DNA of 64,000 nt from Nakamurella sp. A5-74 (lineage in GTDB: Bacteria > Actinomycetota > Actinomycetes > Mycobacteriales > Nakamurellaceae). The stretch's first letter is position 1. Every line of letters begins with the position of its first letter. Of this stretch, positions 1-64,000 are shown one piece after another. Under the pieces are notes generated by a model. It did no database searches and had not been told where the DNA came from. It saw nothing but the letters and a program-made list of their open reading frames with translations. The position numbers and the translations under genes are program-made. Location: positions 1,240,001-1,304,000 of the forward strand of contig NZ_CP159218.1 of assembly GCF_040438885.1 (NCBI RefSeq), in the 5' to 3' direction.

Positions 1-630
1 CTGGCGCTGGAGCGCTCCCCGGGCCGGAGAGCCGCATTCTGGATGGTCGTGTGGTGTCCGTTTCGGGCGGATTGCTGACGCTTTGGGGTGCGGCTGGTGG
101 TTGGTGGCAGACACCGAGCGTCCCGCTCGGGGAGCCGCATTCTGAATGGTCGCCTGGTGTCCGTTTCGGGCGGATTGCTGAGACTTTGGGATGCGGCTGG
201 TGGTTGGTGGCAGGCACCGAGCGTCCCGCTCGGGGAGCCGCATTCTGGATGGTCGCCTGGTGTCCGTTTCGGGCGGATTGCTGACGCTTTGGGATGCGGC
301 TGGTGGTTGGTGGCAGACACCGAGCGTCCCGCTCGGGGAGCCGCATTCCGGATGGTCGCCTGGTGTCCGTTTCGGGCGGATTGCTGACGCTTTGGGATGC
401 GGCTGGTGGTCGGTGGCAGGCACCGAGCGTCCCGCTCGGAGAGCCGCATTCTGGATGGTCGCCTGGTGTCCGTTTCGGGCGGATTGCTGACACTGTGGAA
501 TGCGCGACCTACCGTCGCCGCTGGAGAGCGTCCCGGGCCGGGCAGCCGCATTCCGGATGGTTGCCCGGTGTCCGTTTCGGGCGGTTTTCTGACACTCGTG
601 GCATGCGGCTGGTGGTCTGGTGCCGGAGTC
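1..630. repeat. 103-bp tandem repeat array, at least six copies
   Basis: Repeat units begin at about 41, 144, 247, 350, 453 and 556, a constant 103-bp period, and a partial unit runs off the left edge. The four central units are nearly identical. The first and last units diverge at the same place, with a GGGCCGG variant where the others carry the palindrome. Each central unit contains the perfect inverted repeat CCGAGCGTCCCGCTCGG (7-bp stem, 3-nt loop). Because 103 is not a multiple of three, the open frames across the array rotate from unit to unit, so it is not a repeat protein. There are no unique spacers, so it is not CRISPR. Function unknown. Confidence 0.9.
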
Positions 631-697
631 AGGGGGGGCCTGGGTCGGTCAGCCTGGGCCGGCTGAGCTGCCGGTGCCCGTCACGGCATGGGGGAGC

Positions 698-1408
698 TCA
701 CGGACGGCGAGCCATGAGATACCCCTGCGGCACCTTCTGCTGGCCTGTCGGCTCCCGCTCGATCCGGGTCGTCACCTCGAAACCGCTGCGCTGCAGCAAC
801 TCCGCGACCACCTGCACCGGTCGCCGCCAACTGTGCAGCGAGATGTCGTGGCCGTACCCGCGTTGCAGATGACGCACCTCGTCGCCGACCTGGAAGGCGA
901 GGATCACCCCACCACCGGGGGCGAGCACCCGTCGGAACTCCTCGAACACCTCGGGAAGCAGATCGGTGGGCGTGTGGATGATCGAGTACCAGGCGATCAC
1001 GCCGCCGACCGAAGCGTCCTCCAGCGGCAGTGCGAGCAGCGAACCCACGCCGAACTGCACCTCGGGATGCCGGGACCGGGCCTGCCGCACCATCTCGCCG
1101 GAGAGGTCGAAACCGAGGACGGTGGCGCCGAGCGCGTGGACGAATCCCGCGATGTGGCCGGGACCGCAGCCCAGGTCGACGACCGGCCGGCCGGTCGGGA
1201 GCTCCTCGGTGAACGCCGTGAGCAGCGCGCGATCCAAGGCCAGGTCGTCGAGCATCGGCTCGACCAGGTCGGCGTAGTCGGCTGCGACCCGGTCGTACGC
1301 GCTGCTCACCTCCGCAGTGACCTGCGGGCCGGTGGTCGGCCACGACAGTGCGCGCTCGGCGTACACGGGCTGCTGCTGCGGGGCGACGGCGAGGCTCGGA
1401 CGATTCAT
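698..1408 (-). CDS. class I SAM-dependent methyltransferase
   Basis: A 236-residue protein with the SAM-binding motif I VDLGCGPGH near residue 75, followed by an acidic strand end (GFDLSGEMV) and a post-motif strand with an FRRVLAPGG element typical of Methyltransf_11/25 enzymes. It should transfer a methyl group from SAM to an unidentified small molecule in the cytoplasm; nothing in the sequence fixes the substrate. The ATG at 1408 is supported by a TANNNT box 7 nt upstream, which suggests a leaderless transcript. The gene stands alone between the repeat array and a VOC/AraC pair on the same strand, about 115 bp from the latter. Confidence 0.85.
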   Translation of the reverse strand: MNRPSLAVAPQQQPVYAERALSWPTTGPQVTAEVSSAYDRVAADYADLVEPMLDDLALDRALLTAFTEELPTGRPVVDLGCGPGHIAGFVHALGATVLGFDLSGEMVRQARSRHPEVQFGVGSLLALPLEDASVGGVIAWYSIIHTPTDLLPEVFEEFRRVLAPGGGVILAFQVGDEVRHLQRGYGHDISLHSWRRPVQVVAELLQRSGFEVTTRIEREPTGQQKVPQGYLMARRP

Positions 1409-1415
1409 GCAGGGG

Positions 1416-1421
1416 ACGGTA
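1416..1421 (-). promoter_or_regulatory. TACCGT -10 element, leaderless start
   Basis: TACCGT on the minus strand lies 7 nt before the methyltransferase ATG, the spacing expected when transcription starts at the first base of the start codon. Read by eye; no clear -35 element. Confidence 0.45.
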
Positions 1422-1524
1422 CGGCCGGCCTCCGACAGTCAGCGGGAACGGCGCCACCACAGCTCACACTGTTCGAGCGAGAGAGGGACGCGCGAGTCGG
1501 GATCCCGTCCGGTCAGGGCACACC

Positions 1525-1956
1525 TCAGGCGCCCGGATAGTCGCCGAACGACCAGAGATTGCCCTCCGGGTCGCGCACCATGATCTCGCGGCCACCGTAG
1601 TCGGTGTCGGCGAGCGGTCGCACGATCTCGCCGCCCAGCTCGGGGATCGCCGCAGCGATCCGCTCCGCGACCAGTTCAGGGTGCGCCGTCACGACGTACC
1701 CGCTGGAGGTTCCCGGTTCGGGACTCCACTCCTTGTCGGGCGAGTGGCTGCCCAGCATCACCGCGCCGTGGCCCTCCGGCCAGTTCAGCTGGGCGTGGGC
1801 GACGAGGTCGCCGTCGTCGTAGCGGGCGGTGAGTTCGAACCCGAAGGCCCGCACGTAGAAGTCGATCAGCGCAGGGGCGTCGCGGGCCTGCAGGGTGGCG
1901 AACACGGTTGGGTTCGGCCGGCTACCCGGTGTCTGCTGCTCGGGGGATGTGCTCAT
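1525..1956 (-). CDS. VOC family protein (glyoxalase/PhnB-like)
   Basis: A 143-residue protein with the vicinal-oxygen-chelate fold pattern: an N-terminal strand (PTVFATLQARDAPALIDFY), a central GHGAVMLGS element and the C-terminal signature VRDPEGNLWSFGDY. Members are metal-dependent lyases, isomerases or dioxygenases, or drug-binding proteins. Similar stand-alone proteins (PhnB/YdeM-like) often have no assigned substrate. The ATG overlaps the stop of the upstream AraC regulator (ATGA), so the two are translationally coupled and the VOC protein is probably part of that regulator's response. A long open frame extends upstream through the regulator in another phase, but the overlap start is clearly better. 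Confidence 0.85.
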   Translation of the reverse strand: MSTSPEQQTPGSRPNPTVFATLQARDAPALIDFYVRAFGFELTARYDDGDLVAHAQLNWPEGHGAVMLGSHSPDKEWSPEPGTSSGYVVTAHPELVAERIAAAIPELGGEIVRPLADTDYGGREIMVRDPEGNLWSFGDYPGA

Positions 1957-2816
1957 GGGGTCGAGTCTGGTTGCCCGCCATGCCCGCCGTCTTGAAGATT
2001 TCGGAACTCCTGCTGTGCCCACCGGCCGGGTGAGGTGCCGGCGAGCCGGCTGAACTCCCTGGTCAGATGGGCCTGGTCGGCGTAGCCGTGCGCGTCGGCG
2101 ATCTCCGCGAGCTCGATGCAGCGACCCGCGCGTACCGACCGACCGAGCATCCCGATCACCGCTTCGAACCTGATCAGCCGGGCGACCGTCTTCGGAGCGA
2201 GTCCCACCTCGGCGCGGAACAGGGTTCCGAGATGACGGGTGCTCACTCCGGCGGCGTCGGCCACCGCGCCGATCGGTGCCCGGCCGGCGGAGCGTGTCAA
2301 CGCATCCCAGGCGCGGCAGAGTTCCGGACGCGGCCGTACCGCGTCGGAGCTCGACCACCGATCGCGCAGCATCGCCGCCACTTCCTCGAAAGCGTTGCGC
2401 CATCGCAGGTTGGGTGCTGCCAGCCGATCTGCGAGCTCGGTGGCGAGACCCCCGAGCAGCCCTGCCCCGTCGATGTCGAGCTCGGCCAGTTCCGCCGCCG
2501 GGCACCCGAACAGGGCGCGCGCCGCGAGCGGGTGTACCGCCAACTGGACGCCTGCCTGCCCGGTGCTCTGCTCGACGTGGCTCGGCCGGGTGTGCAGGCC
2601 GGCCAGCAGCACCCGTTTGCGGGCGGTGGTGGCGAGGTCCGACCGTTCGAAACTCGCGCGGATGCCGTCGTCCAGGCTGACGATGAAGGTGAGCTGCGCA
2701 GAGGGAAGTCCGGCGTGCACCGAGTCCGGCACGTCGACGGCCCGGTAGCCGACCATCGAGGAGACCCCGGGCACCGGACGCTGCGGTGCCACGGCGAAGT
2801 CCCAGGCGGGCCCCAT
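1953..2816 (-). CDS. AraC family transcriptional regulator
   Basis: About 287 residues. The N-terminal half is a ligand-binding type domain (AQLTFIVSLDDG, then HTRPSHVEQSTGQAGVQLAVHPLAARALFG), as in the AraC subgroup with a DUF6597-like sensor. The C-terminal ~100 residues form the double helix-turn-helix: GAVADAAGVSTRHLGTLF and the terminal AHGYADQAHLTREFSRLAG, which ends in the usual TSPGRW motif. The start is taken at the ATG at 2816 (MGPAWDF); an open extension upstream lacks support. Its stop overlaps the VOC gene start, so they are one operon. Ligand unknown. Confidence 0.85.
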   Translation of the reverse strand: MGPAWDFAVAPQRPVPGVSSMVGYRAVDVPDSVHAGLPSAQLTFIVSLDDGIRASFERSDLATTARKRVLLAGLHTRPSHVEQSTGQAGVQLAVHPLAARALFGCPAAELAELDIDGAGLLGGLATELADRLAAPNLRWRNAFEEVAAMLRDRWSSSDAVRPRPELCRAWDALTRSAGRAPIGAVADAAGVSTRHLGTLFRAEVGLAPKTVARLIRFEAVIGMLGRSVRAGRCIELAEIADAHGYADQAHLTREFSRLAGTSPGRWAQQEFRNLQDGGHGGQPDSTP

Positions 2817-3310
2817 CAGCCGAGTATGACACCCACCGGACGGCCGGGGTCGGTGCACCTCACGATCGCGGTGCCGTCGGTACGTTCGATCGTCGCCATG
2901 CCGGGATCGACGCGCACCTCTGCCGTGGTCTGCAGCACGATGCGGTGTCCGGCCGGATCAATACCGCCCGGATCATCACCGGCGCCGGAACGTCCAGCGC
3001 TGCAGCGAATCCGGTCGGGTTGAGCGTGCACCAACCGCTGCCCGTCCGGTGCGCGAGTGGTGGTACCGACAACGCCCGGAATGCTCGTCGACAGCCGCAA
3101 TCCCGGCCGGACGCCCAGCGTGGCAGCGGCTCCGGGGAACAGCGACGACGACAGAAGCTCCGCGGCCCTGCTGGAGGCCATTCCGCACCCGTTCGACGAC
3201 GAAGGGCCGAACCCCGAGGTGCTGGGGGAGGCGCCCGTCCAGCAGCGGGGCTGAACCGCGCACCAGCAGGATGGTTGAGAAGCGTGCGACGGGGAACTGG
3301 TCACCACATG
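2816..3310 (-). pseudogene. decayed, frame-shifted coding remnant of unknown family
   Basis: Coding-like stretches appear in successive minus-strand frames: a segment around 3200-3320 (ARFSTILLVRG), then 3070-3170 (LFPGAAATLGVRPG), then another frame near 2960-3040 (LNPTGFAAALDVPAPVMIR), then a return to the second frame at 2816-2930 (TTAEVRVDPGMATIERTDG). No single frame keeps plausible protein character throughout. The simplest reading is a gene with at least two or three frameshifts. Family not recognised. It ends at the start of the AraC gene and could once have headed that operon. A sequencing-error origin cannot be excluded. Confidence 0.4.
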
Positions 3311-3384
3311 GTCTCCTGCACGCTGCGACGCCGAGCCCCCTCCCGGAGAGCCGGTACCGCACAGCCTGTCCCGGCGGTCCCTCG

Positions 3385-4152
3385 ATGACCCGCGACCAGT
3401 TGCTCGACCGTTGGCACGAGGAGGAAGTCCTGCCGAGGTCCGGTTGGACCTTTGATCACCTGGGCGGTCGGGTGCACGACTCGCCCACTCCGTGGAACTA
3501 CCCGGGGCTGTGTCGCACCGAGATCGCCGCAGCGCGCAGGGTGCTGGATCTGGGAACCGGCGGCGGTGAATTCCTGCTGGGCTTCCTCGATGTGCTCCCG
3601 CCGGACACGACCGCGACCGAGGGCTGGCCCCCGAACATCGACGTGGCTGCGCAGGCCCTGGAGCCGCACGGCATCGACCTCGTCGTCTTCGACGCGCAGC
3701 ACGACGACGAGCTGCCGTTCCAGGACGAGCGTTTCGATCTGGTGATCAACCGGCACGAGGACTACATCGCCACGGAGGTGGCCAGGGTGCTGGAGCCTGG
3801 CGGCGTCTACCTGACGAAGCAGGTCGGTGGCGACGACTTCGCGGAAGCACACCAGCTGTTCGGCGCCCCGGTGATGTACCCCGACCACCTGCTGAGCGCC
3901 TGCGTCGGAGAACTGCAGGCAGCCGGCCTGGTGCTGGACATGGGCCAGGAATGGCGCGGGCCGACCACGTTCGACGACGTCGGAGCGTTGGTCCAGTACT
4001 TCATGATGGTGCCGTGGGATGTGCCCGACGACTTCAGCGTCTCCCGCTACGCGGACACCCTGATGAATCTGCACGAGGGTGGGCCGGCGCAGGGGCTGCC
4101 GATCGCGTTCACCGAGAGTCGGTTCGTGATGCGGGCGCACAAGCCCGTCTGA
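3385..4152 (+). CDS. class I SAM-dependent methyltransferase
   Basis: 255 residues from the ATG at 3385 (MTRDQLLDRWHEEEVLP). SAM motif I is VLDLGTGGGEFLLG near residue 50. An acidic loop TEGWPPNID follows, then DERFDLVINRHEDY and the post-motif VLEPGGVYLTKQVGG. This pattern resembles actinobacterial methyltransferases related to antibiotic-modifying and rRNA-type enzymes, but the substrate cannot be read. The frame is open upstream to 3049, across the decayed region; the upstream part has no coding character, so the later start is preferred. No clear Shine-Dalgarno is visible, so the start is only moderately certain. Confidence 0.8.
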   Translation: MTRDQLLDRWHEEEVLPRSGWTFDHLGGRVHDSPTPWNYPGLCRTEIAAARRVLDLGTGGGEFLLGFLDVLPPDTTATEGWPPNIDVAAQALEPHGIDLVVFDAQHDDELPFQDERFDLVINRHEDYIATEVARVLEPGGVYLTKQVGGDDFAEAHQLFGAPVMYPDHLLSACVGELQAAGLVLDMGQEWRGPTTFDDVGALVQYFMMVPWDVPDDFSVSRYADTLMNLHEGGPAQGLPIAFTESRFVMRAHKPV

Positions 4153-4174
4153 GGCACCGGACCCAGGACGGGTC

Positions 4175-6253
4175 TCAGCCCAGCACGTGTCGATCGCAGA
4201 AGTCGTACACGGAACGTGTCCACAGTTTCGAGTTGCCGACCCCGAGGATCCAGTGATTCTCCCCGGTGAACTGCAGCAACCGGTGCGGCATCGTCTCCGG
4301 CGGTCCGTCCCACCGGGACACCAGGTCCCACCACAGGCGGAGCGCTTCGCTGATCGGAACGCGATAGTCCTTGGTGCCGTGGGTGATCAGCATCGGCGTG
4401 CTGATCCGGTCAACGTGATGATGTGGTGAGTAGGTGCGGTACCAACGCTCGTGCTGGTCGGGGAGCCCGTGCACCGCGACCTTCTGCGCGGCCGCGTCCG
4501 TCGTTGGATGCTGCTGGTCCAGCGCCCACAGGCCCGCATGCGTGACGATCGCCCGGAACCGGGTGCTGTGACCGGCGATCCAGTTCGTCATGAACCCACC
4601 GAAACTGGCCCCCAGCAACGCGGTTCGGCTGCGGTCCAGTGTGGACCGCTCGAGTACGTGATCGGTGAGGGCCTCGACCTCACGCCACACGACGTCGGCC
4701 AGCCGCGGCCAGCCGCGGTTCAGGCCGGTGTGTCCGTAGCCGGTGGACATCGCCGGATCGGGCATCAGCACCGCATAGCCGCGGGCGACCGCCAGCCACG
4801 GACACCACCGCCAACTCCAGGCGTTGTAGGAGCCGTGCGGCCCGCCGTGGATCCACACCATCAGCGGCGCCGGCTTCTTCCGGGACGCGCCGCTGGGTGT
4901 GCACAACCAGCCACCGACGGTGATCGGCTCGCCGTCCGGGTGCTGCACCTGTGTCCGCACCCATTCCAGCCGCCCCGGGAGATTCGTGATGGCCCCGGGT
5001 GCGGCGAGTTCGACCGGCTCGCTGCGGCGGCGGGCAGTGAGCCGGACCGGTCTGGCGGGGGAGTCGATCGCACTGCGCAGGGCGAACACAGCGCGCCCGT
5101 CCGGCCCCGCTCGCAGCTGGGAGTAGGACGCGTCATCGGCGACGGTGCGGGCCCGGCCGGTCCGGGAGTCGATCGCGAGCACAGCGCCGCGCGAATGCAG
5201 ATCGCCTGCGACGTAGAGGGTCTCGCCGTCGGCGGACCAGCAGTACTCACCGACCGTGAGATCACCGACCGCGGCCGTCACCGGATCTCCGGTGAGCCCG
5301 GAGCCGCTGATCCGGTGGATCTCCAAGAAGTCGTAGTTCGTGTCGGTGGGCGTCCCGGTGGTGTACCTGGTGACGGCCAGCAGATCGCCGGTGGGTGACA
5401 GCCGCGGTGCGCCGTAGCCGCGTGAGGCGTTGCCCTGCAACACGATCCGGCGTCGGGACGGGCGGCGTGCACCGCTCGGAGGGATGATCCGGGCGATCGA
5501 GGTACTGGTTCGACCGCGCGGCAGTCGGCGCGTCCAGGTCGTCATCACCAGGGTGCCGTCGCTGCTGATGTCGGCGTCGGCGTTCATCAGGTTCAAGGAG
5601 TCGGCGTCGGGTGTCAGATCGGTCAACGGACCGTCCGGGCCGACGAGTACCAGGCGGGTCGAGGTGTCGCCGACCTCGTGATCCCAGTACCGGATCGGCA
5701 TTCCGGTGTGCAGGATGCCGGTGACCCCACCATCCTTGCGAGCCGAGCGTCGCTCGGCGTCGCTCTCCAAAGTGCCCTGCACTGGTCCGTCGGTCGCACC
5801 GTCCGGGTCACACAGTAGGGCCGTGGTCGCCAGGATCCGGCCGTCCGCGGTGACGCCGGCGATGGCCAGACCGCCCGGAGCGTCGGCCTCGACCCTGGCT
5901 TCACCGTGTGTCGGCAGCCGCCACAGTTGGGTGCCCTTCGCTGCGTCGTCGAGCGGGTCGGCACGCTTGGAGGTGAACAGCAGCGAGCCGTCCGGCGCAA
6001 AACGGGGGCCGGCCTCACCGTCGGCGGAGAAGGTGAGTCGTTGCGGCGCGGCGGTTCCGGCCGGATCGAGCTCCCACAGCGCGCTGGTGTACCTGGCGCC
6101 TTTCGCATCCGGCTGCTGCACCTGCGCCACCAGTCGGGTTCCGTCCAGCGACACCGCGAGCGCCACCACCCGCGGAACCTCGAACAGTCCGTCGAGGTCG
6201 GTGAAGTCGGCGTAGACATCGGTGGCGGCCTGCTGGTCCTGCTCGTGGCTCAT
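4175..6253 (-). CDS. S9 family peptidase (prolyl oligopeptidase / acylaminoacyl-peptidase type)
   Basis: 692 residues. The N-terminal ~420 residues read as a beta-propeller with repeated WD/TolB-like strands (RLTFSADGEAGPRFAPDGSLLFTS, YCWSADGETLYVAG). The C-terminal ~250 residues form an alpha/beta-hydrolase domain with oxyanion region WIHGGPHGSYNAW, nucleophile Ser near residue 550 in GASFGGF, acid Asp in THGTKDYRVP and His in GENHWILG. It should cleave short peptides, possibly releasing N-terminal blocked or proline-adjacent residues. There is no signal peptide, so it is probably cytoplasmic. The start at 6253 (MSHEQDQQ) has a TAGGGT box 8 nt upstream. Confidence 0.88.
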   Translation of the reverse strand: MSHEQDQQAATDVYADFTDLDGLFEVPRVVALAVSLDGTRLVAQVQQPDAKGARYTSALWELDPAGTAAPQRLTFSADGEAGPRFAPDGSLLFTSKRADPLDDAAKGTQLWRLPTHGEARVEADAPGGLAIAGVTADGRILATTALLCDPDGATDGPVQGTLESDAERRSARKDGGVTGILHTGMPIRYWDHEVGDTSTRLVLVGPDGPLTDLTPDADSLNLMNADADISSDGTLVMTTWTRRLPRGRTSTSIARIIPPSGARRPSRRRIVLQGNASRGYGAPRLSPTGDLLAVTRYTTGTPTDTNYDFLEIHRISGSGLTGDPVTAAVGDLTVGEYCWSADGETLYVAGDLHSRGAVLAIDSRTGRARTVADDASYSQLRAGPDGRAVFALRSAIDSPARPVRLTARRRSEPVELAAPGAITNLPGRLEWVRTQVQHPDGEPITVGGWLCTPSGASRKKPAPLMVWIHGGPHGSYNAWSWRWCPWLAVARGYAVLMPDPAMSTGYGHTGLNRGWPRLADVVWREVEALTDHVLERSTLDRSRTALLGASFGGFMTNWIAGHSTRFRAIVTHAGLWALDQQHPTTDAAAQKVAVHGLPDQHERWYRTYSPHHHVDRISTPMLITHGTKDYRVPISEALRLWWDLVSRWDGPPETMPHRLLQFTGENHWILGVGNSKLWTRSVYDFCDRHVLG

Positions 6254-6261
6254 GATGTCCG

Positions 6262-6267
6262 ACCCTA
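6262..6267 (-). promoter_or_regulatory. TAGGGT -10 element, leaderless start
   Basis: TAGGGT on the minus strand, 8 nt before the S9 peptidase ATG. Consistent with a leaderless transcript; no convincing -35 element. Confidence 0.4.
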
Positions 6268-6370
6268 GTCGCGTTGAGGTCCCGTGACCGCGGATGAGGG
6301 CGCTGCTTGCCCGGTTGTCGAGCAGCGAGGAACGAGCGTGACGAGACACGCTGGACGCGCGAGTTCGCAG

Positions 6371-6823
6371 GCTCACTCTGCCGCATTCGCCAACATCGCC
6401 GCAGCGATGCGCCCCGGCACAGTTCTCACCCAGTTGGTCTGGCAGGACAGCAGCCGTCAGGAATGGCACACCGCAATTCGACACGCATTGACCGGCGAGC
6501 CGAATGCACCCTCGAAACCCTTTGCAGGCAGCGCTTTCTCGATGGCCGACCCGGCCGAAGTCAATGCTCTCCTGTCCGGGGCCGGATTCATCGACGTGCG
6601 ACTCACCGAGGTACGGGAGGGGGTCTGCTACGGCCCGGATGTCGCGACCGCACTACAGGCCCTCCGATCGTTGGGGATGACGGACCGGATGCTTCGCGAC
6701 CAGGACGACTCGTCGGCGGACCGCGCCCTCGACCGACTGCGTAGCCTGCTCGATGCCCGTGACCTCAACGGAGTGTGGTTCGACTCGAGCGCCTGGCTCG
6801 TGACCGCCCGGCGCCGTTCGTGA
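6371..6823 (+). pseudogene. 5'-truncated class I methyltransferase remnant
   Basis: The frame reads AAFANIAAAMRPGTVLTQLVWQDSSRQEW and continues for about 140 residues to LVTARRRS. This matches the C-terminal half of SAM methyltransferases whose full form begins ~120 residues earlier. SAM motif I and the acidic residue that binds ribose are absent. The sequence upstream is only ~120 bp from the divergent S9 peptidase start and shows no methyltransferase N-terminus. An in-frame ATG exists at 6284, but the resulting protein could not bind SAM. Probably a deletion remnant left by rearrangement. Confidence 0.65.
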
Positions 6824-6870
6824 CGGCACCCAGCAGCAGGACCTGCGGTCACGACGACGACGCGCTCCTC

Positions 6871-6876
6871 TAGCGT
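6871..6876 (+). promoter_or_regulatory. TAGCGT -10 element, leaderless start
   Basis: TAGCGT lies 6 nt before the ATG of the PLP decarboxylase. Spacing fits a transcript starting at the ATG. Confidence 0.45.
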
Positions 6877-6882
6877 GGTCGC

Positions 6883-8406
6883 ATGTCCTTCGCCGCTGAC
6901 GCCGACCATGCCGCGGGTGCCGGGCCGGGCCCACAGGACGGACCTGCTCCGTCCGGTCACCTGACCGCCGAGGAGTTCCGGCGGCAGGGCCACCAGGTGA
7001 TCGACTGGATCGCCGAGTACTGGGAATCGGTGGCGGAGCGTCCGGTGTTGTCGCAGGTCGGCCCCGGACAGGTCCGGTCGGCGCTGCCCGACGGTCTGCC
7101 GGAGCAGGGCGAGTCGCTGGAGAACGTGATCGCGGACCTGGACGAGATCCTGTTGCCAGGGATCACCCACTGGCAGCATCCTCGGTTCTTCGCCTACTTC
7201 CCGGCCAACTCGACGCCGGCTTCGGTGCTCGGCGATCTGCTGTCGAGCGGGATCGGCGCCCAGGGCATGCTCTGGGCGACCAGCCCGGCGGTCACCGAGC
7301 TCGAACAGCAGGTGCTCGACTCGTTCGCAGCGGTTCTCGGTCTGCCGCAGGCTTTCTCGTCATCCGGGGCGGGCGGTGGCGTCATCCAGGACACCGCCTC
7401 CACCTCCACCTTCACCGCACTGCTGGCGGCCCTGCACCGGGTCAGCGGGGGCGCCGCACGGGCGGACGGCCTCGGAGCAGGTCGGTACGCGGTCTACGGC
7501 TCGTCGCAGGCGCACTCCTCGCTGCTCAAGGCGGCGATGATGGCCGGGCTCGGCGAGCGATCCCTCCGCAGCTTGCCGGTGGAGCCATTCACCCAGCAGC
7601 TCGACGTGGCCGCGCTGGACGCCGCGATCCGGGCGGATCTGGCGGCCGGCATCACCCCGGTGATGATCCAGGCAGCCGTCGGCACCACCGGGACCGGCGC
7701 GGTTGATCCAGTGCGCGCGATGGGTTCCCTGGCACAGGAGTTCGGCATCTGGCTGCACGTGGACGCGGCCTGGGCGGGTGTCGCAGCGGTCTGCCCGGAG
7801 TTGCGCTGGGTGATCGACGGCGTCGGTGAGTTCGCCGACTCGTTCGTGACCAACCCGCACAAGTGGTTGCTCACCACCTTCGACTGCAGCACCTTCTGGG
7901 TACGCGACCGGTCGGCGCTGATCGGGGCGCTGTCGATCCTGCCCGAATACCTCCGGAACCCGGCCAGCGAGTCCGGGGCGGTGGTCGACTACCGCGATTG
8001 GCACCCCCAGCTCGGCCGGCGGTTCCGCGCCCTCAAGTTGTGGACCGTGTTGCGCAGCTACGGTGTCGCTGGTCTCCAGCAGCACATCCGGGCCGGTGTG
8101 CAGCAGGCCAGGCGGGTCGCCGATCTGGTCCTGCAGGACGAGCAGCTGGTGTTCGCGGCGCCGCCGGTCCTCGGGTTGGTGACGTTCCGACTCGCCGATC
8201 GGCCGGAGCTGGCGCCCGCCGAGGCCGACCGGCTGCTGTTGGCCGCGATGCATGCGGTCAATGCCTCGGGGATCGCCTACTTCAGCCATGCCCAGGTGGA
8301 CGGCCGGGCGGTGATCCGATGGGCGGTCGGCGGCTGGCGGACGACCGTCGACGACGTGGAGATCGCCTGGCAGGCGCTGGCAGCGCAGATCCGGTCTGCG
8401 CTGTAG
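6883..8406 (+). CDS. PLP-dependent group II decarboxylase (aromatic-L-amino-acid decarboxylase family)
   Basis: 507 residues, full length for the DDC/tyrosine decarboxylase family. The PLP Schiff-base lysine is K327 in TNPHKWLL. The conserved cofactor segment HVDAAWAG lies ~70 residues earlier, and the N-terminal HWQHPRFFAYFPANSTPAS motif is typical of group II enzymes. The substrate is likely an aromatic amino acid (Tyr, Trp, Phe or DOPA), giving an amine and CO2, but specificity cannot be read. It ends 28 bp from the convergent sigma/anti-sigma fusion gene. No transporter for antiport is adjacent, so a role in acid resistance is not supported. Confidence 0.9.
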   Translation: MSFAADADHAAGAGPGPQDGPAPSGHLTAEEFRRQGHQVIDWIAEYWESVAERPVLSQVGPGQVRSALPDGLPEQGESLENVIADLDEILLPGITHWQHPRFFAYFPANSTPASVLGDLLSSGIGAQGMLWATSPAVTELEQQVLDSFAAVLGLPQAFSSSGAGGGVIQDTASTSTFTALLAALHRVSGGAARADGLGAGRYAVYGSSQAHSSLLKAAMMAGLGERSLRSLPVEPFTQQLDVAALDAAIRADLAAGITPVMIQAAVGTTGTGAVDPVRAMGSLAQEFGIWLHVDAAWAGVAAVCPELRWVIDGVGEFADSFVTNPHKWLLTTFDCSTFWVRDRSALIGALSILPEYLRNPASESGAVVDYRDWHPQLGRRFRALKLWTVLRSYGVAGLQQHIRAGVQQARRVADLVLQDEQLVFAAPPVLGLVTFRLADRPELAPAEADRLLLAAMHAVNASGIAYFSHAQVDGRAVIRWAVGGWRTTVDDVEIAWQALAAQIRSAL

Positions 8407-8434
8407 CAGTAGGTGCCCGCGCTGCAGGGGCCGG

Positions 8435-10651
8435 TCACAGCACGCTGACGACCTCCCCGGAGACCTCGTTGCCCGTCACCGACATCGTGATCGGTCCATT
8501 CCCGGAACCGCCTCCGCCGGTCAGCTTCAAGGTCATCGAATGCTCGCCGTCGGATGCCGCAAGAGCGTCGACCGTGCAGGTCCAGGTCGTCACGTCCTGC
8601 GGGGCACAGCCACTTGCCGCGCCCTCCGCTTCGACCTCGATGCCTGCGGGGAGCGTGACCCTGAGCTGCTGCGCCGGGATCTTGACGCCGGTGCGGTTGA
8701 CGAGGGTGAACGAAGAATCGACAGGAAGGGCGCCGACCAGGGTGACGACCCACGGCGCAGGTCCCCTCACCTCGACGTCCGGTTCCGGAGCCGGCGGGGC
8801 GCTGGTGGTCGGCTCGTCGCTGGTCGTCGTGGTCGTCGTGGTCGTCGTGGTCGTCGTGGTCGTCGTGGTGGTCGGCTCGTCGCTTGTCGTCGTGGTGGTC
8901 GGCTCGTCGCTTGTCGTCGTGGTCGTCGTGGTGGTGGTGGGATCGGGCGTCGAGTCGGTCGTCGGATCGGGTGCGCTGGTGGTCGAGGCGTCAGCCGTGG
9001 TCGGTGCAGGTGGGTTGGTGGGTGCTGCCATCGCCGTGGTTGCGGGAAAGGTGGCCGCCGAGGTCGACGTTCCGGGCGCCGTGGTTCCGGGCCGGGTCGT
9101 CCCCGGCACCGTGGTTGCCGGCACGGTGCTTGCCGGCACGGTGGTCCAGGGAGCCGTCGTTCCGGGCACGGTGGTCCCCGGCACGGTGGTCCCCGGCATG
9201 GTGGTCCCCGGCACCGTCCTCCCCGGGCCGGCAGGACCCGAGTGCTGCGTCGGCGCCACCGAGGCGAACAGCGGCGGCGTGTACTGACCCGGGGCCGGGG
9301 TCGGCCCGCCACTCCAGGTCGGGGTGGCGCCCTGCCCGGTCGTCCCGGTGTCGGCTCCAGTCGTGGAGCCGGCTGTCCAGCGCCCGAACACGGGAAAGCT
9401 GTCGGAGGGGAACGAGCCGGTGACCGTGGTCGCGGGGCCGCCGGCCACGCCAGGGATCACCGCAACGGTGGTGGGCATCCCGTCGAGACCGATGCTGGTC
9501 GAGGTGCTCACGCTGACCCGGGTCGGCAACCCGTTGACGCCGGTGGTGGTGATCGTCGCCCGGCCGGTGGTGCTGCCCGCGGGTGCGGTGGTCGCGAGGG
9601 AGCGGTCGGTCGCGGTGGAGGCGGTCACTTCGTCGGCCGTGGAGACCGCGCCCGCTGCAGGGTCGGTGGTCGCGGCCATCCGGTCGAGGGACGGGTCGAA
9701 CCCAGCGGCGGCCGATTCGTCGGACCCTGCTCCGGCTCGGAGCGCGGGTACCGATGCGGTGACGGCGATCAGCGCGACCGCGACCAGCACCAGCCGCATC
9801 GACCGGGGCCGAGCCGGTACTCGCGTCGCGACGAGCTCGCCGTCATCGTTGGCCCCCCGGGCGGCCTCGAGGTAAGGGATGCCCTGCTCGCCCAGGACGA
9901 CCACGGCGAGGGCGGGGGCCGGATCGTGGGTGAGGGTCGTGAGCATGCGCGCCGCCGTACGGCAACCGTCGCAGCCGGCGAGGTGTTCGTGCACGGACGC
10001 ATCTCTGCCGGCCGCATCCTCAGCGCCGACCGAGGGGCTGCTGATCGCGAGTTGCAGCCGGTCCAGAATCTGGGAGCAGGCCGGATCGTCGAGCTGGTGG
10101 ACCTGACCGGCCAGATAGCCGCGCACCAGACCCTCGCGGGAACGGGCGGCAAGGCCGGTGACGGTGGCGGTCCGCATGCCGAGCAGCGAGGCCACCCCCG
10201 CGTCGGTCTGCCCTTCGACGGCGGTGTGCCACAGCACGCTGCCCCACCGCTCGGGGAGGGCCAGGAACGACCGCCGGACGATGGGGTCGGCCTCGGTTCG
10301 GGTCGTCGACACCGCTGCGTCGCCCGCAGCCTCGTCGAGCTCGGCGGCGATAGCAGCCGGTGCAGCGGTCAGGACGGCGCGCAGGATCTGCAGCCGGAAG
10401 GCGCAGTCGGGCCCGCCCCCGCTCTCCAGCATGCGGCGCGTGTTGTCGAAGGCGCGCTCGGTCACGATGGCAGCCGTCTCGACCGATCCGGTCAGCAGCG
10501 TGGCCAACCGGAGCGCGGCGCCCTCGTGGCGTCGACGCAGGACAGCGAAGGCGGATCCGTCGCCGGCCCGGGCAGCGACGATCAGTTCCGGGTCGCCGGC
10601 GGTGGAGCGGGTGCTGGAACGAGCGCTGTCCGAACGGGAACCGTCGGTCAT
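8435..10651 (-). CDS. membrane-anchored ECF-sigma / anti-sigma / ectodomain fusion
   Basis: 738 residues from the ATG at 10651, which has a GGGAGG Shine-Dalgarno. Residues ~20-95 resemble ECF sigma region 2 (PELIVAARAGDGSAFAVL). Residues ~125-180 resemble region 4 with an HTH (LPERWGSVLWHTAVEGQTDAGVASLLG). H223, C227 and C230 form an HxxxCxxC site as in zf-HC2 anti-sigma domains. Residues ~285-304 are a membrane helix (MRLVLVAVALIAVTASVPAL). A long Thr/Pro-rich segment with VPGTT repeats and poly-Thr runs follows, then a C-terminal ~125-residue all-beta domain with two Cys. Topology should be N-terminus inside, ectodomain outside. Sigma-like proteins with membrane-bound C-terminal extensions are known in actinobacteria. 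No ligand or target promoter is evident. Confidence 0.8.
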   Translation of the reverse strand: MTDGSRSDSARSSTRSTAGDPELIVAARAGDGSAFAVLRRRHEGAALRLATLLTGSVETAAIVTERAFDNTRRMLESGGGPDCAFRLQILRAVLTAAPAAIAAELDEAAGDAAVSTTRTEADPIVRRSFLALPERWGSVLWHTAVEGQTDAGVASLLGMRTATVTGLAARSREGLVRGYLAGQVHQLDDPACSQILDRLQLAISSPSVGAEDAAGRDASVHEHLAGCDGCRTAARMLTTLTHDPAPALAVVVLGEQGIPYLEAARGANDDGELVATRVPARPRSMRLVLVAVALIAVTASVPALRAGAGSDESAAAGFDPSLDRMAATTDPAAGAVSTADEVTASTATDRSLATTAPAGSTTGRATITTTGVNGLPTRVSVSTSTSIGLDGMPTTVAVIPGVAGGPATTVTGSFPSDSFPVFGRWTAGSTTGADTGTTGQGATPTWSGGPTPAPGQYTPPLFASVAPTQHSGPAGPGRTVPGTTMPGTTVPGTTVPGTTAPWTTVPASTVPATTVPGTTRPGTTAPGTSTSAATFPATTAMAAPTNPPAPTTADASTTSAPDPTTDSTPDPTTTTTTTTTSDEPTTTTTSDEPTTTTTTTTTTTTTTTTTSDEPTTSAPPAPEPDVEVRGPAPWVVTLVGALPVDSSFTLVNRTGVKIPAQQLRVTLPAGIEVEAEGAASGCAPQDVTTWTCTVDALAASDGEHSMTLKLTGGGGSGNGPITMSVTGNEVSGEVVSVL
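8815..9235 (-). repeat. low-complexity Thr/Pro stalk repeats inside the sigma fusion gene
   Basis: Two blocks. About 8815-8940 is a run of Thr codons interrupted by SDEPTT units, and about 9075-9235 has roughly ten VPGTT-like pentapeptide units. Both lie in the extracellular stalk. On the opposite strand they read as long Val or Arg runs, which creates spurious open frames. The near-identical 6-15 bp units make copy number likely to vary between strains. Confidence 0.85.
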
Positions 10652-10879
10652 GATGATCTGCCTCCCGGTGCGAACGAGTGGCGAGCGAGCCGGCCCGTCC
10701 GTCGCGTCACGGCAGGTCAGCGGTTCCAATGATGATGCTGAGTGACCTGCACCGCAAAAACGTAGCCCACCAGGCTGACGCAGGCACGAAACTGTCACTC
10801 CCAGTACGGCTGTTCTGTCCGCTTCGCCGCAGTAGCGTCAAATAGTTCACCCGTACGGCCGATTAGAGGTGACCGTCCG

Positions 10880-11761
10880 TCAGCCAACGGCTCCGGTGAT
10901 CACGAATCCGGCGGCGGCCAGCGCGGCGTAGAGGAACTCGATGCGCCCGGTGGCTCCCAGCACGCCGATCAGCTCCGGTCCGCGCGCCCCCCGCAGCACC
11001 CGGCGGATCTGCGTGAGCATCAGCGGCACCACCAGCAGGGCGATCAGCACCCAGGGTCGCCGGAAGCCCACCACGGTGACGGCGACAGCGGCTCCCGTCA
11101 CCATCAGCGCGTAGAGGATCCGGCCGAGGCGATCGCCGGCGAGCACGGCGAGCGTGCGTTTGCCGGCGACGGTGTCGGTGGGGATGTCGCGGAGGTTGTT
11201 CGCCATCAGCAGGGCGCAGGCGAGCAGGCCGATACCCACCGACAGCGCGACGGATCCGAAGGAGATCCGGCCGGCCTGGACGTACGTGGTGCCGTTGACG
11301 GCGAGCAGGCCGAAGAAGACGAACACGAAGATCTCGCCGAGGCCGAGGTAGCCGTACGGGCGGGGACCGCCGGTGTAGAACCAGGCGGCCAGCACCGAGG
11401 CCGCGCCGGGGATCAGCAGCCACCAGCCGGACGTCGCCGCCAGTGCGATACCGGCGATCGCGGCCACGGCGAAGGCGAGGAAGGCGGCGCGCTTGACGAC
11501 GGCGGGCGCTGCGCGGCCGGAACCGACCAGTCGCATCGGACCGACCCGGTCGGCATCGGTACCGCGGATGCCGTCGGAGTAGTCGTTGGCGTAGTTCACG
11601 GCTACCTGCAGGGCCAGGCTCACCACCAGTGCGAGCAGCGCCTTCCACCAGAGGAACTCCCGGAGTGCGGCGGCGACGCCACTGCCGGCGAGCACCGGAG
11701 CGACGGCCGCTGGGAGGGTGCGCGGGCGCGCCGCGGAGAGCCAATCGGACGCAGTAGCCAC
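10880..11761 (-). CDS. menA: 1,4-dihydroxy-2-naphthoate polyprenyltransferase
   Basis: 293 residues, all membrane helices and short loops as in UbiA-superfamily prenyltransferases. The first Asp-rich motif is in NYANDYSDGIRGTDADR near residue 75, followed by GPMRLVGSGRA. The second is in the segment NNLRDIPTDTVAGKRTL near residue 190. It attaches the polyprenyl chain to DHNA in the cytoplasmic membrane, giving demethylmenaquinone. It is the last gene of a menB-menE-menA series with a 16-nt gap after menE. The GTG start has a TAGGGT box 6 nt upstream inside that gap, so an internal leaderless promoter may also serve it. Confidence 0.95.
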   Translation of the reverse strand: MATASDWLSAARPRTLPAAVAPVLAGSGVAAALREFLWWKALLALVVSLALQVAVNYANDYSDGIRGTDADRVGPMRLVGSGRAAPAVVKRAAFLAFAVAAIAGIALAATSGWWLLIPGAASVLAAWFYTGGPRPYGYLGLGEIFVFVFFGLLAVNGTTYVQAGRISFGSVALSVGIGLLACALLMANNLRDIPTDTVAGKRTLAVLAGDRLGRILYALMVTGAAVAVTVVGFRRPWVLIALLVVPLMLTQIRRVLRGARGPELIGVLGATGRIEFLYAALAAAGFVITGAVG

Positions 11762-11767
11762 CCGTCG

Positions 11768-11773
11768 ACCCTA
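11768..11773 (-). promoter_or_regulatory. TAGGGT -10 element before menA
   Basis: Minus-strand TAGGGT, 6 nt before the menA GTG, in the menE-menA gap. May be an internal promoter; could be chance. Confidence 0.35.
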
Positions 11774-11777
11774 ACGA

Positions 11778-12971
11778 TCACCCCCGGTCGACCGGGCGTC
11801 CGGCCGCAGAGGGTGGGTGGCCGGAAGCGGAGGGCAACCCGAGCAGCTCGCCGGCGAGAGCCGACGCGGCACGGCGGTCCGGTTTTCCGGGACCTCGGGT
11901 GGGCAACGCTGGGACGGTGCGGAACGTCCGCGGACGGTGCGCGGGAGGCGCACCACGCAGAGCTTCGGTGATCTGCTGCGGGTCCGGCACCGCGCCGGTG
12001 ACGAGAGCGACGATCCGTCGCCCCCACTCCGGATCAGGAACACCGACGACGATGACCTCCCCGATCCCGGCGATCCCCGCCAGCCGGTGCTCGACCGCCG
12101 CCGGCGGCACGTTGACGCCACCGGTGATGATCGTGTCGTCGGCCCTGCCCAGCACCGTCAGACGAGCAGAGGAGAGCTCGCCCAGGTCGTCGGTGACGAA
12201 TGTTCCGGGCACGGCGAAGGCGGCAGACGTCGGTTGACCGCGGTAGCCACGGGCCACCATCGGGCCCGTCAGGGTGACCCTGCCGTCCTCGGTCAGCCCG
12301 ACGGTGGTGATGTCCAGCGGTCGGCCGTCGTAGACACAGCCACCGCAGGTCTCGCTCATGCCGTAGGTGGTGACGACCGCGACACCGCGGGACCGGGCCC
12401 GGGACAACAGGTCCGGTGCGGTGGCTGCGCCACCGACGAGGACGCCGTCGAACCCGGCCAACGCGTCGGTGGCCGCCGGATGCCCGAGGATCCGGTGAAG
12501 CTGGGTCGGCACCAGCGAGACGTACCGTCTGCTGCCGTCCAGTCTCCGTGCCGATGCGATGAAACCCTCTGCGGTGAAGGAGGTTCGGGTGTCCATGGCC
12601 ACGAGCGCGGAGCCGGCGAGTCGGGATCGCAGCATCACCTGCAGGCCGGCGACGTGCCAGCCAGGCAGGGTCAGCAGCCAGCTTCCCGGTCCGCCGAGCT
12701 GTCGTTCGGTGGCAGCCGCGGACGCGCGGAGTGCCGATGCCTGCAGCAGCACCTGTTTGGCGGTCCCGGTGGATCCCGAGGTGCCCAGCACAACGACGGT
12801 CGGATCGTCGGCCGCGTCGTCACGGTCGTCGAGAACCTGTGCAGCAGCGGGGTTCTGCGGGCCGGTCGGTGCCACGGCGGGCCCACCTTCGAACGCTGCG
12901 AGCAGGGCAGGCAATGCGGTACCGGCGGTCCCGTCGGGTGGGATCGGCAGCTCGATCAGGGCTCGCGTCAT
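11778..12971 (-). CDS. menE: o-succinylbenzoate-CoA ligase
   Basis: 397 residues, within the short size seen for actinobacterial MenE. Adenylate-forming motifs: P-loop LGTSGSTGTAKQVLL near residue 65, the YGMSETCGG adenine motif, a hinge region LGRADDTIITGGVNV, and the C-terminal catalytic lysine in RGPGKPDRRA. It activates o-succinylbenzoate with ATP and CoA. The ATG at 12971 is preferred over the longer open frame, which runs into menB in another phase. It follows menB by 16 nt and precedes menA by 16 nt, so the three form one minus-strand operon. Confidence 0.93.
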   Translation of the reverse strand: MTRALIELPIPPDGTAGTALPALLAAFEGGPAVAPTGPQNPAAAQVLDDRDDAADDPTVVVLGTSGSTGTAKQVLLQASALRASAAATERQLGGPGSWLLTLPGWHVAGLQVMLRSRLAGSALVAMDTRTSFTAEGFIASARRLDGSRRYVSLVPTQLHRILGHPAATDALAGFDGVLVGGAATAPDLLSRARSRGVAVVTTYGMSETCGGCVYDGRPLDITTVGLTEDGRVTLTGPMVARGYRGQPTSAAFAVPGTFVTDDLGELSSARLTVLGRADDTIITGGVNVPPAAVEHRLAGIAGIGEVIVVGVPDPEWGRRIVALVTGAVPDPQQITEALRGAPPAHRPRTFRTVPALPTRGPGKPDRRAASALAGELLGLPSASGHPPSAAGRPVDRG

Positions 12972-12987
12972 TGCCGGGCTCCGGCGT

Positions 12988-13956
12988 TCAGGACGTCCAC
13001 GGTTCATCGGTGAAATCGGGAGACCGCTTCTGCAGGAAGGCATCTCGGCCCTCCACTGCCTCGTCCCTGCCGTACGCCATCCTGGTCGCCTCGCCGGCGA
13101 ACAGCTGCTGGCCCACGAGCCCGTCGTCGAGCAGGTTGAACGAGTACTTGAGCATCTTCTGCGCGGTCGGGGACTTGGCGGTGATCTTCGCCGCCCACTG
13201 CACGGCGACCTCCTCGAGGTCCGCATGGGGGACGACGGCGTTGACCGCGCCCATCGCGTGCATCTGCTCGGCGCTGTAGGTGTCACCGAGGAAGAAGATC
13301 TCCCTGGCGAACTTCTGTCCGACCATCTTGGCGAGGTAGGCCGAGCCGTAGCCGCCGTCGAAGGAGCCGACGTCGGCATCGGTCTGCTTGAACTGCGCGT
13401 GTTCGCGGCTGGCGATGGTCAGATCGCACGTCACGTGCAGCGAGTGGCCGCCACCGGCCGCCCAGCCGGGGACCACGCAGATGACGACCTTCGGCATGAA
13501 CCGGATCAGCCGCTGCACCTCCAGGATGTGCAGCCGTCCGGCTCGACCCTGCTGCACCGTCTCCGCAGTCTCCCCGTCGGCGTACCGGTAGCCGTCGCGG
13601 CCGCGGATGCGCTGGTCACCCCCGGAGCAGAACGCCCAGCCGCCGTCCTTCGGGCTCGGGCCGTTGCCCGTCAGCAGGACGCAGCCGACGCCGGGGTCCA
13701 GGCGGGCGTCCTCCAGTGCGGCGTACAGCTCGTCGACCGTCCCCGGCCGGAAGGCGTTGCGCACCTCGGGTCGGTCGAAGGCGATCCGGACCGTCGGCAG
13801 ATCGCCGTGGCTGCCGTCGGTGCGCTCGCCGACCTGACGGTGATAGGTGATGTCCGAGAAGGTGAAGCCCGCGACCGGTCGCCACCGCTCCGGCCGGAAC
13901 GGTTGCCGCTCCGCAGCGGCCGGATGCTCGGAGGTCTGCTGATGATGGTCGGCCAC
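12988..13956 (-). CDS. menB: 1,4-dihydroxy-2-naphthoyl-CoA synthase
   Basis: 322 residues of crotonase fold. Visible motifs are WAFCSGGDQRIRGRDGY (oxyanion and active-site loop), VVPGWAAGGGHSLHVTCDL near residue 150, and TDADVGSFDGGYGSAYLAK, all characteristic of MenB. The C-terminus ending FLQKRSPDFTDEPW is also typical. It cyclises o-succinylbenzoyl-CoA to DHNA-CoA. First gene of menB-menE-menA. The GTG start at 13956 has TAGTCT 6 nt upstream, and the gene diverges from recC across ~80 bp. Confidence 0.95.
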   Translation of the reverse strand: MADHHQQTSEHPAAAERQPFRPERWRPVAGFTFSDITYHRQVGERTDGSHGDLPTVRIAFDRPEVRNAFRPGTVDELYAALEDARLDPGVGCVLLTGNGPSPKDGGWAFCSGGDQRIRGRDGYRYADGETAETVQQGRAGRLHILEVQRLIRFMPKVVICVVPGWAAGGGHSLHVTCDLTIASREHAQFKQTDADVGSFDGGYGSAYLAKMVGQKFAREIFFLGDTYSAEQMHAMGAVNAVVPHADLEEVAVQWAAKITAKSPTAQKMLKYSFNLLDDGLVGQQLFAGEATRMAYGRDEAVEGRDAFLQKRSPDFTDEPWTS

Positions 13957-13962
13957 CCGGCC

Positions 13963-13968
13963 AGACTA
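13963..13968 (-). promoter_or_regulatory. TAGTCT -10 element before menB
   Basis: Minus-strand TAGTCT, 6 nt before the menB GTG. Probable leaderless promoter of the menB-menE-menA operon, in the gap shared with the divergent recC. Confidence 0.45.
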
Positions 13969-14035
13969 GGCTGTCGGACCCGGCACCTACGGTGCGGTGC
14001 AGGAGTGGACAGGACCGGAACGGACGGGGGACGGC

Positions 14036-17000
14036 ATGTCGCTGCAGCTGCATCGCGCACAGCGCAGCGATGCCTTGGTCCGTGCGTTGGCGGAGGTGCT
14101 GTCCGATCCGCTGCCGGATCCGATGACGGCCGAGGTGGTCGCGGTACCGGCGCAGGGGATCGAACGCTGGATCTCGCAACGGCTGTCCGCGATCCTCGGC
14201 GCGTCCGGTCCGGAGCACGCCGACGGCGTGAGTGCGAACATCGAGTTCCCCTCGCCGGCCCGGCTGGTGGCGAGCACCATCAGCCTCGCGTCCGGAGTCG
14301 CACCGCAGGACGACGAGTGGAACCCTGAGCGTCTGGTCTGGACGGTGCTGGCCGCGATCGACGACCACCTGGGCGCACCGGGGTTCGAGGCGTTGACCGA
14401 TCACCTCGGCGGGGTGGGATCCGTGCTGGATCAGGACGCGACGTTCGATCCGATCGCGCGGGCAACCGCTGTGCGTCGCGGTCGACGGCTAGGGGTCGCC
14501 CGTCGCCTGGCCGGGCTGTTCGACTCCTACAGCCGGTTCCGACCGAGCGTGCTGCAGGCGTGGGCTGCCGGGTACGACACCGATGGCTGTACCGACACCG
14601 GCGTGCCCACCGCAGGACCGGACGGCGTGCTGCTGGCAGCGGCCCGCAGCTGGCAACCGGTCTTGTTCCGGGCGGTGTCGGAGGCGCTGGCGCTGCCCAG
14701 TCCGGCACAGCGGTTGACGCAGGTCGTCGCGCGGCTCGCCGACGACCCGGGGGTCAGCCCGCTGCCGGCGCGGGTCGCCGTTTTCGGGGCGACCAGGCTC
14801 AGTGCGACCGAACTCGTCGTCATCGACGCGTTGGCGCTGCACCGGGACGTCCATCTGTACATCCCGCAGCCCTCGCCCCGACTGTGGACCAAGCTGGCAC
14901 AGCAGCGCACCGAGCGCGGCCTGACGCGGCGGCGTTCCGACCCCACCAGCGGTCTGCCGGAGCATCCACTGTTGCGGTCGCTGGGTCGCGACTCCCGCGA
15001 GCTGCAGTTGCGACTCTCCGCGGGGTCGGCGCCGATGATCGACCACCACCTGCACCTCGACCCGGCCGTGGCCGCCGGCTCGGCGCCCCCTACCGGGCTG
15101 ACCGCGCTGCAGCGGCTGCATCTCGACCTGGCCGACGACCGCCGGCCACCGGGGCCGGACGGCGCGCGCGACGAGCGGGCGGTGCTCGACCCCGGAGATG
15201 CGTCGATCCGGATCCACGCCTGCCACGGCCGCGACCGTCAGATCGAGGTGCTCCGCGACGTCCTGGTAGGCCTGCTCGCTGACGACGAGACCCTGCAGCC
15301 GCGGGACATCCTGGTGATGTGCCCGGACATCGAGCTGTACGCACCGCTGGTGCTCGCTGCCTTCGGCGTCGGCGATGCCGCCGTCCAACCGTCCTCGCAC
15401 CCGGGGACCGGGATCCGGGTGCGGCTGGCCGATCGTGCGCTGCGCAGGACGAATCCGGTGCTCGACGTGCTGGCCAGGATGCTCGAGCTCGCGGATTCCC
15501 GGATGACGGCGTCCGAGGTGCTCGACTTCGCCGCGTTGCAGCCGGTGCGGCGACGATTCTCCTTTGACGACGACGATCTGCTGCAGCTGCGCACCTGGGT
15601 TGCTGATGCCGGGATCCGTTGGGGCATCAACGAACCCGGGCGGGCCAGGTTCGCTCTCCCGGGCGTCTGGCAGAACACCTGGCGCCGGGGATTGATGCGG
15701 GTGCTGCTGGGTGTCGCGATGTCGGAGGACGTCCCACAGTTCGTCGGCCAGACCCTGCCGCTCGACGACGTCGACTCCTCGAGGATCTCCCTCGCCGGCA
15801 GGTTCGCCGAGCTCATCGACCGGTTGGCGCTGACCGCCGGTGCGCTCACCGGGGAGCAGTCGTTCTCCGCCTGGGTCGGAGCCCTCTCGACCGCGGTCGA
15901 CACGCTGACCGCCGTCAGCGGAAGTGATGCGTGGCAACAGGAACAGGCGCACAGGATGCTCCTGTCCGAGCTCGACCTGGCCGGCGACGGTGCGCGTCGT
16001 CCGCTGCGCCTGCAGGACATCCGTGCGGTACTCGCTGATGCCCTGCAGGGGCGTCCGACGCGCAGCAACTTTCGTACCGGTGAACTCACGATCTGCTCGA
16101 TGGTGCCGATGCGTTCGGTGCCGCACCGGGTGATCTGCCTGCTCGGGTTGGACGACGGCGAGTTCCCGCGGGCGGGACGGGTGGACGGGGACGACGTGCT
16201 CGCCGTCGATCCGGTCGTGGGGGAGCGCGACAGGACCAGCGAGGACCGTCAGCTGTTGCTGGACGCCGTCGATGCGGCCTCCGAGCACCTGGTGTTCCTG
16301 TACTCGGGAGCCGACCACCGCACCGGCGCCGAGCGCCCGCCCGCTGCCGCGCTGGGGGAAATTCTCGACGTCCTGGACGCCACGCTGCAGGACGGCGCAG
16401 GGGGCAGCGTGCGGGATCTGATCCACGTCCGACATCCGTTGCAGCCCTTCGATGACCGCAACTTCCTGCCCGACTCGGAACTGGTCGCTCCCCGGGCCGG
16501 CGCAGATGCCCGACCGTTCAGCTTCGACGCCTCAGCGCTCGAGGGAGCGACGGCTCTCAGGGCGTCGGCGCTGCACCTGCCGAGCATCGCCGGACTGTTG
16601 GTGCCGACAGCACTGCCCCCGCGCGAACACCGACCGGGCGACGTGGTCGAGGTGGACCAGCTGATCCGGTTCTTCGAGCAGCCGGCTGCCCGCTTCCTGG
16701 CGGAGCGTCTCGGACTCGACTCGAACTGGCGCGAGGACCCACCCGTCGACGAGCTCGAGACGGATCTGGACGGCCTGCAGAAGTGGGCGATCGGCGATCG
16801 GCTGGTCCGGCTGCAGCTGGACGGCATCGGACGGCAGGAGTCGATCGCAGCGGAGAACCGACGCGGTGTCCTCCCGGTGGGCGCACGGGCGGCCGAGGTG
16901 ATGCGCGAGGTGGCCGAGCTCGCTGATCCGGTGGTGGCGGCCGGACTCCGTCACCGGGCGGGCAGCCGCAGCATGGTCGACGTCTCGATCGGGCTGGAGG

Positions 17001-17578
17001 ACGGGCGCGCGCTGGTCGGCACCCTGGGCCCCGTGCACGGCGGTCGGCTGGTCACGGTCGGCTACTCGCGTCCGGGCCCGAAGCAGCGGCTGCGCAACTG
17101 GATCTCCGGGCTGGTACTGGCCGCCGCCGGCGCCCAGGACGACGGCGCCCCGGGTGGCGCCGTCTGGATCGGTCAGGGCAGACGTGGACAGCAGGCCGAG
17201 ACGGTCGTGGTCGCGCCCGACCCGGCGGGAGCCCGCGGACAGCTCGTCGACCTGCTCGCCATCCGCGATCTGGGGATGCGGGTCCCGCTGCCGGTGACGC
17301 CGAGGTTGGGGTGGGCCTATGCAGAGAAGCGGATCCGGTTCGGGGTCGACCAGGACACCGCCTGGCAGATCGCCGACACCCTGTGGTCCCGTGACAAGTA
17401 CCGGCCGGAGCGCACCGAAGCCGCGCACCGGATGTGTTGGCAGGCAGCGGAACTCGCCGATATCGCGGACCTGCCCGGCATCGCCGCTCTGCCGAACCCC
17501 GGGGCGGAACGGACGATGCTGGGCAACCTCGCGATGCAGATCTGGTCGTCGGTGGTCCGCGACGAGGTGGACCGGTGA
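14036..17578 (+). CDS. recC: exodeoxyribonuclease V subunit gamma
   Basis: 1180 residues, starting MSLQLHRAQRSDALV at 14036 with a GGGGGA ribosome site; a short in-frame extension to 13997 is less likely. It shows the inactivated SF1 helicase layout of RecC: an N-terminal MTAEVVAVPAQGIERWISQRL segment, a central HACHGRDRQIEVLRDVL motif, CSMVPMRSVPHRVICLLGLDDGEFPR near residue 700, and a degenerate nuclease-like C-terminus. In RecBCD, RecC splits the duplex and scans for the Chi-type signal. Its stop overlaps the recB GTG by 3 nt (GTGA), giving tight coupling. Confidence 0.95.
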   Translation: MSLQLHRAQRSDALVRALAEVLSDPLPDPMTAEVVAVPAQGIERWISQRLSAILGASGPEHADGVSANIEFPSPARLVASTISLASGVAPQDDEWNPERLVWTVLAAIDDHLGAPGFEALTDHLGGVGSVLDQDATFDPIARATAVRRGRRLGVARRLAGLFDSYSRFRPSVLQAWAAGYDTDGCTDTGVPTAGPDGVLLAAARSWQPVLFRAVSEALALPSPAQRLTQVVARLADDPGVSPLPARVAVFGATRLSATELVVIDALALHRDVHLYIPQPSPRLWTKLAQQRTERGLTRRRSDPTSGLPEHPLLRSLGRDSRELQLRLSAGSAPMIDHHLHLDPAVAAGSAPPTGLTALQRLHLDLADDRRPPGPDGARDERAVLDPGDASIRIHACHGRDRQIEVLRDVLVGLLADDETLQPRDILVMCPDIELYAPLVLAAFGVGDAAVQPSSHPGTGIRVRLADRALRRTNPVLDVLARMLELADSRMTASEVLDFAALQPVRRRFSFDDDDLLQLRTWVADAGIRWGINEPGRARFALPGVWQNTWRRGLMRVLLGVAMSEDVPQFVGQTLPLDDVDSSRISLAGRFAELIDRLALTAGALTGEQSFSAWVGALSTAVDTLTAVSGSDAWQQEQAHRMLLSELDLAGDGARRPLRLQDIRAVLADALQGRPTRSNFRTGELTICSMVPMRSVPHRVICLLGLDDGEFPRAGRVDGDDVLAVDPVVGERDRTSEDRQLLLDAVDAASEHLVFLYSGADHRTGAERPPAAALGEILDVLDATLQDGAGGSVRDLIHVRHPLQPFDDRNFLPDSELVAPRAGADARPFSFDASALEGATALRASALHLPSIAGLLVPTALPPREHRPGDVVEVDQLIRFFEQPAARFLAERLGLDSNWREDPPVDELETDLDGLQKWAIGDRLVRLQLDGIGRQESIAAENRRGVLPVGARAAEVMREVAELADPVVAAGLRHRAGSRSMVDVSIGLEDGRALVGTLGPVHGGRLVTVGYSRPGPKQRLRNWISGLVLAAAGAQDDGAPGGAVWIGQGRRGQQAETVVVAPDPAGARGQLVDLLAIRDLGMRVPLPVTPRLGWAYAEKRIRFGVDQDTAWQIADTLWSRDKYRPERTEAAHRMCWQAAELADIADLPGIAALPNPGAERTMLGNLAMQIWSSVVRDEVDR

Positions 17579-20500
17579 CCGCGCGGCAGCAGGATCCGCG
17601 GGTGGGGCGGACGATGCCGATGAACGCACTCGGCGACTTCGACGTGACCGGCGATCTGCCCTGGCAGGAGACCGTCGTCCTGGAGGCCAGCGCCGGCACG
17701 GGCAAGACCCACACCATCGCTTCCCTGGCTGCGCGTTATCTGGCCGAGGGGCGGGTCCGGCTCGAACACCTGATGTTGGTGACCTTCGGTCGTTCGGCGA
17801 CCCAGGAGTTGCGGGACCGGGTCAGGGGTCGGTTGACGGAGCTGGAACAGGCGCTGCGACTGCCGAAGGTCCCCAGCGCGGATGAAGTGGCCACCCTGCT
17901 CCGGCAGGGCACGCCCGAGGAACTCGCCCAGCGGCAGCGCAATCTCGCCACCGCGCTCGCCTCCTTCGACGAGGCCACCATCGCCACCACCCACTCGTTC
18001 TGCCAACGGATGCTGGACGGGCTGGGGATCGCGGCCGACCACGATCCGGGTGCGGTGCTGCTGGAGAACTCCGACGACGTGCTCGCGCAGGTGGTCGGGG
18101 ACGACTACCTCCGGCGGTTCGCGCCGTTCGACGACCGCCCGTTCGACGCGAGTACCGCCCGGCAGATCGCCAGGGCGGCAACGGGAATGAGCATGGCTCG
18201 GCTCGAGCCGGCGATGGCCGTCGATCCACGATCGCGCCCGAGGGTCGAGTTCGCCGAGGGTATCCGGGAGCTCTTCGACGTTCGCAAACGGGAACTGCAC
18301 GCCCTGGACTTCGACGACCTGCAGGTGCGTCTCGCCGAAGCGCTCGTACACCCGGTGCGGGGTGGCGCCGCCCGGGACCTGGTGCGCGCCAACTTCCACG
18401 TGGTGCTGGTCGATGAGTTCCAGGACACCGATCCGGTGCAGTGGGAGATCCTCCGGACGGCCTTCCACGGGCATTCGACGTTGGTGTTGATCGGCGATCC
18501 GAAACAGGCGATCTACGCCTTCCGGGGCGCCGACGTACACACCTACCTGCGGGCGGCACGACTCGCGAGCCGGCAGTTCACGCTGGGGACCAACTGGCGC
18601 AGCGATGCACCGCTGGTCCGTGCGCTCGACAGCCTGTGGAACGCCGTCAACCTCGGCCACCCGGACATCACGGTCAGGGCCATCGAGGCCGCTCGTCCGA
18701 CGAGCAGGCTGATCGTCCCGGGCCGCAGCGCGCCGCTGCGGATCCGTCGGGTACCCCGCTCCAGCGGCACGATGACGACGACGGGCTACCTCACCTCCAC
18801 GGCGGCGATGACGGCGATCGTGCGCGACCTGGCGTCCGAGATCGTCACCCTGCTCGAGTCGGGTGCCACCGTGATCGACCCGGCAGCCGGACCCGACGCC
18901 CCGCCGAGACCCATCTCGCCGTCCGACATCGCAGTGCTGGTGCGCACCAACAAGGAGGGTGAAGCAGCGCGGAATGCGTTGCAGCGTGCCAGGATCCCGG
19001 CGGTACTGACCGGCAACACCAGTGTCTTCAGCTCGGTCGCCGCCGAGGCCTGGGACACCCTGCTGCACTGCCTGCAGGCACCCAACAGGGCCGATCGTGC
19101 GCGGCGGGTGGCGCTGACGCCCTTCGTGGGATGGACGGCGCCGCAGACCGCTGCTGCCGACCAGCAGCAGATCGAGGACCTGATCGACCGGATCCGTGGC
19201 TGGGCAGCGGTCTTCGCCGACGGTGGGGTTGCTGCCCTGCTCGAAGCAGTCGGTGCCGCCGGTCTCGCGACGCGGGTGTTGGCCAGTGCCGACGGCGACC
19301 GACTGCTGACCGACATCCGTCATCTGGCCCAGGTGATGAACGGGGCCGCCAGGGACGAACACCTCGGGCCGGCCGCGCTGCTCGAGTGGTTGCGGCGGCG
19401 GCGCGAGACGGCCGAGCGGGACGCGAGCGACGAGCTCAGTCGCCGGCTGTCGACCGAGGCCCAGGCAGTCCAGGTGCTGACCGTGCACCGGAGCAAGGGT
19501 CTGGAGTTCGGAGCGGTCTTCGCTCCGTTCGCCTGGACGCTGTGGTTGCCCGACGAGCCCGACCCGCTCCGACTGCACGACGACGAGGGGAACCAACTGC
19601 TGGACGTCGGCGGCACCTCGGGTGCCGGGCATGCGGCCCGACTTGCTCGCGGTCAGCAGGAGGCTCTGGGGGAGGAGTTGCGTCTGCTGTACGTGACCTT
19701 CACCCGGGCACGTTCGCTGCTGGTCACCTGGTGGGCGCCCGGCTGGAACGCCAAGCAGTCCCCGCTGCACCGGCTGTTGTTCGGCGAGCTGACCCAGGGC
19801 ACTCTGCCGTCCCAGGTGCCGGTGCCGTCCGACGCCGATGCCCAGCGCAGGTTCGCCGAGATCGCCACGGCGGCTGGAGGTCTGATCGAGATCGAGACCG
19901 CAGACCCGGTGCGCCGACCGATGCTGACGGTCCGCGAGATCGAGCCGGTGGCGCTCTCTGCCCGCAGCTTCGACCGCGCCGTCGACACCACCTGGCGGCG
20001 TACGTCGTACTCCGGTCTCACTGCTGCAGCGCACAGCGCGCACTACGACGGTGCCGACCCGCACGCGGATACCGTTGCAGGGCAGGGTGATCCGGCACTG
20101 CGCGACCAGCAGGAGGGTGACGATCCGACCGCCGCGCTCGACACTGCAGAGACCGGCAGCGAGCCTGCCGAGATCGGTGTCGACGACGAACCCGAGATCG
20201 GCTCCGAGACGGTCGGCGGCAGCACTCGGACGGTTGCCGGCGGTGCGGACGGCGGTGCCGCAGCACCCGGTGACGCGCGGGAGGCGGAGCTGCGGGCCAT
20301 CGGCTCACCGCTGGAAGCCTTCCCCGGTGGTACCGCCTTCGGCACCGTCGTGCACGAGGTGCTCGAGTACCTGGACACCACCGCCGCCGATCTCCCCGCC
20401 GAACTGCGGGCGCACTGCAGCAGAGTGCTCGGACCGCGCAGCGGAGAGGGTCTGGACCCGGAACTGCTGGCCGCAGCGCTCGAGCCGGTTTTCGCCACGC

Positions 20501-21165
20501 CGCTCGGAGCGCTGGCCGAGCAGCGCACCCTCGCCGACTTCACGCCTGCCGACCGGCTGGCGGAGATGTCGTTCGAGCTGCCGTTGGCCGGCGGCGACGC
20601 GCCGGTCCGTGCCGGTGCGGTCGGTGCCGGTGCGGTCGGTGCCGGTGCGACGCTGGCCGAGATGGCCCAGGTCTGGCAGGAGGCCGTCGAGGACGGTGAT
20701 CCGCTCGCCGACTATCCGCGGTTGCTCGAGGACCGGTTGTTGTCCGGTGATGAGCTGCGGGGGTATCTGACCGGCAGCATCGATGCCGTGCTGCGGGTGC
20801 GTGACGGCGCGGGCACCCCCCGATACCTGGTGGCCGATTACAAGACCAACCGTCTCGGGACGCCCGGAGAAGCGTTGACCGCGTGGGACTACCGCCCAGA
20901 GGCGATGGCCGAGGCGATGTCGGTCGTGCACTATCCGCTGCAGGCGATACTCTACACGGTCGCCCTGCACCGCTACCTGACCTGGCGTCAGCCGGGCTAC
21001 GACCCGGACGTCCACCTCGGTGGCTCGCTGTACCTGTTCGTCCGCGGGATGAGTGGACCGCAGACCCCCGTCGTCGACGGGATGCCCTGCGGCGTGTTCG
21101 CCTGGCGACCGTCGTCCCGCATCGTGCTCGCCGTCTCGGATCTGCTCGCGGGAGATCGACGATGA
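17575..21165 (+). CDS. recB: exodeoxyribonuclease V subunit beta
   Basis: 1196 residues from the overlapping GTG. Walker A EASAGTGKTHT at residues 37-47 and helicase motif II in VLVDEFQDTDPVQWEIL mark a UvrD-type 3'-5' helicase; QVLTVHRSKGLEF is motif V. A low-complexity acidic/Gly-rich linker at residues ~820-905 joins the helicase to the C-terminal nuclease, with catalytic residues in YLVADYKTNRLG. A short AGAVGAGAVGAGA repeat lies near residue 1015. It unwinds and degrades broken ends and loads RecA. Stop overlaps the recD start (ATGA). Confidence 0.95.
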   Translation: MTARQQDPRVGRTMPMNALGDFDVTGDLPWQETVVLEASAGTGKTHTIASLAARYLAEGRVRLEHLMLVTFGRSATQELRDRVRGRLTELEQALRLPKVPSADEVATLLRQGTPEELAQRQRNLATALASFDEATIATTHSFCQRMLDGLGIAADHDPGAVLLENSDDVLAQVVGDDYLRRFAPFDDRPFDASTARQIARAATGMSMARLEPAMAVDPRSRPRVEFAEGIRELFDVRKRELHALDFDDLQVRLAEALVHPVRGGAARDLVRANFHVVLVDEFQDTDPVQWEILRTAFHGHSTLVLIGDPKQAIYAFRGADVHTYLRAARLASRQFTLGTNWRSDAPLVRALDSLWNAVNLGHPDITVRAIEAARPTSRLIVPGRSAPLRIRRVPRSSGTMTTTGYLTSTAAMTAIVRDLASEIVTLLESGATVIDPAAGPDAPPRPISPSDIAVLVRTNKEGEAARNALQRARIPAVLTGNTSVFSSVAAEAWDTLLHCLQAPNRADRARRVALTPFVGWTAPQTAAADQQQIEDLIDRIRGWAAVFADGGVAALLEAVGAAGLATRVLASADGDRLLTDIRHLAQVMNGAARDEHLGPAALLEWLRRRRETAERDASDELSRRLSTEAQAVQVLTVHRSKGLEFGAVFAPFAWTLWLPDEPDPLRLHDDEGNQLLDVGGTSGAGHAARLARGQQEALGEELRLLYVTFTRARSLLVTWWAPGWNAKQSPLHRLLFGELTQGTLPSQVPVPSDADAQRRFAEIATAAGGLIEIETADPVRRPMLTVREIEPVALSARSFDRAVDTTWRRTSYSGLTAAAHSAHYDGADPHADTVAGQGDPALRDQQEGDDPTAALDTAETGSEPAEIGVDDEPEIGSETVGGSTRTVAGGADGGAAAPGDAREAELRAIGSPLEAFPGGTAFGTVVHEVLEYLDTTAADLPAELRAHCSRVLGPRSGEGLDPELLAAALEPVFATPLGALAEQRTLADFTPADRLAEMSFELPLAGGDAPVRAGAVGAGAVGAGATLAEMAQVWQEAVEDGDPLADYPRLLEDRLLSGDELRGYLTGSIDAVLRVRDGAGTPRYLVADYKTNRLGTPGEALTAWDYRPEAMAEAMSVVHYPLQAILYTVALHRYLTWRQPGYDPDVHLGGSLYLFVRGMSGPQTPVVDGMPCGVFAWRPSSRIVLAVSDLLAGDRR

Positions 21166-23213
21166 CCCGTCCGACCGCTGCCAGGATCCGCGACGAGTTC
21201 GCCGTCGATCGGGTCCGAGCGCCGATGGCAGACACGCTGGCCGCGTTCAACGACGCAGAGGTGCTGATCGCGGCGGACGTACATGTCGCACGACAGCTGG
21301 GCCTGCTCGCCGGGGAGACCGACGACGACGTGCTGTTGGCCGTCGCGCTCGCGGTGCGCGCCGTCCGGCAGGGGTCGGTCTGTGTCGACCTGTTCACCGT
21401 TCGGGACGCCGTCCTGGGCGAGAGCGCCGACGTGGCCGACCTCCCGGTCGCCGGCGCAGACGACCACGAGGTCGGGGATCCCGAGCTGGCCCGGCAGTTG
21501 GCCCGCCAGTACGCGCTGGACTGGCCGGATGCGGAGCGGTGGCGTGCCCTGGTCACAGCCAGTGCACTGGTCGAGGTCTGCCCCGATGACGCCGTACCGC
21601 CGGCCGACGGCGGGCCCGGCCGACCGCTGCGCTGGTTCGGTGGCCGCCTCTACCTCGATCGCTACTGGCGGCAGGAACGTGCCGTCGCCGCCGAGCTCGT
21701 CACCAGGATGTCCGTCCCGGACGACGCGCTGGACGAGCAGACCATCATCCGGCGGACCGCAGCGATCCAGCGGCTGTTCCCCGAACCGGAGAACGAGAGT
21801 CGTCAGCGGATCGGAGCCGCGGTCAGCGCGTCCCGGCGGCTCGCCGTGCTGGCCGGAGGTCCTGGCACCGGCAAGACCACCGCCGTGGCCAGGATGATCG
21901 CCGTGCTGGCCGACCGGGAAGGCCCGGCTCCCCGGATCGCGTTGGCAGCGCCCACCGGCAAGGCTGCTGCCCGGCTGGGTCAGGCGGTCCGCGACGAGAT
22001 CGCCACCTTCTCGGTCGGCGACCGCGCACGCATCGGCGACGTCCAGGCCTCCACCCTGCACCGCTTGCTCGGGTGGCGGCCGGGATCGCGCTCAAGGTTC
22101 AAACACGATGCACGGCAGCATCTTCCGCACGATGTGGTGGTGGTCGACGAGTCGTCGATGGTCCCGCTCACCATGATGGCCCGGCTGCTGGAGGCGCTGC
22201 GGCCAGAGGCGCGGCTGCTGTTGGTGGGGGATCCCGATCAGCTCGCCTCCGTCGAGGCCGGGGCGGTGCTGGGCGACATCGTCGCGCGGGCCGAGGCGTT
22301 GGACCGTGCCGGAGACTCCGGCGGGGGTCGTGCCGGCGTGCCCGGCGCCGATGACCTGCTCGGCCGACTGTGTCCGGTCGACGAGCCGACGCTGGACGAT
22401 GTCGATCGACGTGCTGCCGCTGCCGGGGTGACCCGGCTCACCCACCGGTTCCGTTTCGGGGAGGAGATCGGCAGGCTGGCCGATGCCATCCGCCGCGGCG
22501 ACGCGGACCAGGCGATCGCCGTCCTGGGCGCCGGCGGCAGCAGGATCGACTGGGTCGACCGGGAGGCGGACGAGCGCGATCCGGCGATGGCGGAACTGCG
22601 GGACGACGTCGTCCGCGCGGCGCGCACGCTGACCGCCGCTGCCCTGGACGGCGACGTCGTGCAGGCGCTCCGGGCGATGGACGAGCACCGGCTGCTGTGC
22701 GCGCACCGGTCCGGGCCGTTCGGCGCTGCCTGGTGGGCCCGGGTCATCCAGCGCTGGATCGCCGCCGACCGGGCGGTCCGCGGTGAACCTCTGACCGCGA
22801 CGGATCGCCGGACCGGTGCCGATTCCTGGTGGGAGCCGGGGCGTCCGCTGCTGATCACCGACAACGACTACGAGCTCGGCCTGTTCAACGGCGACACCGG
22901 AGTGGTGATCAAGGACGGGCAGCAGGGCTTGGTCGCGGCGTTCGGCGATGCACGCGACCCGGTGACGGTCCGGCCCGGCCGGCTCAGCGGAGTGCAGAGC
23001 GTCTATGCGATGACCATCCACAAGAGCCAGGGCAGTCAGTTCAAGGCGGTGACGGTGATCCTGCCGCCCGCGCAGTCGCCGTTGCTGACCAGGGAGCTGC
23101 TGTACACCGCAGCCACCAGAGCCTCCGAGCGCGTCCGCATCATCGGCAGCGCGCACGCGGTCCGCACCGCCATCGCCCGTCCGGTCTCGCGGGCCTCCGG
23201 CCTGCGCGGCTGA
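21162..23213 (+). CDS. recD: exodeoxyribonuclease V subunit alpha
   Basis: 683 residues starting at the ATG that overlaps the recB stop. An N-terminal domain of ~200 residues precedes Walker A AGGPGTGKTTAVARM at residues 231-245. Walker B is VVVDESSMVPLTMM, and the last SF1 motif is SVYAMTIHKSQGSQFKAV followed by ELLYTAATRA near the C-terminus. It is the 5'-3' helicase of RecBCD. The order recC-recB-recD with overlaps at both junctions shows a single coupled operon. The start is unambiguous from the overlap even though the frame is open further upstream. Confidence 0.95.
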   Translation: MTRPTAARIRDEFAVDRVRAPMADTLAAFNDAEVLIAADVHVARQLGLLAGETDDDVLLAVALAVRAVRQGSVCVDLFTVRDAVLGESADVADLPVAGADDHEVGDPELARQLARQYALDWPDAERWRALVTASALVEVCPDDAVPPADGGPGRPLRWFGGRLYLDRYWRQERAVAAELVTRMSVPDDALDEQTIIRRTAAIQRLFPEPENESRQRIGAAVSASRRLAVLAGGPGTGKTTAVARMIAVLADREGPAPRIALAAPTGKAAARLGQAVRDEIATFSVGDRARIGDVQASTLHRLLGWRPGSRSRFKHDARQHLPHDVVVVDESSMVPLTMMARLLEALRPEARLLLVGDPDQLASVEAGAVLGDIVARAEALDRAGDSGGGRAGVPGADDLLGRLCPVDEPTLDDVDRRAAAAGVTRLTHRFRFGEEIGRLADAIRRGDADQAIAVLGAGGSRIDWVDREADERDPAMAELRDDVVRAARTLTAAALDGDVVQALRAMDEHRLLCAHRSGPFGAAWWARVIQRWIAADRAVRGEPLTATDRRTGADSWWEPGRPLLITDNDYELGLFNGDTGVVIKDGQQGLVAAFGDARDPVTVRPGRLSGVQSVYAMTIHKSQGSQFKAVTVILPPAQSPLLTRELLYTAATRASERVRIIGSAHAVRTAIARPVSRASGLRG

Positions 23214-23322
23214 GCGGACGCCGGCGGAAACCCGATGTCGCCCGGGCAGTTCGGTCCGTAGGGTCGCACCCGGCTCCGGCAACCGGCGGGAGTGTCGTCC
23301 CGCCCCGGGGAGGCTGTCCCCC

Positions 23323-23570
23323 ACGTTCGCGGGCTCAGCGGTCGCGAAGGCCTGACGTTCGCGGTCCTGACGGTCGCTTAGGCCTGACGTTCGCGGTCCT
23401 GATGGTCGCGAAGGCCTGACGTTCGCGGTCCTGACGGTCGCTTAGGCCCGACGTTCGCGGTCCTGACGGTCGCTCAGGCCTGACGTTCGCGGTCCTGACG
23501 GTCGCTTAGGCCTCACGTTCGCGGTCCTGATGGTCGCTCGGCCCCGACGTTCGCGGACTCAGCGGTCGCC
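23323..23570. repeat. 32-bp tandem repeat array, eight copies
   Basis: Eight tandem units with an exact 32-bp period start at 23323, each beginning ACGTTCGCGG. The variable middle reads TCCTGACGGTCGC or GCTCAGCGGTCGC, and the end varies among TTAGGCCTG, GAAGGCCTG and TCAGGCCTG. The first and last units share the CTCAG variant, so the array has matched edges. It fills most of the 409-bp gap between recD and rtcB; the remainder (23214-23322) shows nothing further. No spacers, not CRISPR. It may lie in the rtcB leader. Confidence 0.92.
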
Positions 23571-23622
23571 ATCCTCTGTCCGAAGCACATCATTGCCGCA
23601 CCACTGTCACGGAAGGAACACC

Positions 23623-24792
23623 ATGCAGTACCTGAACGACAAGCTGCTGAGCTGGGCGTCGATCATCGACGACCTCACCCTCGAGCAGGCGAAGCAGACG
23701 GCGCAGCTCGACATCGTGTCGCCGTACCTCGCGCTGATGCCCGATGCCCACCTGGGCAAGGGCGCCACCGTCGGTTCGGTGATTCCCACCCGCGAGGCGA
23801 TCATCCCGGCCGCGGTCGGCGTCGACATCGGCTGCGGGATGCGGGCGGTCCGGACCCAGTTCAGCGTCGCTGACCTGGCCGGACGCGATCTCGCGGCGCT
23901 GCGGCACTCGATCGAGCGCAGCATCCCGCTGTCCGCCGGACGGCACAACCACCGCATCGAGTCGACGGCGGAGCCCCGGATCGCTGAGCTCGAGGCGCTG
24001 GCCGGCGATCTGCTCGACACCATCCAGTCGCGGAGCAAGAACTGGCGGCATCAGCTGGGATCGCTCGGCTCCGGCAATCATTTCATCGAGGTGACGGCCG
24101 ACGAGACCGGACGGATCTGGTTGTTCCTGCACTCGGGGTCGCGTGGCGTCGGCAACCGGATCGCCCAGCACCACATCGGGGTCGCTCGGAAGTCCATGGC
24201 GGACAACCGGATCGAGCTGCCGGACCGTGATCTTGCCTACCTGGTCGCGGGGACCGAGGAGTTCGACGCCTATCTGGCCGAGCTCACCTGGGCCCAGCGG
24301 TTCGCCGCGCTCAACCGGGACGAGATGATGGAACGGGTCGTGCGAGCGCTGTCGTACTGGATCGGTAGCGAGGTGGAGGTGTCCGAGGATCTCGGCTGCC
24401 ACCACAACTACACCGCCCGGGAGACGCACCACGGCGAGCTGCTGTGGGTGTCCCGCAAGGGCGCCATCAACGCCGAGGTCGGCATGCCAGGGCTGATCCC
24501 CGGATCGATGGGCACGGCCTCGTACGTGGTGTCCGGCAAGGGGAATGCGCAGTCCCTCTGCAGCGCACCGCACGGTGCGGGCCGGGCGTACTCGCGGACC
24601 AAGGCCCGCAAAACCTTCTCCGTCGAGGATCTGCGAGCAGCGATGGTGGGGATCGAGTACCGCGACACCGATGCCTTCGTCGACGAGATCCCCGGTGCGT
24701 ACAAGGACATCGACCAGGTGATGGCCGATGCCGCAGATCTGGTCGAGGTCCGGCACACCTTGCACCAGTTGGTGAACGTGAAAGGGGACTAG
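23623..24792 (+). CDS. rtcB: RtcB family RNA-splicing ligase
   Basis: 389 residues, close to the usual ~400. Metal and nucleotide residues are visible in order: GVDIGCGM (Asp/Cys), LGSGNHFIEV (His), EDLGCHHNYTARE (His), and the guanylylated His near residue 317 in CSAPHGAGRAYSR. RtcB seals RNA 2',3'-cyclic phosphate or 3'-phosphate ends to 5'-OH ends with GTP and Mn2+, in tRNA repair or after toxin cleavage. The ATG at 23623 has a GGAAGGA ribosome site 6 nt upstream. No archease gene or RtcR regulator is adjacent. A strong hairpin follows within 15 bp. Confidence 0.9.
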   Translation: MQYLNDKLLSWASIIDDLTLEQAKQTAQLDIVSPYLALMPDAHLGKGATVGSVIPTREAIIPAAVGVDIGCGMRAVRTQFSVADLAGRDLAALRHSIERSIPLSAGRHNHRIESTAEPRIAELEALAGDLLDTIQSRSKNWRHQLGSLGSGNHFIEVTADETGRIWLFLHSGSRGVGNRIAQHHIGVARKSMADNRIELPDRDLAYLVAGTEEFDAYLAELTWAQRFAALNRDEMMERVVRALSYWIGSEVEVSEDLGCHHNYTARETHHGELLWVSRKGAINAEVGMPGLIPGSMGTASYVVSGKGNAQSLCSAPHGAGRAYSRTKARKTFSVEDLRAAMVGIEYRDTDAFVDEIPGAYKDIDQVMADAADLVEVRHTLHQLVNVKGD

Positions 24793-24804
24793 GAGAGTCC
24801 CGCG

Positions 24805-24864
24805 TCACGAAGACAGCCCGGTCGATGTCCACTTCGGTGGACGTCGGCCGGGCTGTCGTCGTGA
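24805..24864. terminator. long UUCG-capped bidirectional hairpin terminator
   Basis: The arms 24812-24832 and 24837-24857 pair over 21 bp apart from two G-T type mismatches, and enclose the tetraloop TTCG flanked by C and G. The pairing continues outward as TCACGA...TCGTGA with one mismatch, giving a stem of about 27 bp that ends at the amidohydrolase stop codon. It sits between two convergent genes and lacks a T-tract on either strand. Confidence 0.85.
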
Positions 24865-26133
24865 TCAGCTGAAACGGCCGGCAACCAATCGACCGTCCTG
24901 CACGACCGCGGACAGGCGGGAGTCGGCGAGTGCTGAGATGTCATCCAGCGGGTCCTCGTCCAGGACGACAAGATCGGCAGCGGCACCCGGGATGATCTGG
25001 CCCAGCTCGCCGTCCCGCTGCAGCACGGTCGCGGCCACCGTCGTCGCCGCCCTGATGACGTCGATCGCCGGCTGGTGCTCGGCGCGGATGGCGAACTCGC
25101 GAGCCTGGTGGCGTTGCATGCCGCCCAGCAGGTCCGAGCCGTACGCCGGGTTCACCCCGGCGGCGTGCAGCAGTTGCAGGGCCCGGATCCCACCCTCGAG
25201 CACCGCGTCGACCTTGGCCACCGAGGCGGCCGGCACTCCCTGCTCGACGCCCTCGTCGGACAGTGCCCGGTACGTCACCAGGTTCATCGCGACGAACGCC
25301 TGATGGTGCTTGATGAGCTCAGCAGTCTCCTGGTCGATCAGGTTGCCGTGCTCGATGGTGCGGACCCCGGATTCCACCGCGCGCCGGATCGCCCGGGGTG
25401 TGTAGGCATGGGCGGCGACGTAGCGGTTGGCTGCCTCGGCCTCCTCGACGACGGCCCGGATCTCGTCGAGCGAGTACTGGGTGGAGTCGATGCGATCGGT
25501 CGGCGAGGCCACCCCGCCACTGACCATGATCTTCAGGTGGTGGGCACCCTTGCGGAGCTCGTCGCGGGCGGCGAGACGCACCGCGTCCACCCCGTCGGCG
25601 ATCCGACTCAGCGACGGACAACACAGGTGATCGACATTCCCCGTGCGGCCCGGACCGCGGTCGTCACCGTGACCTCCGGTCTGGGACAACGCCTTTCCGC
25701 CGAAGAAGATCTTCGGCGCACGCAGCAGCCCCTCACGTTGGGCTCGGTGGATCCCGAAATCCGCACCGGCCATGTCCCGCACGGTGGTGAAGCCGCGATC
25801 CAGCATCCGGCCCATCAACACGGCGGCTCCGAACATGACGTACGACGACGGGGAGTCCACCAGTTGCGACAGGTCGGCGTCGACGGCCAGCACGTGCACG
25901 TGACAGTCGATCAGGCCCGGCAGCACGAACTTGCCGGTCAGGTCGATCCGCTCTGCCGACTCGTCGTCGTCCCGGGGGCCCGGTTCGCTGATCTGCACGA
26001 TCCGGCCGCCGGCCAGCCTGATGTCAGCGGTGCGCCAGGTTCCGGCGGCGACGTCGAGGTAGCGGGCCCCGGTGAGGATCCGGTCGGCGGGCGGACCGTC
26101 GAGCTCGTGGGCGGAGGTGGTGGGTTGCGTCAT
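24865..26133 (-). CDS. metal-dependent amidohydrolase (imidazolonepropionase / prolidase-like)
   Basis: 422 residues from the ATG at 26133, with a GGAAGG ribosome site. The amidohydrolase signature is complete: a beta-sandwich N-terminus ending GKFVLPGLIDCHVHVLAVDAD (HxH metal site), the following helix FTTVRDMAGADFGIHRA, His sites in YVAAHAYTPRAI and VRTIEHGNLID, and the late Asp in NPAYGSDLLGG. This subgroup is often labelled Xaa-Pro dipeptidase-like; the actual substrate is unknown. It is the third gene after the MFS transporter and GAF protein, so the transporter probably supplies its substrate. Confidence 0.88.
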   Translation of the reverse strand: MTQPTTSAHELDGPPADRILTGARYLDVAAGTWRTADIRLAGGRIVQISEPGPRDDDESAERIDLTGKFVLPGLIDCHVHVLAVDADLSQLVDSPSSYVMFGAAVLMGRMLDRGFTTVRDMAGADFGIHRAQREGLLRAPKIFFGGKALSQTGGHGDDRGPGRTGNVDHLCCPSLSRIADGVDAVRLAARDELRKGAHHLKIMVSGGVASPTDRIDSTQYSLDEIRAVVEEAEAANRYVAAHAYTPRAIRRAVESGVRTIEHGNLIDQETAELIKHHQAFVAMNLVTYRALSDEGVEQGVPAASVAKVDAVLEGGIRALQLLHAAGVNPAYGSDLLGGMQRHQAREFAIRAEHQPAIDVIRAATTVAATVLQRDGELGQIIPGAAADLVVLDEDPLDDISALADSRLSAVVQDGRLVAGRFS

Positions 26134-26222
26134 CGGAGTGCCTTCCTGCAGAAGCGGTGTGCGATCAGAAGTATCGGGTCGGGGGAGTGCGGCGGACTGC
26201 CCGGTCCGCAAGGCGGTCGGGG

Positions 26223-26714
26223 TCAGGCAGTCAGCACCGCGTACGCCGACCCGCGCGCGATCAGCTGGGCGGCGGCCACGTCGTCGTCACCGAACGAACC
26301 CGGTCCCGCCAGAATGCACAGCGTGGCGATCGTGCTGCCGTCGTCCACCACCGGAGCATTGACAAACGCGCCGCAGCCCAGCCGCTCGATCAGCGCGTGA
26401 TCGGAGAACGCCCGCTGGACGTCCGCCGCGGTGTTGCCGACGTAGGGCAGCTGGTGCTGCACGCACAGCTCGTGCCACTGCGGTGTCAGATCTGCCGCGG
26501 TGCTCTTGCGTCCACCGACCGGATAGTCCTCCGGTCGGGACGAATGGATCCGGCTCAGCGTGCCGTCGTCGTCCAGTCGCAGGACGGTGAACAGCAGGCT
26601 GGGCATCACGGCGGCGATCAGACGCTCCACCACGGCGAGTGAGGTGAACTCGTCGGGTCGACGATCCCGGTCGGCGGGGGGCCGGACGTCGTCGGTCGAG
26701 ATCTCCGACGACAT
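26223..26714 (-). CDS. GAF domain-containing protein
   Basis: 163 residues reading as one GAF domain: an N-terminal helix (EFTSLAVVERLIAAVMPSLLFTVLRLD), a mid-segment QLPYVGNTAADVQRAFSDHALIERLGCGAFVNAPVV, and the C-terminal strand-helix IATLCILAGPGSFGDDDVAAAQLIARG. GAF domains bind small molecules; no output domain is present. The ATG at 26714 overlaps the MFS stop (TGATG); a GTG one codon earlier is possible. Stand-alone GAF proteins beside amidohydrolase and transporter genes recur in actinobacterial and proteobacterial catabolic clusters, but the job is unproved. Confidence 0.8.
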   Translation of the reverse strand: MSSEISTDDVRPPADRDRRPDEFTSLAVVERLIAAVMPSLLFTVLRLDDDGTLSRIHSSRPEDYPVGGRKSTAADLTPQWHELCVQHQLPYVGNTAADVQRAFSDHALIERLGCGAFVNAPVVDDGSTIATLCILAGPGSFGDDDVAAAQLIARGSAYAVLTA

Positions 26715-28105
26715 CACGACTTTCCCTCAGCCAGAAGGGTCTTCCGTCGCGGTTCGCCCGCCTGGATGCTCTCGAGCGACCGGCCCTTCGTCCGGACGGC
26801 GAACAGCAGGGTGCACACGATGCCCACCACGAGCACCGCCGTCGTCATCCCGAAGACCCCGGTGAAGCCCCACTGGGTGGCGAAGACCCCGATGATCAGC
26901 GGGGCGGTGATCGATCCGATCCGCCCGAACGACGAGCTGAGCCCGACCCCGGTCGCGCGCAGCCAGGTGGGGAACACCTCGGGGGTGTAGGCGTATACGC
27001 CCGAGTAGGTGCCGTTGAGGAAGAACGACAAGGAGATGCCGGCAGCGGTGATCCAGCCGGGTGACGTCATCTGGCTCAGCCAGTAGGCGCTCACCGCGGA
27101 GCCGGCGAGGTAGCTCGCGATGGTGAACTTCCGGTCGAACCGCTCGTTGAACCAGGCGGCGCTGAAGTAGCCGGGAATCTGCGCCAGGTAGATCAGCAGA
27201 GAGAAGTTGAACGACTTGGTGATGGTCAAGCCCTTGTCCACCAACAGGGTCGGGATCCAGGAGAAGAACCCGTAGTAGGAGAAGGTGATCACGAACCAGA
27301 TCAGCCAGGTGACGGCCGTGATCCGCCACATCTGCGGGCTCCACAGGTGCACCAATGCTCGGCGCAGGGTGAACTTCTCCGGTGCAGGTTCTTCGGCATG
27401 GTTCGGATCCACCGGGGGGAGCGGTTCCCCGGTGCTGCGTCGGACCCGTTCCTCGAGGGTGCTCACCACGGCCTCGGCTTCTGCCACCCGCCCGACGTTC
27501 TGCAGGAATCGGGGGGATTCCGGAAGGGCGCGTCGCCACCAGAGCAGCAGCAGGATCGGCAGGAAGGTGATGACCTGCGCCCAGCGCCAGCCGTTGTCGA
27601 ACACCGGGACGACGAACCTGCCGATCAGCGCGGCGCCGACGAATCCGAACGAGAAGAACCCGGCCAGCGCGCCGACGAACCAGCCGCGGCGTTTGCTCGG
27701 CACGAACTCGGACAGGAATGGCGCGATGATCGCGCTCTCGGCTCCGGCACCCGCTCCGGCGATGACCCTGGCGGCCAGGAACATCGGGAAGCTCCACGAC
27801 GCCGCGGCGATCAGTGAGGCGACCGCGTACAACGCGAGTGACCAGCACATCACCCGCTTGCGCCCGATCTTGTCGCCCAGGTAGCCGGCCGTCATCGCGC
27901 CGAACAGGAACCCGAACGGCGCTGCGGACGCCACCAGTCCGAGCTGACCACCGCTCAGGCCGAAGACCGCCTTCACGTCCGGCAGCAGGAAGGCGACAAT
28001 GGCTGCGTCCATACCGTCGAAGGTGTAGCCGAGGCCGCCGATCAGCAGCAGGCCGTAGTGCGGTCGGGACAGTGGGAGTCGGTCGAGCCGGGCGGTGAGG
28101 GACAC
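26714..28105 (-). CDS. MFS transporter, metabolite:H+ symporter type
   Basis: 463 residues with about 12 membrane helices. The MFS loop 2-3 signature is GYLGDKIGRKRVMCWSL, followed by RVIAGAGAGAESAIIAPFLSEF in helix 4-5 and LPESPRFL at the end of helix 6, as in sugar/aromatic-acid porters. A charged central loop of ~60 residues precedes helix 7. The GTG at 28105 has a perfect GGAGG ribosome site 5 nt upstream. It leads the operon with the GAF and amidohydrolase genes and diverges from the RpiR regulator across an unusually A/T-rich gap holding candidate operators. Confidence 0.9.
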   Translation of the reverse strand: MSLTARLDRLPLSRPHYGLLLIGGLGYTFDGMDAAIVAFLLPDVKAVFGLSGGQLGLVASAAPFGFLFGAMTAGYLGDKIGRKRVMCWSLALYAVASLIAAASWSFPMFLAARVIAGAGAGAESAIIAPFLSEFVPSKRRGWFVGALAGFFSFGFVGAALIGRFVVPVFDNGWRWAQVITFLPILLLLWWRRALPESPRFLQNVGRVAEAEAVVSTLEERVRRSTGEPLPPVDPNHAEEPAPEKFTLRRALVHLWSPQMWRITAVTWLIWFVITFSYYGFFSWIPTLLVDKGLTITKSFNFSLLIYLAQIPGYFSAAWFNERFDRKFTIASYLAGSAVSAYWLSQMTSPGWITAAGISLSFFLNGTYSGVYAYTPEVFPTWLRATGVGLSSSFGRIGSITAPLIIGVFATQWGFTGVFGMTTAVLVVGIVCTLLFAVRTKGRSLESIQAGEPRRKTLLAEGKS

Positions 28106-28129
28106 CGGGACCTCCAGGGGGCTGGGTGG

Positions 28130-28181
28130 ATTGCAGTCAACCTAGGCGCAACAAAAATTGCAGTCAATAGGTCAATGCAAT
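28130..28181. promoter_or_regulatory. candidate RpiR operators in the divergent promoter
   Basis: ATTGCAGTCAA occurs at 28130-28140 and again at 28157-28167. The second copy also forms the left arm of an inverted repeat, ATTGCA, 13 nt, TGCAAT, spanning 28157-28181. The segment is far richer in A/T than its surroundings. Its place between regulator and transporter genes suggests autoregulation plus control of the transport operon. Confidence 0.6.
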
Positions 28182-28208
28182 TCGACTTGCACATCTGCTG
28201 GCGGGCCG

Positions 28209-28214
28209 TAGGCT
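28209..28214 (+). promoter_or_regulatory. TAGGCT -10 element, leaderless start
   Basis: TAGGCT lies 6 nt before the GTG of the RpiR regulator. Confidence 0.45.
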
Positions 28215-28220
28215 CTGGCC

Positions 28221-29129
28221 GTGGCGTCCCGACCGGTCGAACCGACACCCGAATCGCTCGACGAATGGTTGCGCTCACTGCTCCCGCCCGGCGGCCTCGG
28301 TGCCCAGGGTCAGGCGGTCTTCCAGCAGTTGCACGCTGATCCCGGACATGCCAGCCATGCCCCCGCCGCCGAGATCGCCGAACTGGCCGGTGCCTCGGTT
28401 TCGTCGGTCACGCGAACCGCGCAACGGCTGGGCTTTCCCGGCTGGCCGCGGTTGCAGGCGGAGCTTCGGTCCCGGTACCTGGCCCGGCTGTCGCTGGTGG
28501 ACATCGCCGCATCGCATGCGGATTCGCAGATGCCGTTCGGTGATGCGCTACGCAACGACCAGCGTGCGCTCGCGGCGGCGTCGCGGTCCATCGACGAGGC
28601 CCAGATCCTGCGAATCGCGCGGCGGATCATCAAGGCGGACAACATCTATGTGACGTCGCAGGGCAGTTTTGCGGCGGTCGGCCTCGCGCTGGCGCACAAC
28701 ATGGGGATCGCCGGCTATCCGGTCAGGGAGCTGTTGAACGAACCGGCCGCCCTGAGCAACGCAGTGTCCCGGATGGGACCGGCGGACCTGCTGATCGTCT
28801 GCTCCTACTGGCGTATCTACGACGTGGCAGTGATCGCGGCCCGATCGGCCCATCGGCGAGGAGCCGCAGTGGTGCTGCTGGCAGACAGCCTCCCGCAGGC
28901 GCTGCGCGCTGTGGCTGACGAGGTGGTGATCGCCCCGGCCGAGGGCACCTCGTTCTTCCCGTCGCTGACAGCCGCAACCGCTGTGCAGCAAGGGATCGTG
29001 GCAACCCTCGCCAGCTTGGATCCCGCCAGGACCCGGACGGCCATGACTGCAGCCGAACGGTCGTGGCAGGACTTCAAGTTGTTGCACCACGAGCCTTCTC
29101 GGCCGACGGAACCGCGCTCCAGGAAGTGA
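28221..29129 (+). CDS. MurR/RpiR family transcriptional regulator
   Basis: 302 residues. An N-terminal HTH_6 domain (EIAELAGASVSSVTRTAQRLGFPGWPRLQAEL, residues ~50-85) is followed by a SIS sugar-phosphate isomerase-type domain from residue ~125, with NIYVTSQGSFAAVGLALAHNMGIAGYPV and DLLIVCSYWRIYDVAVIAARSAHRRGA. Such regulators normally sense phosphosugars or related metabolites. It diverges from the MFS-GAF-amidohydrolase operon and is the obvious candidate to control it. GTG start with a leaderless-type -10 element. Confidence 0.9.
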   Translation: MASRPVEPTPESLDEWLRSLLPPGGLGAQGQAVFQQLHADPGHASHAPAAEIAELAGASVSSVTRTAQRLGFPGWPRLQAELRSRYLARLSLVDIAASHADSQMPFGDALRNDQRALAAASRSIDEAQILRIARRIIKADNIYVTSQGSFAAVGLALAHNMGIAGYPVRELLNEPAALSNAVSRMGPADLLIVCSYWRIYDVAVIAARSAHRRGAAVVLLADSLPQALRAVADEVVIAPAEGTSFFPSLTAATAVQQGIVATLASLDPARTRTAMTAAERSWQDFKLLHHEPSRPTEPRSRK

Positions 29130-29528
29130 TGGTGTGCGCTCACAGCTCCCAGGTGAACCGCATCAGGCAGAGACGTTGGCCCGCGGACGAACCCGCCGCG
29201 TTCGGCGTTGTACGCGTTCCTGTGCTCCCGCCGCACCAGTTCGGCACGATTGCTGGTTCCCGGCCCTCCGTTCGGCGTTTTCGCGCCACACAGCTGCTCC
29301 TGGCTTCCGGGCGACGCCCCCACGTTGATCGAGCGAGCGACTCAGGAGCGCGTCGAGATCCATGAAGCGATCGCTGCCGAGCCGATCGTGGCCACCGTCG
29401 CCCGTCGCATGGACAAGTCGGGGCGCCTGCTCCATTGGCTGATCGAAGCCCCTCCACTGATCCAGAGGCCGGTAGCGGACGGCAAGCCAGTGCTCTCGAC
29501 GGACCAGGATGCATCCGCAGGTCCGTGC
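29130..29528. other. 399-bp gap without a supported gene
   Basis: No open frame has convincing protein character over the whole gap. A short plus-strand segment near 29330-29450 (TQERVEIHEAIAAEPIVATVARRMDKSGRLLHW) vaguely resembles the end of a GntR FCD domain and may be a gene remnant. Nothing else recognised. Confidence 0.35.
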
Positions 29529-30482
29529 TCAGACCAGCGAGTCGGCTGCTGCGGTGAGACGGTCCAGGTCCGAGTCGTCCATGCGGACCGTCGGTGCCGC
29601 AAGCAGTTCGGCGAGCTGGGTGGTTGACGTTGCCGATGCCAGCGGTGCGGTCACGGTGGGTTGCTGTAGCAACCAGGCCAAGGCGATCGCGGCGGGCCGG
29701 ACGTCGTGGGTGCGAGCGATCGCGTCGAGTGTGTCGAGCAGTCGCAGCCCAGCCGGGGTGAGCAGAGGCAGCACCCCGGCGCCTCGGGCACGGCCTTGGG
29801 TGTCGGCCGTGGTGCGGTACTTGCCCGTCAGGAATCCTCCGCCGAGCGCCCGATACGGAAGGACCATCAACCCTTCCGCAGCCGCGATTCCGGCCACCTC
29901 CGACTCGTAGGGCTGTCGCTGCGAGAGGCTGTAGTGCGGTTGCAGAACCACCGGGGCTTCCAGGCCGCCACTGCGAGCTACGTCCAGCCATTCGTCGATC
30001 GTCGCCGCAGCGAAGTTCGAGAGACCGACAGCCCGTATCTTGCCGGCACGGAACGCGGCGTCGAAGGCGGCAGCGCTCTCCGCGACCGGGACGGTGCGGT
30101 CCTCGTAGTGCGCGAAGTAGATGTCGATGCTGTCGGTGCTCAGCCGGCGGAGCGATGACTCGAGACCACCGGCCACGCTCTTGGCTGACAGGCCGTCGAA
30201 GTCCGCGTGGTTGCCGACCTTGCTCACGAGGGTCACCTGCTCTCGGGTGCCCCGCTCACGCATCCATCTGCCGATGATCACCTCGGACTCGCCGTTCGAG
30301 TAGGTGTCCGCGGTGTCGACCAACGTTCCGCCCGCCTCGACGAAGAAGTCGAGGACCTGGCAGGACTGACCTTCGTCCATCGTGCGGCCGAAGGTGTTGG
30401 TGCCCAGGCCGATCGGCAGCTCCGGCCGCGGCCAGGGACGGTCGCCGATGGGCTCGACCAACCTGTCCGACGCCGGACTCAT
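29529..30482 (-). CDS. aldo/keto reductase
   Basis: 317 residues from the ATG at 30482, which has an AGGAAG ribosome site; two in-frame starts lie upstream. TIM-barrel AKR motifs: PIGLGTNTFG, the catalytic Asp/Tyr segment VDTADTYSNGESEVIIG, Lys in TLVSKVGNH, catalytic His in DIYFAHYED, and the NADPH-binding C-terminal IALAWLLQQPTVTAPLASATSTTQL. It reduces carbonyls with NADPH; no substrate can be read. It is alone, followed on the same strand by the 399-bp gap and preceded by ~210 bp without a gene before the MarR regulator. Confidence 0.9.
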   Translation of the reverse strand: MSPASDRLVEPIGDRPWPRPELPIGLGTNTFGRTMDEGQSCQVLDFFVEAGGTLVDTADTYSNGESEVIIGRWMRERGTREQVTLVSKVGNHADFDGLSAKSVAGGLESSLRRLSTDSIDIYFAHYEDRTVPVAESAAAFDAAFRAGKIRAVGLSNFAAATIDEWLDVARSGGLEAPVVLQPHYSLSQRQPYESEVAGIAAAEGLMVLPYRALGGGFLTGKYRTTADTQGRARGAGVLPLLTPAGLRLLDTLDAIARTHDVRPAAIALAWLLQQPTVTAPLASATSTTQLAELLAAPTVRMDDSDLDRLTAAADSLV

Positions 30483-30694
30483 GTTCAGGGCTTCCTGCTC
30501 GCGCACGTTCATGCTGACAGCCAAACATCTGGGACCGACAGCGACGTGGTACTTGCGCGACGAATCGGATCCGACCGTTCGGCACCGCGCAGACCATGAT
30601 CAGGCCGCTGCAGGAGTCTCGACCTCGATCTCGTCCCGTGTCCAGCGCACCAGGGCCGCTCGGTTCCGGTGCAGCGCGTCCCACTACGACACAT

Positions 30695-31138
30695 TCACCA
30701 GGCCGGCCGGATCGGTCCGGACAGGTCCAGCTGCTGCAACAGCATGCGCAGGGCCGCGACCCCATCGGCGCCCAGCCGGTCCTGCCAGGAGTTCACCACC
30801 TGCTGCGCGGCCGCCTCAGCGCCATCGGTGCAGGCTCGGCCGCGCTGCGTCAGCTGCAGCGGGCGGCGGCGCCTGTCCGAGGGATCGTGGGTCCGCACCA
30901 CATAACCGCGGTCGACGAGCTGGTCGACGAGCTTGCCGGCCGCCTGCTTGCTGACGCCGAGGTGCTCGGCGACATCCAGTGAGGTCGCATCTCCCCGGGC
31001 GATCCGGACGAAGGCGAATCCGTGGGCCGGACGGACGTCACGGAAGCCGCTGCGCTGCAGCTCGTCCTGGATGCCGGCGACCGCATCACCCGCAGCGGCG
31101 AGGACGAGCATCGCGACGTCACCCCTGTTCGGTGCCAT
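30695..31138 (-). CDS. MarR family transcriptional regulator
   Basis: About 147 residues from the ATG at 31138 (MAPNRGDVAML); a short upstream extension in frame crosses the operator and is unlikely. The winged helix is ATSLDVAEHLGVSKQAAGKLVDQLVDRGYVVRTHDPSDRRRRPLQLTQRG, with the conserved wing DPSDRRRR. MarR dimers bind palindromes and usually repress themselves and a neighbour until a small ligand binds. It diverges from a cupin gene, with a perfect palindrome between them. Confidence 0.9.
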   Translation of the reverse strand: MAPNRGDVAMLVLAAAGDAVAGIQDELQRSGFRDVRPAHGFAFVRIARGDATSLDVAEHLGVSKQAAGKLVDQLVDRGYVVRTHDPSDRRRRPLQLTQRGRACTDGAEAAAQQVVNSWQDRLGADGVAALRMLLQQLDLSGPIRPAW

Positions 31139-31145
31139 CGCTCCA

Positions 31146-31200
31146 TGTTGACAGAAACGGTCAGCCTGGTTGACCATTATGGTCAATCACGTTGACCATT
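31146..31200. promoter_or_regulatory. MarR-type operator region with perfect palindrome
   Basis: The 17-bp perfect palindrome TTGACCATTATGGTCAA spans 31170-31186. Another half-site TTGACCAT is at 31192-31199, and a degenerate copy TTGACAGAAACGGTCA starts near 31148. All lie between the divergent MarR and cupin genes. Confidence 0.8.
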
Positions 31201-31216
31201 CACCGAGGAGCCGACC

Positions 31217-31588
31217 ATGACCGTGATCGCCGAGTCCGACAGCCGCAGCTTCCAGATGCACGGAAGTACGTTCACCTCGTTCGTCGCCCCGGCAGGCGGC
31301 AGCACCCAGCTGTGCGCCTGGCGCCTCGACGTGGTTGCCGGCACCCCCGGAGTGCCGCACCGCGTGTCGCACGAGGAGGTGCTGCTCGTCCTGGGCGGTG
31401 AACTCCTGGTGGATCTCGACGGTGTGGCACTGCGGGCACACCCCGGCCAGACTGTTTTCGTCCCCGCCGGCTCGCAGCTCGCCGTCGCCGGCGGGCCCGG
31501 CGGAGCGCGTGCCTGGGTCACCACCTCCGTCGGGCTCACCGCCACCACGGGGGACGGCAGCGTGATCGCTCCGCCCTGGACGCAGTGA
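31217..31588 (+). CDS. cupin domain-containing protein
   Basis: 123 residues with a single cupin_2 barrel: motif 1 PHRVSHEEVLLVLGGELLVDLDG (His, Glu and Glu candidates for metal binding) and motif 2 LRAHPGQTVFVPAGSQLAVA. The second metal-binding His of motif 2 is not obvious, so the protein may bind a ligand rather than catalyse. The ATG follows a GAGGAG ribosome site. It diverges from the MarR gene and should be its regulatory target. It may sense or detoxify the MarR ligand; that is inference. Confidence 0.85.
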   Translation: MTVIAESDSRSFQMHGSTFTSFVAPAGGSTQLCAWRLDVVAGTPGVPHRVSHEEVLLVLGGELLVDLDGVALRAHPGQTVFVPAGSQLAVAGGPGGARAWVTTSVGLTATTGDGSVIAPPWTQ

Positions 31589-31680
31589 CGTCCCCGCGGG
31601 TGCATCCCGCTGTCGGTGCGCGCTCGTAGTCTGCTGATCGCTCGGCCGTCGGGTGTCCTGCAAGCCGAGGACTCCGTCGC

Positions 31681-31720
31681 TAGAGTGTGAAAGATTGAAA
31701 AGATGGAAAAGCCTGTAAAG
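31681..31720 (+). promoter_or_regulatory. A-rich promoter/leader upstream of the AAA ATPase-menCD operon
   Basis: TAGAGT (-10 like) begins at 31681 and is followed by a purine-rich, A-rich tract with GAAAAGATGGAAAAG and a small AGCCT/AGGCT hairpin. It contrasts sharply with the surrounding G/C-rich DNA. It ends ~75 bp before the ATPase ATG. Confidence 0.4.
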
Positions 31721-31794
31721 GCTCCGTCGGATCGATCGGCGACAGGAGCTCGTCCGCGCACGGTGGCGGGTTCGACACAGGAGGTGGGCAGGGC

Positions 31795-32919
31795 ATGGGC
31801 AATCCGTTCCGGCCCACCTTCGGCGTCACTCCGCCGGTGTTGGTCGGTCGCGACGAGCAGATCGAAGCGTTCACCGAGGCGCTCGACGACGGCCCCGGCG
31901 CCCCCGGCCGGGCGATGCTGTTCTCCGGCGCCCGCGGCACCGGCAAGACCGTGATGCTCAACGCTCTCGAGGATGCAGCCCGGCTCCGGGGTTGGCTGGT
32001 CATCTCACAGACGGCGCGTTCGGGCATCGCCGCCGAGATGCGCGACACCCAGATCCCGGACCTGCTGCACCGCCACGTCAGCGGCATCGTGCGCAACCAG
32101 CTCTCCGGCCTGACGGTCACCTCGCCGGTCGGTGGACTCGGCGTCACCCGACTGCGCGTTGACGACCATCCCGAGGTCGCCTCGCTGCGGTCGCGGCTGG
32201 AAATCCTCACTGATGCGCTCGCCGAGCACGACACCGGCGTGTTGATCACCATCGACGAACTGCACTCCGGCGCCCGCCGCGACCTCACCGTCATCACCCA
32301 GACCGTCCAGCACCTGTTCCGCGAGGAACGCGAGATCGCTTTCCTGGCAGCAGGTCTGCCGCATGACGTCGCCGCGCTGCTCGATCACCCCGGCACGACG
32401 TTCCTGCGCCGGGCCGAGCACTACGCCCTGATGGCCGTCACCGACGAGGAGGTGCGCGAAGCGCTGCAGGTGCCCATCGAGGACAACGAGCGGACCATCT
32501 CCGCTGAAGCGCTGGACATCGCCGCCGCGGGGACCCGGCGCTACCCGTTCCTGATCCAGCTGGTCGGCTACCACACCTGGCGGGCGGACGAGTCGGCCGC
32601 CGAGATCACCGCTGCCCACGCCCGGCAAGGAGTGAAGGCGGCCACCCGCCGGCTCGGACGGCTGGTCCACGAGCCGGCCCTGAACTCGTTGTCCGAGGTG
32701 GATCTGCGGTTCCTGCTCGCGGTCGCCCAGGACGACGGGCCCAGCCGGATGCAGGACATCGCCCGACGGCTCGGGGTCGACGCCAGCTACGCCGGCCAGT
32801 ACCGCCGTCGGCTGATCGCCGCAGGCCTGGTGGCTCCCGCCGGGTACGGGAAGGTCGACGTCGCCATCCCGTACCTGAGGGAACACCTGCGCTCCCGTCC
32901 GGTCCGGGAACTCACGTGA
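31795..32919 (+). CDS. AAA family ATPase with C-terminal winged helix, coupled to menC
   Basis: 374 residues. Walker A is SGARGTGKTVM at residues ~44-54 and Walker B is GVLITIDELHSG near 150. A sensor-like segment FLAAGLPHDVAALL and a lid with RRYPFLIQLVGYHTW follow. The C-terminal ~70 residues read as a winged helix (MQDIARRLGVDASYAGQYRRRLIAAGLV). The layout matches AAA_16/Orc1-like ATPases of unknown function, possibly DNA-binding. Its stop overlaps the menC GTG (GTGA), so it is made in step with MenC and MenD, though no role in menaquinone synthesis is known to me. Confidence 0.85.
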   Translation: MGNPFRPTFGVTPPVLVGRDEQIEAFTEALDDGPGAPGRAMLFSGARGTGKTVMLNALEDAARLRGWLVISQTARSGIAAEMRDTQIPDLLHRHVSGIVRNQLSGLTVTSPVGGLGVTRLRVDDHPEVASLRSRLEILTDALAEHDTGVLITIDELHSGARRDLTVITQTVQHLFREEREIAFLAAGLPHDVAALLDHPGTTFLRRAEHYALMAVTDEEVREALQVPIEDNERTISAEALDIAAAGTRRYPFLIQLVGYHTWRADESAAEITAAHARQGVKAATRRLGRLVHEPALNSLSEVDLRFLLAVAQDDGPSRMQDIARRLGVDASYAGQYRRRLIAAGLVAPAGYGKVDVAIPYLREHLRSRPVRELT

Positions 32920-33944
32920 GGAGTGGCGGGACCGCGGAGGTCGAGGACATCTTGCGCAGCGCCGTCGTGTTCGCGATCCCGATGGTCGACCGGTTCCGGG
33001 GCGTCGACATCCGCGAGGGCATCCTGATGCGCGGGCCGGCCGGATGGGCGGAGTTCGCGCCGTTCCGCGACTACGACGACCAGACCGCCACCGGCTGGTT
33101 GGCCGCGGCGCTCGACACCGCGCTGCACCCATGGCCCGCCGCGGTCAGGAACACCGTCGAGGTCAACACGACGGTGCCGATCGTCGACCCGGAGCGGGCG
33201 CACGCACTCGTGCTCGCCTCCGGCTGCCGCACCGCAAAGGTGAAGGTCGGTGGACCCGGCACCGACCCGGGAGCTGATCGCGACCGGTTGCGCGCGGTGC
33301 GGGACGCGCTCGGACGAGACGGCCACATCCGTATCGACGCCAACGCACTGTGGGACACGGCCACCGCTCTGGCGCTGATCCCCGGTCATGCCGAGGCCGC
33401 GGGTGGGTTGGAGTATGTGGAGCAGCCCTGCCGCACCATTCAGGAACTGGTGACGGTGCGGGCCCGGGTCGCCGTGCCCATCGCCGCCGACGAGTCGATC
33501 CGGTTGGCGTCCGATCCGCTGGCGGTGGCGAGGGCCGGCGCTGCCGACGTCGCGGTGCTCAAGGTCGCACCGCTCGGCGGCGTGCACGCCACGCTGCGGA
33601 TCGCCGAGCAGATCCGCGCCGAGGCCGCGATGGACGTGGTGATCTCCTCGGCCGTCGACTCGGCGGTCGGGCTTGCTGCCGGGGTCGCCGCCGCCGCGTG
33701 CCTGCCGGGGACCCCCAGGGCCTGCGGGTTGGGGACCAGCTCGCTGCTGGTCGGCGATGTCAGCACCGAGCGACCACTGCCGCAGGACGGCAGGCTGCCG
33801 GTGGCACCGCGAGCGCCGGAACCCGATCTGATCGACGCGTGGCCGGCAGACGAGGACACCGCCCAGTACTGGCGCGCGCGGTTGCGACGGGTTGCGGAAC
33901 TGCTTGCCGCGCAGCAACTCTCGACCGGAATGAGGTGTCCATGA
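32916..33944 (+). CDS. menC: o-succinylbenzoate synthase
   Basis: 342 residues of the enolase superfamily. The barrel residues are all visible: the KxK-type pair in RTAKVKVGG, Asp in HIRIDANALW, Glu in LEYVEQPC, Asp in IAADESIRL, and the last Lys in VAVLKVAPLGG. It dehydrates SHCHC to o-succinylbenzoate. The GTG start overlaps the ATPase stop, and its own stop overlaps the menD start (ATGA), giving an ATPase-menC-menD operon. Length is usual for actinobacterial MenC. Confidence 0.94.
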   Translation: MRSGGTAEVEDILRSAVVFAIPMVDRFRGVDIREGILMRGPAGWAEFAPFRDYDDQTATGWLAAALDTALHPWPAAVRNTVEVNTTVPIVDPERAHALVLASGCRTAKVKVGGPGTDPGADRDRLRAVRDALGRDGHIRIDANALWDTATALALIPGHAEAAGGLEYVEQPCRTIQELVTVRARVAVPIAADESIRLASDPLAVARAGAADVAVLKVAPLGGVHATLRIAEQIRAEAAMDVVISSAVDSAVGLAAGVAAAACLPGTPRACGLGTSSLLVGDVSTERPLPQDGRLPVAPRAPEPDLIDAWPADEDTAQYWRARLRRVAELLAAQQLSTGMRCP

Positions 33945-35644
33945 CTGCCCAGTCGCCGTCCGGGCCGGCGGTTCCGCCCGCGGTGCTGCTCGCCCGCACC
34001 CTCGTGCTGGCCGCGATCGGGCACGGCCTGACGGATGCGGTGCTGTCGCCCGGTTCCCGCAACGCTCCGCTCTCGCTGGCCCTGCACGCCGCGGACGCCG
34101 CCGGGCTGCTCCGGCTGCACGTCCGGGTCGACGAACGCAGCGCAGGCTTCCTGGCCCTCGGCCTCGGCCGAGCCAGCGGCCGTCCAGCACTGGTGAGTAC
34201 GACCTCGGGGACTGCGGTGGCCAACCTGCACCCAGCAGTCCTCGAAGCCCACCACGGCGGCGTGCCGATGATCGTGCTGTCTGCCGACCGGCCACCCGCG
34301 TTGCGAGCGCTCGGCGCGAACCAGGTGATCGACCAGCGACAGGTGTTCAGTGGCGCACTCCGGTGGTTCGAGGAGCCGGAACCCCCTGCGCCGCACAGTG
34401 ATCCGGAGCAGTGGCGCGCGATGTTCCAGCACGCTCTGCGGGCATCCGTCGGCGCGCTGCCAGGACCGGTCCAGCTGAACCTGCCGTTCGACGTCCCGCT
34501 GCTGCCGGAGGCTGCGGAGTCCGAGGACCCCGACCGCTGGCTGAGCCAGGTGCGACCGGGAGGCTTCGAGGCCCACCCGGCGACGGATGCGGAACCCGTC
34601 GCCGCCCCGGAACCGGGCGAGCGGGTGTTGTTCGTCGCGGACCTGACGCACCCGGCCGCCGCAGGAGTGGCCGCAGCCGGCCAGTTGGTGGTCTCGGAGG
34701 CCGGCGGCGCCGCGGGCCCGCGGGTACTGGAGGCCGGGATCCCGCTGCTGGAAGCGGATTTCGCAGGAGACCTGTTCGCCGGAGCCACCCCCGACCGGGT
34801 CGTCGTGCTCGGACGACCGACGCTCTACCGGGCGGTCAGCGCGCTGCTCGGATCCGCGCCGGTGATCGACGTGGTCGGACCGACCGGACCGGTCGCCGAC
34901 CCGACAGGCCGCGCTCGCACGGTCTCCGGCGCACTGGCCGCCATCCTCGGGCCGGCGCCGACGGAGTTCCGCGAAGCCTGGCTGGACGCCGACAGTGCCG
35001 TCCGGGACGTTCTCGCGGAAGCGGTGGCCGGGCACGACCTGGGCCTCGGTCCGTTGCTGGCGCGCACCGTGGTGGCCTCGCTACCGACATCGGCCATGCT
35101 GGTGCTGGGCTCCTCCCAGACGCCGCGCGACGTCGGTCGCTTCTCCTGTTGTCGCGCCGGGGTACGGGTACTGGCCAACCGCGGGGTGGCCGGCATCGAC
35201 GGCACCGTCTCCACGGCGATCGGTGCAGCGCTGGCCGACCCCGAGCGCCCCACGGTGGCATTGCTGGGCGACCTGACGTTCCTGCACGAGCTGAACGGAC
35301 TGCTGATCGGGCCGCACGAGCCGGTGCCCGATCTGACCTTCGTGGTCTCCAACAACGACGGCGGCGCCATCTTCGGCACGCTCGAACCCGGTGCGGCGCA
35401 GTACGTCCGTCCGTTCGAGCGGGTCTTCGCCACCCCGCTCGGGGTGCAGCTCGGGCAGGTCGTCGAGTCGCTGGGATATGAGCACCTGATGGTCACCGAC
35501 CCGGAGGAACTGGCGGCCGAACTCACCGCGGAAGCGCTCCAGGGAACGGGGATCCGGGTGATCGAAGTGCCCACCGACCGGTCATCACTGCGGGAGTTCA
35601 GTGCCACGGTGCGTGGTTCTGTGGACAGGGCGCTGCGACGCTGA
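33941..35644 (+). CDS. menD: SEPHCHC synthase (thiamine-diphosphate enzyme)
   Basis: 567 residues. The N-terminal ThDP-enzyme domain shows DAVLSPGSRNAPLSLAL and the cofactor-activating region LVSTTSGTAVANLHPAVLEA. The C-terminal ThDP-binding motif runs from LLGDLTFLHELNGL to FVVSNNDGGAIFG. It condenses 2-oxoglutarate with isochorismate in the first committed menaquinone step. The start is fixed by the ATGA overlap with menC. The next gene is on the opposite strand, ~60 bp away, so the operon ends here; no clear terminator hairpin was seen. Confidence 0.95.
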   Translation: MTAQSPSGPAVPPAVLLARTLVLAAIGHGLTDAVLSPGSRNAPLSLALHAADAAGLLRLHVRVDERSAGFLALGLGRASGRPALVSTTSGTAVANLHPAVLEAHHGGVPMIVLSADRPPALRALGANQVIDQRQVFSGALRWFEEPEPPAPHSDPEQWRAMFQHALRASVGALPGPVQLNLPFDVPLLPEAAESEDPDRWLSQVRPGGFEAHPATDAEPVAAPEPGERVLFVADLTHPAAAGVAAAGQLVVSEAGGAAGPRVLEAGIPLLEADFAGDLFAGATPDRVVVLGRPTLYRAVSALLGSAPVIDVVGPTGPVADPTGRARTVSGALAAILGPAPTEFREAWLDADSAVRDVLAEAVAGHDLGLGPLLARTVVASLPTSAMLVLGSSQTPRDVGRFSCCRAGVRVLANRGVAGIDGTVSTAIGAALADPERPTVALLGDLTFLHELNGLLIGPHEPVPDLTFVVSNNDGGAIFGTLEPGAAQYVRPFERVFATPLGVQLGQVVESLGYEHLMVTDPEELAAELTAEALQGTGIRVIEVPTDRSSLREFSATVRGSVDRALRR

Positions 35645-35707
35645 ACTCCTGTGGTCCCGCGTCATCGATCGTGTCCTCGCCGGGATGAACCTGCGGCTGC
35701 GCCCGGA

Positions 35708-36622
35708 TCAGCAGTCAACGTCGCTCAGGACGTCTTCGATCAGTTCCAGTGCACCGGTTCGCCACCCGAACTGCACGCCGGCTTGTTCGATCCGGTCCGG
35801 CGCCTCCTCGCGCGCGTCCTGCAGGGTGATGGCCGCCTTCCACAGCATCCACCCCCGCGCTCGTGCCCAGGTGTCTTCGTCCAGCGCAACGCCCCGCCGG
35901 AACGCGTCCCGACCGGCGCCGCGGAAGAACGACCACGCGATGACCAGATCACAGGCTGGATCTCCGACGCCGCAGGTGCCGAAGTCGATGACGGCGCTGA
36001 GCCCGCCGTCCCGCACGAGTAGGTTGCCGCCGCTCATGTCCCCGTGGAACCACACAGGTGGTGCGTTCCAGGCGCTGTTCAGCGCGGTGTCCCAGATGGC
36101 GAGCGCGGCCGACGTGTCGATCAGATCGGCGAGCGCCGTGATCGCGGTCCGGGCCGAGTCGTCCCAGTGAGCTGGGCTGTCGCCGCGGTGGAAGCTGTGC
36201 AAGCCTGCCCGGGGGCCGCTGGTCGCGTCGATCCGGCGCAGCGCGTTGAGGAACCCGCTGACGTCCTCGGCCATTCGCACCGGATCCGACACCCGCTGCG
36301 GTGTGGCCTGTTGGCCGGGGAGCCAGTGGTAGACCGACCACGGTCGGGGGAACCGATCACTCGGCACACCTCTACCGAGCGGGATCGGGATCGGGAACGG
36401 CAGTTGCGGCCGCAGCAGCGGCAGCCAACGGTGCTCCTTCTCCACCTGGGGCGTGTACATGTCCGCACTGGGAAACCGCACCGACAGGGAGTCGCCCAGG
36501 CGCATGGTGAGGTTGTCCCAGCCGTCCTTCTCCACCGGTCTGATCGGCAGGTCCGCCCACTGGGGAAACTGCTCCTCCAGCAGCTGGGTGATCAGCTCGA
36601 TCGTGATCTGGTTCTTGTGCAC
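35708..36622 (-). CDS. aminoglycoside phosphotransferase (APH) family protein
   Basis: 304 residues from the GTG at 36622 (VHKNQITIELITQLL). Kinase-like motifs: an N-lobe DNLTMRLGDSLSVRFPSADMY, the Brenner-type catalytic loop WFHGDMSGGNLLV, and the metal-binding VIDFGTCGVGDPACDLVIAW. It should phosphorylate a hydroxyl group of an antibiotic or metabolite. Resistance cannot be inferred from sequence alone, since many APH-family members act on amino alcohols or sugars. A longer open frame reaches 36793 but runs into the next gene with non-coding character. Confidence 0.85.
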   Translation of the reverse strand: MHKNQITIELITQLLEEQFPQWADLPIRPVEKDGWDNLTMRLGDSLSVRFPSADMYTPQVEKEHRWLPLLRPQLPFPIPIPLGRGVPSDRFPRPWSVYHWLPGQQATPQRVSDPVRMAEDVSGFLNALRRIDATSGPRAGLHSFHRGDSPAHWDDSARTAITALADLIDTSAALAIWDTALNSAWNAPPVWFHGDMSGGNLLVRDGGLSAVIDFGTCGVGDPACDLVIAWSFFRGAGRDAFRRGVALDEDTWARARGWMLWKAAITLQDAREEAPDRIEQAGVQFGWRTGALELIEDVLSDVDC

Positions 36623-36695
36623 ACCGGCAACTACAACAGAACAGCCCGCTGGCGCACGACTGTGTTCTCCGACGACCGCCGCGAAGGATCGCCGC

Positions 36696-37643
36696 TCAGG
36701 TCGTCGTGTCGAAGCGGCGTCGGTAGCTCGACGGCGTGCTGCCGATCGCAGACGCGAAGTTCTGCCGCAGGGTGACCGGGTTGCCGAATCCACATGCCGC
36801 GGCGATCTGATCGATCGAGAGGTTCGAGTTCTCGAGCAGGAGCCGCGCTTCGTCGAGACGACGGGACCGCACCCAAGCAGCGGGTGTCGACCCCATCCGG
36901 TCTCGGAATGCTCGGACGAACGTCCGGCGACTCAGGTGGGCTACTGCTGCGAGCCGTTCGATGCTGAGGTCGGCGTCGAGGTTCTGCAAGGCCCAGGTCG
37001 TGGCCTGCCCTATCGGGTCGGCGGTTGTCTGCGGGGACACGGGGCGTTCGATGTACTGCGCCTGCCCGCCTTCGCGGTGTGGTGCAACGACGAGGCTTCG
37101 CGCCACCGTGTTGGCCGCCTCGGCACCGAGTCGGGTCCGCACGATGTGCAGGCACGCGTCGATGCCCGCTGCGGTGCCGGCGGACGTCATGACGTCGCCA
37201 TGGTCCAGGTAGAGAACGTCGGCGTCGACGGTGATGCGCCGGTGCTTCTCTCTGAGGGCCTCGGCCGCGTGCCAGTGGGTGACGGCGGTGCGCCCGTCGA
37301 GCAGGCCGATGTCTGCGATCGCGGTCGCTCCGAGGCACAATCCGACGATCGTCGCTCCGCGTTCGTGGGCGGCCAGGAGTGTCCGCCGTAGCCCTGGCCG
37401 GGGTTCGCGACCGTCCGGGATCCAGGAGGGAACGATCACGATGTCGGCATCTGCTGTGACGTCGACACCGCCGACCCGGCCGAGGCTGTACCCCTCTTCA
37501 GTGCGGATCGACCCCGGGCGATCCGAGAAGAGCACGGTCGCCCACGGCGCCAGGCCCTGACGGGTCACCTCGCCGAAAACCATCTGCGGGACGGCGAGAT
37601 GAAACATCGTCACGCCGTCGAACGCGTACACCGCGATCTTCAC
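36696..37643 (-). CDS. GlxA family AraC-type regulator (DJ-1/PfpI plus HTH)
   Basis: 315 residues from the GTG at 37643, chosen for its AGGAGGG ribosome site. The N-terminal ~190 residues are a DJ-1/PfpI glutaminase-like domain (KIAVYAFDGVTMFHLAVPQMVFGE; GATIVGLCLGATAIADIGLLDG with the nucleophile-elbow Cys). The C-terminal ~100 residues are an AraC HTH pair (RLAAVAHLSRRTFVRAFRDRMGSTPAAWVRSRRLDEARLLLE; IAAACGFGNPVTLRQNF). Such regulators often control amide or nitrile metabolism. It diverges from an isochorismatase-like hydrolase, its likely target. Confidence 0.9.
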   Translation of the reverse strand: MKIAVYAFDGVTMFHLAVPQMVFGEVTRQGLAPWATVLFSDRPGSIRTEEGYSLGRVGGVDVTADADIVIVPSWIPDGREPRPGLRRTLLAAHERGATIVGLCLGATAIADIGLLDGRTAVTHWHAAEALREKHRRITVDADVLYLDHGDVMTSAGTAAGIDACLHIVRTRLGAEAANTVARSLVVAPHREGGQAQYIERPVSPQTTADPIGQATTWALQNLDADLSIERLAAVAHLSRRTFVRAFRDRMGSTPAAWVRSRRLDEARLLLENSNLSIDQIAAACGFGNPVTLRQNFASAIGSTPSSYRRRFDTTT

Positions 37644-37764
37644 GAAGCCCTCCTGGGTTTGGCCTGATTCCATCGTAAGGCCGCACTCGTGCCAGTGGTG
37701 CCGAGCGTCCGACCGGGCAACACTGAGGGGTAGATCCCACTTGTCCCAGACCCAGGAGCATCCC

Positions 37765-38409
37765 TTGACCAACCCGACCCGCGCACTTGTCCTTGTCGAC
37801 ATCCAGCAGGAGTACTTCAGCGGACCGCTGGAGATTCAGTACCCCGCACCGACGGATTCGGTCCAGAAGATCGCCGCAGTCATCGATGCCGCGACCGCTG
37901 CGAGCGTTCCGGTGGTCGCTGTCCAGCACACGGCCGGTGACGAAGCGCCGATCTTCAACCCGACGACGCCCGGTTTCGCCTTGCACCCGGACATCGAACA
38001 GCGCCGTACCCCGGAGTGGAAGATGATCACGAAGCAGTTCGGATCGGTGTTCGCGGGTACAGATCTGCTCGCTTGGCTGCAGGAGCATGCGATCGAGACC
38101 ATCACCCTCGTCGGGTACATGACCAACAACTGCATCATCACCTCCGCCGCCGAGGCCGAGACCCACGGCATTGCGGCCGAGGTGCTCTCCGACGCGACGG
38201 GTGCGATCAGCATCAGCAACGACGCCGGTCACGTCGACGCCAAGACCGTCCACACGACCCTGATGGCAGTGCTGAACTCCAACTTCGCAGCGGTCGGACC
38301 CACCGAGGCCTGGATGACTGCCCTGCGCCTCGGGCAGGCGCTCCCGAAGGACAACCTCCTGAGCTCGGCGATGTCCGGCGCCCAGCATTTCCAGGGGGTG
38401 ACGGCCTAG
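37765..38409 (+). CDS. isochorismatase-like cysteine hydrolase
   Basis: 214 residues. The TTG at 37765 is preferred because an AGGAG ribosome site lies 6 nt upstream; another TTG at 37741 is open in frame but has no such site. The catalytic triad is readable: D12 in ALVLVDIQQEYF, K90 in MITKQFGSVF, and C123 in GYMTNNCIITSA. Family members hydrolyse amides, N-carbamoyl compounds or, less often, isochorismate. Though it lies between menD and menF, a role against isochorismate is unlikely to be useful; divergence from a GlxA-type regulator suggests amide hydrolysis. Confidence 0.88.
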   Translation: MTNPTRALVLVDIQQEYFSGPLEIQYPAPTDSVQKIAAVIDAATAASVPVVAVQHTAGDEAPIFNPTTPGFALHPDIEQRRTPEWKMITKQFGSVFAGTDLLAWLQEHAIETITLVGYMTNNCIITSAAEAETHGIAAEVLSDATGAISISNDAGHVDAKTVHTTLMAVLNSNFAAVGPTEAWMTALRLGQALPKDNLLSSAMSGAQHFQGVTA

Positions 38410-38615
38410 TCCGGGAGGTGCTGGCAGCGGCACGCGTCGGCGGCAGCCGGGCCAGGGTTACGCGCTTGCCGGACAGTCGAGCAACGGATCTTGCGAGGTG
38501 TCGAAGTGCTCGGCAAGACTGTCGGAACAGGCTCGCCCACCCGAATCCCGTGAACGCTCTGGTTGGTGCCGCCTGACGCTGCAGGCAGCGGCCACCCGTC
38601 CGAGTGGAGACACCC

Positions 38616-39197
38616 ATGGGCAAGCTGATCTACGCGACCAACACCTCGCTCGACGGCTACCTCGAGGACGAGAGCGGCTCGTTCGACTGGTCGGTGCCGG
38701 ACGAAGAAGTGCACGCGTTCTGGAACGAGCACGAGCGGCGCATCGGCACATCGCTCTACGGCCGCCGCATGTACGAGACGATGCGCGTCTGGGAGGACGA
38801 CGACTGGTTGACGACCGAGCCGGCGGTCGTCCGCGAGTACGCCGAGGTCTGGCGCGACGCCGACAAGATCGTGTACTCCTCGACGCTCGCAGGGGTGTCG
38901 ACGGCGCGTACCAGGATCGAGCGACAGTTCGAGCCCGAGACGGTCCGCCGGCTCAAGGAGATGTCCAGCTCGGACCTGAGCATCGGCGGTGCTGACCTTG
39001 CGGCGCAGGCGTTCCGGCACGGGTTGGTCGACGAGTGCGTGCTGCTGCTGTGCCCGGTGCTCGTGGGTGGCGGCAAGCCGGCGCTGCCCCGGGGCGTACG
39101 ACTCGACCTCGAACTACTGGACCATCGAAGGTTCGGCAACGGTGTGATCTACGTGCACCACGCGATACGACCCGCCAGTTTCCCGAGCACCGCCTGA
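38616..39197 (+). CDS. dihydrofolate reductase family protein (RibD C-terminal-like)
   Basis: 193 residues from the ATG at 38616 (MGKLIYATNTSLDGYLED); a GTG four codons earlier is possible. It shows the YwjB/YyaP-type reductase pattern: the N-terminal strand with SLDGY, GRRMYETM, the mid-segment DLSIGGADLAAQAFRHGLVDECVLLLCPVLVGGGKPALP, and a C-terminal strand. NADPH-dependent, but many members have no known substrate. The 206 bp before it hold no gene I can support. It stands alone at the end of a small accessory block between menD and menF. Confidence 0.88.
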   Translation: MGKLIYATNTSLDGYLEDESGSFDWSVPDEEVHAFWNEHERRIGTSLYGRRMYETMRVWEDDDWLTTEPAVVREYAEVWRDADKIVYSSTLAGVSTARTRIERQFEPETVRRLKEMSSSDLSIGGADLAAQAFRHGLVDECVLLLCPVLVGGGKPALPRGVRLDLELLDHRRFGNGVIYVHHAIRPASFPSTA

Positions 39198-39296
39198 CCT
39201 CGCGGGGGGAGCGAGGTCGGCTGGGGAGGCGCTGAGCCGGACAGCCCACAGCTGCTCGGCTCACCTGCTGACCGAGGTCACTGCCCGTGTGGGACG

Positions 39297-40502
39297 TCAG
39301 GACTCCAGCGCGTCGCGCATCGGGATCATCTTGACCTGGGCCTCGCGGACCTCACTGTCCGGATCGGAGTCGGCCACCAGCCCACCGCCTGCGGTCAACC
39401 GCACGCAGCGCCCGTCCACCAAGGCGCCGCGCAGGGCGAGGGCGAACTCTCCGTCACCGCGGGCATCCATCCAGCCGATGGGAGCGGCATAGCGGCCGCG
39501 CGGTCGGCCCTCGAGTCGACGGATCAGCTCAAGGGCCGCGTCCCGGGGGTACCCGCCGACAGCCCCCGTCGGGTGCAACGCCGCCGCCAGCTGCAGGGCC
39601 GACGGGGCCGGATCCGCCAGCTCGCCGACGACGTCAGTGGCCAGATGGACGAGGTTCGCCAGCACCAGGGCCTGCGGCTCGGGTGGCACGTCGAGGCTGG
39701 TGCTGACGCCCCTCAGGACGGACGCGACCGAATCGACGGCGTATCGGTGCTCGGAACGGTTCTTGGCGCTGGCCAGCAGATCCGCGACCACCGGATCGCC
39801 CACGTGCTCGGCCCAGCCGGTGCCGGCCAGCACCCGGGAGGTCACCACCAGCCGGCCGTTCTCCCGGTGTCGCTCGACGAGCATCTCCGGGCTCGCACCG
39901 ACCAGCTGATCGACGGCGTAGGCCCAACAGCTCGGATAACGGTCCGCGAGAGCGCCGAGCAGGAACCGCTCGTCCACGTCGGACTCCGTCACCGCCGTGA
40001 GATCGTGCGAGAGCACCACCTTGCCGAGCTCGCCCGCCCGGATCGCCTGCACTGCGGAGGCGACAGCTGCCCGGTATCCGAGCGCCGACTGCTCCGGGTC
40101 CGACCAGCGGATCGTCCCCGGCCGCGTGAGGCGGGTCGGCCTCGGCTGCGAGCCTGCCCCGCGGTCGCCCAGGATCTGCTGCAGGCCGTCCGGCCCGGAT
40201 CGCCAGGCGACCCGGGGCACGACGGCCACCGATGGGTCCTCGGGGGAGAAGCCGAGCGAGACGAACACCACCGGTTCGGCGTCCCCGGCGGCAGCAGCCG
40301 ACCGGACGAGGTCCTCGAACCAGACCTGGATCCTGGCCGCCGCGTCGGCGCCACGGACGTCGAGCCGATGTGCTTCACCCCAGGCCGCGATACCGCGGCC
40401 GTGCCGCACGAAAGCCAGGGCGCCACGTGCGTGCGGCAGTCGATCGAGCAGCGGCGCAGCAGCGCCCAGCTCGTCGGTGCGCAGGTCGTGGACGGTGGTC
40501 AC
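39297..40502 (-). CDS. menF: isochorismate synthase
   Basis: 401 residues of the chorismate-binding family. Visible features are IRAGELGKVVLSHDL (general-base Lys region), GASPEMLVERHRENGRLVVTSRVLAGTG, SAKNRSEHRYAVDSV, LHPTGAVGGYPRDAALELI, and the C-terminal LTAGGGLVADSDPDSEV with metal-binding acids. It converts chorismate to isochorismate for MenD. EntC/DhbC-type siderophore roles use the same fold, but the men context favours MenF. The GTG at 40502 has TACGCT 7 nt upstream. Confidence 0.92.
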   Translation of the reverse strand: MTTVHDLRTDELGAAAPLLDRLPHARGALAFVRHGRGIAAWGEAHRLDVRGADAAARIQVWFEDLVRSAAAAGDAEPVVFVSLGFSPEDPSVAVVPRVAWRSGPDGLQQILGDRGAGSQPRPTRLTRPGTIRWSDPEQSALGYRAAVASAVQAIRAGELGKVVLSHDLTAVTESDVDERFLLGALADRYPSCWAYAVDQLVGASPEMLVERHRENGRLVVTSRVLAGTGWAEHVGDPVVADLLASAKNRSEHRYAVDSVASVLRGVSTSLDVPPEPQALVLANLVHLATDVVGELADPAPSALQLAAALHPTGAVGGYPRDAALELIRRLEGRPRGRYAAPIGWMDARGDGEFALALRGALVDGRCVRLTAGGGLVADSDPDSEVREAQVKMIPMRDALES

Positions 40503-40509
40503 GAATCCG

Positions 40510-40515
40510 AGCGTA
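40510..40515 (-). promoter_or_regulatory. TACGCT -10 element before menF
   Basis: Minus-strand TACGCT, 7 nt before the menF GTG; leaderless-type spacing. Confidence 0.4.
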
Positions 40516-40586
40516 TCGGCGTCCCGCCCCCGGCTCGGTCGGGTCGAGTGTGAGTTCCGGCCCACCCTTCCTCTTGCACTGCGAGA

Positions 40587-41072
40587 ATGACGCCCGTGAG
40601 TCCAGTCCGAGCTCCTCGTCTGCCTCGAGTGCTCCGGCGCACCGTGGTCGCGGTGGCCGTCGTGCTGACGGTGCTGACCGTGGCCCTCACGGTGGCGATG
40701 TTCGTCGACGACGCGTCCATCGAGGGTGCCCGGGTCGAGACGGTCGCGACGGTGCTCGCCGTCTCGCCGCTGCGGACCGGGATCGAGTTCGTCGACGCCA
40801 CCGGCATCACCATCAGGCCGACCGGCGGAGTCCTCTACCCGGGGAACCTGCAGGTAGGGCAGCAGTTCAAGGTCGAGTACGCGGCGAATGATCCGAGCAT
40901 CGTCCGGGTCGCAGGTCGGTCGGCGGAGAACGTGCTGGTGAGCGTCGCGCTGATGCTGATGATCACCTGGCTGGTCGCCGCGCTGCTGATCACCTGCGCA
41001 TCTCGGTGGCGCCCGTCGGTCGGCCGGTCGGCACGTCGGTCAGGAAGCGGTGGGACCAGGATCGTCGGCTGA
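40587..41072 (+). CDS. two-helix membrane protein, DUF3592-like
   Basis: 161 residues. A basic N-terminus (RAPRLPRVLRR) precedes a membrane helix at ~18-40, an external beta-rich segment with the DUF3592-type pattern VETVATVLAVSPLRTGIEFVDATG and YPGNLQVGQQFKVEYAANDPSIVRVAG, and a second helix near 115-138 (VLVSVALMLMITWLVAALLI). The tail is basic. No enzymatic motif. Its last 33 bp overlap the end of the convergent phosphatase gene. It diverges from menF. Function unknown. Confidence 0.75.
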   Translation: MTPVSPVRAPRLPRVLRRTVVAVAVVLTVLTVALTVAMFVDDASIEGARVETVATVLAVSPLRTGIEFVDATGITIRPTGGVLYPGNLQVGQQFKVEYAANDPSIVRVAGRSAENVLVSVALMLMITWLVAALLITCASRWRPSVGRSARRSGSGGTRIVG

Positions 41073-42020
41073 CCCGCCGGACATGATGGCGGCGTTGACC
41101 GCCAGGACCGCGTCGGCCACCCACGGATCGGCGACGAGCAGACCGTCCAACGGCAGCGGGATCTGCTGACCGGCGAGATCGGTGATCCGGCATCCGGCCT
41201 GGTCCGCGAGGGCGAGCGCACCGGCGACGTCCCACACCCGGTGCCCGCGGATCACCGCAGCCGCAGCCCGACCGAGTGCCACCTGTGCGATTGCCAGGGC
41301 CGGCGAGCCCAGCATCCGCACCCCCGCCCCGGCTTTGCGGCAGGCATCGGCCCAGTCGGACACCCACGGCGCAGCGCCGACGGACTCCGTGGGCTGCGGA
41401 ACGAGGACAGGATCACCCTCCGGTTGGTCTCGGGGGCGGCCAGGGCTGTCCTCGATGAAGACCAACCTGCCGGCCAGCGAGTCCGACCCGCCCACCGCGG
41501 CAGCCTGCTCGACCGGGCGGCCGTTCGCCCGCAGGCCCCGCCCGCGCGCAGCGGCGTACAGCTGCGCCCGGTAGGGGTCTGCGACCACGCCGACGAGCGG
41601 GCCGCGGCTGTCGACCAGCGCGAGCGAGTAGCCGCACCAGGGCAGCCCGTTCCGGAAATTGGCACTGCCGTCCAGCGGGTCGACGATCCACAGCAGCTCG
41701 TCGGCGCCGAGCGACCCCGGCAGTGCCGTGTCGAAGCCGCCGGGCCCGCCGTACTCCTCACCCAGCACGGGCACGCCGGCGAACTCCGCGGTGAGGACCC
41801 TGCGGGTGTGGCGCTCCAGGGTGCGGTCGGTGTCGGTGACCCAGTCGTACGACGGGTCGGGCCCGGACCCGTTCTCCCGTCCGGCCGTCGCCGTGATCAC
41901 CTCGGCAGCGTCGTTGGCCAACCGGCCGGCCACCTCGAGGGCGCGGGAGATCAGCACGGCGGATTCGGCGAGCGACAGAGCGGGGTGCGCCGGCTCCGCA
42001 TGCCGCGACGCCAGGATCAT
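41040..42020 (-). CDS. inositol monophosphatase family phosphatase
   Basis: About 326 residues. IMPase metal sites are all visible: [17 protein letters not shown], the signature [15 protein letters not shown] near residue 105, and the C-terminal [14 protein letters not shown]. It hydrolyses a phosphate monoester with Mg2+, such as inositol phosphate, histidinol phosphate or PAP. The ATG at 42020 is a best guess: the frame is open to 42191, with a candidate at 42170 that would overlap the divergent menG start. It ends inside the last 33 bp of the convergent DUF3592-like gene. Confidence 0.85.
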
Positions 42021-42155
42021 GAAGTCAGCCTGCAGGGTGGGGATGAACGTGACTCCCGTCACCGAGGGGACGGAGGGTGACGGATCGGTGATCGTCAGGT
42101 GTCCGGATCGTCGCGGGTGTCCGGGCAGGTCGTCGGACGGTGACCGCTCACTCGG

Positions 42156-42161
42156 TACCGT
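42156..42161 (+). promoter_or_regulatory. TACCGT -10 element before menG
   Basis: TACCGT lies 7 nt before the menG ATG; leaderless-type spacing. Confidence 0.45.
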
Positions 42162-42168
42162 TGCGGTC

Positions 42169-42858
42169 ATGGCGCGCGCAGATCTCGACAAGCAGCCCCG
42201 GCAGGTGGCGGCGATGTTCGACGACGTCGCCCAGCGCTATGACGTGGCCAATTCGGTGTTGTCGGGTTTTCAGGATCGCCGCTGGCGGCGGCACATGGTG
42301 GGCGCCCTCTCGCTGCGTCCCGGTATGAAGGTGGCCGACATCGCCGCCGGGACCGCCGTCTCGACCGCAGAGTTGGCCCGCACCGGCGCCTGGGCGGTGG
42401 CGGCCGACTTCTCCCTCGGGATGCTGCGCGCCGGGGCGCTGCGCCGACCGGCCCTGCCGAAGGCCGCGGCCGATGCCCTGCAGTTGCCGTTCGCGGACGC
42501 CTCGTTCGACGCGGTGACCATCTCCTTCGGTCTGCGCAACGTGGTCGACCCGCCGGCCGCGCTGCGGGAGTTCGCGCGCGTCACCAAGCCTGGTGGCCAG
42601 CTGCTGGTGTGCGAGTTCTCCCGACCGGCGGCAATCGTGCGCCCGTTCTACCGGTTCCACCTCAAGCGGATCATGCCGCTCATCGCCGGGCGGTTCTCCT
42701 CCAACCCCGAGGCCTACAGCTACCTCGCCGAATCCATCGGCAGCTGGCCCGACCAGCCGACCCTCGCAACCACCATCGCGCAGGCCGGCTGGGGCGAGGT
42801 CGCCTGGAAGAACCTGACCTTCGGCGTCGTGGCCCTGCACCACGCCATCCGCGACTGA
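42169..42858 (+). CDS. menG: demethylmenaquinone methyltransferase (UbiE family)
   Basis: 229 residues. The N-terminal UbiE signature [29 protein letters not shown] is present. SAM motif I is degenerate but recognisable ([16 protein letters not shown]), followed by [25 protein letters not shown] and [21 protein letters not shown], both diagnostic of the family. It methylates demethylmenaquinone, the last ring step. A long open frame runs upstream antisense to the phosphatase gene, but the family N-terminus fixes the start at 42169. Confidence 0.95.
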
Positions 42859-42873
42859 TCGATCATCTGACGG

Positions 42874-42940
42874 GATCTCGACTCACTTCGTTCGCTCGAT
42901 CGGCGGATCGGTCGGTGGTCGAGCGACGCGGGAGTCGGGA
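42874..42940. terminator. imperfect inverted repeat downstream of menG
   Basis: The arms 42874-42900 (TCTCGACTC...GCTCGAT) and 42917-42940 (GGTCGAGCG...GAGTCGGGA) pair imperfectly with a two-base bulge. Such TCGAGC-type hairpins are common between actinobacterial genes. It could end menG transcription before the menJ-nuo promoter. Confidence 0.5.
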
Positions 42941-42951
42941 CGGCCGGGAGG

Positions 42952-42970
42952 TTAGGTGAGCCTTAGCCCG
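42952..42970. promoter_or_regulatory. candidate DtxR/IdeR-type iron box before menJ
   Basis: TTAGGTGAGCCTTAGCCC resembles the known IdeR/DtxR consensus TTAGGTTAGGCTAACCTAA, with one strong half-site (read on the minus strand as AAGGCTCACCTAA) and a weak second half. A TACACT box at 42991-42996 downstream could be the -10 element. By-eye match only. Confidence 0.35.
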
Positions 42971-43092
42971 CAGCCTCGTGTGAGCGGACTTACACTTGCT
43001 CCCAGGACTTCGTGAACTGCTTCACAAGCGCGTCGCAGAGTCCGGGTGAGCACGAAATCGGCCCGGCGACGGGCCAGTACGAGGAGGTGGAC

Positions 43093-44370
43093 GTGAGCGG
43101 ACACAGTGATCCGGTGGAGAGCGCTGACGTCATCATCGTCGGCGCCGGACCGGCGGGATCTTCCGCGGCCGTGCACCTGGCGCGGGCCGGGATGGACGTG
43201 CTGCTGCTGGAGAAATCGACGTTCCCGCGGGACAAGGTCTGCGGCGACGGCCTCACTCCGCGCGGCGTCAAGCAGCTGCACGTGCTGGGCATCGACACCT
43301 CCTCGGACGACTGGATCAAGAACAAGGGTCTGCGGGTCGTCGGCGGCGGAGTCACCCTGGAGCTGCCATGGCCGACGCTGGCAGACTTCCCGGACTTCGG
43401 CGTCGTGCGCCCGCGCCGCGATTTCGACGACATGCTGGCCACCCTCGCGGTGAAGGCCGGCGCCCAGCTGCGGCTGGCCACCAACGTCACCGGACCGGTG
43501 ATCGACGAGAAGACCGGCCGGATCACCGGCGTGGAGGCGAAGACCGAGAACGGCGTCCGACGGTTCGCCGCGCCGCTGGTGATCGCGGCCGACGGGGTGT
43601 CCGCCCGGGTGGCGCTCGGGATGGGTGTCGGCAAGCGGGACGACCGGCCGTTGGGTGTCGCCGTCCGTCGGTATTACACCAGCCCCCGTGCTGACGACGA
43701 CCACCTGGAATCACACCTCGAGCTGTGGGACCGCACGGATCCTGACAAGGCCAAGCTGCTGCCCGGCTATGGCTGGATCTTCGGTCTCGGCGGCGGCCAG
43801 GTCAACGTCGGCCTCGGTATGTTGAACTCGTCGAAGGCGTTCGGGCGCACCAATTATCGGCAACTGCTGCGCACCTGGTTGGACGGCACCCCGGAGGAGT
43901 GGGGACTGCGCGAGGAGAACGCCAGCAGCGAGATCGGCGGCGCCGGTCTGCCGATGGGCTTCAACCGCACCCCGCACTACGACCGTGGCCTGTTGCTCAT
44001 CGGCGATGCAGGTGGCGTGGTGAACCCGTTCAACGGTGAGGGCATCGCCTATGCCATGGAGTCGGCGGCGATCGCGGCCGAATCCGTCCTGCAGGCGCAC
44101 GGTCGCACCGGTGCTGCGCGCGAGGCGGCACTGCACGGCTACGTCGATGCGATGGGCCGTCATCTGGGCAGCTACTACCGACTGGGCGGCATCTTCTCCA
44201 CGTTGATCGGCAACCCGCGGGTGATGCGGGCCGCCACCAGCCTGGGGCTGCCCCGCAAACGGCTCATGTATCTGGTCCTCAAGCTGCTGGCCGGTCTGTA
44301 CGACGAGTCCGGCGGCGACTGGGCCGACAAGGTGATCCGGACGTTGAACCGGGCGGCTCCCCGTGTGTGA
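43093..44370 (+). CDS. menJ: geranylgeranyl reductase family, probable menaquinone reductase MenJ
   Basis: 425 residues from the GTG at 43093, which has a GAGGAGG ribosome site. FAD-binding motif 1 DVIIVGAGPAGSSAAVHLARAG is at residues ~12-33, followed by the family-specific FPRDKVCGDGLTPRGVKQL and FAD motif 2 GLLLIGDAGGVVNPFNGEGIAYAMES near 300. In mycobacteria MenJ (Rv0561c) saturates one isoprene unit of menaquinone and also lies near menG. Position between menG and nuoA supports that assignment here; the alternative is reduction of another prenyl lipid. Its stop is only 14 nt from nuoA. Confidence 0.85.
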   Translation: MSGHSDPVESADVIIVGAGPAGSSAAVHLARAGMDVLLLEKSTFPRDKVCGDGLTPRGVKQLHVLGIDTSSDDWIKNKGLRVVGGGVTLELPWPTLADFPDFGVVRPRRDFDDMLATLAVKAGAQLRLATNVTGPVIDEKTGRITGVEAKTENGVRRFAAPLVIAADGVSARVALGMGVGKRDDRPLGVAVRRYYTSPRADDDHLESHLELWDRTDPDKAKLLPGYGWIFGLGGGQVNVGLGMLNSSKAFGRTNYRQLLRTWLDGTPEEWGLREENASSEIGGAGLPMGFNRTPHYDRGLLLIGDAGGVVNPFNGEGIAYAMESAAIAAESVLQAHGRTGAAREAALHGYVDAMGRHLGSYYRLGGIFSTLIGNPRVMRAATSLGLPRKRLMYLVLKLLAGLYDESGGDWADKVIRTLNRAAPRV

Positions 44371-44384
44371 AGGGATCTGAAGAC

Positions 44385-44753
44385 ATGCTCGACTCGTATC
44401 TGCCGATCGTCATCCTGATCGTCATCGCCGGCGGTTTCGCGGTGACGATGGCGACGGTCGTCTCGGACAAGTTGGGGCCCAAGCGGTTCAACCGGGCCAA
44501 GCTGGATGCCTACGAATGCGGGATCGAGCCGACCCCGCTGCCGCCTGGCACCGCAGGCCGCTTCCCGATCAAGTTCTACCTGACGGCGATGCTGTTCATC
44601 ATCTTCGACATCGAGATCATCTTCCTGTACCCGTGGGCGCAGTCCGCGGATGCGCTCGGCGTCTTCGGGCTGGTGGAGATGGGGCTGTTCATCCTGACCG
44701 TCTTCGTCGCCTACGGCTACGTATGGCGCCGCGGCGGGCTGGACTGGGACTGA
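44385..44753 (+). CDS. nuoA: NADH-quinone oxidoreductase subunit A
   Basis: 122 residues and three membrane helices: residues ~5-25, 60-85 and 90-115. The NuoA signature GPKRFNRAKLDAYECGIEPTP is followed by RFPIKFYLTAMLFIIFDIEIIFLYPWA. It helps join the peripheral arm to the membrane arm near the quinone cavity. The ATG at 44385 is preferred; a GTG at 44367 would overlap the menJ stop. The stop codon lies inside the first unit of a 17-bp tandem repeat. Confidence 0.94.
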   Translation: MLDSYLPIVILIVIAGGFAVTMATVVSDKLGPKRFNRAKLDAYECGIEPTPLPPGTAGRFPIKFYLTAMLFIIFDIEIIFLYPWAQSADALGVFGLVEMGLFILTVFVAYGYVWRRGGLDWD

Positions 44754-44800
44754 TCGATGACTGGGACTGATCGATGACAGTGACTGATCGATGACAGTGA
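44744..44800. repeat. 17-bp tandem repeat spanning the nuoA stop codon
   Basis: Units CTGGGACTGATCGATGA at 44744 and 44761, then CAGTGACTGATCGATGA at 44778, and a partial fourth unit from 44795. The first unit encodes the last residues and stop of NuoA. The shared core GACTGATCGAT also occurs at the menG stop (42853-42863). Confidence 0.85.
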
Positions 44801-44881
44801 CGGGCACAGCGCAGTGCACGGCCGGTAGCGAGCCGGCCCCACAGGTCCACCAGCACGGAAGAGCGGAAGAGGACTGACGCC

Positions 44882-45484
44882 ATGGGACTGGAAGAGAAGC
44901 TCCCGAACGGGGTCCTGCTGACCAGCGTCGAGAAACTGGTCAACTGGACGCGCAAGGCCTCGATGTTCCCGGCGACCTTCGGACTGGCCTGCTGTGCGAT
45001 CGAGATGATGACCACCGGTGCCCCGCGGTACGACCTCGGACGCTTCGGCATGGAGGTCTTCCGCGCCTCACCGCGGCAGGCCGATCTGATGATCGTCGCC
45101 GGTCGGGTGTCCCAGAAGATGGCGCCCGTGCTGCGACAGATCTACGACCAGATGCCGGAACCGAAGTGGGTGCTGGCGATGGGCGTGTGCGCCTCCTCCG
45201 GCGGCATGTTCAACAACTATGCGATCGTCCAGGGCGTCGACCACATCGTTCCGGTCGACATGTACCTGCCCGGCTGTCCGCCGCGTCCGGAGATGCTCAT
45301 CGACGCGATCCTCAAGCTGCACGCCAAGATCATGGACGACCCGCTGGGGCCGGCTCGTGCGGCCGAGTTCGTCGGCAAGCGCACCGAGCTCGTCGCCTCG
45401 TCGGTGAAGTACGGCAAGGGTCGCAGGTTGCCCGTCGGACGACCGGGCGCCGAGCCCGGTGTCAGCTCAGGGGTCAAGAAATGA
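44882..45484 (+). CDS. nuoB: NADH-quinone oxidoreductase subunit B
   Basis: 200 residues. Ligands of the terminal [4Fe-4S] cluster N2 are visible: the tandem C37-C38 in [11 protein letters not shown]103 in MGVCASSGG and C132 in [10 protein letters not shown]2 hands electrons to menaquinone. The ATG follows a GGAAGAGGA ribosome site. A 128-bp gap with 17-bp repeats separates it from nuoA, the largest gap in the operon. The C-terminal ~40 residues are a basic, probably disordered tail. Its stop overlaps the nuoC start. Confidence 0.96.
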
Positions 45485-46340
45485 CCGGGCCGACCGAGGG
45501 GAAGCCAGGCGAGAAGCCCACGCAGCGACCGGCGGGCCAGCAGACCACCCCCGCCGACATCCCGGAGAAGGACAGCTCGGTCGATTCACCCGCTGCCCTG
45601 CACACCGGGAGCCCCACCGACGCCGCGCCGGCCGGGTCCCCGGCGATCGTCACGAACGCCCCTGCCGCAACGCCTCTGGTCACCGGGGTGCAGCGGCACG
45701 GCATGTTCGGCGCCCACGGCCCCGGCGACACCTCGGGCTACGGCCTGCTGGTGCGGGCCGAGCTCGGGCCGAAGCCGACGGAGCGGCCCTACGGCAGCTG
45801 GTTCGACGAGGTCGCGGATGCACTCGAGCTGGCACTGCAGCAACGGGGGATCCCGCTGACGGCGATCGAGCAGGTCACGGTCGCGCACGGCGAGATCACC
45901 TTCTACCTGCACCGCGAACACCTGCAGGGCATTCTCTGGGCGGTCCGGGACGAACCCGCCCTGCGCTTCGAGATGCTCGCGTCGCTGTCCGGTGCCGACT
46001 ACGGAACCCGTGCCGGGGCAACAGTTCCGCGTCAGCTGCACGTCGTCTACGAGATGCTCTCGATGACCTATCGCCGTCGGATACGACTCGAGGTGGCCGT
46101 CGACATCGACGATCCCTACGTGCCGTCGGCCGTCCCGGTGTATCCGACCGCGGACTGGCACGAGCGCGAGGCGTACGACATGTTCGGCGTCATCTTCTCC
46201 GGCCACCCGGCGCTGACCAGGATCCTCATGCCGGACGACTGGGACGGACATCCGCAGCGCAAGAGCTATCCGCTGGGCGGGATCGCCGTCGAGTACAAGG
46301 GTGCCGAGGTACCGCCACCGGACGAGCGGAGGGTCTACTC

Positions 46341-46344
<4 letters not shown>
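45481..46344 (+). CDS. nuoC: NADH-quinone oxidoreductase subunit C
   Basis: 287 residues. The first ~85 residues are Pro/Ala/Thr-rich and look disordered. The 30-kDa subunit domain follows: [16 protein letters not shown], the [30 protein letters not shown] segment, and the signature [34 protein letters not shown]. It sits beside NuoD near the quinone site. Longer than the E. coli-type NuoC domain because of the N-terminal extension. The start is fixed by overlap with the nuoB stop (ATGA). Its stop overlaps nuoD (ATGA). Confidence 0.94.
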
Positions 46345-47713
<1,369 letters not shown>

Positions 47714-47717
<4 letters not shown>

Positions 47718-48529
47718 GTGTGACGAACGGACTGGGCTTCGACGAGAACGCAACCGAAGTGGGGGAGCAGCAGTTCGCCTCCCGCCGCGGCCACGACCGG
47801 ATCTCCGCACCGCACTTCCTGCGGACCGGGATGATCTTCGATGCCGCCACCCACGAGCAGGCGGCCGAGATCGTCGGACGCTACCCGCAGCAACGGTCGG
47901 CGCTGCTGCCGCTGCTGCACCTGGTGCAGGCGGTCGAGGGATGCGTCACCGCCGATGGGATCTCCTTCTGTGCCACGACTCTCGGTCTCACCGGAGCCGA
48001 GGTCGAGGCCGTCGCGACGTTCTACACGATGTACAAGCGCACGCCCTGCGGCGAGCACCTGGTGAGCGTCTGCACGAACGCGCTGTGCGCGGCGCTCGGC
48101 GGCGACGACATCTTCGCCCGACTCTCGGCCAAGCTCGGCATCGGACACGAGGGAACGGCAGGGACCCCGGGGCAGCCCGGATCGATCACCCTGGAATCCG
48201 CCGAGTGTCTGGCTGCCTGCGACCACGCGCCGGTGGTGACGGTGAACTACGAGTTCTACGACCAGCAGACCCTCGACTCCGCTGAGGAAATCGTCGACGA
48301 GCTGCAGGCCGGTCGCCGGCCGGAGCCGACCCGCGGTGCTCTGCTCACCGACTTCCGCACCACGTCCCGGGAGATCGCCGGCATCTACGGAGATCTCGCG
48401 GGCACCGTCGACACCCCGACGGCGAGCCCGGAGACGTTGCGGGGCAACGTGATCGCCGAGGACCTGCGGCAGACCGCCCCCGCCATGCCGGAGAGCTACG
48501 AGATGCCACCCCTGCCGGAGAAGAAGTGA
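47714..48529 (+). CDS. nuoE: NADH-quinone oxidoreductase subunit E
   Basis: 271 residues. The thioredoxin-like domain carries the [2Fe-2S] cluster N1a with C120 and C125 (SVCTNALC) and C165 and C169 (ECLAAC). An N-terminal helical region includes [16 protein letters not shown]. The C-terminal ~70 residues, rich in Pro and Thr, extend beyond the E. coli length. The GTG at 47714 overlaps the nuoD stop; a second GTG two codons later is possible. It works with NuoF in the NADH-oxidising tip. Confidence 0.95.
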
Positions 48530-48539
48530 GGACGCAGCC

Positions 48540-49889
48540 ATGACGACTCCTGACAGGGCCCCCCAGGACAAGGCGGCACCGCCGGCTCCGACCGGGCCGG
48601 CGGTGATGACGCCGGTGCTCACCCGCCGGTGGTCCTCGCCGCGTTCGTGGGCGATCTCGACCTACCGCAAGCTCGACGGCTACAGCGCGCTGACCGATGC
48701 GCTCAAGACCGAACCGGGCCGGCTGGTCGAGCTGATGAAGAACTCCGGGCTGCGCGGTCGCGGCGGGGCCGGCTTCCCGACCGGTCTGAAGTGGTCGTTC
48801 CTGCCCGCTCCGGACGGCGGCCCCCGCTACCTCGTGATCAACGCAGACGAAGGAGAACCGGGGACCTGCAAGGACATCCCGCTGATGATGGCCGACCCGC
48901 ACTCGCTGATCGAGGGCTGCATCATCACCTGCTACGCCATCGGCTCATCGTTGGCGGCGATCTACATCCGCGGCGAGGCGGTCCAGGCGCTGCGCCGCGT
49001 CACCCAGGCGGTCCGGGAGGCCAGGGCGGCCGGCTTCCTCGGCACGAACATCCTGGGCACCGGATTCGACTGCGACATCGTCGTGCACGCCGGTGCGGGT
49101 GCCTACATCTGCGGCGAGGAAACCGCGCTGCTCGACTCACTGGAGGGCCGGCGCGGACAGCCGCGACTCAAGCCCCCGTTCCCTGCCGTCGCCGGGCTGT
49201 ATGCCCGTCCCACCGTCGTCAACAACGTCGAGACCATCGCGTCGGTGCCGGCCATCGTGTCCGGCGGCTCGGACTGGTACCGCAAGATGGGCACCGAGAA
49301 GTCGCCGGGGCCCAAGATCTATTCGCTCTCCGGACACGTCACCAGGCCGGGTCAGTACGAGGCGGCGATGGGCACGACGCTGCGGCAGCTGCTGGAGGCC
49401 GCGGGCGGCATGAAGGACGGCATCCCGCTGAAGTTCTTCACCCCCGGTGGAAGCTCGACCCCGATCTTCACCCCCGAGCACCTCGACGTGCCGCTGAGCT
49501 TCGACGACGTCGCCGCGGCCGGCTCGATGCTCGGCACCACCGCGTTGATGTGCTTCAACGAGACGGTGTCGGTGCCGTGGGCGGTCTGGAAGTGGCTGGA
49601 GTTCTACAAGCACGAATCGTGCGGCAAGTGCACCCCGTGTCGGGAGGGCACCGGCTGGTTGGTGCAGATCCTGCGTCGGGTGGTGAGCGGCCGCGGCACG
49701 CTGCAGGATCTCGACGTGCTCACCGATGCGGCGTCCAACATCCAGGGCCGCTCGTTCTGTGCGCTGGGTGATGCCGCAGCCACCCCGATCCTGAGCAGCT
49801 TCAAGTACTTCCGGCACGAATTCGAGGATCTGGTCACCGGCCGCATGCCGCCGGTCGTCCGGACCGAGCAACTGGTGGGGGCCCACTGA
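48540..49889 (+). CDS. nuoF: NADH-quinone oxidoreductase subunit F
   Basis: 449 residues. It binds NADH and FMN: the glycine-rich [16 protein letters not shown] near residue 75 and the [13 protein letters not shown] segment near residue 100 form the flavin/NADH site, and [15 protein letters not shown] is conserved. Cluster N3 ligands are C361, C364 and C367 in [13 protein letters not shown], plus C407 in RSFCALGD. It takes hydride from NADH. It follows nuoE by 10 nt, one of the few non-overlapping junctions, and overlaps nuoG by one base (TGATG). Confidence 0.96.
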
Positions 49890-52375
49890 TGACACTCGCA
49901 GCACAGAAGCCGGGTGCGACCGGCGAACAGCCGGAGAAGCCGCCGGTGCCGGAGGGTCACGTCCGGTTGGTGATCGACGGCGTCGAGCTCGACGCCCCCA
50001 AGGGTGAGCTGGTGATCCGCACCGCGGAACGCATCGGCATCGCCATCCCACGCTTCTGCGACCACCCGCTGCTGGACCCGGTGGGTGCCTGCCGGCAGTG
50101 CCTGGTCGAGGTGGAGATGGGTGGCCGGCCGATGCCCAAGCCGCAGGCTGCCTGCACCCAGGCCGTCGGCGACGGGATGGTCGTCAAGACCCAGCTCACC
50201 TCCCCGGTGGCGGACAAGGCGCAGCGCGGGAACCTCGAGTTCCTGCTGCTGAACCATCCGTTGGACTGCCCGGTCTGCGACAAGGGCGGTGAGTGCCCGC
50301 TGCAGAACCAGACGATGAGCAACGGCAACGTCGAGACCAGGAACGTCGACGTCAAGCGGGTGTTCGAGAAGCCCATCCCGATCTCGACCGAGATCCTGCT
50401 CGACCGCGAACGCTGTGTGCTGTGTCAGCGGTGCACCCGCTTCTCCGACCAGATCGCCGGCGACCAGTTCATCGATCTGCTCGAGCGCGGGAACAAACAG
50501 CAGATCGGCATCGGCACCGGTTCCTCGGGTGACGAGCCGTTCCAGAGCTACTTCTCCGGCAACACCATCCAGATCTGCCCGGTGGGTGCGCTCACCTCGG
50601 CCGCATACCGGTTCCGGTCCCGGCCGTTCGACCTGGTCAGCACCGACGGCATCTGCGAGCACTGCGCCGACGGCTGCAGCCTGCGCATCGACCACCGCAA
50701 GGGTGAGGTCACCAGGCGGCTCGCGGGCAACGATCCTGCGGTCAACGAGGAGTGGAACTGCGACAAGGGGCGCTTCGCCTTCACCTACGTCGGCACCGAC
50801 CGGATCACCGCGCCGCTGGTGCGCGGCGCCGACGGTGAGCTGCACGAGGTCTCCTGGACCGAGGCGATGACGGCGGCCGCTGTCGGCCTGAGCGCCGCCC
50901 GCGACCGCGCTGGGGTCGGCGTCCTCACCGGCGGCCGGCTCACCGTGACCGACGCCTATGCCTATGCCAAGTTCGCGCGACTCGCGTTGCGCACCAACGA
51001 CATCGACTTCCGAGCCCGGATCGGTTCAACCGAGGAGGAGTTCTTCCTCGGCACCAGGGTCGTCGGCGTCTCGCCCGAGAGCGGAGCCACGCTGCTGGGC
51101 CTGGAGCAGGCGAAGCACGTCCTGCTGGTGGCGCTGGAGCCCGAGGAGGAGAGCCCGATCCTGTTCCTGCGGCTCCGCAAAGCTGCGCGCAAGGGCCTCA
51201 AGATCTCGGCCGTCGCGCCGCTGGCCACCCGCGGCCTGCACAAACTGTTCGGCGCGCTGCTGCCGGCCGCCCCCGGTGCGGAAAGCGCTGTGCTGCAGCA
51301 GCTCTCCGGCGACGAGCGGCTGACCGGAGCGGGATCCGTCATCCTGGTCGGTGAGCGCGCAGCGGCCACCCCCGGCCTGCTCACCGCGGTGGCGGCACTG
51401 GCCGACGCCACTGGCGCGACGCTGTCCTGGGTTCCCCGGCGAGCAGGGGAGCGCGGCGCCCTCGCCGCCGGCGCGCTGCCGTCACTGCTGCCCGGTGGTC
51501 GTCCGGTGTCCGACCCGGCTGCCCGCGCCGAGCTGGAATCCCTGTGGGAGACCGACCTCCCGTCAGCTCCCGGCCGGGACGGCGCAGCGATCCTGGCTGC
51601 CGCGGCCGCCGGGCAGCTCGGCGGGCTGCTGGTCGGCGGGGTCGACCCGGCCGACCTGCCGGATCGTGAACTGGCGCTCGCCGCCCTGGATCGGGCCGAG
51701 TTCGTCGTCAGCCTGGAACAGCGACACACCGCGGTGACGGTGCGGGCGGACGTCGTCTTCCCGGTCGCCGCGACGGCGGAGAAGTCCGGTGCCTTCCTCA
51801 ACTGGGAAGGCCGGGTCCGCTCCTTCGGGGTGGCCACCCGCAAGGCCGGCATGCTCGACGACGGACGGATCCTGGACACCCTCGGAGTCGAGATGGACGT
51901 CGACCTGTTCACCCAGTCACCGGCCGCCGCAGCCGCTGAGATCGATCGGCTCGGACTGTGGAGCGGCGCAGCCCTCGCAGCACCGACCGGCGCCGTGCCC
52001 GCTGGCCCGACGACCGGTTCGGCGCCCGATCAGTTCTCGGGTGGTCTGCTGCTGGCCACCCATCGCACCGCGATCGACGGTGGCAGCCTGCTGGTCGGCG
52101 AGCCGCACCTGGCCGGCACCGCCAGGGAGCCCGTCGCCCTGATGGTGACCTCGACGGCCGTCGCGCAGGGTCTGGCCGGGGTGCTGTTCGTCAGCATCAC
52201 CGGGGCCGGTGGTTCGCTGGTACTGCCGCTGCGCACGGTCGCCGACGACTCGATGACCCCGGACACGGTCTGGGTGCCCGCGCGCATCCCGGGTCTGGAC
52301 GCTGCACTGACCGCCGGCGCGCGACCGGGGGCGCGGGTACTCGTGGCACCACACACCATCGGGGAGAGCTCATGA
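49889..52375 (+). CDS. nuoG: NADH-quinone oxidoreductase subunit G
   Basis: 828 residues. Cluster ligands in order: [2Fe-2S] C57, C68, C71 and C89; a [4Fe-4S] site with H123, C127, C130 and C136 in [28 protein letters not shown] with the later CPVGAL; and the extra N7-type site [12 protein letters not shown] with WNCDKGRF, found in some bacteria. The rest is a molybdopterin-oxidoreductase-like fold without an obvious cofactor site. It conducts electrons from NuoF/E towards NuoI. Starts and ends in overlaps with nuoF and nuoH. Confidence 0.95.
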
Positions 52376-53817
52376 TCGCAGCGATGACCGTCGGACTGGC
52401 CGCCGCAGCCGAGGTCGGTCCTGCGCCGGACGGGTCGGTGACCGCGCTGCTGGCCGGTGATCCCTGGTGGCTGATGCTCTTCAAGAGCGTCGCGATCTTC
52501 GTCGTCCTGCTGCTGCTCACGCTGTTCGCGATCTGGTTCGAGCGCCGCGTCGTCGGTCGCATGCAGCACCGTCCAGGACCGAACTGGAACGGCCCGTTCG
52601 GGTTGCTGCAGTCGCTCGCGGATGCGCTCAAGCTGCACTTCAAGGAAGGCATCATCCCGAAGAACGCGGACAAGTTCGTCTACATCGCCGCGCCGGTGAT
52701 GTGTGCGATCCCGGCCTTCCTGGTGTTCTCCATCATCCCGATGGGCGGCCAGGTGTCGATGTTCGGCCACCAGACCGCACTGCAGCTGGTCGACCTGCCC
52801 GTCGGTGTACTGGCGGCCCTGGCCTTCGCCTCGATCGGCGTCTACGGCCTGGTGCTCGGCGGCTGGGCCTCCGGCTCCACCTATCCGCTGCTCGGTGGTC
52901 TGCGCTCGGCGGCCCAGGTGGTCAGCTACGAGATCGCGATGGGCCTGTCGTTCGTCGCCGTGTTCATCTATTCCGGCACGCTGTCGATGGCCGGGATCGT
53001 CGAGCAGCAGGCGGGCGGCTGGTACATCTGGCTGCTGCCGGTGTCATTCATCATCTACTGCATCGCGATGGTCGGTGAGACCAACCGGGCCCCCTTCGAC
53101 CTCCCCGAGGCCGAGGGCGAGCTGGTAGGTGGCTACAACACCGAGTACACCTCGATGCGCTTCGGCCTGTTCTTCCTGGCCGAGTACATCAACATGATCA
53201 ACGTCTCGGCGATCGCCACCACCCTGTTCCTCGGCGGCTGGCGGGCACCGTGGCCCATTTCGATCTGGTCAGGTGCGAACACCGGCTGGTGGTCGCTGCT
53301 GTGGTTCCTGGTGAAGGTGCTCATCTTCCTGTTCGTCTTCGTCTGGCTGCGCGGGTCACTGCCCCGGGTGCGCTACGACCAGCTGATGCATCTGGGCTGG
53401 AAGGTGCTCGTCCCGGTCTCGCTCGGCTGGATCATGCTGGTCGCCACCGCCAGGGTGCTCAACAACTCGACCGACCTGACCACCCGCGAGGTCATGTTGT
53501 GGATGGGCATCCCGCTCGCGATCGTGCTGATCGTCGTGGCGGTCTGGCCTGCACGGAAGACCGACGACGACCTGACCGACGACGAGATCGACGCCAGGCT
53601 CGAGGCGGAGGGCAAGATCCAACCAGTCGGGCACGGTATCGAACGCGGCGCCGCGGTCGCGCCCGCGCTGGGCAGGTACCCGATCCCGCCGCTCGACCTC
53701 GTCGTCCCCCGACCCCCGGGTGGCGGGCGCAGAGCCGTCCCGGTCAGCAGCGACGGGGATGCCATCGCTCCCACCCAGTCCCACGACACCGCCCACGACA
53801 CAGCAGGAGGCTCGTGA
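52372..53817 (+). CDS. nuoH: NADH-quinone oxidoreductase subunit H
   Basis: 481 residues with about eight or nine membrane helices. Family motifs: [37 protein letters not shown] near residue 60 and [37 protein letters not shown] near 240, which line the quinone tunnel. After the last helix (~residue 390) a ~90-residue charged and Pro-rich cytoplasmic tail remains, longer than in E. coli. The start is fixed by the ATGA overlap with nuoG. Confidence 0.96.
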
Positions 53818-53818
53818 A

Positions 53819-54430
53819 ATGTCGTTCCTCGACCCGGTCAAGGGGTTCGGTGTCACCTTCGCGACGATGTTCAAGAAGGTGGTCACCGACGACTACCCGC
53901 GCAAGCCCGAGCAGCCTGCGGCGCGCTGGCACGGACGTCACCAGCTGAACCGCCATCCGGACGGTCTGGAGAAGTGCGTCGGTTGCGAGCTGTGCGCCTG
54001 GGCATGCCCGGCGGACGCGATCTTCGTCGAGGGCGGCGACAACACCGACGACGAGCGGTACTCACCCGGTGAGCGGTACGGGAAGGACTACCAGATCAAC
54101 TACCTGCGCTGCATCGGTTGCGGACTCTGCATCGAGGCGTGCCCGACCCGCGCGCTGTCGATGACGAACGAGTACGAACTGGCCGACGACGACCGGCAGC
54201 GGCTGATCTACACCAAGGACATGCTGCTCGCGCCGCTGGAGCCGGGGATGGAACAGCCGCCGCACCCGATGCGACTCGGCGACGCCGAGGACTACTACGC
54301 CTTCGGACCGCAGTTCCTTGCCGATCCGACCTTCCGGCCGCAGGGCAGCCACCCGGCGACGATCCCGGCAGGCCCGGAACCGTTGCCGCAGCAGGCTTCC
54401 GGCGCGAACTCCGACGGTGGTATGAGATGA
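53819..54430 (+). CDS. nuoI: NADH-quinone oxidoreductase subunit I
   Basis: 203 residues with two [4Fe-4S] ferredoxin motifs: C53, C56, C59 and C63 ([12 protein letters not shown]), and C98, C101, C104 and C108 ([12 protein letters not shown]). These are clusters N6a and N6b, which pass electrons to N2. A Pro/Gly-rich tail of ~50 residues follows. The ATG has an AGGAGG ribosome site that overlaps the end of nuoH. Its stop overlaps the nuoJ ATG. Confidence 0.96.
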
Positions 54431-55317
54431 ACACAGGCGCTGAGCAGGTGATGTTCTGGATCCTCGGCCCCCTCGCGCTGCTCGGCGCGGTCGGGATGGT
54501 CTTCGCCAGGGTTGCTGTGCACTCCGCGCTGTGGCTGGTGATGACGATGCTCAGCCTCGGCGGCATCTACATCCTGAACCAGTCGGAGTTCCTCGGCTTC
54601 GCCCAGATGATCGTCTACACCGGCGCGATCATGATGCTGTTCCTGTTCGTGCTGATGTTGACCGGGCGGGACGCCGGCGACTCGGTGATCGAACTGCTGC
54701 GCGGACAACGAATGGCGGCGACGATCCTGGGGATCGGTCTCGTGGCGCTGCTCGTCACGGGGCTGCTGCGGTCACTCCAGGGCGCGCCCAGCCTCGGGCT
54801 GAACGCCTCGCTCGCCGACCGCGGTCCGATCGGATCGATCGCCGCGGCCATCTTCACCGACTACCTGTTCCCGTTCGAGCTCACCAGCGCCCTGCTGATC
54901 ACCGCCGCGCTCGGCGCGATGGTGCTGGCACACATCGAACGCAAACCGTCCGAGCGTCGGACCCAGCGGCAGCGGGTGTTGGAGCGGATGCGCTCCGACC
55001 GGATGTCGCCGCTGCCCGGCCCCGGCGTCTTCGCCACCTCGTCGTCCAACGCCACCCCGGCGCTGCTGCCCGACGGATCCATTGCGCCGGAATCACTCTC
55101 GCCGCTCGTCGAGCAGTCGGTCGCACAGGGCGTCGTGCGCCGCTACGCCACCGGCGCGATGCTCGCAGAGCTGGAGTCGGGTGGACATCCGCGCCGGCCG
55201 GACGCCGGGAGCGCCGATCCGACGGTGGTCGACATGTCCGAGATGCCGGTCGTCACCGACGATTTCGTCGAGGCAGACGGCGCCGACGGTGCCGCCGACC
55301 GGGGGGCCCGGCGATGA
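54427..55317 (+). CDS. nuoJ: NADH-quinone oxidoreductase subunit J
   Basis: 296 residues. Five membrane helices within the first ~180 residues carry the NuoJ pattern [53 protein letters not shown]. About 110 hydrophilic residues follow ([21 protein letters not shown] and an acidic end), an extension absent from E. coli NuoJ but common in actinobacteria. It forms part of the central hydrophilic axis of the membrane arm. ATGA overlaps on both sides. Confidence 0.94.
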
Positions 55318-55613
55318 CGGCCACCCACTACCTGGTGCTCTCGGCCCTGTTGTTCGGCATCGGTGCCGTTGGCTTCCTGGTGCGCCGCAACGCGATCGTG
55401 GTGTTCATGTGCGTCGAGCTGATGCTCAATGCCACGAACCTCTCGCTCGTCACGTTCTCCCGCATGCACGGCAACCTCGACGGGATGGTGATGGCGTTCT
55501 TTGTGATGGTCGTCGCCGCCGCCGAGGTCGTCGTCGGGCTGGCGATCATCATGTCCATCTTCCGGAGTCGACGCAGTGCATCGGTCGACGACGCCAACCT
55601 GCTGAAGTTCTAG
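55314..55613 (+). CDS. nuoK: NADH-quinone oxidoreductase subunit K
   Basis: 99 residues and three membrane helices, the normal size. The conserved Glu residues of the proton path are visible in [16 protein letters not shown] and [20 protein letters not shown]. The ATG at 55314 overlaps the nuoJ stop, which rejects the longer open frame upstream. It ends 13 nt before nuoL. Confidence 0.96.
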
Positions 55614-55626
55614 GGGGCTCCACCGG

Positions 55627-57549
55627 ATGACATCCGATTACGTGAATGCCACCGGTCTCTCCTCGGTCGCCTGGCTGCTGCTCGCCCTGCCGTTGGCGGG
55701 CGCGGCGATCCTGCTGATCGGCGGCAGTGCGCTGGACAGGATCGGCCACCTGCTCGCGACACTGATGGTCGTCATCGCGTTCGGGATCGGGCTGGCGCTG
55801 TTCTTCCAGCTCGACGCACGGGGGACGCACCTGCAGCTGTTCGACTGGATCCCCTCCGGCGATCTGGACATCGGCTTCGGGCTGCAGCTCGACCCGCTCT
55901 CGCTGACCTTCGTGCTGCTGATCACCGGGGTCGGTGCGCTGATCCATGTCTATTCGATCGGCTACATGGCGCACGACCCGGAGCGTCGCAAGTTCTTCGC
56001 CTACCTCAACCTCTTCGTCGCCGCGATGCTGCTGCTGGTGCTCGGCGACGGCTTCGTGACGCTGTACGCCGGCTGGGAGGGTGTCGGCCTGGCGTCGTAC
56101 CTGCTGATCGGGTTCTGGTCGGACCGTCCGTCCGCGGCCACCGCCGCCAAGAAGGCGTTCGTGATGAACCGGGTCGGCGACGTCGGCTTGGCGCTGGCGA
56201 TCTTCCTGATGTTCCGCGAGTTCGGCACCACCAGCTACGCGGGGGTCTTCTCCCAGCTCGGTGACGCCTCCTCCGGCACCATCACGACGCTCGCGCTGCT
56301 GTTGCTGCTGGGTGCCTGCGGTAAGTCCGGTCAGGTGCCGTTGCAGGCCTGGTTGCCGGACGCGATGGAGGGCCCGACCCCGGTTTCGGCGCTCATCCAC
56401 GCCGCGACGATGGTGACCGCCGGCGTCTATCTGATCGCGCGCAGCGCACCGCTGTACGACCTGACCCCCGATGGACAGCTGGTGGTCTGCATCGTCGGTG
56501 CGGTGACGTTGATGCTCGGGTCGATCGCCGGCTGCGCGAAGGACGACATCAAGAAGGTGCTGGCCTACTCGACGGTCAGCCAGATCGGCTACATGTTCCT
56601 GGCCGTCGGCCTCGGCAGCGGTGTCTACGGGCTCGCGATCGTGCACCTGCTGACGCACGGCTTCTTCAAGGCGGCGCTGTTCCTCGGCGCCGGCTCGGTG
56701 ATGCACGCGATGAACGACGACGTCGACATGCGCCGGATGGGCGGCCTGGCCCGCCGGCTGCCGATCACCTTCGGCGTGATGATGTGCGGCTACCTGGCGA
56801 TCATCGGGTTCCCGTTCCTGTCGGGCTTCTACTCCAAGGACCCGATCATCGAAGCCGCGTTCGCCGCCGGTGGGACGAAGGGCTGGGTGCTCGGTGGGGC
56901 AGCGCTGCTCGCTGCCGGGCTGACGGCGTTCTACATGAGCCGGATGATGATCATGACCTTCTTCGGCGATGCCCGGTGGAAGGAACTGCGCTCGGCCGAC
57001 GGTCGTGAGTACCACCCGCACGAGTCGCCGCCGGTGATGACGATCCCGATGATCCTGCTGGCCGTCGGTGCGCTGGGGGCCGGCGCGTTCCTGGCCATCG
57101 GCCACCGGTACGTCGAATACGTCGCCCCGGTCGTCGGCGCGTTCACCGAGGAGCATGGTCCGCTCTCGGCGCTCGCCATCACGGTGCTCACCCTGGTGCT
57201 CGTCGCGATCGGCGTCGTCGCGGCGTTCCTGCTGTTCGGCCGCCGCAGCGTGCCGGTGACGGCGCCCGCACACGTCTCGCCGCTCGTGCGGTGGGCGCGC
57301 GCCGACGTCGGGGGCAACGCCGTCAACGAGACCCTGGTGGCCCGGCCCGGCATCTGGCTGACCAGGATGTCGGTCTACACCGACGCCAAGGGCATCGACG
57401 GTGCGGTCGGTGGGCTGGCCGCCGGACTCGGTGCGCTGTCGAACGGCTGGAAACGCTGGCAGAACGGCTTCGTCCGCTCCTATGCACTCTCGATGATGGC
57501 CGGCGCCGTCGTTCTCGTGCTGGCCCTGATCGTGGTGAGGTACTCGTGA
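55627..57549 (+). CDS. nuoL: NADH-quinone oxidoreductase subunit L
   Basis: 640 residues with about 16 membrane helices, the antiporter-like proton pump at the distal end of the arm. Key residues: the Glu in [18 protein letters not shown], the Lys-containing helices with [14 protein letters not shown] and [32 protein letters not shown], and the [13 protein letters not shown] segment. The lateral helix near the C-terminus is present but followed by only a short tail. Its stop overlaps the nuoM GTG. Confidence 0.96.
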
Positions 57550-59327
57550 GTGGCTCTGCATTGAATCCGTTGCTGCCGTTGATGATCGGCCTGCCGTTGG
57601 TGGGTGCGCTGGTGATGATGTTCAGCAAGAACCTGCCCGTGCGCACCGCGAAGTTCATCGCGTTGGGGTTCTCCCTGCAGCCGCTCGTGCTGGCCGTGCC
57701 GCTGTGGATCGCACACCGCAACAGCCTGCCGGTGCTGGCGTCCGCGTGGACCGCGAACCCGCCGACAGCCACGCCACCCGGCACGTTGTCGTTGTTCTCC
57801 AGCACCTTCTCGGTCAACTGGATCCCGGCGTTCGGGGTCCGGTTCTCGCTCGGGGTGGACGGCATCTCGCTGGTGATGATCGCGCTGATCGCCTTGCTGG
57901 TGCCGATCGTGCTCGGCGCGTCGTGGGAGGAGAAGCTGCCCGCCGGCCGGTCGATCAACGGCTACTTCGGCCTGCTGCTGGCCCTCGAGGGCGCGATGAT
58001 CGGTGTCTTCGCCGCCACCGATGTCTTCCTGTTCTACGTGATGTTCGAGGTCATGCTGATCCCGATGTACTTCCTCATCGGCGCCTACGGCGGGGTCCGG
58101 CGCACCTACGCCGCCACCAAGTTCTTCCTCTACTCGCTGCTAGGCGGCCTGATGATGCTGGCCAGCCTGATCGGGCTCTACGTGGCCAGCGCCGACATCA
58201 GACCGGAGGGCGGCACCCTCGACTTCGCCGAACTGCGGGCCATCGCCTCGCAGATCCCGTTGTCGACCCAACTGTGGATCTTCGCCGGCTTTGCCCTGGC
58301 GTTCGCGATCAAGGCGCCGCTGATCCCGTTCCACACCTGGCTGCCCGATGCCGGTGCCGAAGCACCCACCGGGGCCGGAACGCTGCTCGTCGGTGTGCTG
58401 GACAAGGTGGGCACCTTCGGCTTCCTGCGGATCTGTCTGCCGTTGCTGCCGGCTGCTTCCCACAAGCTCGCCTGGTTGTTCCTGCTGCTGGCCGTCATCG
58501 GCATTCTCTACGGCGCGATCGTCGCCGCCGGGCAGACCGACATCAAACGGTTCGTCACCTACACCTCCATCGCACACTTCGGCTTCATCGCCATGGGCTG
58601 CTTCGTCTTCACGACGCAGGCCGTCTCCGGTGCCGTGCTGTACATGGTCAACCACGGTCTGGCCACGGGTCTGCTGTTCCTGCTCGTCGGCATGCTCACA
58701 GCGCGCGGTGGCAGCCGTCAGTTGGCCGACTACGGCGGCGTCTGGAAGGTGGCGCCGATCATGGGTGGGTTGTTCCTGATCGGCTCGCTGGCCACCATCG
58801 CCGTGCCGGGGACCAACTCCTTCATCTCCGAGTTCCTGGTGCTCATCGGCTCCTTCCGCACGCAGCCGGTCTGGGCTGTCCTGGCGACCATCGGCATCGT
58901 GTTGGCCGCCGTCTACATGCTGTGGATCTTCCAGCGGGTGTTCACCGGGCCGGTCCGCGGCAGTGCCGTGCTCGGCATTCCGGCAGCGTCCGACATCGCC
59001 GGTGGCGGAGCCGTTCCGGCGATGCAGACCTCGCAGCGGGCCTCGGCGCCGTCGGACCCGCGCCGGGTCGCCGTCGCCGAGCCGCACACCGATGCGCACA
59101 CCGAGGCGCACGCGGCTCCGCAGCCGAAGGCGCTCTGGGGTGATCTCTCGAAGCGGGAGATCGCCGTGCTGACCCCGCTGGTGGTACTGATCGTGTTCCT
59201 CGGGGTGTACCCGAAGCCGGTGCTGGAAGTGATCGACCCGGTGGCCGCCCGCACAGTCGTGGACTCCGGGAGCCCGGTCGACGCCAGCAGCCAGCAGTAC
59301 CTGATCGGACAGGAGGCCGGTCGGTGA
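57546..59327 (+). CDS. nuoM: NADH-quinone oxidoreductase subunit M
   Basis: 593 residues with about 14 membrane helices. Pump residues are seen in [21 protein letters not shown] (Glu) and [30 protein letters not shown] (Lys), with [15 protein letters not shown]. Between the last two helices lies a ~75-residue hydrophilic loop rich in Ala, Pro and His ([13 protein letters not shown]), longer than usual. The GTG overlaps the nuoL stop, and its own stop overlaps the nuoN GTG. Confidence 0.96.
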
Positions 59328-60922
59328 CCGCCACGCAGTCGTTCCAGCAGTTGGCCACCCCGCTCGCCCGAGCGGCCGTCGACCCGATCGTCGCCCCGGT
59401 CGTCGATCTGCGGGCGGTCCTGCCGCTGCTCATCGTGCTCGGCGGCGCCGTGGTCGGTGTGCTGGTGGAGGCCGTCGTCGGGCGTCGGAACCGTTACGGC
59501 GCGCAGGTTCTCGTCACCGTGGCCTCGATCGTCGGGGCTGGTGTGTTCACCGTCATCGGCGGCACCCAGCACCGGTACGCGCTCACCTTCTCGGGTGCGA
59601 TCGCCGTGGACAGTGGGACCTACGTGATGTGGGGCGTGCTGCTGGTGCTGGCCCTGGTGTCGGTGCTGCTGATCGCCGACCGGGTGTCGGAGCCGGGCGG
59701 CGCCTTCGTGGCGCAGGCGGCGATCCGGGTCGGATCGGTCAAGGACCGGGAGGCCACCGCGCTCGCCGCCCCGATGCAGACGGAGGTGTTCCCGCTGACC
59801 CTGTTGGCGGTCTCCGGGATGCTCGTCTTCCCGGCTGCCTCGGACATGCTGACGCTGTTCATCGCGCTCGAGGTGCTCAGCCTGCCGCTGTACCTGTTGT
59901 GCGGCCTCGCTCGCCGCCGCCGGTTGATCAGCCAGGAAGCCGCCGTCAAGTACTTCCTGTTGGGCGCCTTCACGTCCGCGATCCTGCTCTACGGCATCGC
60001 GCTGCTCTACGGCTACGCAGGTTCGCTGACCTTCGCGGGGATCCGGGCTGCGGCTGCGGCCGGCACCGGCTCGGACATCCTGCTGCTGCTGGGCATCGCG
60101 CTGCTGCTGGTCGGGCTGCTGTTCAAGGCCTCGGTCGGGCCGTTCCACCTGTGGACCCCCGACGTCTACCAGGGTGCGCCAACGCCCATCACCGCATTCA
60201 TGGCGGCCGGCACCAAGCTCGCGGCTTTCGCCGCGATGCTGCGGGTGATGTGGTCGGCACTGGAGCCGATGGTCAGCACCTGGCGGCCGGTGCTGTGGGT
60301 GGTGGCGATCGCCTCGATGGTGATCGGCGCCGTCCTGGGCATCACCCAGAACGACATCAAGCGCATGCTGGCGTACTCGTCGGTCGCGCACGCCGGATTC
60401 CTGATCCTCGGCGTGATGGCGCTGACCCAGCGCGGTGCGTCCGGGATGATGTTCTACCTGCTGACCTACGGCCTGGCCACCATCGGTGCGCTGGCCATCC
60501 TGACCCTGGTCCGCAAGGGCGACGGTGAGGCGAACCAGGTCAGCGACTGGGCGGGGCTGGCCAAACGATCACCCGCGCTCGCCGCTGCGATGAGCCTGTT
60601 CCTGTTGTCGTTCGCCGGGATCCCGTTGACCAGTGGGTTCATCGGCAAGCTCAGCGTGTTCACCGCCGCCTCGCAGCAGGGCATGGGCCCACTGGTGGTG
60701 GTGGCGATGGTGGCGACCGCGATCACCGCGTTCTTCTACCTGCGGATCGTCGTGCTCATGTACTTCTCCGAGCCGCAGACCGGTGCGGGCGCCGCGCACG
60801 TCGTCGTCCCGGGTGTGCCGACGACCGTCGTGCTGGTGGTGTGCGCGTTGGCGACGGTGGTGCTCGGCATCGTCCCGTCGTGGGGCCTCGACCTGATGAC
60901 GGTGGGGCAGCTGATCTACTGA
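59324..60922 (+). CDS. nuoN: NADH-quinone oxidoreductase subunit N
   Basis: 532 residues with about 14 membrane helices, the third antiporter-like pump. Signatures: IALEVLSLPLYLLCGLARRR (Glu), FKASVGPFHLWTPDVYQGAPTPITAFMAAGTKLAAF (Lys), and MLAYSSVAHAGFLILG. A hydrophilic insertion (RVGSVKDREATALAAPMQTEV) lies near residue 140. The GTG overlaps the nuoM stop. It is the last nuo gene; the next gene is convergent, 21 bp away, and no clear terminator hairpin is seen. Confidence 0.95.
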   Translation: MTATQSFQQLATPLARAAVDPIVAPVVDLRAVLPLLIVLGGAVVGVLVEAVVGRRNRYGAQVLVTVASIVGAGVFTVIGGTQHRYALTFSGAIAVDSGTYVMWGVLLVLALVSVLLIADRVSEPGGAFVAQAAIRVGSVKDREATALAAPMQTEVFPLTLLAVSGMLVFPAASDMLTLFIALEVLSLPLYLLCGLARRRRLISQEAAVKYFLLGAFTSAILLYGIALLYGYAGSLTFAGIRAAAAAGTGSDILLLLGIALLLVGLLFKASVGPFHLWTPDVYQGAPTPITAFMAAGTKLAAFAAMLRVMWSALEPMVSTWRPVLWVVAIASMVIGAVLGITQNDIKRMLAYSSVAHAGFLILGVMALTQRGASGMMFYLLTYGLATIGALAILTLVRKGDGEANQVSDWAGLAKRSPALAAAMSLFLLSFAGIPLTSGFIGKLSVFTAASQQGMGPLVVVAMVATAITAFFYLRIVVLMYFSEPQTGAGAAHVVVPGVPTTVVLVVCALATVVLGIVPSWGLDLMTVGQLIY

Positions 60923-60943
60923 GCGTCGGCTGCTGTCCCGAGG

Positions 60944-61324
60944 TCAAGCGCGCCGGAGGTGCTCGTCGAACCAGGACCTCATGTCTTGCAACGAAAGCTC
61001 ACCGGAAGCGGCGGCGATGACGAAGTCGTAGGCTTCATCCTCCGTGTGGGCGAGTTCCGCCCCGTTGATCGCCAGGAAGGTCCACGTCAGGACAACGGCC
61101 AGTCGTTTGTTGCCGTCCAGCAGAGGATGGTTGCGAACGAGCGACTCGAACATCGCGGCCGCTTTCGTCGCCAGGTCCGGGTAGGCATCGTCCCCGAACA
61201 CTGTGGTGCGGGGACGGGCGAGCGCTGATTGCAGCAGTCCCACATCGCGGATGTGGAACCCCAGCTTGTCGACGATCGCGAACGCCTCGTCGTCGGTCAG
61301 GAACTCCGGCTCGGGGTCCGTCAC
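60944..61324 (-). CDS. doc: Doc/Fic family toxin
   Basis: 126 residues with the Doc-type active-site loop HPLLDGNKR at residues 66-74; Leu replaces the common Phe of HPFxDGNKR. The preceding helix (KAAAMFESLVRN) and following LAVVLTWTFLAINGAEL are typical of Doc. Known Doc proteins phosphorylate EF-Tu and stop translation; other Fic proteins AMPylate targets. The GTG start overlaps the antitoxin stop (GTGA). It is convergent to nuoN, and the module lies between nuoN and the polyprenyl synthase. Confidence 0.88.
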   Translation of the reverse strand: MTDPEPEFLTDDEAFAIVDKLGFHIRDVGLLQSALARPRTTVFGDDAYPDLATKAAAMFESLVRNHPLLDGNKRLAVVLTWTFLAINGAELAHTEDEAYDFVIAAASGELSLQDMRSWFDEHLRRA

Positions 61325-61524
61325 CGTGAGAGGCGATCGAGCAGACCTTCGTGGTCACCCACGATCCGGTTTGCGATGGCGATGGTTCGATCGATACGGC
61401 GACTTCGGTTGACGTACTCGAGCGCCGCACGCTCCATCAGCTGCTGCTTGCTGAGGTTCTGTGCCGCTGCCACCTCACGCACCGCAGCATCCAGTTCGGG
61501 GTCGAGTCGAATCGTCATGGCCAT
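61321..61524 (-). CDS. ribbon-helix-helix antitoxin
   Basis: 67 residues: MAMTIRLDPELDAAVREV followed by AAQNLSKQQLMERAALEYV reads as a CopG/Arc-type strand-helix-helix. The basic C-terminus should block the toxin. The classical Doc partner is Phd, so an RHH partner is a less usual pairing. The first ATG at 61524 is used; a second ATG two codons later is possible. Two tandem copies of a small inverted repeat lie just upstream and fit autoregulation by RHH dimers. Confidence 0.82.
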   Translation of the reverse strand: MAMTIRLDPELDAAVREVAAAQNLSKQQLMERAALEYVNRSRRIDRTIAIANRIVGDHEGLLDRLSR

Positions 61525-61528
61525 CCCA

Positions 61529-61548
61529 GTATGATACCAGTATGATAC
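61529..61548. promoter_or_regulatory. paired operators of the toxin-antitoxin module
   Basis: GTATGATAC occurs at 61529-61537 and 61540-61548. Each is a GTAT-N-ATAC inverted repeat, and the two are 11 bp apart, about one helical turn. They sit directly upstream of the antitoxin start in otherwise G/C-rich DNA. Confidence 0.75.
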
Positions 61549-61642
61549 CAGTCAGTTCCTTTCCGGGGACGATCCTCGTCAGCTGTCGATCGGGACGGCC
61601 CGGTGTCGCCATTGTCGCACCTGGGTCCAGCCAGCACTGACA

Positions 61643-61648
61643 TAAAGT
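61643..61648 (+). promoter_or_regulatory. TAAAGT -10 element, leaderless start
   Basis: TAAAGT lies 7 nt before the GTG of the polyprenyl synthase. Confidence 0.45.
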
Positions 61649-61655
61649 TGACAGC

Positions 61656-62651
61656 GTGAACGCCTCCGTCGCCCTGGCCGGTATCGAACTGACCGACCCC
61701 GACCTGTCGACGCGCGTCGCGGACGGGCTCGCCAGGGTCGAATCGCTGCTGCACCGTGAGCTCGCGAGTGAGTTCTCCTTCGTCACCGAGGCCGCGTCGC
61801 ACCTGATGGATGCGGGCGGCAAGCGGTTCCGCCCGCTGTTCACCCTGGTCGCCGCCGGGGTGGGCCCACAGCCCGACAACGAGGACGTGATCGTCGCCGC
61901 AGCGGTCACCGAGCTGATCCACCTGGCGACGCTCTACCACGACGACGTCATGGACGAGGCAGACCTGCGGCGCGGGGCGAAGTCCGCCAACGCCCGCTGG
62001 GACAACTCGATCGCAATCCTGACGGGCGACTTCCTGTTCGCCCACGCCTCCCGACTGGTCGCCGGACTGGGGCCGGACGCGGTCCGGATCATCGCCGAGA
62101 CGTTCGCCGAACTGGTGACCGGCCAGACCAGGGAGACCGTCGGCCCGTCCGTCGGCCAGGACCCGATCGCCCACCACCTGCGAGTGCTGGATGAGAAGAC
62201 AGCAGCACTGATCGACACCTGCGGTCGGTACGCCGGCATCTTCTCCGGGGCCACCGAGCAGCAGATCGGGGCGCTGCGCCGCTACTCGCGGGCGATCGGC
62301 GTCGCCTTCCAGATCTCCGACGACATCCTCGACCTCACCTCGACCGACTCCGGCAAGACGCCGGGGACCGATCTGCGGGAAGGGGTGCCGACCCTGCCGG
62401 TGCTGTTCACCCTCGCCGACCCCGACGCGGACCCGCGCCTGACGCAGCTCGTCTCCGGACCGATCGCCGACGATGCCGGGATCGCCGAGGCCCGTGAGTT
62501 GTTGCGTGAGTCGACCGGCATGCGGCGCGCCAAGGACGTGCTGGGCGACTACGCCTACGCCGCCCGCGCTGCGCTTGCCGACCTGCCGCCGTCGAGTTCG
62601 GTGGACGCGCTGGGCTCGCTGCTCCCGTTCGTGGTCGACCGCACGCACTGA
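61656..62651 (+). CDS. long-chain polyprenyl diphosphate synthase
   Basis: 331 residues of the trans-isoprenyl synthase fold. The first Asp-rich motif is D96-D100 in YHDDVMDEADLRRG and the second is DDILDLTSTDSGKTPG. Small residues (Ala, Thr) precede the first motif, as in long-chain (C35-C50) synthases. The substrate site GGKRFRPLFTLVAAG is complete. It makes the polyprenyl tail that MenA attaches, comparable to GrcC1 of mycobacteria, which also lies near menG and menJ. GTG start with a leaderless-type -10 element. Chain length cannot be read exactly. Confidence 0.92.
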   Translation: MNASVALAGIELTDPDLSTRVADGLARVESLLHRELASEFSFVTEAASHLMDAGGKRFRPLFTLVAAGVGPQPDNEDVIVAAAVTELIHLATLYHDDVMDEADLRRGAKSANARWDNSIAILTGDFLFAHASRLVAGLGPDAVRIIAETFAELVTGQTRETVGPSVGQDPIAHHLRVLDEKTAALIDTCGRYAGIFSGATEQQIGALRRYSRAIGVAFQISDDILDLTSTDSGKTPGTDLREGVPTLPVLFTLADPDADPRLTQLVSGPIADDAGIAEARELLRESTGMRRAKDVLGDYAYAARAALADLPPSSSVDALGSLLPFVVDRTH

Positions 62652-62768
62652 CGGTCCCCGCGACACTGACGGTCCCGCGACACTGACGGTCCCGCGACGC
62701 TGACGGTACCGCGACGCTGACGGTCCCGCGACAATCACGGTCCCCCCGTGACACCGACGGTCCCGCCA
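62648..62768. repeat. 17-bp tandem repeat array after the polyprenyl synthase
   Basis: About seven units of CTGACGGTCCCGCGACA (mostly 17 bp, one of 18, the last two degenerate) begin at the synthase stop codon. They fill half of the 233-bp gap before the SGNH hydrolase. No spacers. Unit sequence differs from the 17-bp repeat at nuoA. Confidence 0.88.
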
Positions 62769-62884
62769 CCTGGATGCGGCGAAGCCGCGATGGGCCGGCG
62801 GCCGGTCAAGACGTGATCTTCCTCGTTCACCTTCGCCTGCTACAACCAGAAGTGAACAGCAGGTGACAGAACAGGAAACGCACG

Positions 62885-63688
62885 GTGCACTCCACCATCT
62901 CCCGATTGATCGTCGTCGGCGACAGCATCGCCGAGGGTCTTGACGACCGCTGGCCCGACTCTGAGGTCTACCGCGGCTGGGCGGACCTCGTCGCAGGCCG
63001 CCTCGCGCAGGACCAGCCCGAGCTGGAGTACGCCAACCTCGCAGTGCGGGGCAAGCGCCTCGACCAGATCGTCGACGAGCAGTTCCACCGTGCGCTGGCA
63101 GCCCGGCCCGACATGATCGCCCTGTTCGGAGGCGTGAACGACCTGCTGCAACGCGGCCATCAGCCGGTCGTCATCGAGGCTCGCGTCGACGACGCGGTCG
63201 CGCGACTCACCGCCGGCTGCCCACTGGTGGTGGTGTTCACCGTGGGGGACGTCTCCCGGCAGACCCCGATGTTGCGCGCACTGCGCCCGCGGCTCGCCGC
63301 CCTGAACGCCGCGGTCCGCCGGGCAGCCGCCGCGCACGGCGCGCTGGTCGTCGAGCTGGAACACCTGGTCGGGATGAACGATCTGCGGTACTTCGGCGCC
63401 GATCGGTTCCACCTGTCCGCTGCCGGCCACCGCAGGGTGGCTGCCGAGGTATTGCGAGCGATCGGCGTCGAGCCGGATCCGCGCTGGAGCGCACCGCTGG
63501 ACGGCGCGCCGGTGGTGCCGGACTGGCGCTCGCACCTCGGCTGGATCCGGAGGCAGGTGGTGCCCACCGTCACGTCGCGGATCCGCAACGTGGTGGTCGG
63601 CCGGACGCCGGGCGACGGCTTCGCGGCGAAACGTCCTGTTCTCGCCCGGGTTTCCGGATCCTCGACCGACCTGACGCCGGCGGCCTGA
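62885..63688 (+). CDS. SGNH/GDSL hydrolase
   Basis: 267 residues. Block I LIVVGDSIAEG with nucleophile S14, block II Gly in LAVRGKRLDQI, block III GGVNDL with Asn near residue 83, and block V DRFHLSAAGH with the Asp-His pair near residue 175. It should hydrolyse an ester, perhaps a lipid or acylated carbohydrate. There is no signal peptide, so it is probably cytoplasmic. The C-terminal ~60 residues are basic and Pro-rich. GTG start with an AGGAAA ribosome site; an alternative start is not evident. Confidence 0.88.
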   Translation: MHSTISRLIVVGDSIAEGLDDRWPDSEVYRGWADLVAGRLAQDQPELEYANLAVRGKRLDQIVDEQFHRALAARPDMIALFGGVNDLLQRGHQPVVIEARVDDAVARLTAGCPLVVVFTVGDVSRQTPMLRALRPRLAALNAAVRRAAAAHGALVVELEHLVGMNDLRYFGADRFHLSAAGHRRVAAEVLRAIGVEPDPRWSAPLDGAPVVPDWRSHLGWIRRQVVPTVTSRIRNVVVGRTPGDGFAAKRPVLARVSGSSTDLTPAA

Positions 63689-63786
63689 CCCGCGGCTCGT
63701 AGGGTGCGCAGTGCCTCTCGTGTCCCTCGCCTTCCTTGCCCACACCCCCGCCATCCCGCCAGCCCACCCTTGCAGGAGCCCTGACC

Positions 63787-64000
63787 GTGTCCGCTGCACC
63801 GCGTGAACGGACTCCCGCGGAGGCCGAGGCCCGGATCGGTCTGCTCGCTGGGCTGGCCGCGTATGCGTCCTGGGGTTTCTTCCCGCTCTACTTCCGCCTG
63901 GTCCGATCGGCCGGAGCGTTCGAGATCCTGGCGCATCGGGTGCTGTGGTCGTGCCTCACGGTCGCGCTGATGGTCACGGTCGTCCGGAAGTGGCCGGGTG
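63787..64000 (+). CDS. rarD: RarD/EamA family transporter, N-terminal part
   Basis: Cut off by the window end; the first 71 residues are present. The GTG at 63787 has an AGGAG ribosome site. The reading IGLLAGLAAYASWGFFPLYFRLVRSAGAFEILAHRVLWSCLTVALMV carries the RarD hallmarks: a first helix with WGFFPLYF and a second following EILAHRVLWS. RarD proteins are ten-helix DMT-superfamily exporters first linked to chloramphenicol sensitivity; their substrate is unclear. About 100 bp after the SGNH hydrolase on the same strand. Confidence 0.9.
   Translation, partial: MSAAPRERTPAEAEARIGLLAGLAAYASWGFFPLYFRLVRSAGAFEILAHRVLWSCLTVALMVTVVRKWPG

Follow-up and report, generated by a model that had tools for sequence, protein, structure and literature searches.

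A membrane-anchored, one-chain ECF sigma-like protein of Nakamurella sp. A5-74 with a locally altered sigma2 contact surface: a candidate pseudo-sigma

Sigma domains that share one chain with a zinc finger and membrane segments have been described for the groups ECF48, ECF52, and ECF53. Members of ECF53 and ECF48 carry a C-terminal zinc finger and one to two transmembrane (TM) helices (PMC8999054), and ECF52, represented by SCO4117 of Streptomyces coelicolor, combines a zinc finger, a TM helix, a proline-rich extension, and a carbohydrate-binding module (PMC5826349). Proteolytic release has been proposed for SCO4117-type sigma factors (PMC5826349, PMC8999054). The window analyzed here, a stretch of 64,000 nucleotides from Nakamurella sp. 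A5-74 (positions 1,240,001 to 1,304,000 of NZ_CP159218.1), encodes a protein that resembles ECF52 in being one actinobacterial chain with a sigma domain, a zinc finger, a TM helix, a proline-rich extension, and an extracytoplasmic domain, and resembles ECF53 and ECF48 in the fusion of zinc finger and TM helix to an ECF sigma. Unlike ECF53 and ECF48, its sigma2 domain is degenerate; unlike ECF52, it has lost sigma2 contact residues, its stalk is very rich in Thr, and its ectodomain is a putative diverged DUF11-like domain rather than a recognized carbohydrate-binding module. The preliminary description of this DNA had regarded the combination of stalk and ectodomain as undescribed. That view did not survive, since the same form has been published for ECF52 (SCO4117, PMC5826349) and relatives, most of them with stalk and ectodomain, were found in 127 of the 399 genomes of the order (query, residues 1 to 307); the one-chain design of sigma, anti-sigma, TM, stalk, and ectodomain parts belongs to an already described, widespread family.

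The gene, hereafter the window gene, runs on the minus strand from an ATG at 10651 to a stop codon ending at 8435 (Table 1). GC3 lies between 0.78 and 0.95 across all 60-codon blocks of the open reading frame (ORF), with 0.89 to 0.90 in neighboring genes, whereas the in-frame codons preceding the ATG reach only 0.59; the full ORF length is thus under the coding bias of the genome, and the gene starts at 10651. An upstream GTG start (10798) was ruled out because this codon bias is missing there. A 730-residue ORF on the opposite strand (8540 to 10732, plus) is an antisense reading with GC1/GC2/GC3 values of 0.86/0.67/0.65, and the plus strand of 8435 to 10651 in the same register yields an unrelated Arg/Gly-rich translation. 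A frameshift, including a compensated one, or a misassembly behind the odd sigma2 domain was also ruled out, the other two frames giving no match to the family profile. The coordinates and the length of 738 residues in the preliminary description hold, with the frame on the minus strand; sigma-like part, zinc anti-sigma-like part, membrane helix, stalk, and beta ectodomain with two Cys residues were all recovered on the one chain that it had proposed.

Table 1. Features of the window gene and its product; coordinates are positions in the window.
Feature	Residues	Coordinates	Strand	Basis
ORF: degenerate sigma2, sigma4, zinc anti-sigma domain, TM, Thr/Pro stalk, beta ectodomain	1-738	8435..10651	-	Family profile, codon bias
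Shine-Dalgarno-like GGGAGG, about 10 bases upstream of the ATG		10661..10666	-	Sequence
Sigma2-like domain, fold kept	18-111	10319..10600	-	AlphaFold2 pLDDT mostly >90; VIA match
AIVTER segment, core-binding acidic residues lost	61-66	10454..10471	-	143-relative alignment
Region 2.3-2.4, FRLQILRAVLTAAPAAIAAE; Tyr88 to Gln, Arg94 to Leu, basic end lost	85-104	10340..10399	-	143-relative alignment
Sigma4-like domain, motif LPERWGSVLWHT...RSREGL	118-186	10094..10300	-	Conserved columns, AlphaFold2, VIA
Zinc anti-sigma-like domain; C192 and Hx3Cx2C (9962-9985) kept	190-242	9926..10084	-	Sequence, family columns
Helix equivalent to the post-zinc-domain helix of relatives	245-265	9857..9919	-	AlphaFold2, family comparison
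TM helix, single, strong; RPRSMR just before	286-304	9740..9796	-	Hydropathy 2.22
Stalk, Thr/Pro-rich, poly-Thr and PGTTV-type repeats	305-625	8777..9739	-	Composition
Beta-rich ectodomain, Cys682 and Cys692	626-738	8438..8776	-	hhalign, shuffles, AlphaFold2

Against a profile of 123 relatives from which it had been left out, the window protein scored 173.7 bits (E 7.2e-55), which by this comparison places its sigma homology beyond chance. The standard models, by contrast, did not recognize it: the Pfam scan matched no family, neither a sigma nor a response-regulator domain, and there was no match to TIGR02937 (sigma70-ECF; cut-off, 42.9), whereas canonical members reach 59 to 73 bits and all canonical relatives scanned pass. 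The HMM comparison suggested earlier for the sigma part thus came out negative with Pfam and TIGR02937 and positive with the family profile. Among 55 full-length relatives, Pfam found Sigma70_r2 and zf-HC2 in all 55 and Sigma70_r4_2 in 54; DUF11 (PF01345) was matched in 16 of the 55, with CARDB, Big_9, Cadherin-like, and DUF642 as other matches. Open frames of relatives in the order mostly span 500 to 1400 residues, and a further 80 named loci lie in other Actinobacteria, with Nocardioides, Cellulomonas, Saccharopolyspora, Nocardiopsis, Kutzneria, and Streptomyces among the hosts. The same genome encodes a canonical paralogue, L039 (G000:C1:3405528; 1247-residue frame), which passes TIGR02937, shares 36% identity with the window protein over the sigma and zinc domains, and likewise has a stalk and beta ectodomains; unlike the window protein, it matches Sigma70_r2 and zf-HC2 above cut-off and Sigma70_r4_2 just below. 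No close orthologue of the window protein was found in the sets searched, the best match having about 40% identity. Taken by sequence, the window gene is a fast-evolving, lineage-specific ECF52/ECF53-like paralogue, this group likeness being set by the published descriptions of architecture.

AlphaFold2 was used to model residues 1 to 310 with 41 relatives, giving a mean pLDDT of 82.7 and values above 90 for most of the sigma and zinc parts. In VIA-align, residues 18 to 110 superimposed on region 2 of E. coli sigmaE (4lup) with Z 13.6 and an rmsd of 1.7 over 90 residues; a VIA Z near 13 can mean a mere common arrangement in helical domains, and the sequence homology is independent of it and strong. 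Residues 117 to 184 matched region 4 of SigL (3hug_K) with Z 11.1 and an rmsd of 3.2 over 68 residues, and the sigma4 helix-turn-helix is present, as indicated by this match and by 22 of 30 family-conserved columns. By AlphaFold2 and VIA, residues 1 to 180, on whose folds the preliminary description hinged, are predicted to hold those of sigma2 and sigma4. The linker between the two domains is shorter than in relatives. The zinc motif reads H223-x3-C227-x2-C230, with a weak zf-HC2 match (E 0.27), and the TM helix, with RPRSMR before it, is expected to be oriented N-in, C-out. In the stalk of about 320 residues, a count over 318 gives 97 Thr and 44 Pro, including one run of 17 Thr; its coding region at 8777 to 9240 holds runs of the Thr codons ACC and ACG and PGTTV-type repeats and is likely to be unstable in length among strains.

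Searched alone against Pfam, the ectodomain matched no family, DUF11 (PF01345) included. It does align to the post-stalk ectodomain of the family (hhalign probability 79%, E 1.6e-5) and scored 13.0 bits against the family ectodomain profile, compared with at most 8.8 bits for 200 shuffles; by these alignments, it probably derives from the DUF11-like domain of the family and has diverged from it. The structure prediction proposed earlier for the C-terminal domain gave a beta-sandwich, at low confidence (pLDDT 60.5), and left its fold match unclear, also with respect to the carbohydrate-binding module of ECF52, which found no Pfam counterpart here. At a pLDDT of 60, nothing is claimed from the best Foldseek match, a cellulose-binding domain (E 0.019), or from the best VIA match, a protease domain (Z 7.4). 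In a related Nakamurella, the canonical member L044 (G002:C1:4663000-4674000; 2357-residue frame) has its stalk followed by a long tandem series of Ig/DUF11-like repeats; the number of ectodomains therefore varies widely within the genus.

The sigma2 domain departs from the family at defined positions. Region 2.1/2.2 of sigma contacts the beta-prime clamp helices (PMC7406223), and in sigmaH the residues W81, I85, N88, I91, and N92 contact the -10 element, with W81A or I85A crippling transcription (PMC6411747). In the alignment with 143 relatives, the pattern (D/E)-D-x-x-x-(E/D) is replaced in the window protein at residues 61 to 66: positions 61 and 62 are acidic in all 143 relatives and position 66 in 142 of them, where the window protein has Ala, Ile, and Arg. 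Tyr88, present in all 143, is Gln, and the combination of acidic 62, acidic 66, and Tyr88 is kept by 142 of the 143. The aligned stretch 94 to 104 contains 2 to 5 Lys and Arg residues in relatives and none in the window protein. Residues Q88, A92, T95, P98, and A99 are presumably the equivalents of sigmaH W81, I85, N88, I91, and N92, as taken from an AlgU alignment and the common ECF pattern; because Ala also occurs in relatives at position 92 (50/143) and at position 99 (5/143), the weight rests on positions 62, 66, and 88 and on the basic end.

These losses are local to regions 2.2 to 2.4 rather than evenly spread. A tally over the 77 columns conserved in the family gives the window protein 13/14 for region 2.1, 7/14 for regions 2.2 to 2.4, 22/30 for sigma4, and 10/17 for the zinc region; every other one of the 123 members retains at least 10/14 in regions 2.2 to 2.4. 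A search for other degenerate members, sampled within the order and by similarity, added 20 distant paralogues, all of which keep the contact residues and most of which are comparably diverged overall (55 to 60 of the 77 columns). By alignment, then, the residues lost are those that relatives keep for core RNA polymerase (region 2.2) and the -10 element (regions 2.3 to 2.4). Loss of consensus residues is not proof of lost core binding. Even so, the promoter choice that the preliminary description had assigned to this chain is doubtful, regions 2.2 to 2.4 having lost residues common to 142/143 relatives, and the window protein is probably no longer a promoter-choosing sigma. Because acidic 62 and 66, Tyr88, and the basic end are lost while similarly diverged relatives keep them, we consider it fairly likely that the window protein is a membrane-anchored pseudo-sigma which, if functional, would act by protein contacts with a working sigma/anti-sigma partner.

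Either the zinc domain or the sigma-like domain of such a pseudo-sigma would pair with that partner, L039 being the obvious candidate, and the ectodomain would be the outward-facing end. Sigma mimicry of the PhyR type offers a precedent for such pairing: in this alphaproteobacterial protein, a sigma-like fold is thought to bind the anti-sigma factor instead of promoters. PhyR structures were among the VIA fold matches to the window protein. Unlike PhyR, a soluble response regulator, the window protein is a membrane protein with a zinc domain of its own, and Pfam scans found no receiver domain in it. A transmembrane form of PhyR-like control, in which the sigma-like domain of a stalked receptor engages the sigma/anti-sigma module that the canonical paralogue carries, as its decoy or partner, is put forward as a tentative option, somewhat unlikely as it stands. 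Release by a site-1 cut followed by the genome's M50 protease is possible. M50 proteases are encoded elsewhere in the genome, one of them with 443 residues, HELGH (HExxH), and a Rip1/RseP-like layout, so the lack of a site-2 protease gene in the window is no obstacle.

The window gene follows a menA-like UbiA gene (10880 to 11761, minus) on the same strand and converges on a PLP decarboxylase gene (6883 to 8406, plus). In N. lactea, menA and the decarboxylase gene are adjacent, about 60 bp apart, and the window gene is missing; it was also not found after menA in N. aerolata, nor anywhere in the 16 other species of the genus, which have at most one detectable full-length family member each, canonical in the sequences read. 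The genome holds a second degenerate paralogue, L040 (G000:C1:4446493), more degenerate than the window protein with 36/77 conserved columns, and the two degenerate copies appear special to this lineage among the genomes compared. The L040 paralogue (L040:1994-4024; 676 residues from GTG) has eroded sigma2 and sigma4 domains, has lost C192, and shows a long TTAPTP repeat stalk and a two-Cys ectodomain; the genes following it include an ECF42-like sigma factor (L040:5434-6777). A candidate relative of L040 in G013:C2 was discarded, its frame looking unrelated. Placement of the window protein inside or beside the Nakamurella clade was unreliable because of long branches, its own end branch measuring 4.1 changes per column. 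Sigma70_r2 matches number 46 in the 4.75-Mb genome, a high sigma-factor number, and another one-chain protein (L183:283-2472, minus; G000:C1:about 4699-4701 kb) has a sigma4 match above and a sigma2 match below cut-off, joined to a TM helix and a large extracytoplasmic portion, with no zinc motif seen; its gene adjoins a thioredoxin-reductase-like gene.

A relic, left by duplication of a sigma gene and now decaying without a function, would fit the long end branch, the loss of functional residues, and the absence of the gene from all other species of the genus, including from the gap between menA and the decarboxylase gene in N. lactea. We regard this as unlikely, since 738 codons remain open with strong GC3 throughout and a ribosome-binding site, the TM helix, stalk, ectodomain, and zinc ligands are intact, and the losses cluster in regions 2.2 to 2.4 instead of being even. 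A still-active, membrane-released ECF sigma with unusual promoter specificity, in which a signal at the ectodomain leads to proteolysis, release of the N terminus, and transcription, would draw on the retained sigma4 columns, the predicted sigma2 fold, the kept zinc motif, and the Rip1/RseP-like M50 protease, the same model having been proposed for SCO4117 (PMC5826349, PMC8999054); such activity is improbable given that the core-binding acidic residues and the aromatic residue of the -10 pocket, kept even in distant relatives, are now Ile, Arg, and Gln, that region 2.4 has lost its basic end, and that TIGR02937 and the Pfam sigma models fail. It is just as hard to credit that the stalked ectodomain is the working part, in a protein of the surface or one that binds the wall, with the sigma-like part left as a vestigial anchor in the cytoplasm, for although TM helix, 320-residue stalk, and ectodomain are kept and the latter is a predicted beta-sandwich resembling the family's DUF11-like domain, a mere anchor would not need the anti-sigma zinc ligands and the sigma4 core.

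One-chain sigma/anti-sigma receptors are common in Actinobacteria, and SCO4117 alone is reported as characterized in the literature cited. What is new at this locus, as far as the alignments reach, is a real, local departure in the sigma2 contact surface within a known family, and it carries the warning that architecture alone is no sign of a working sigma factor. With its zinc domain and fold retained and the contacts to polymerase and DNA gone, such a paralogue would uncouple sensing and pairing from transcription, so that cross-talk between one-chain sigma proteins could be put to the test.
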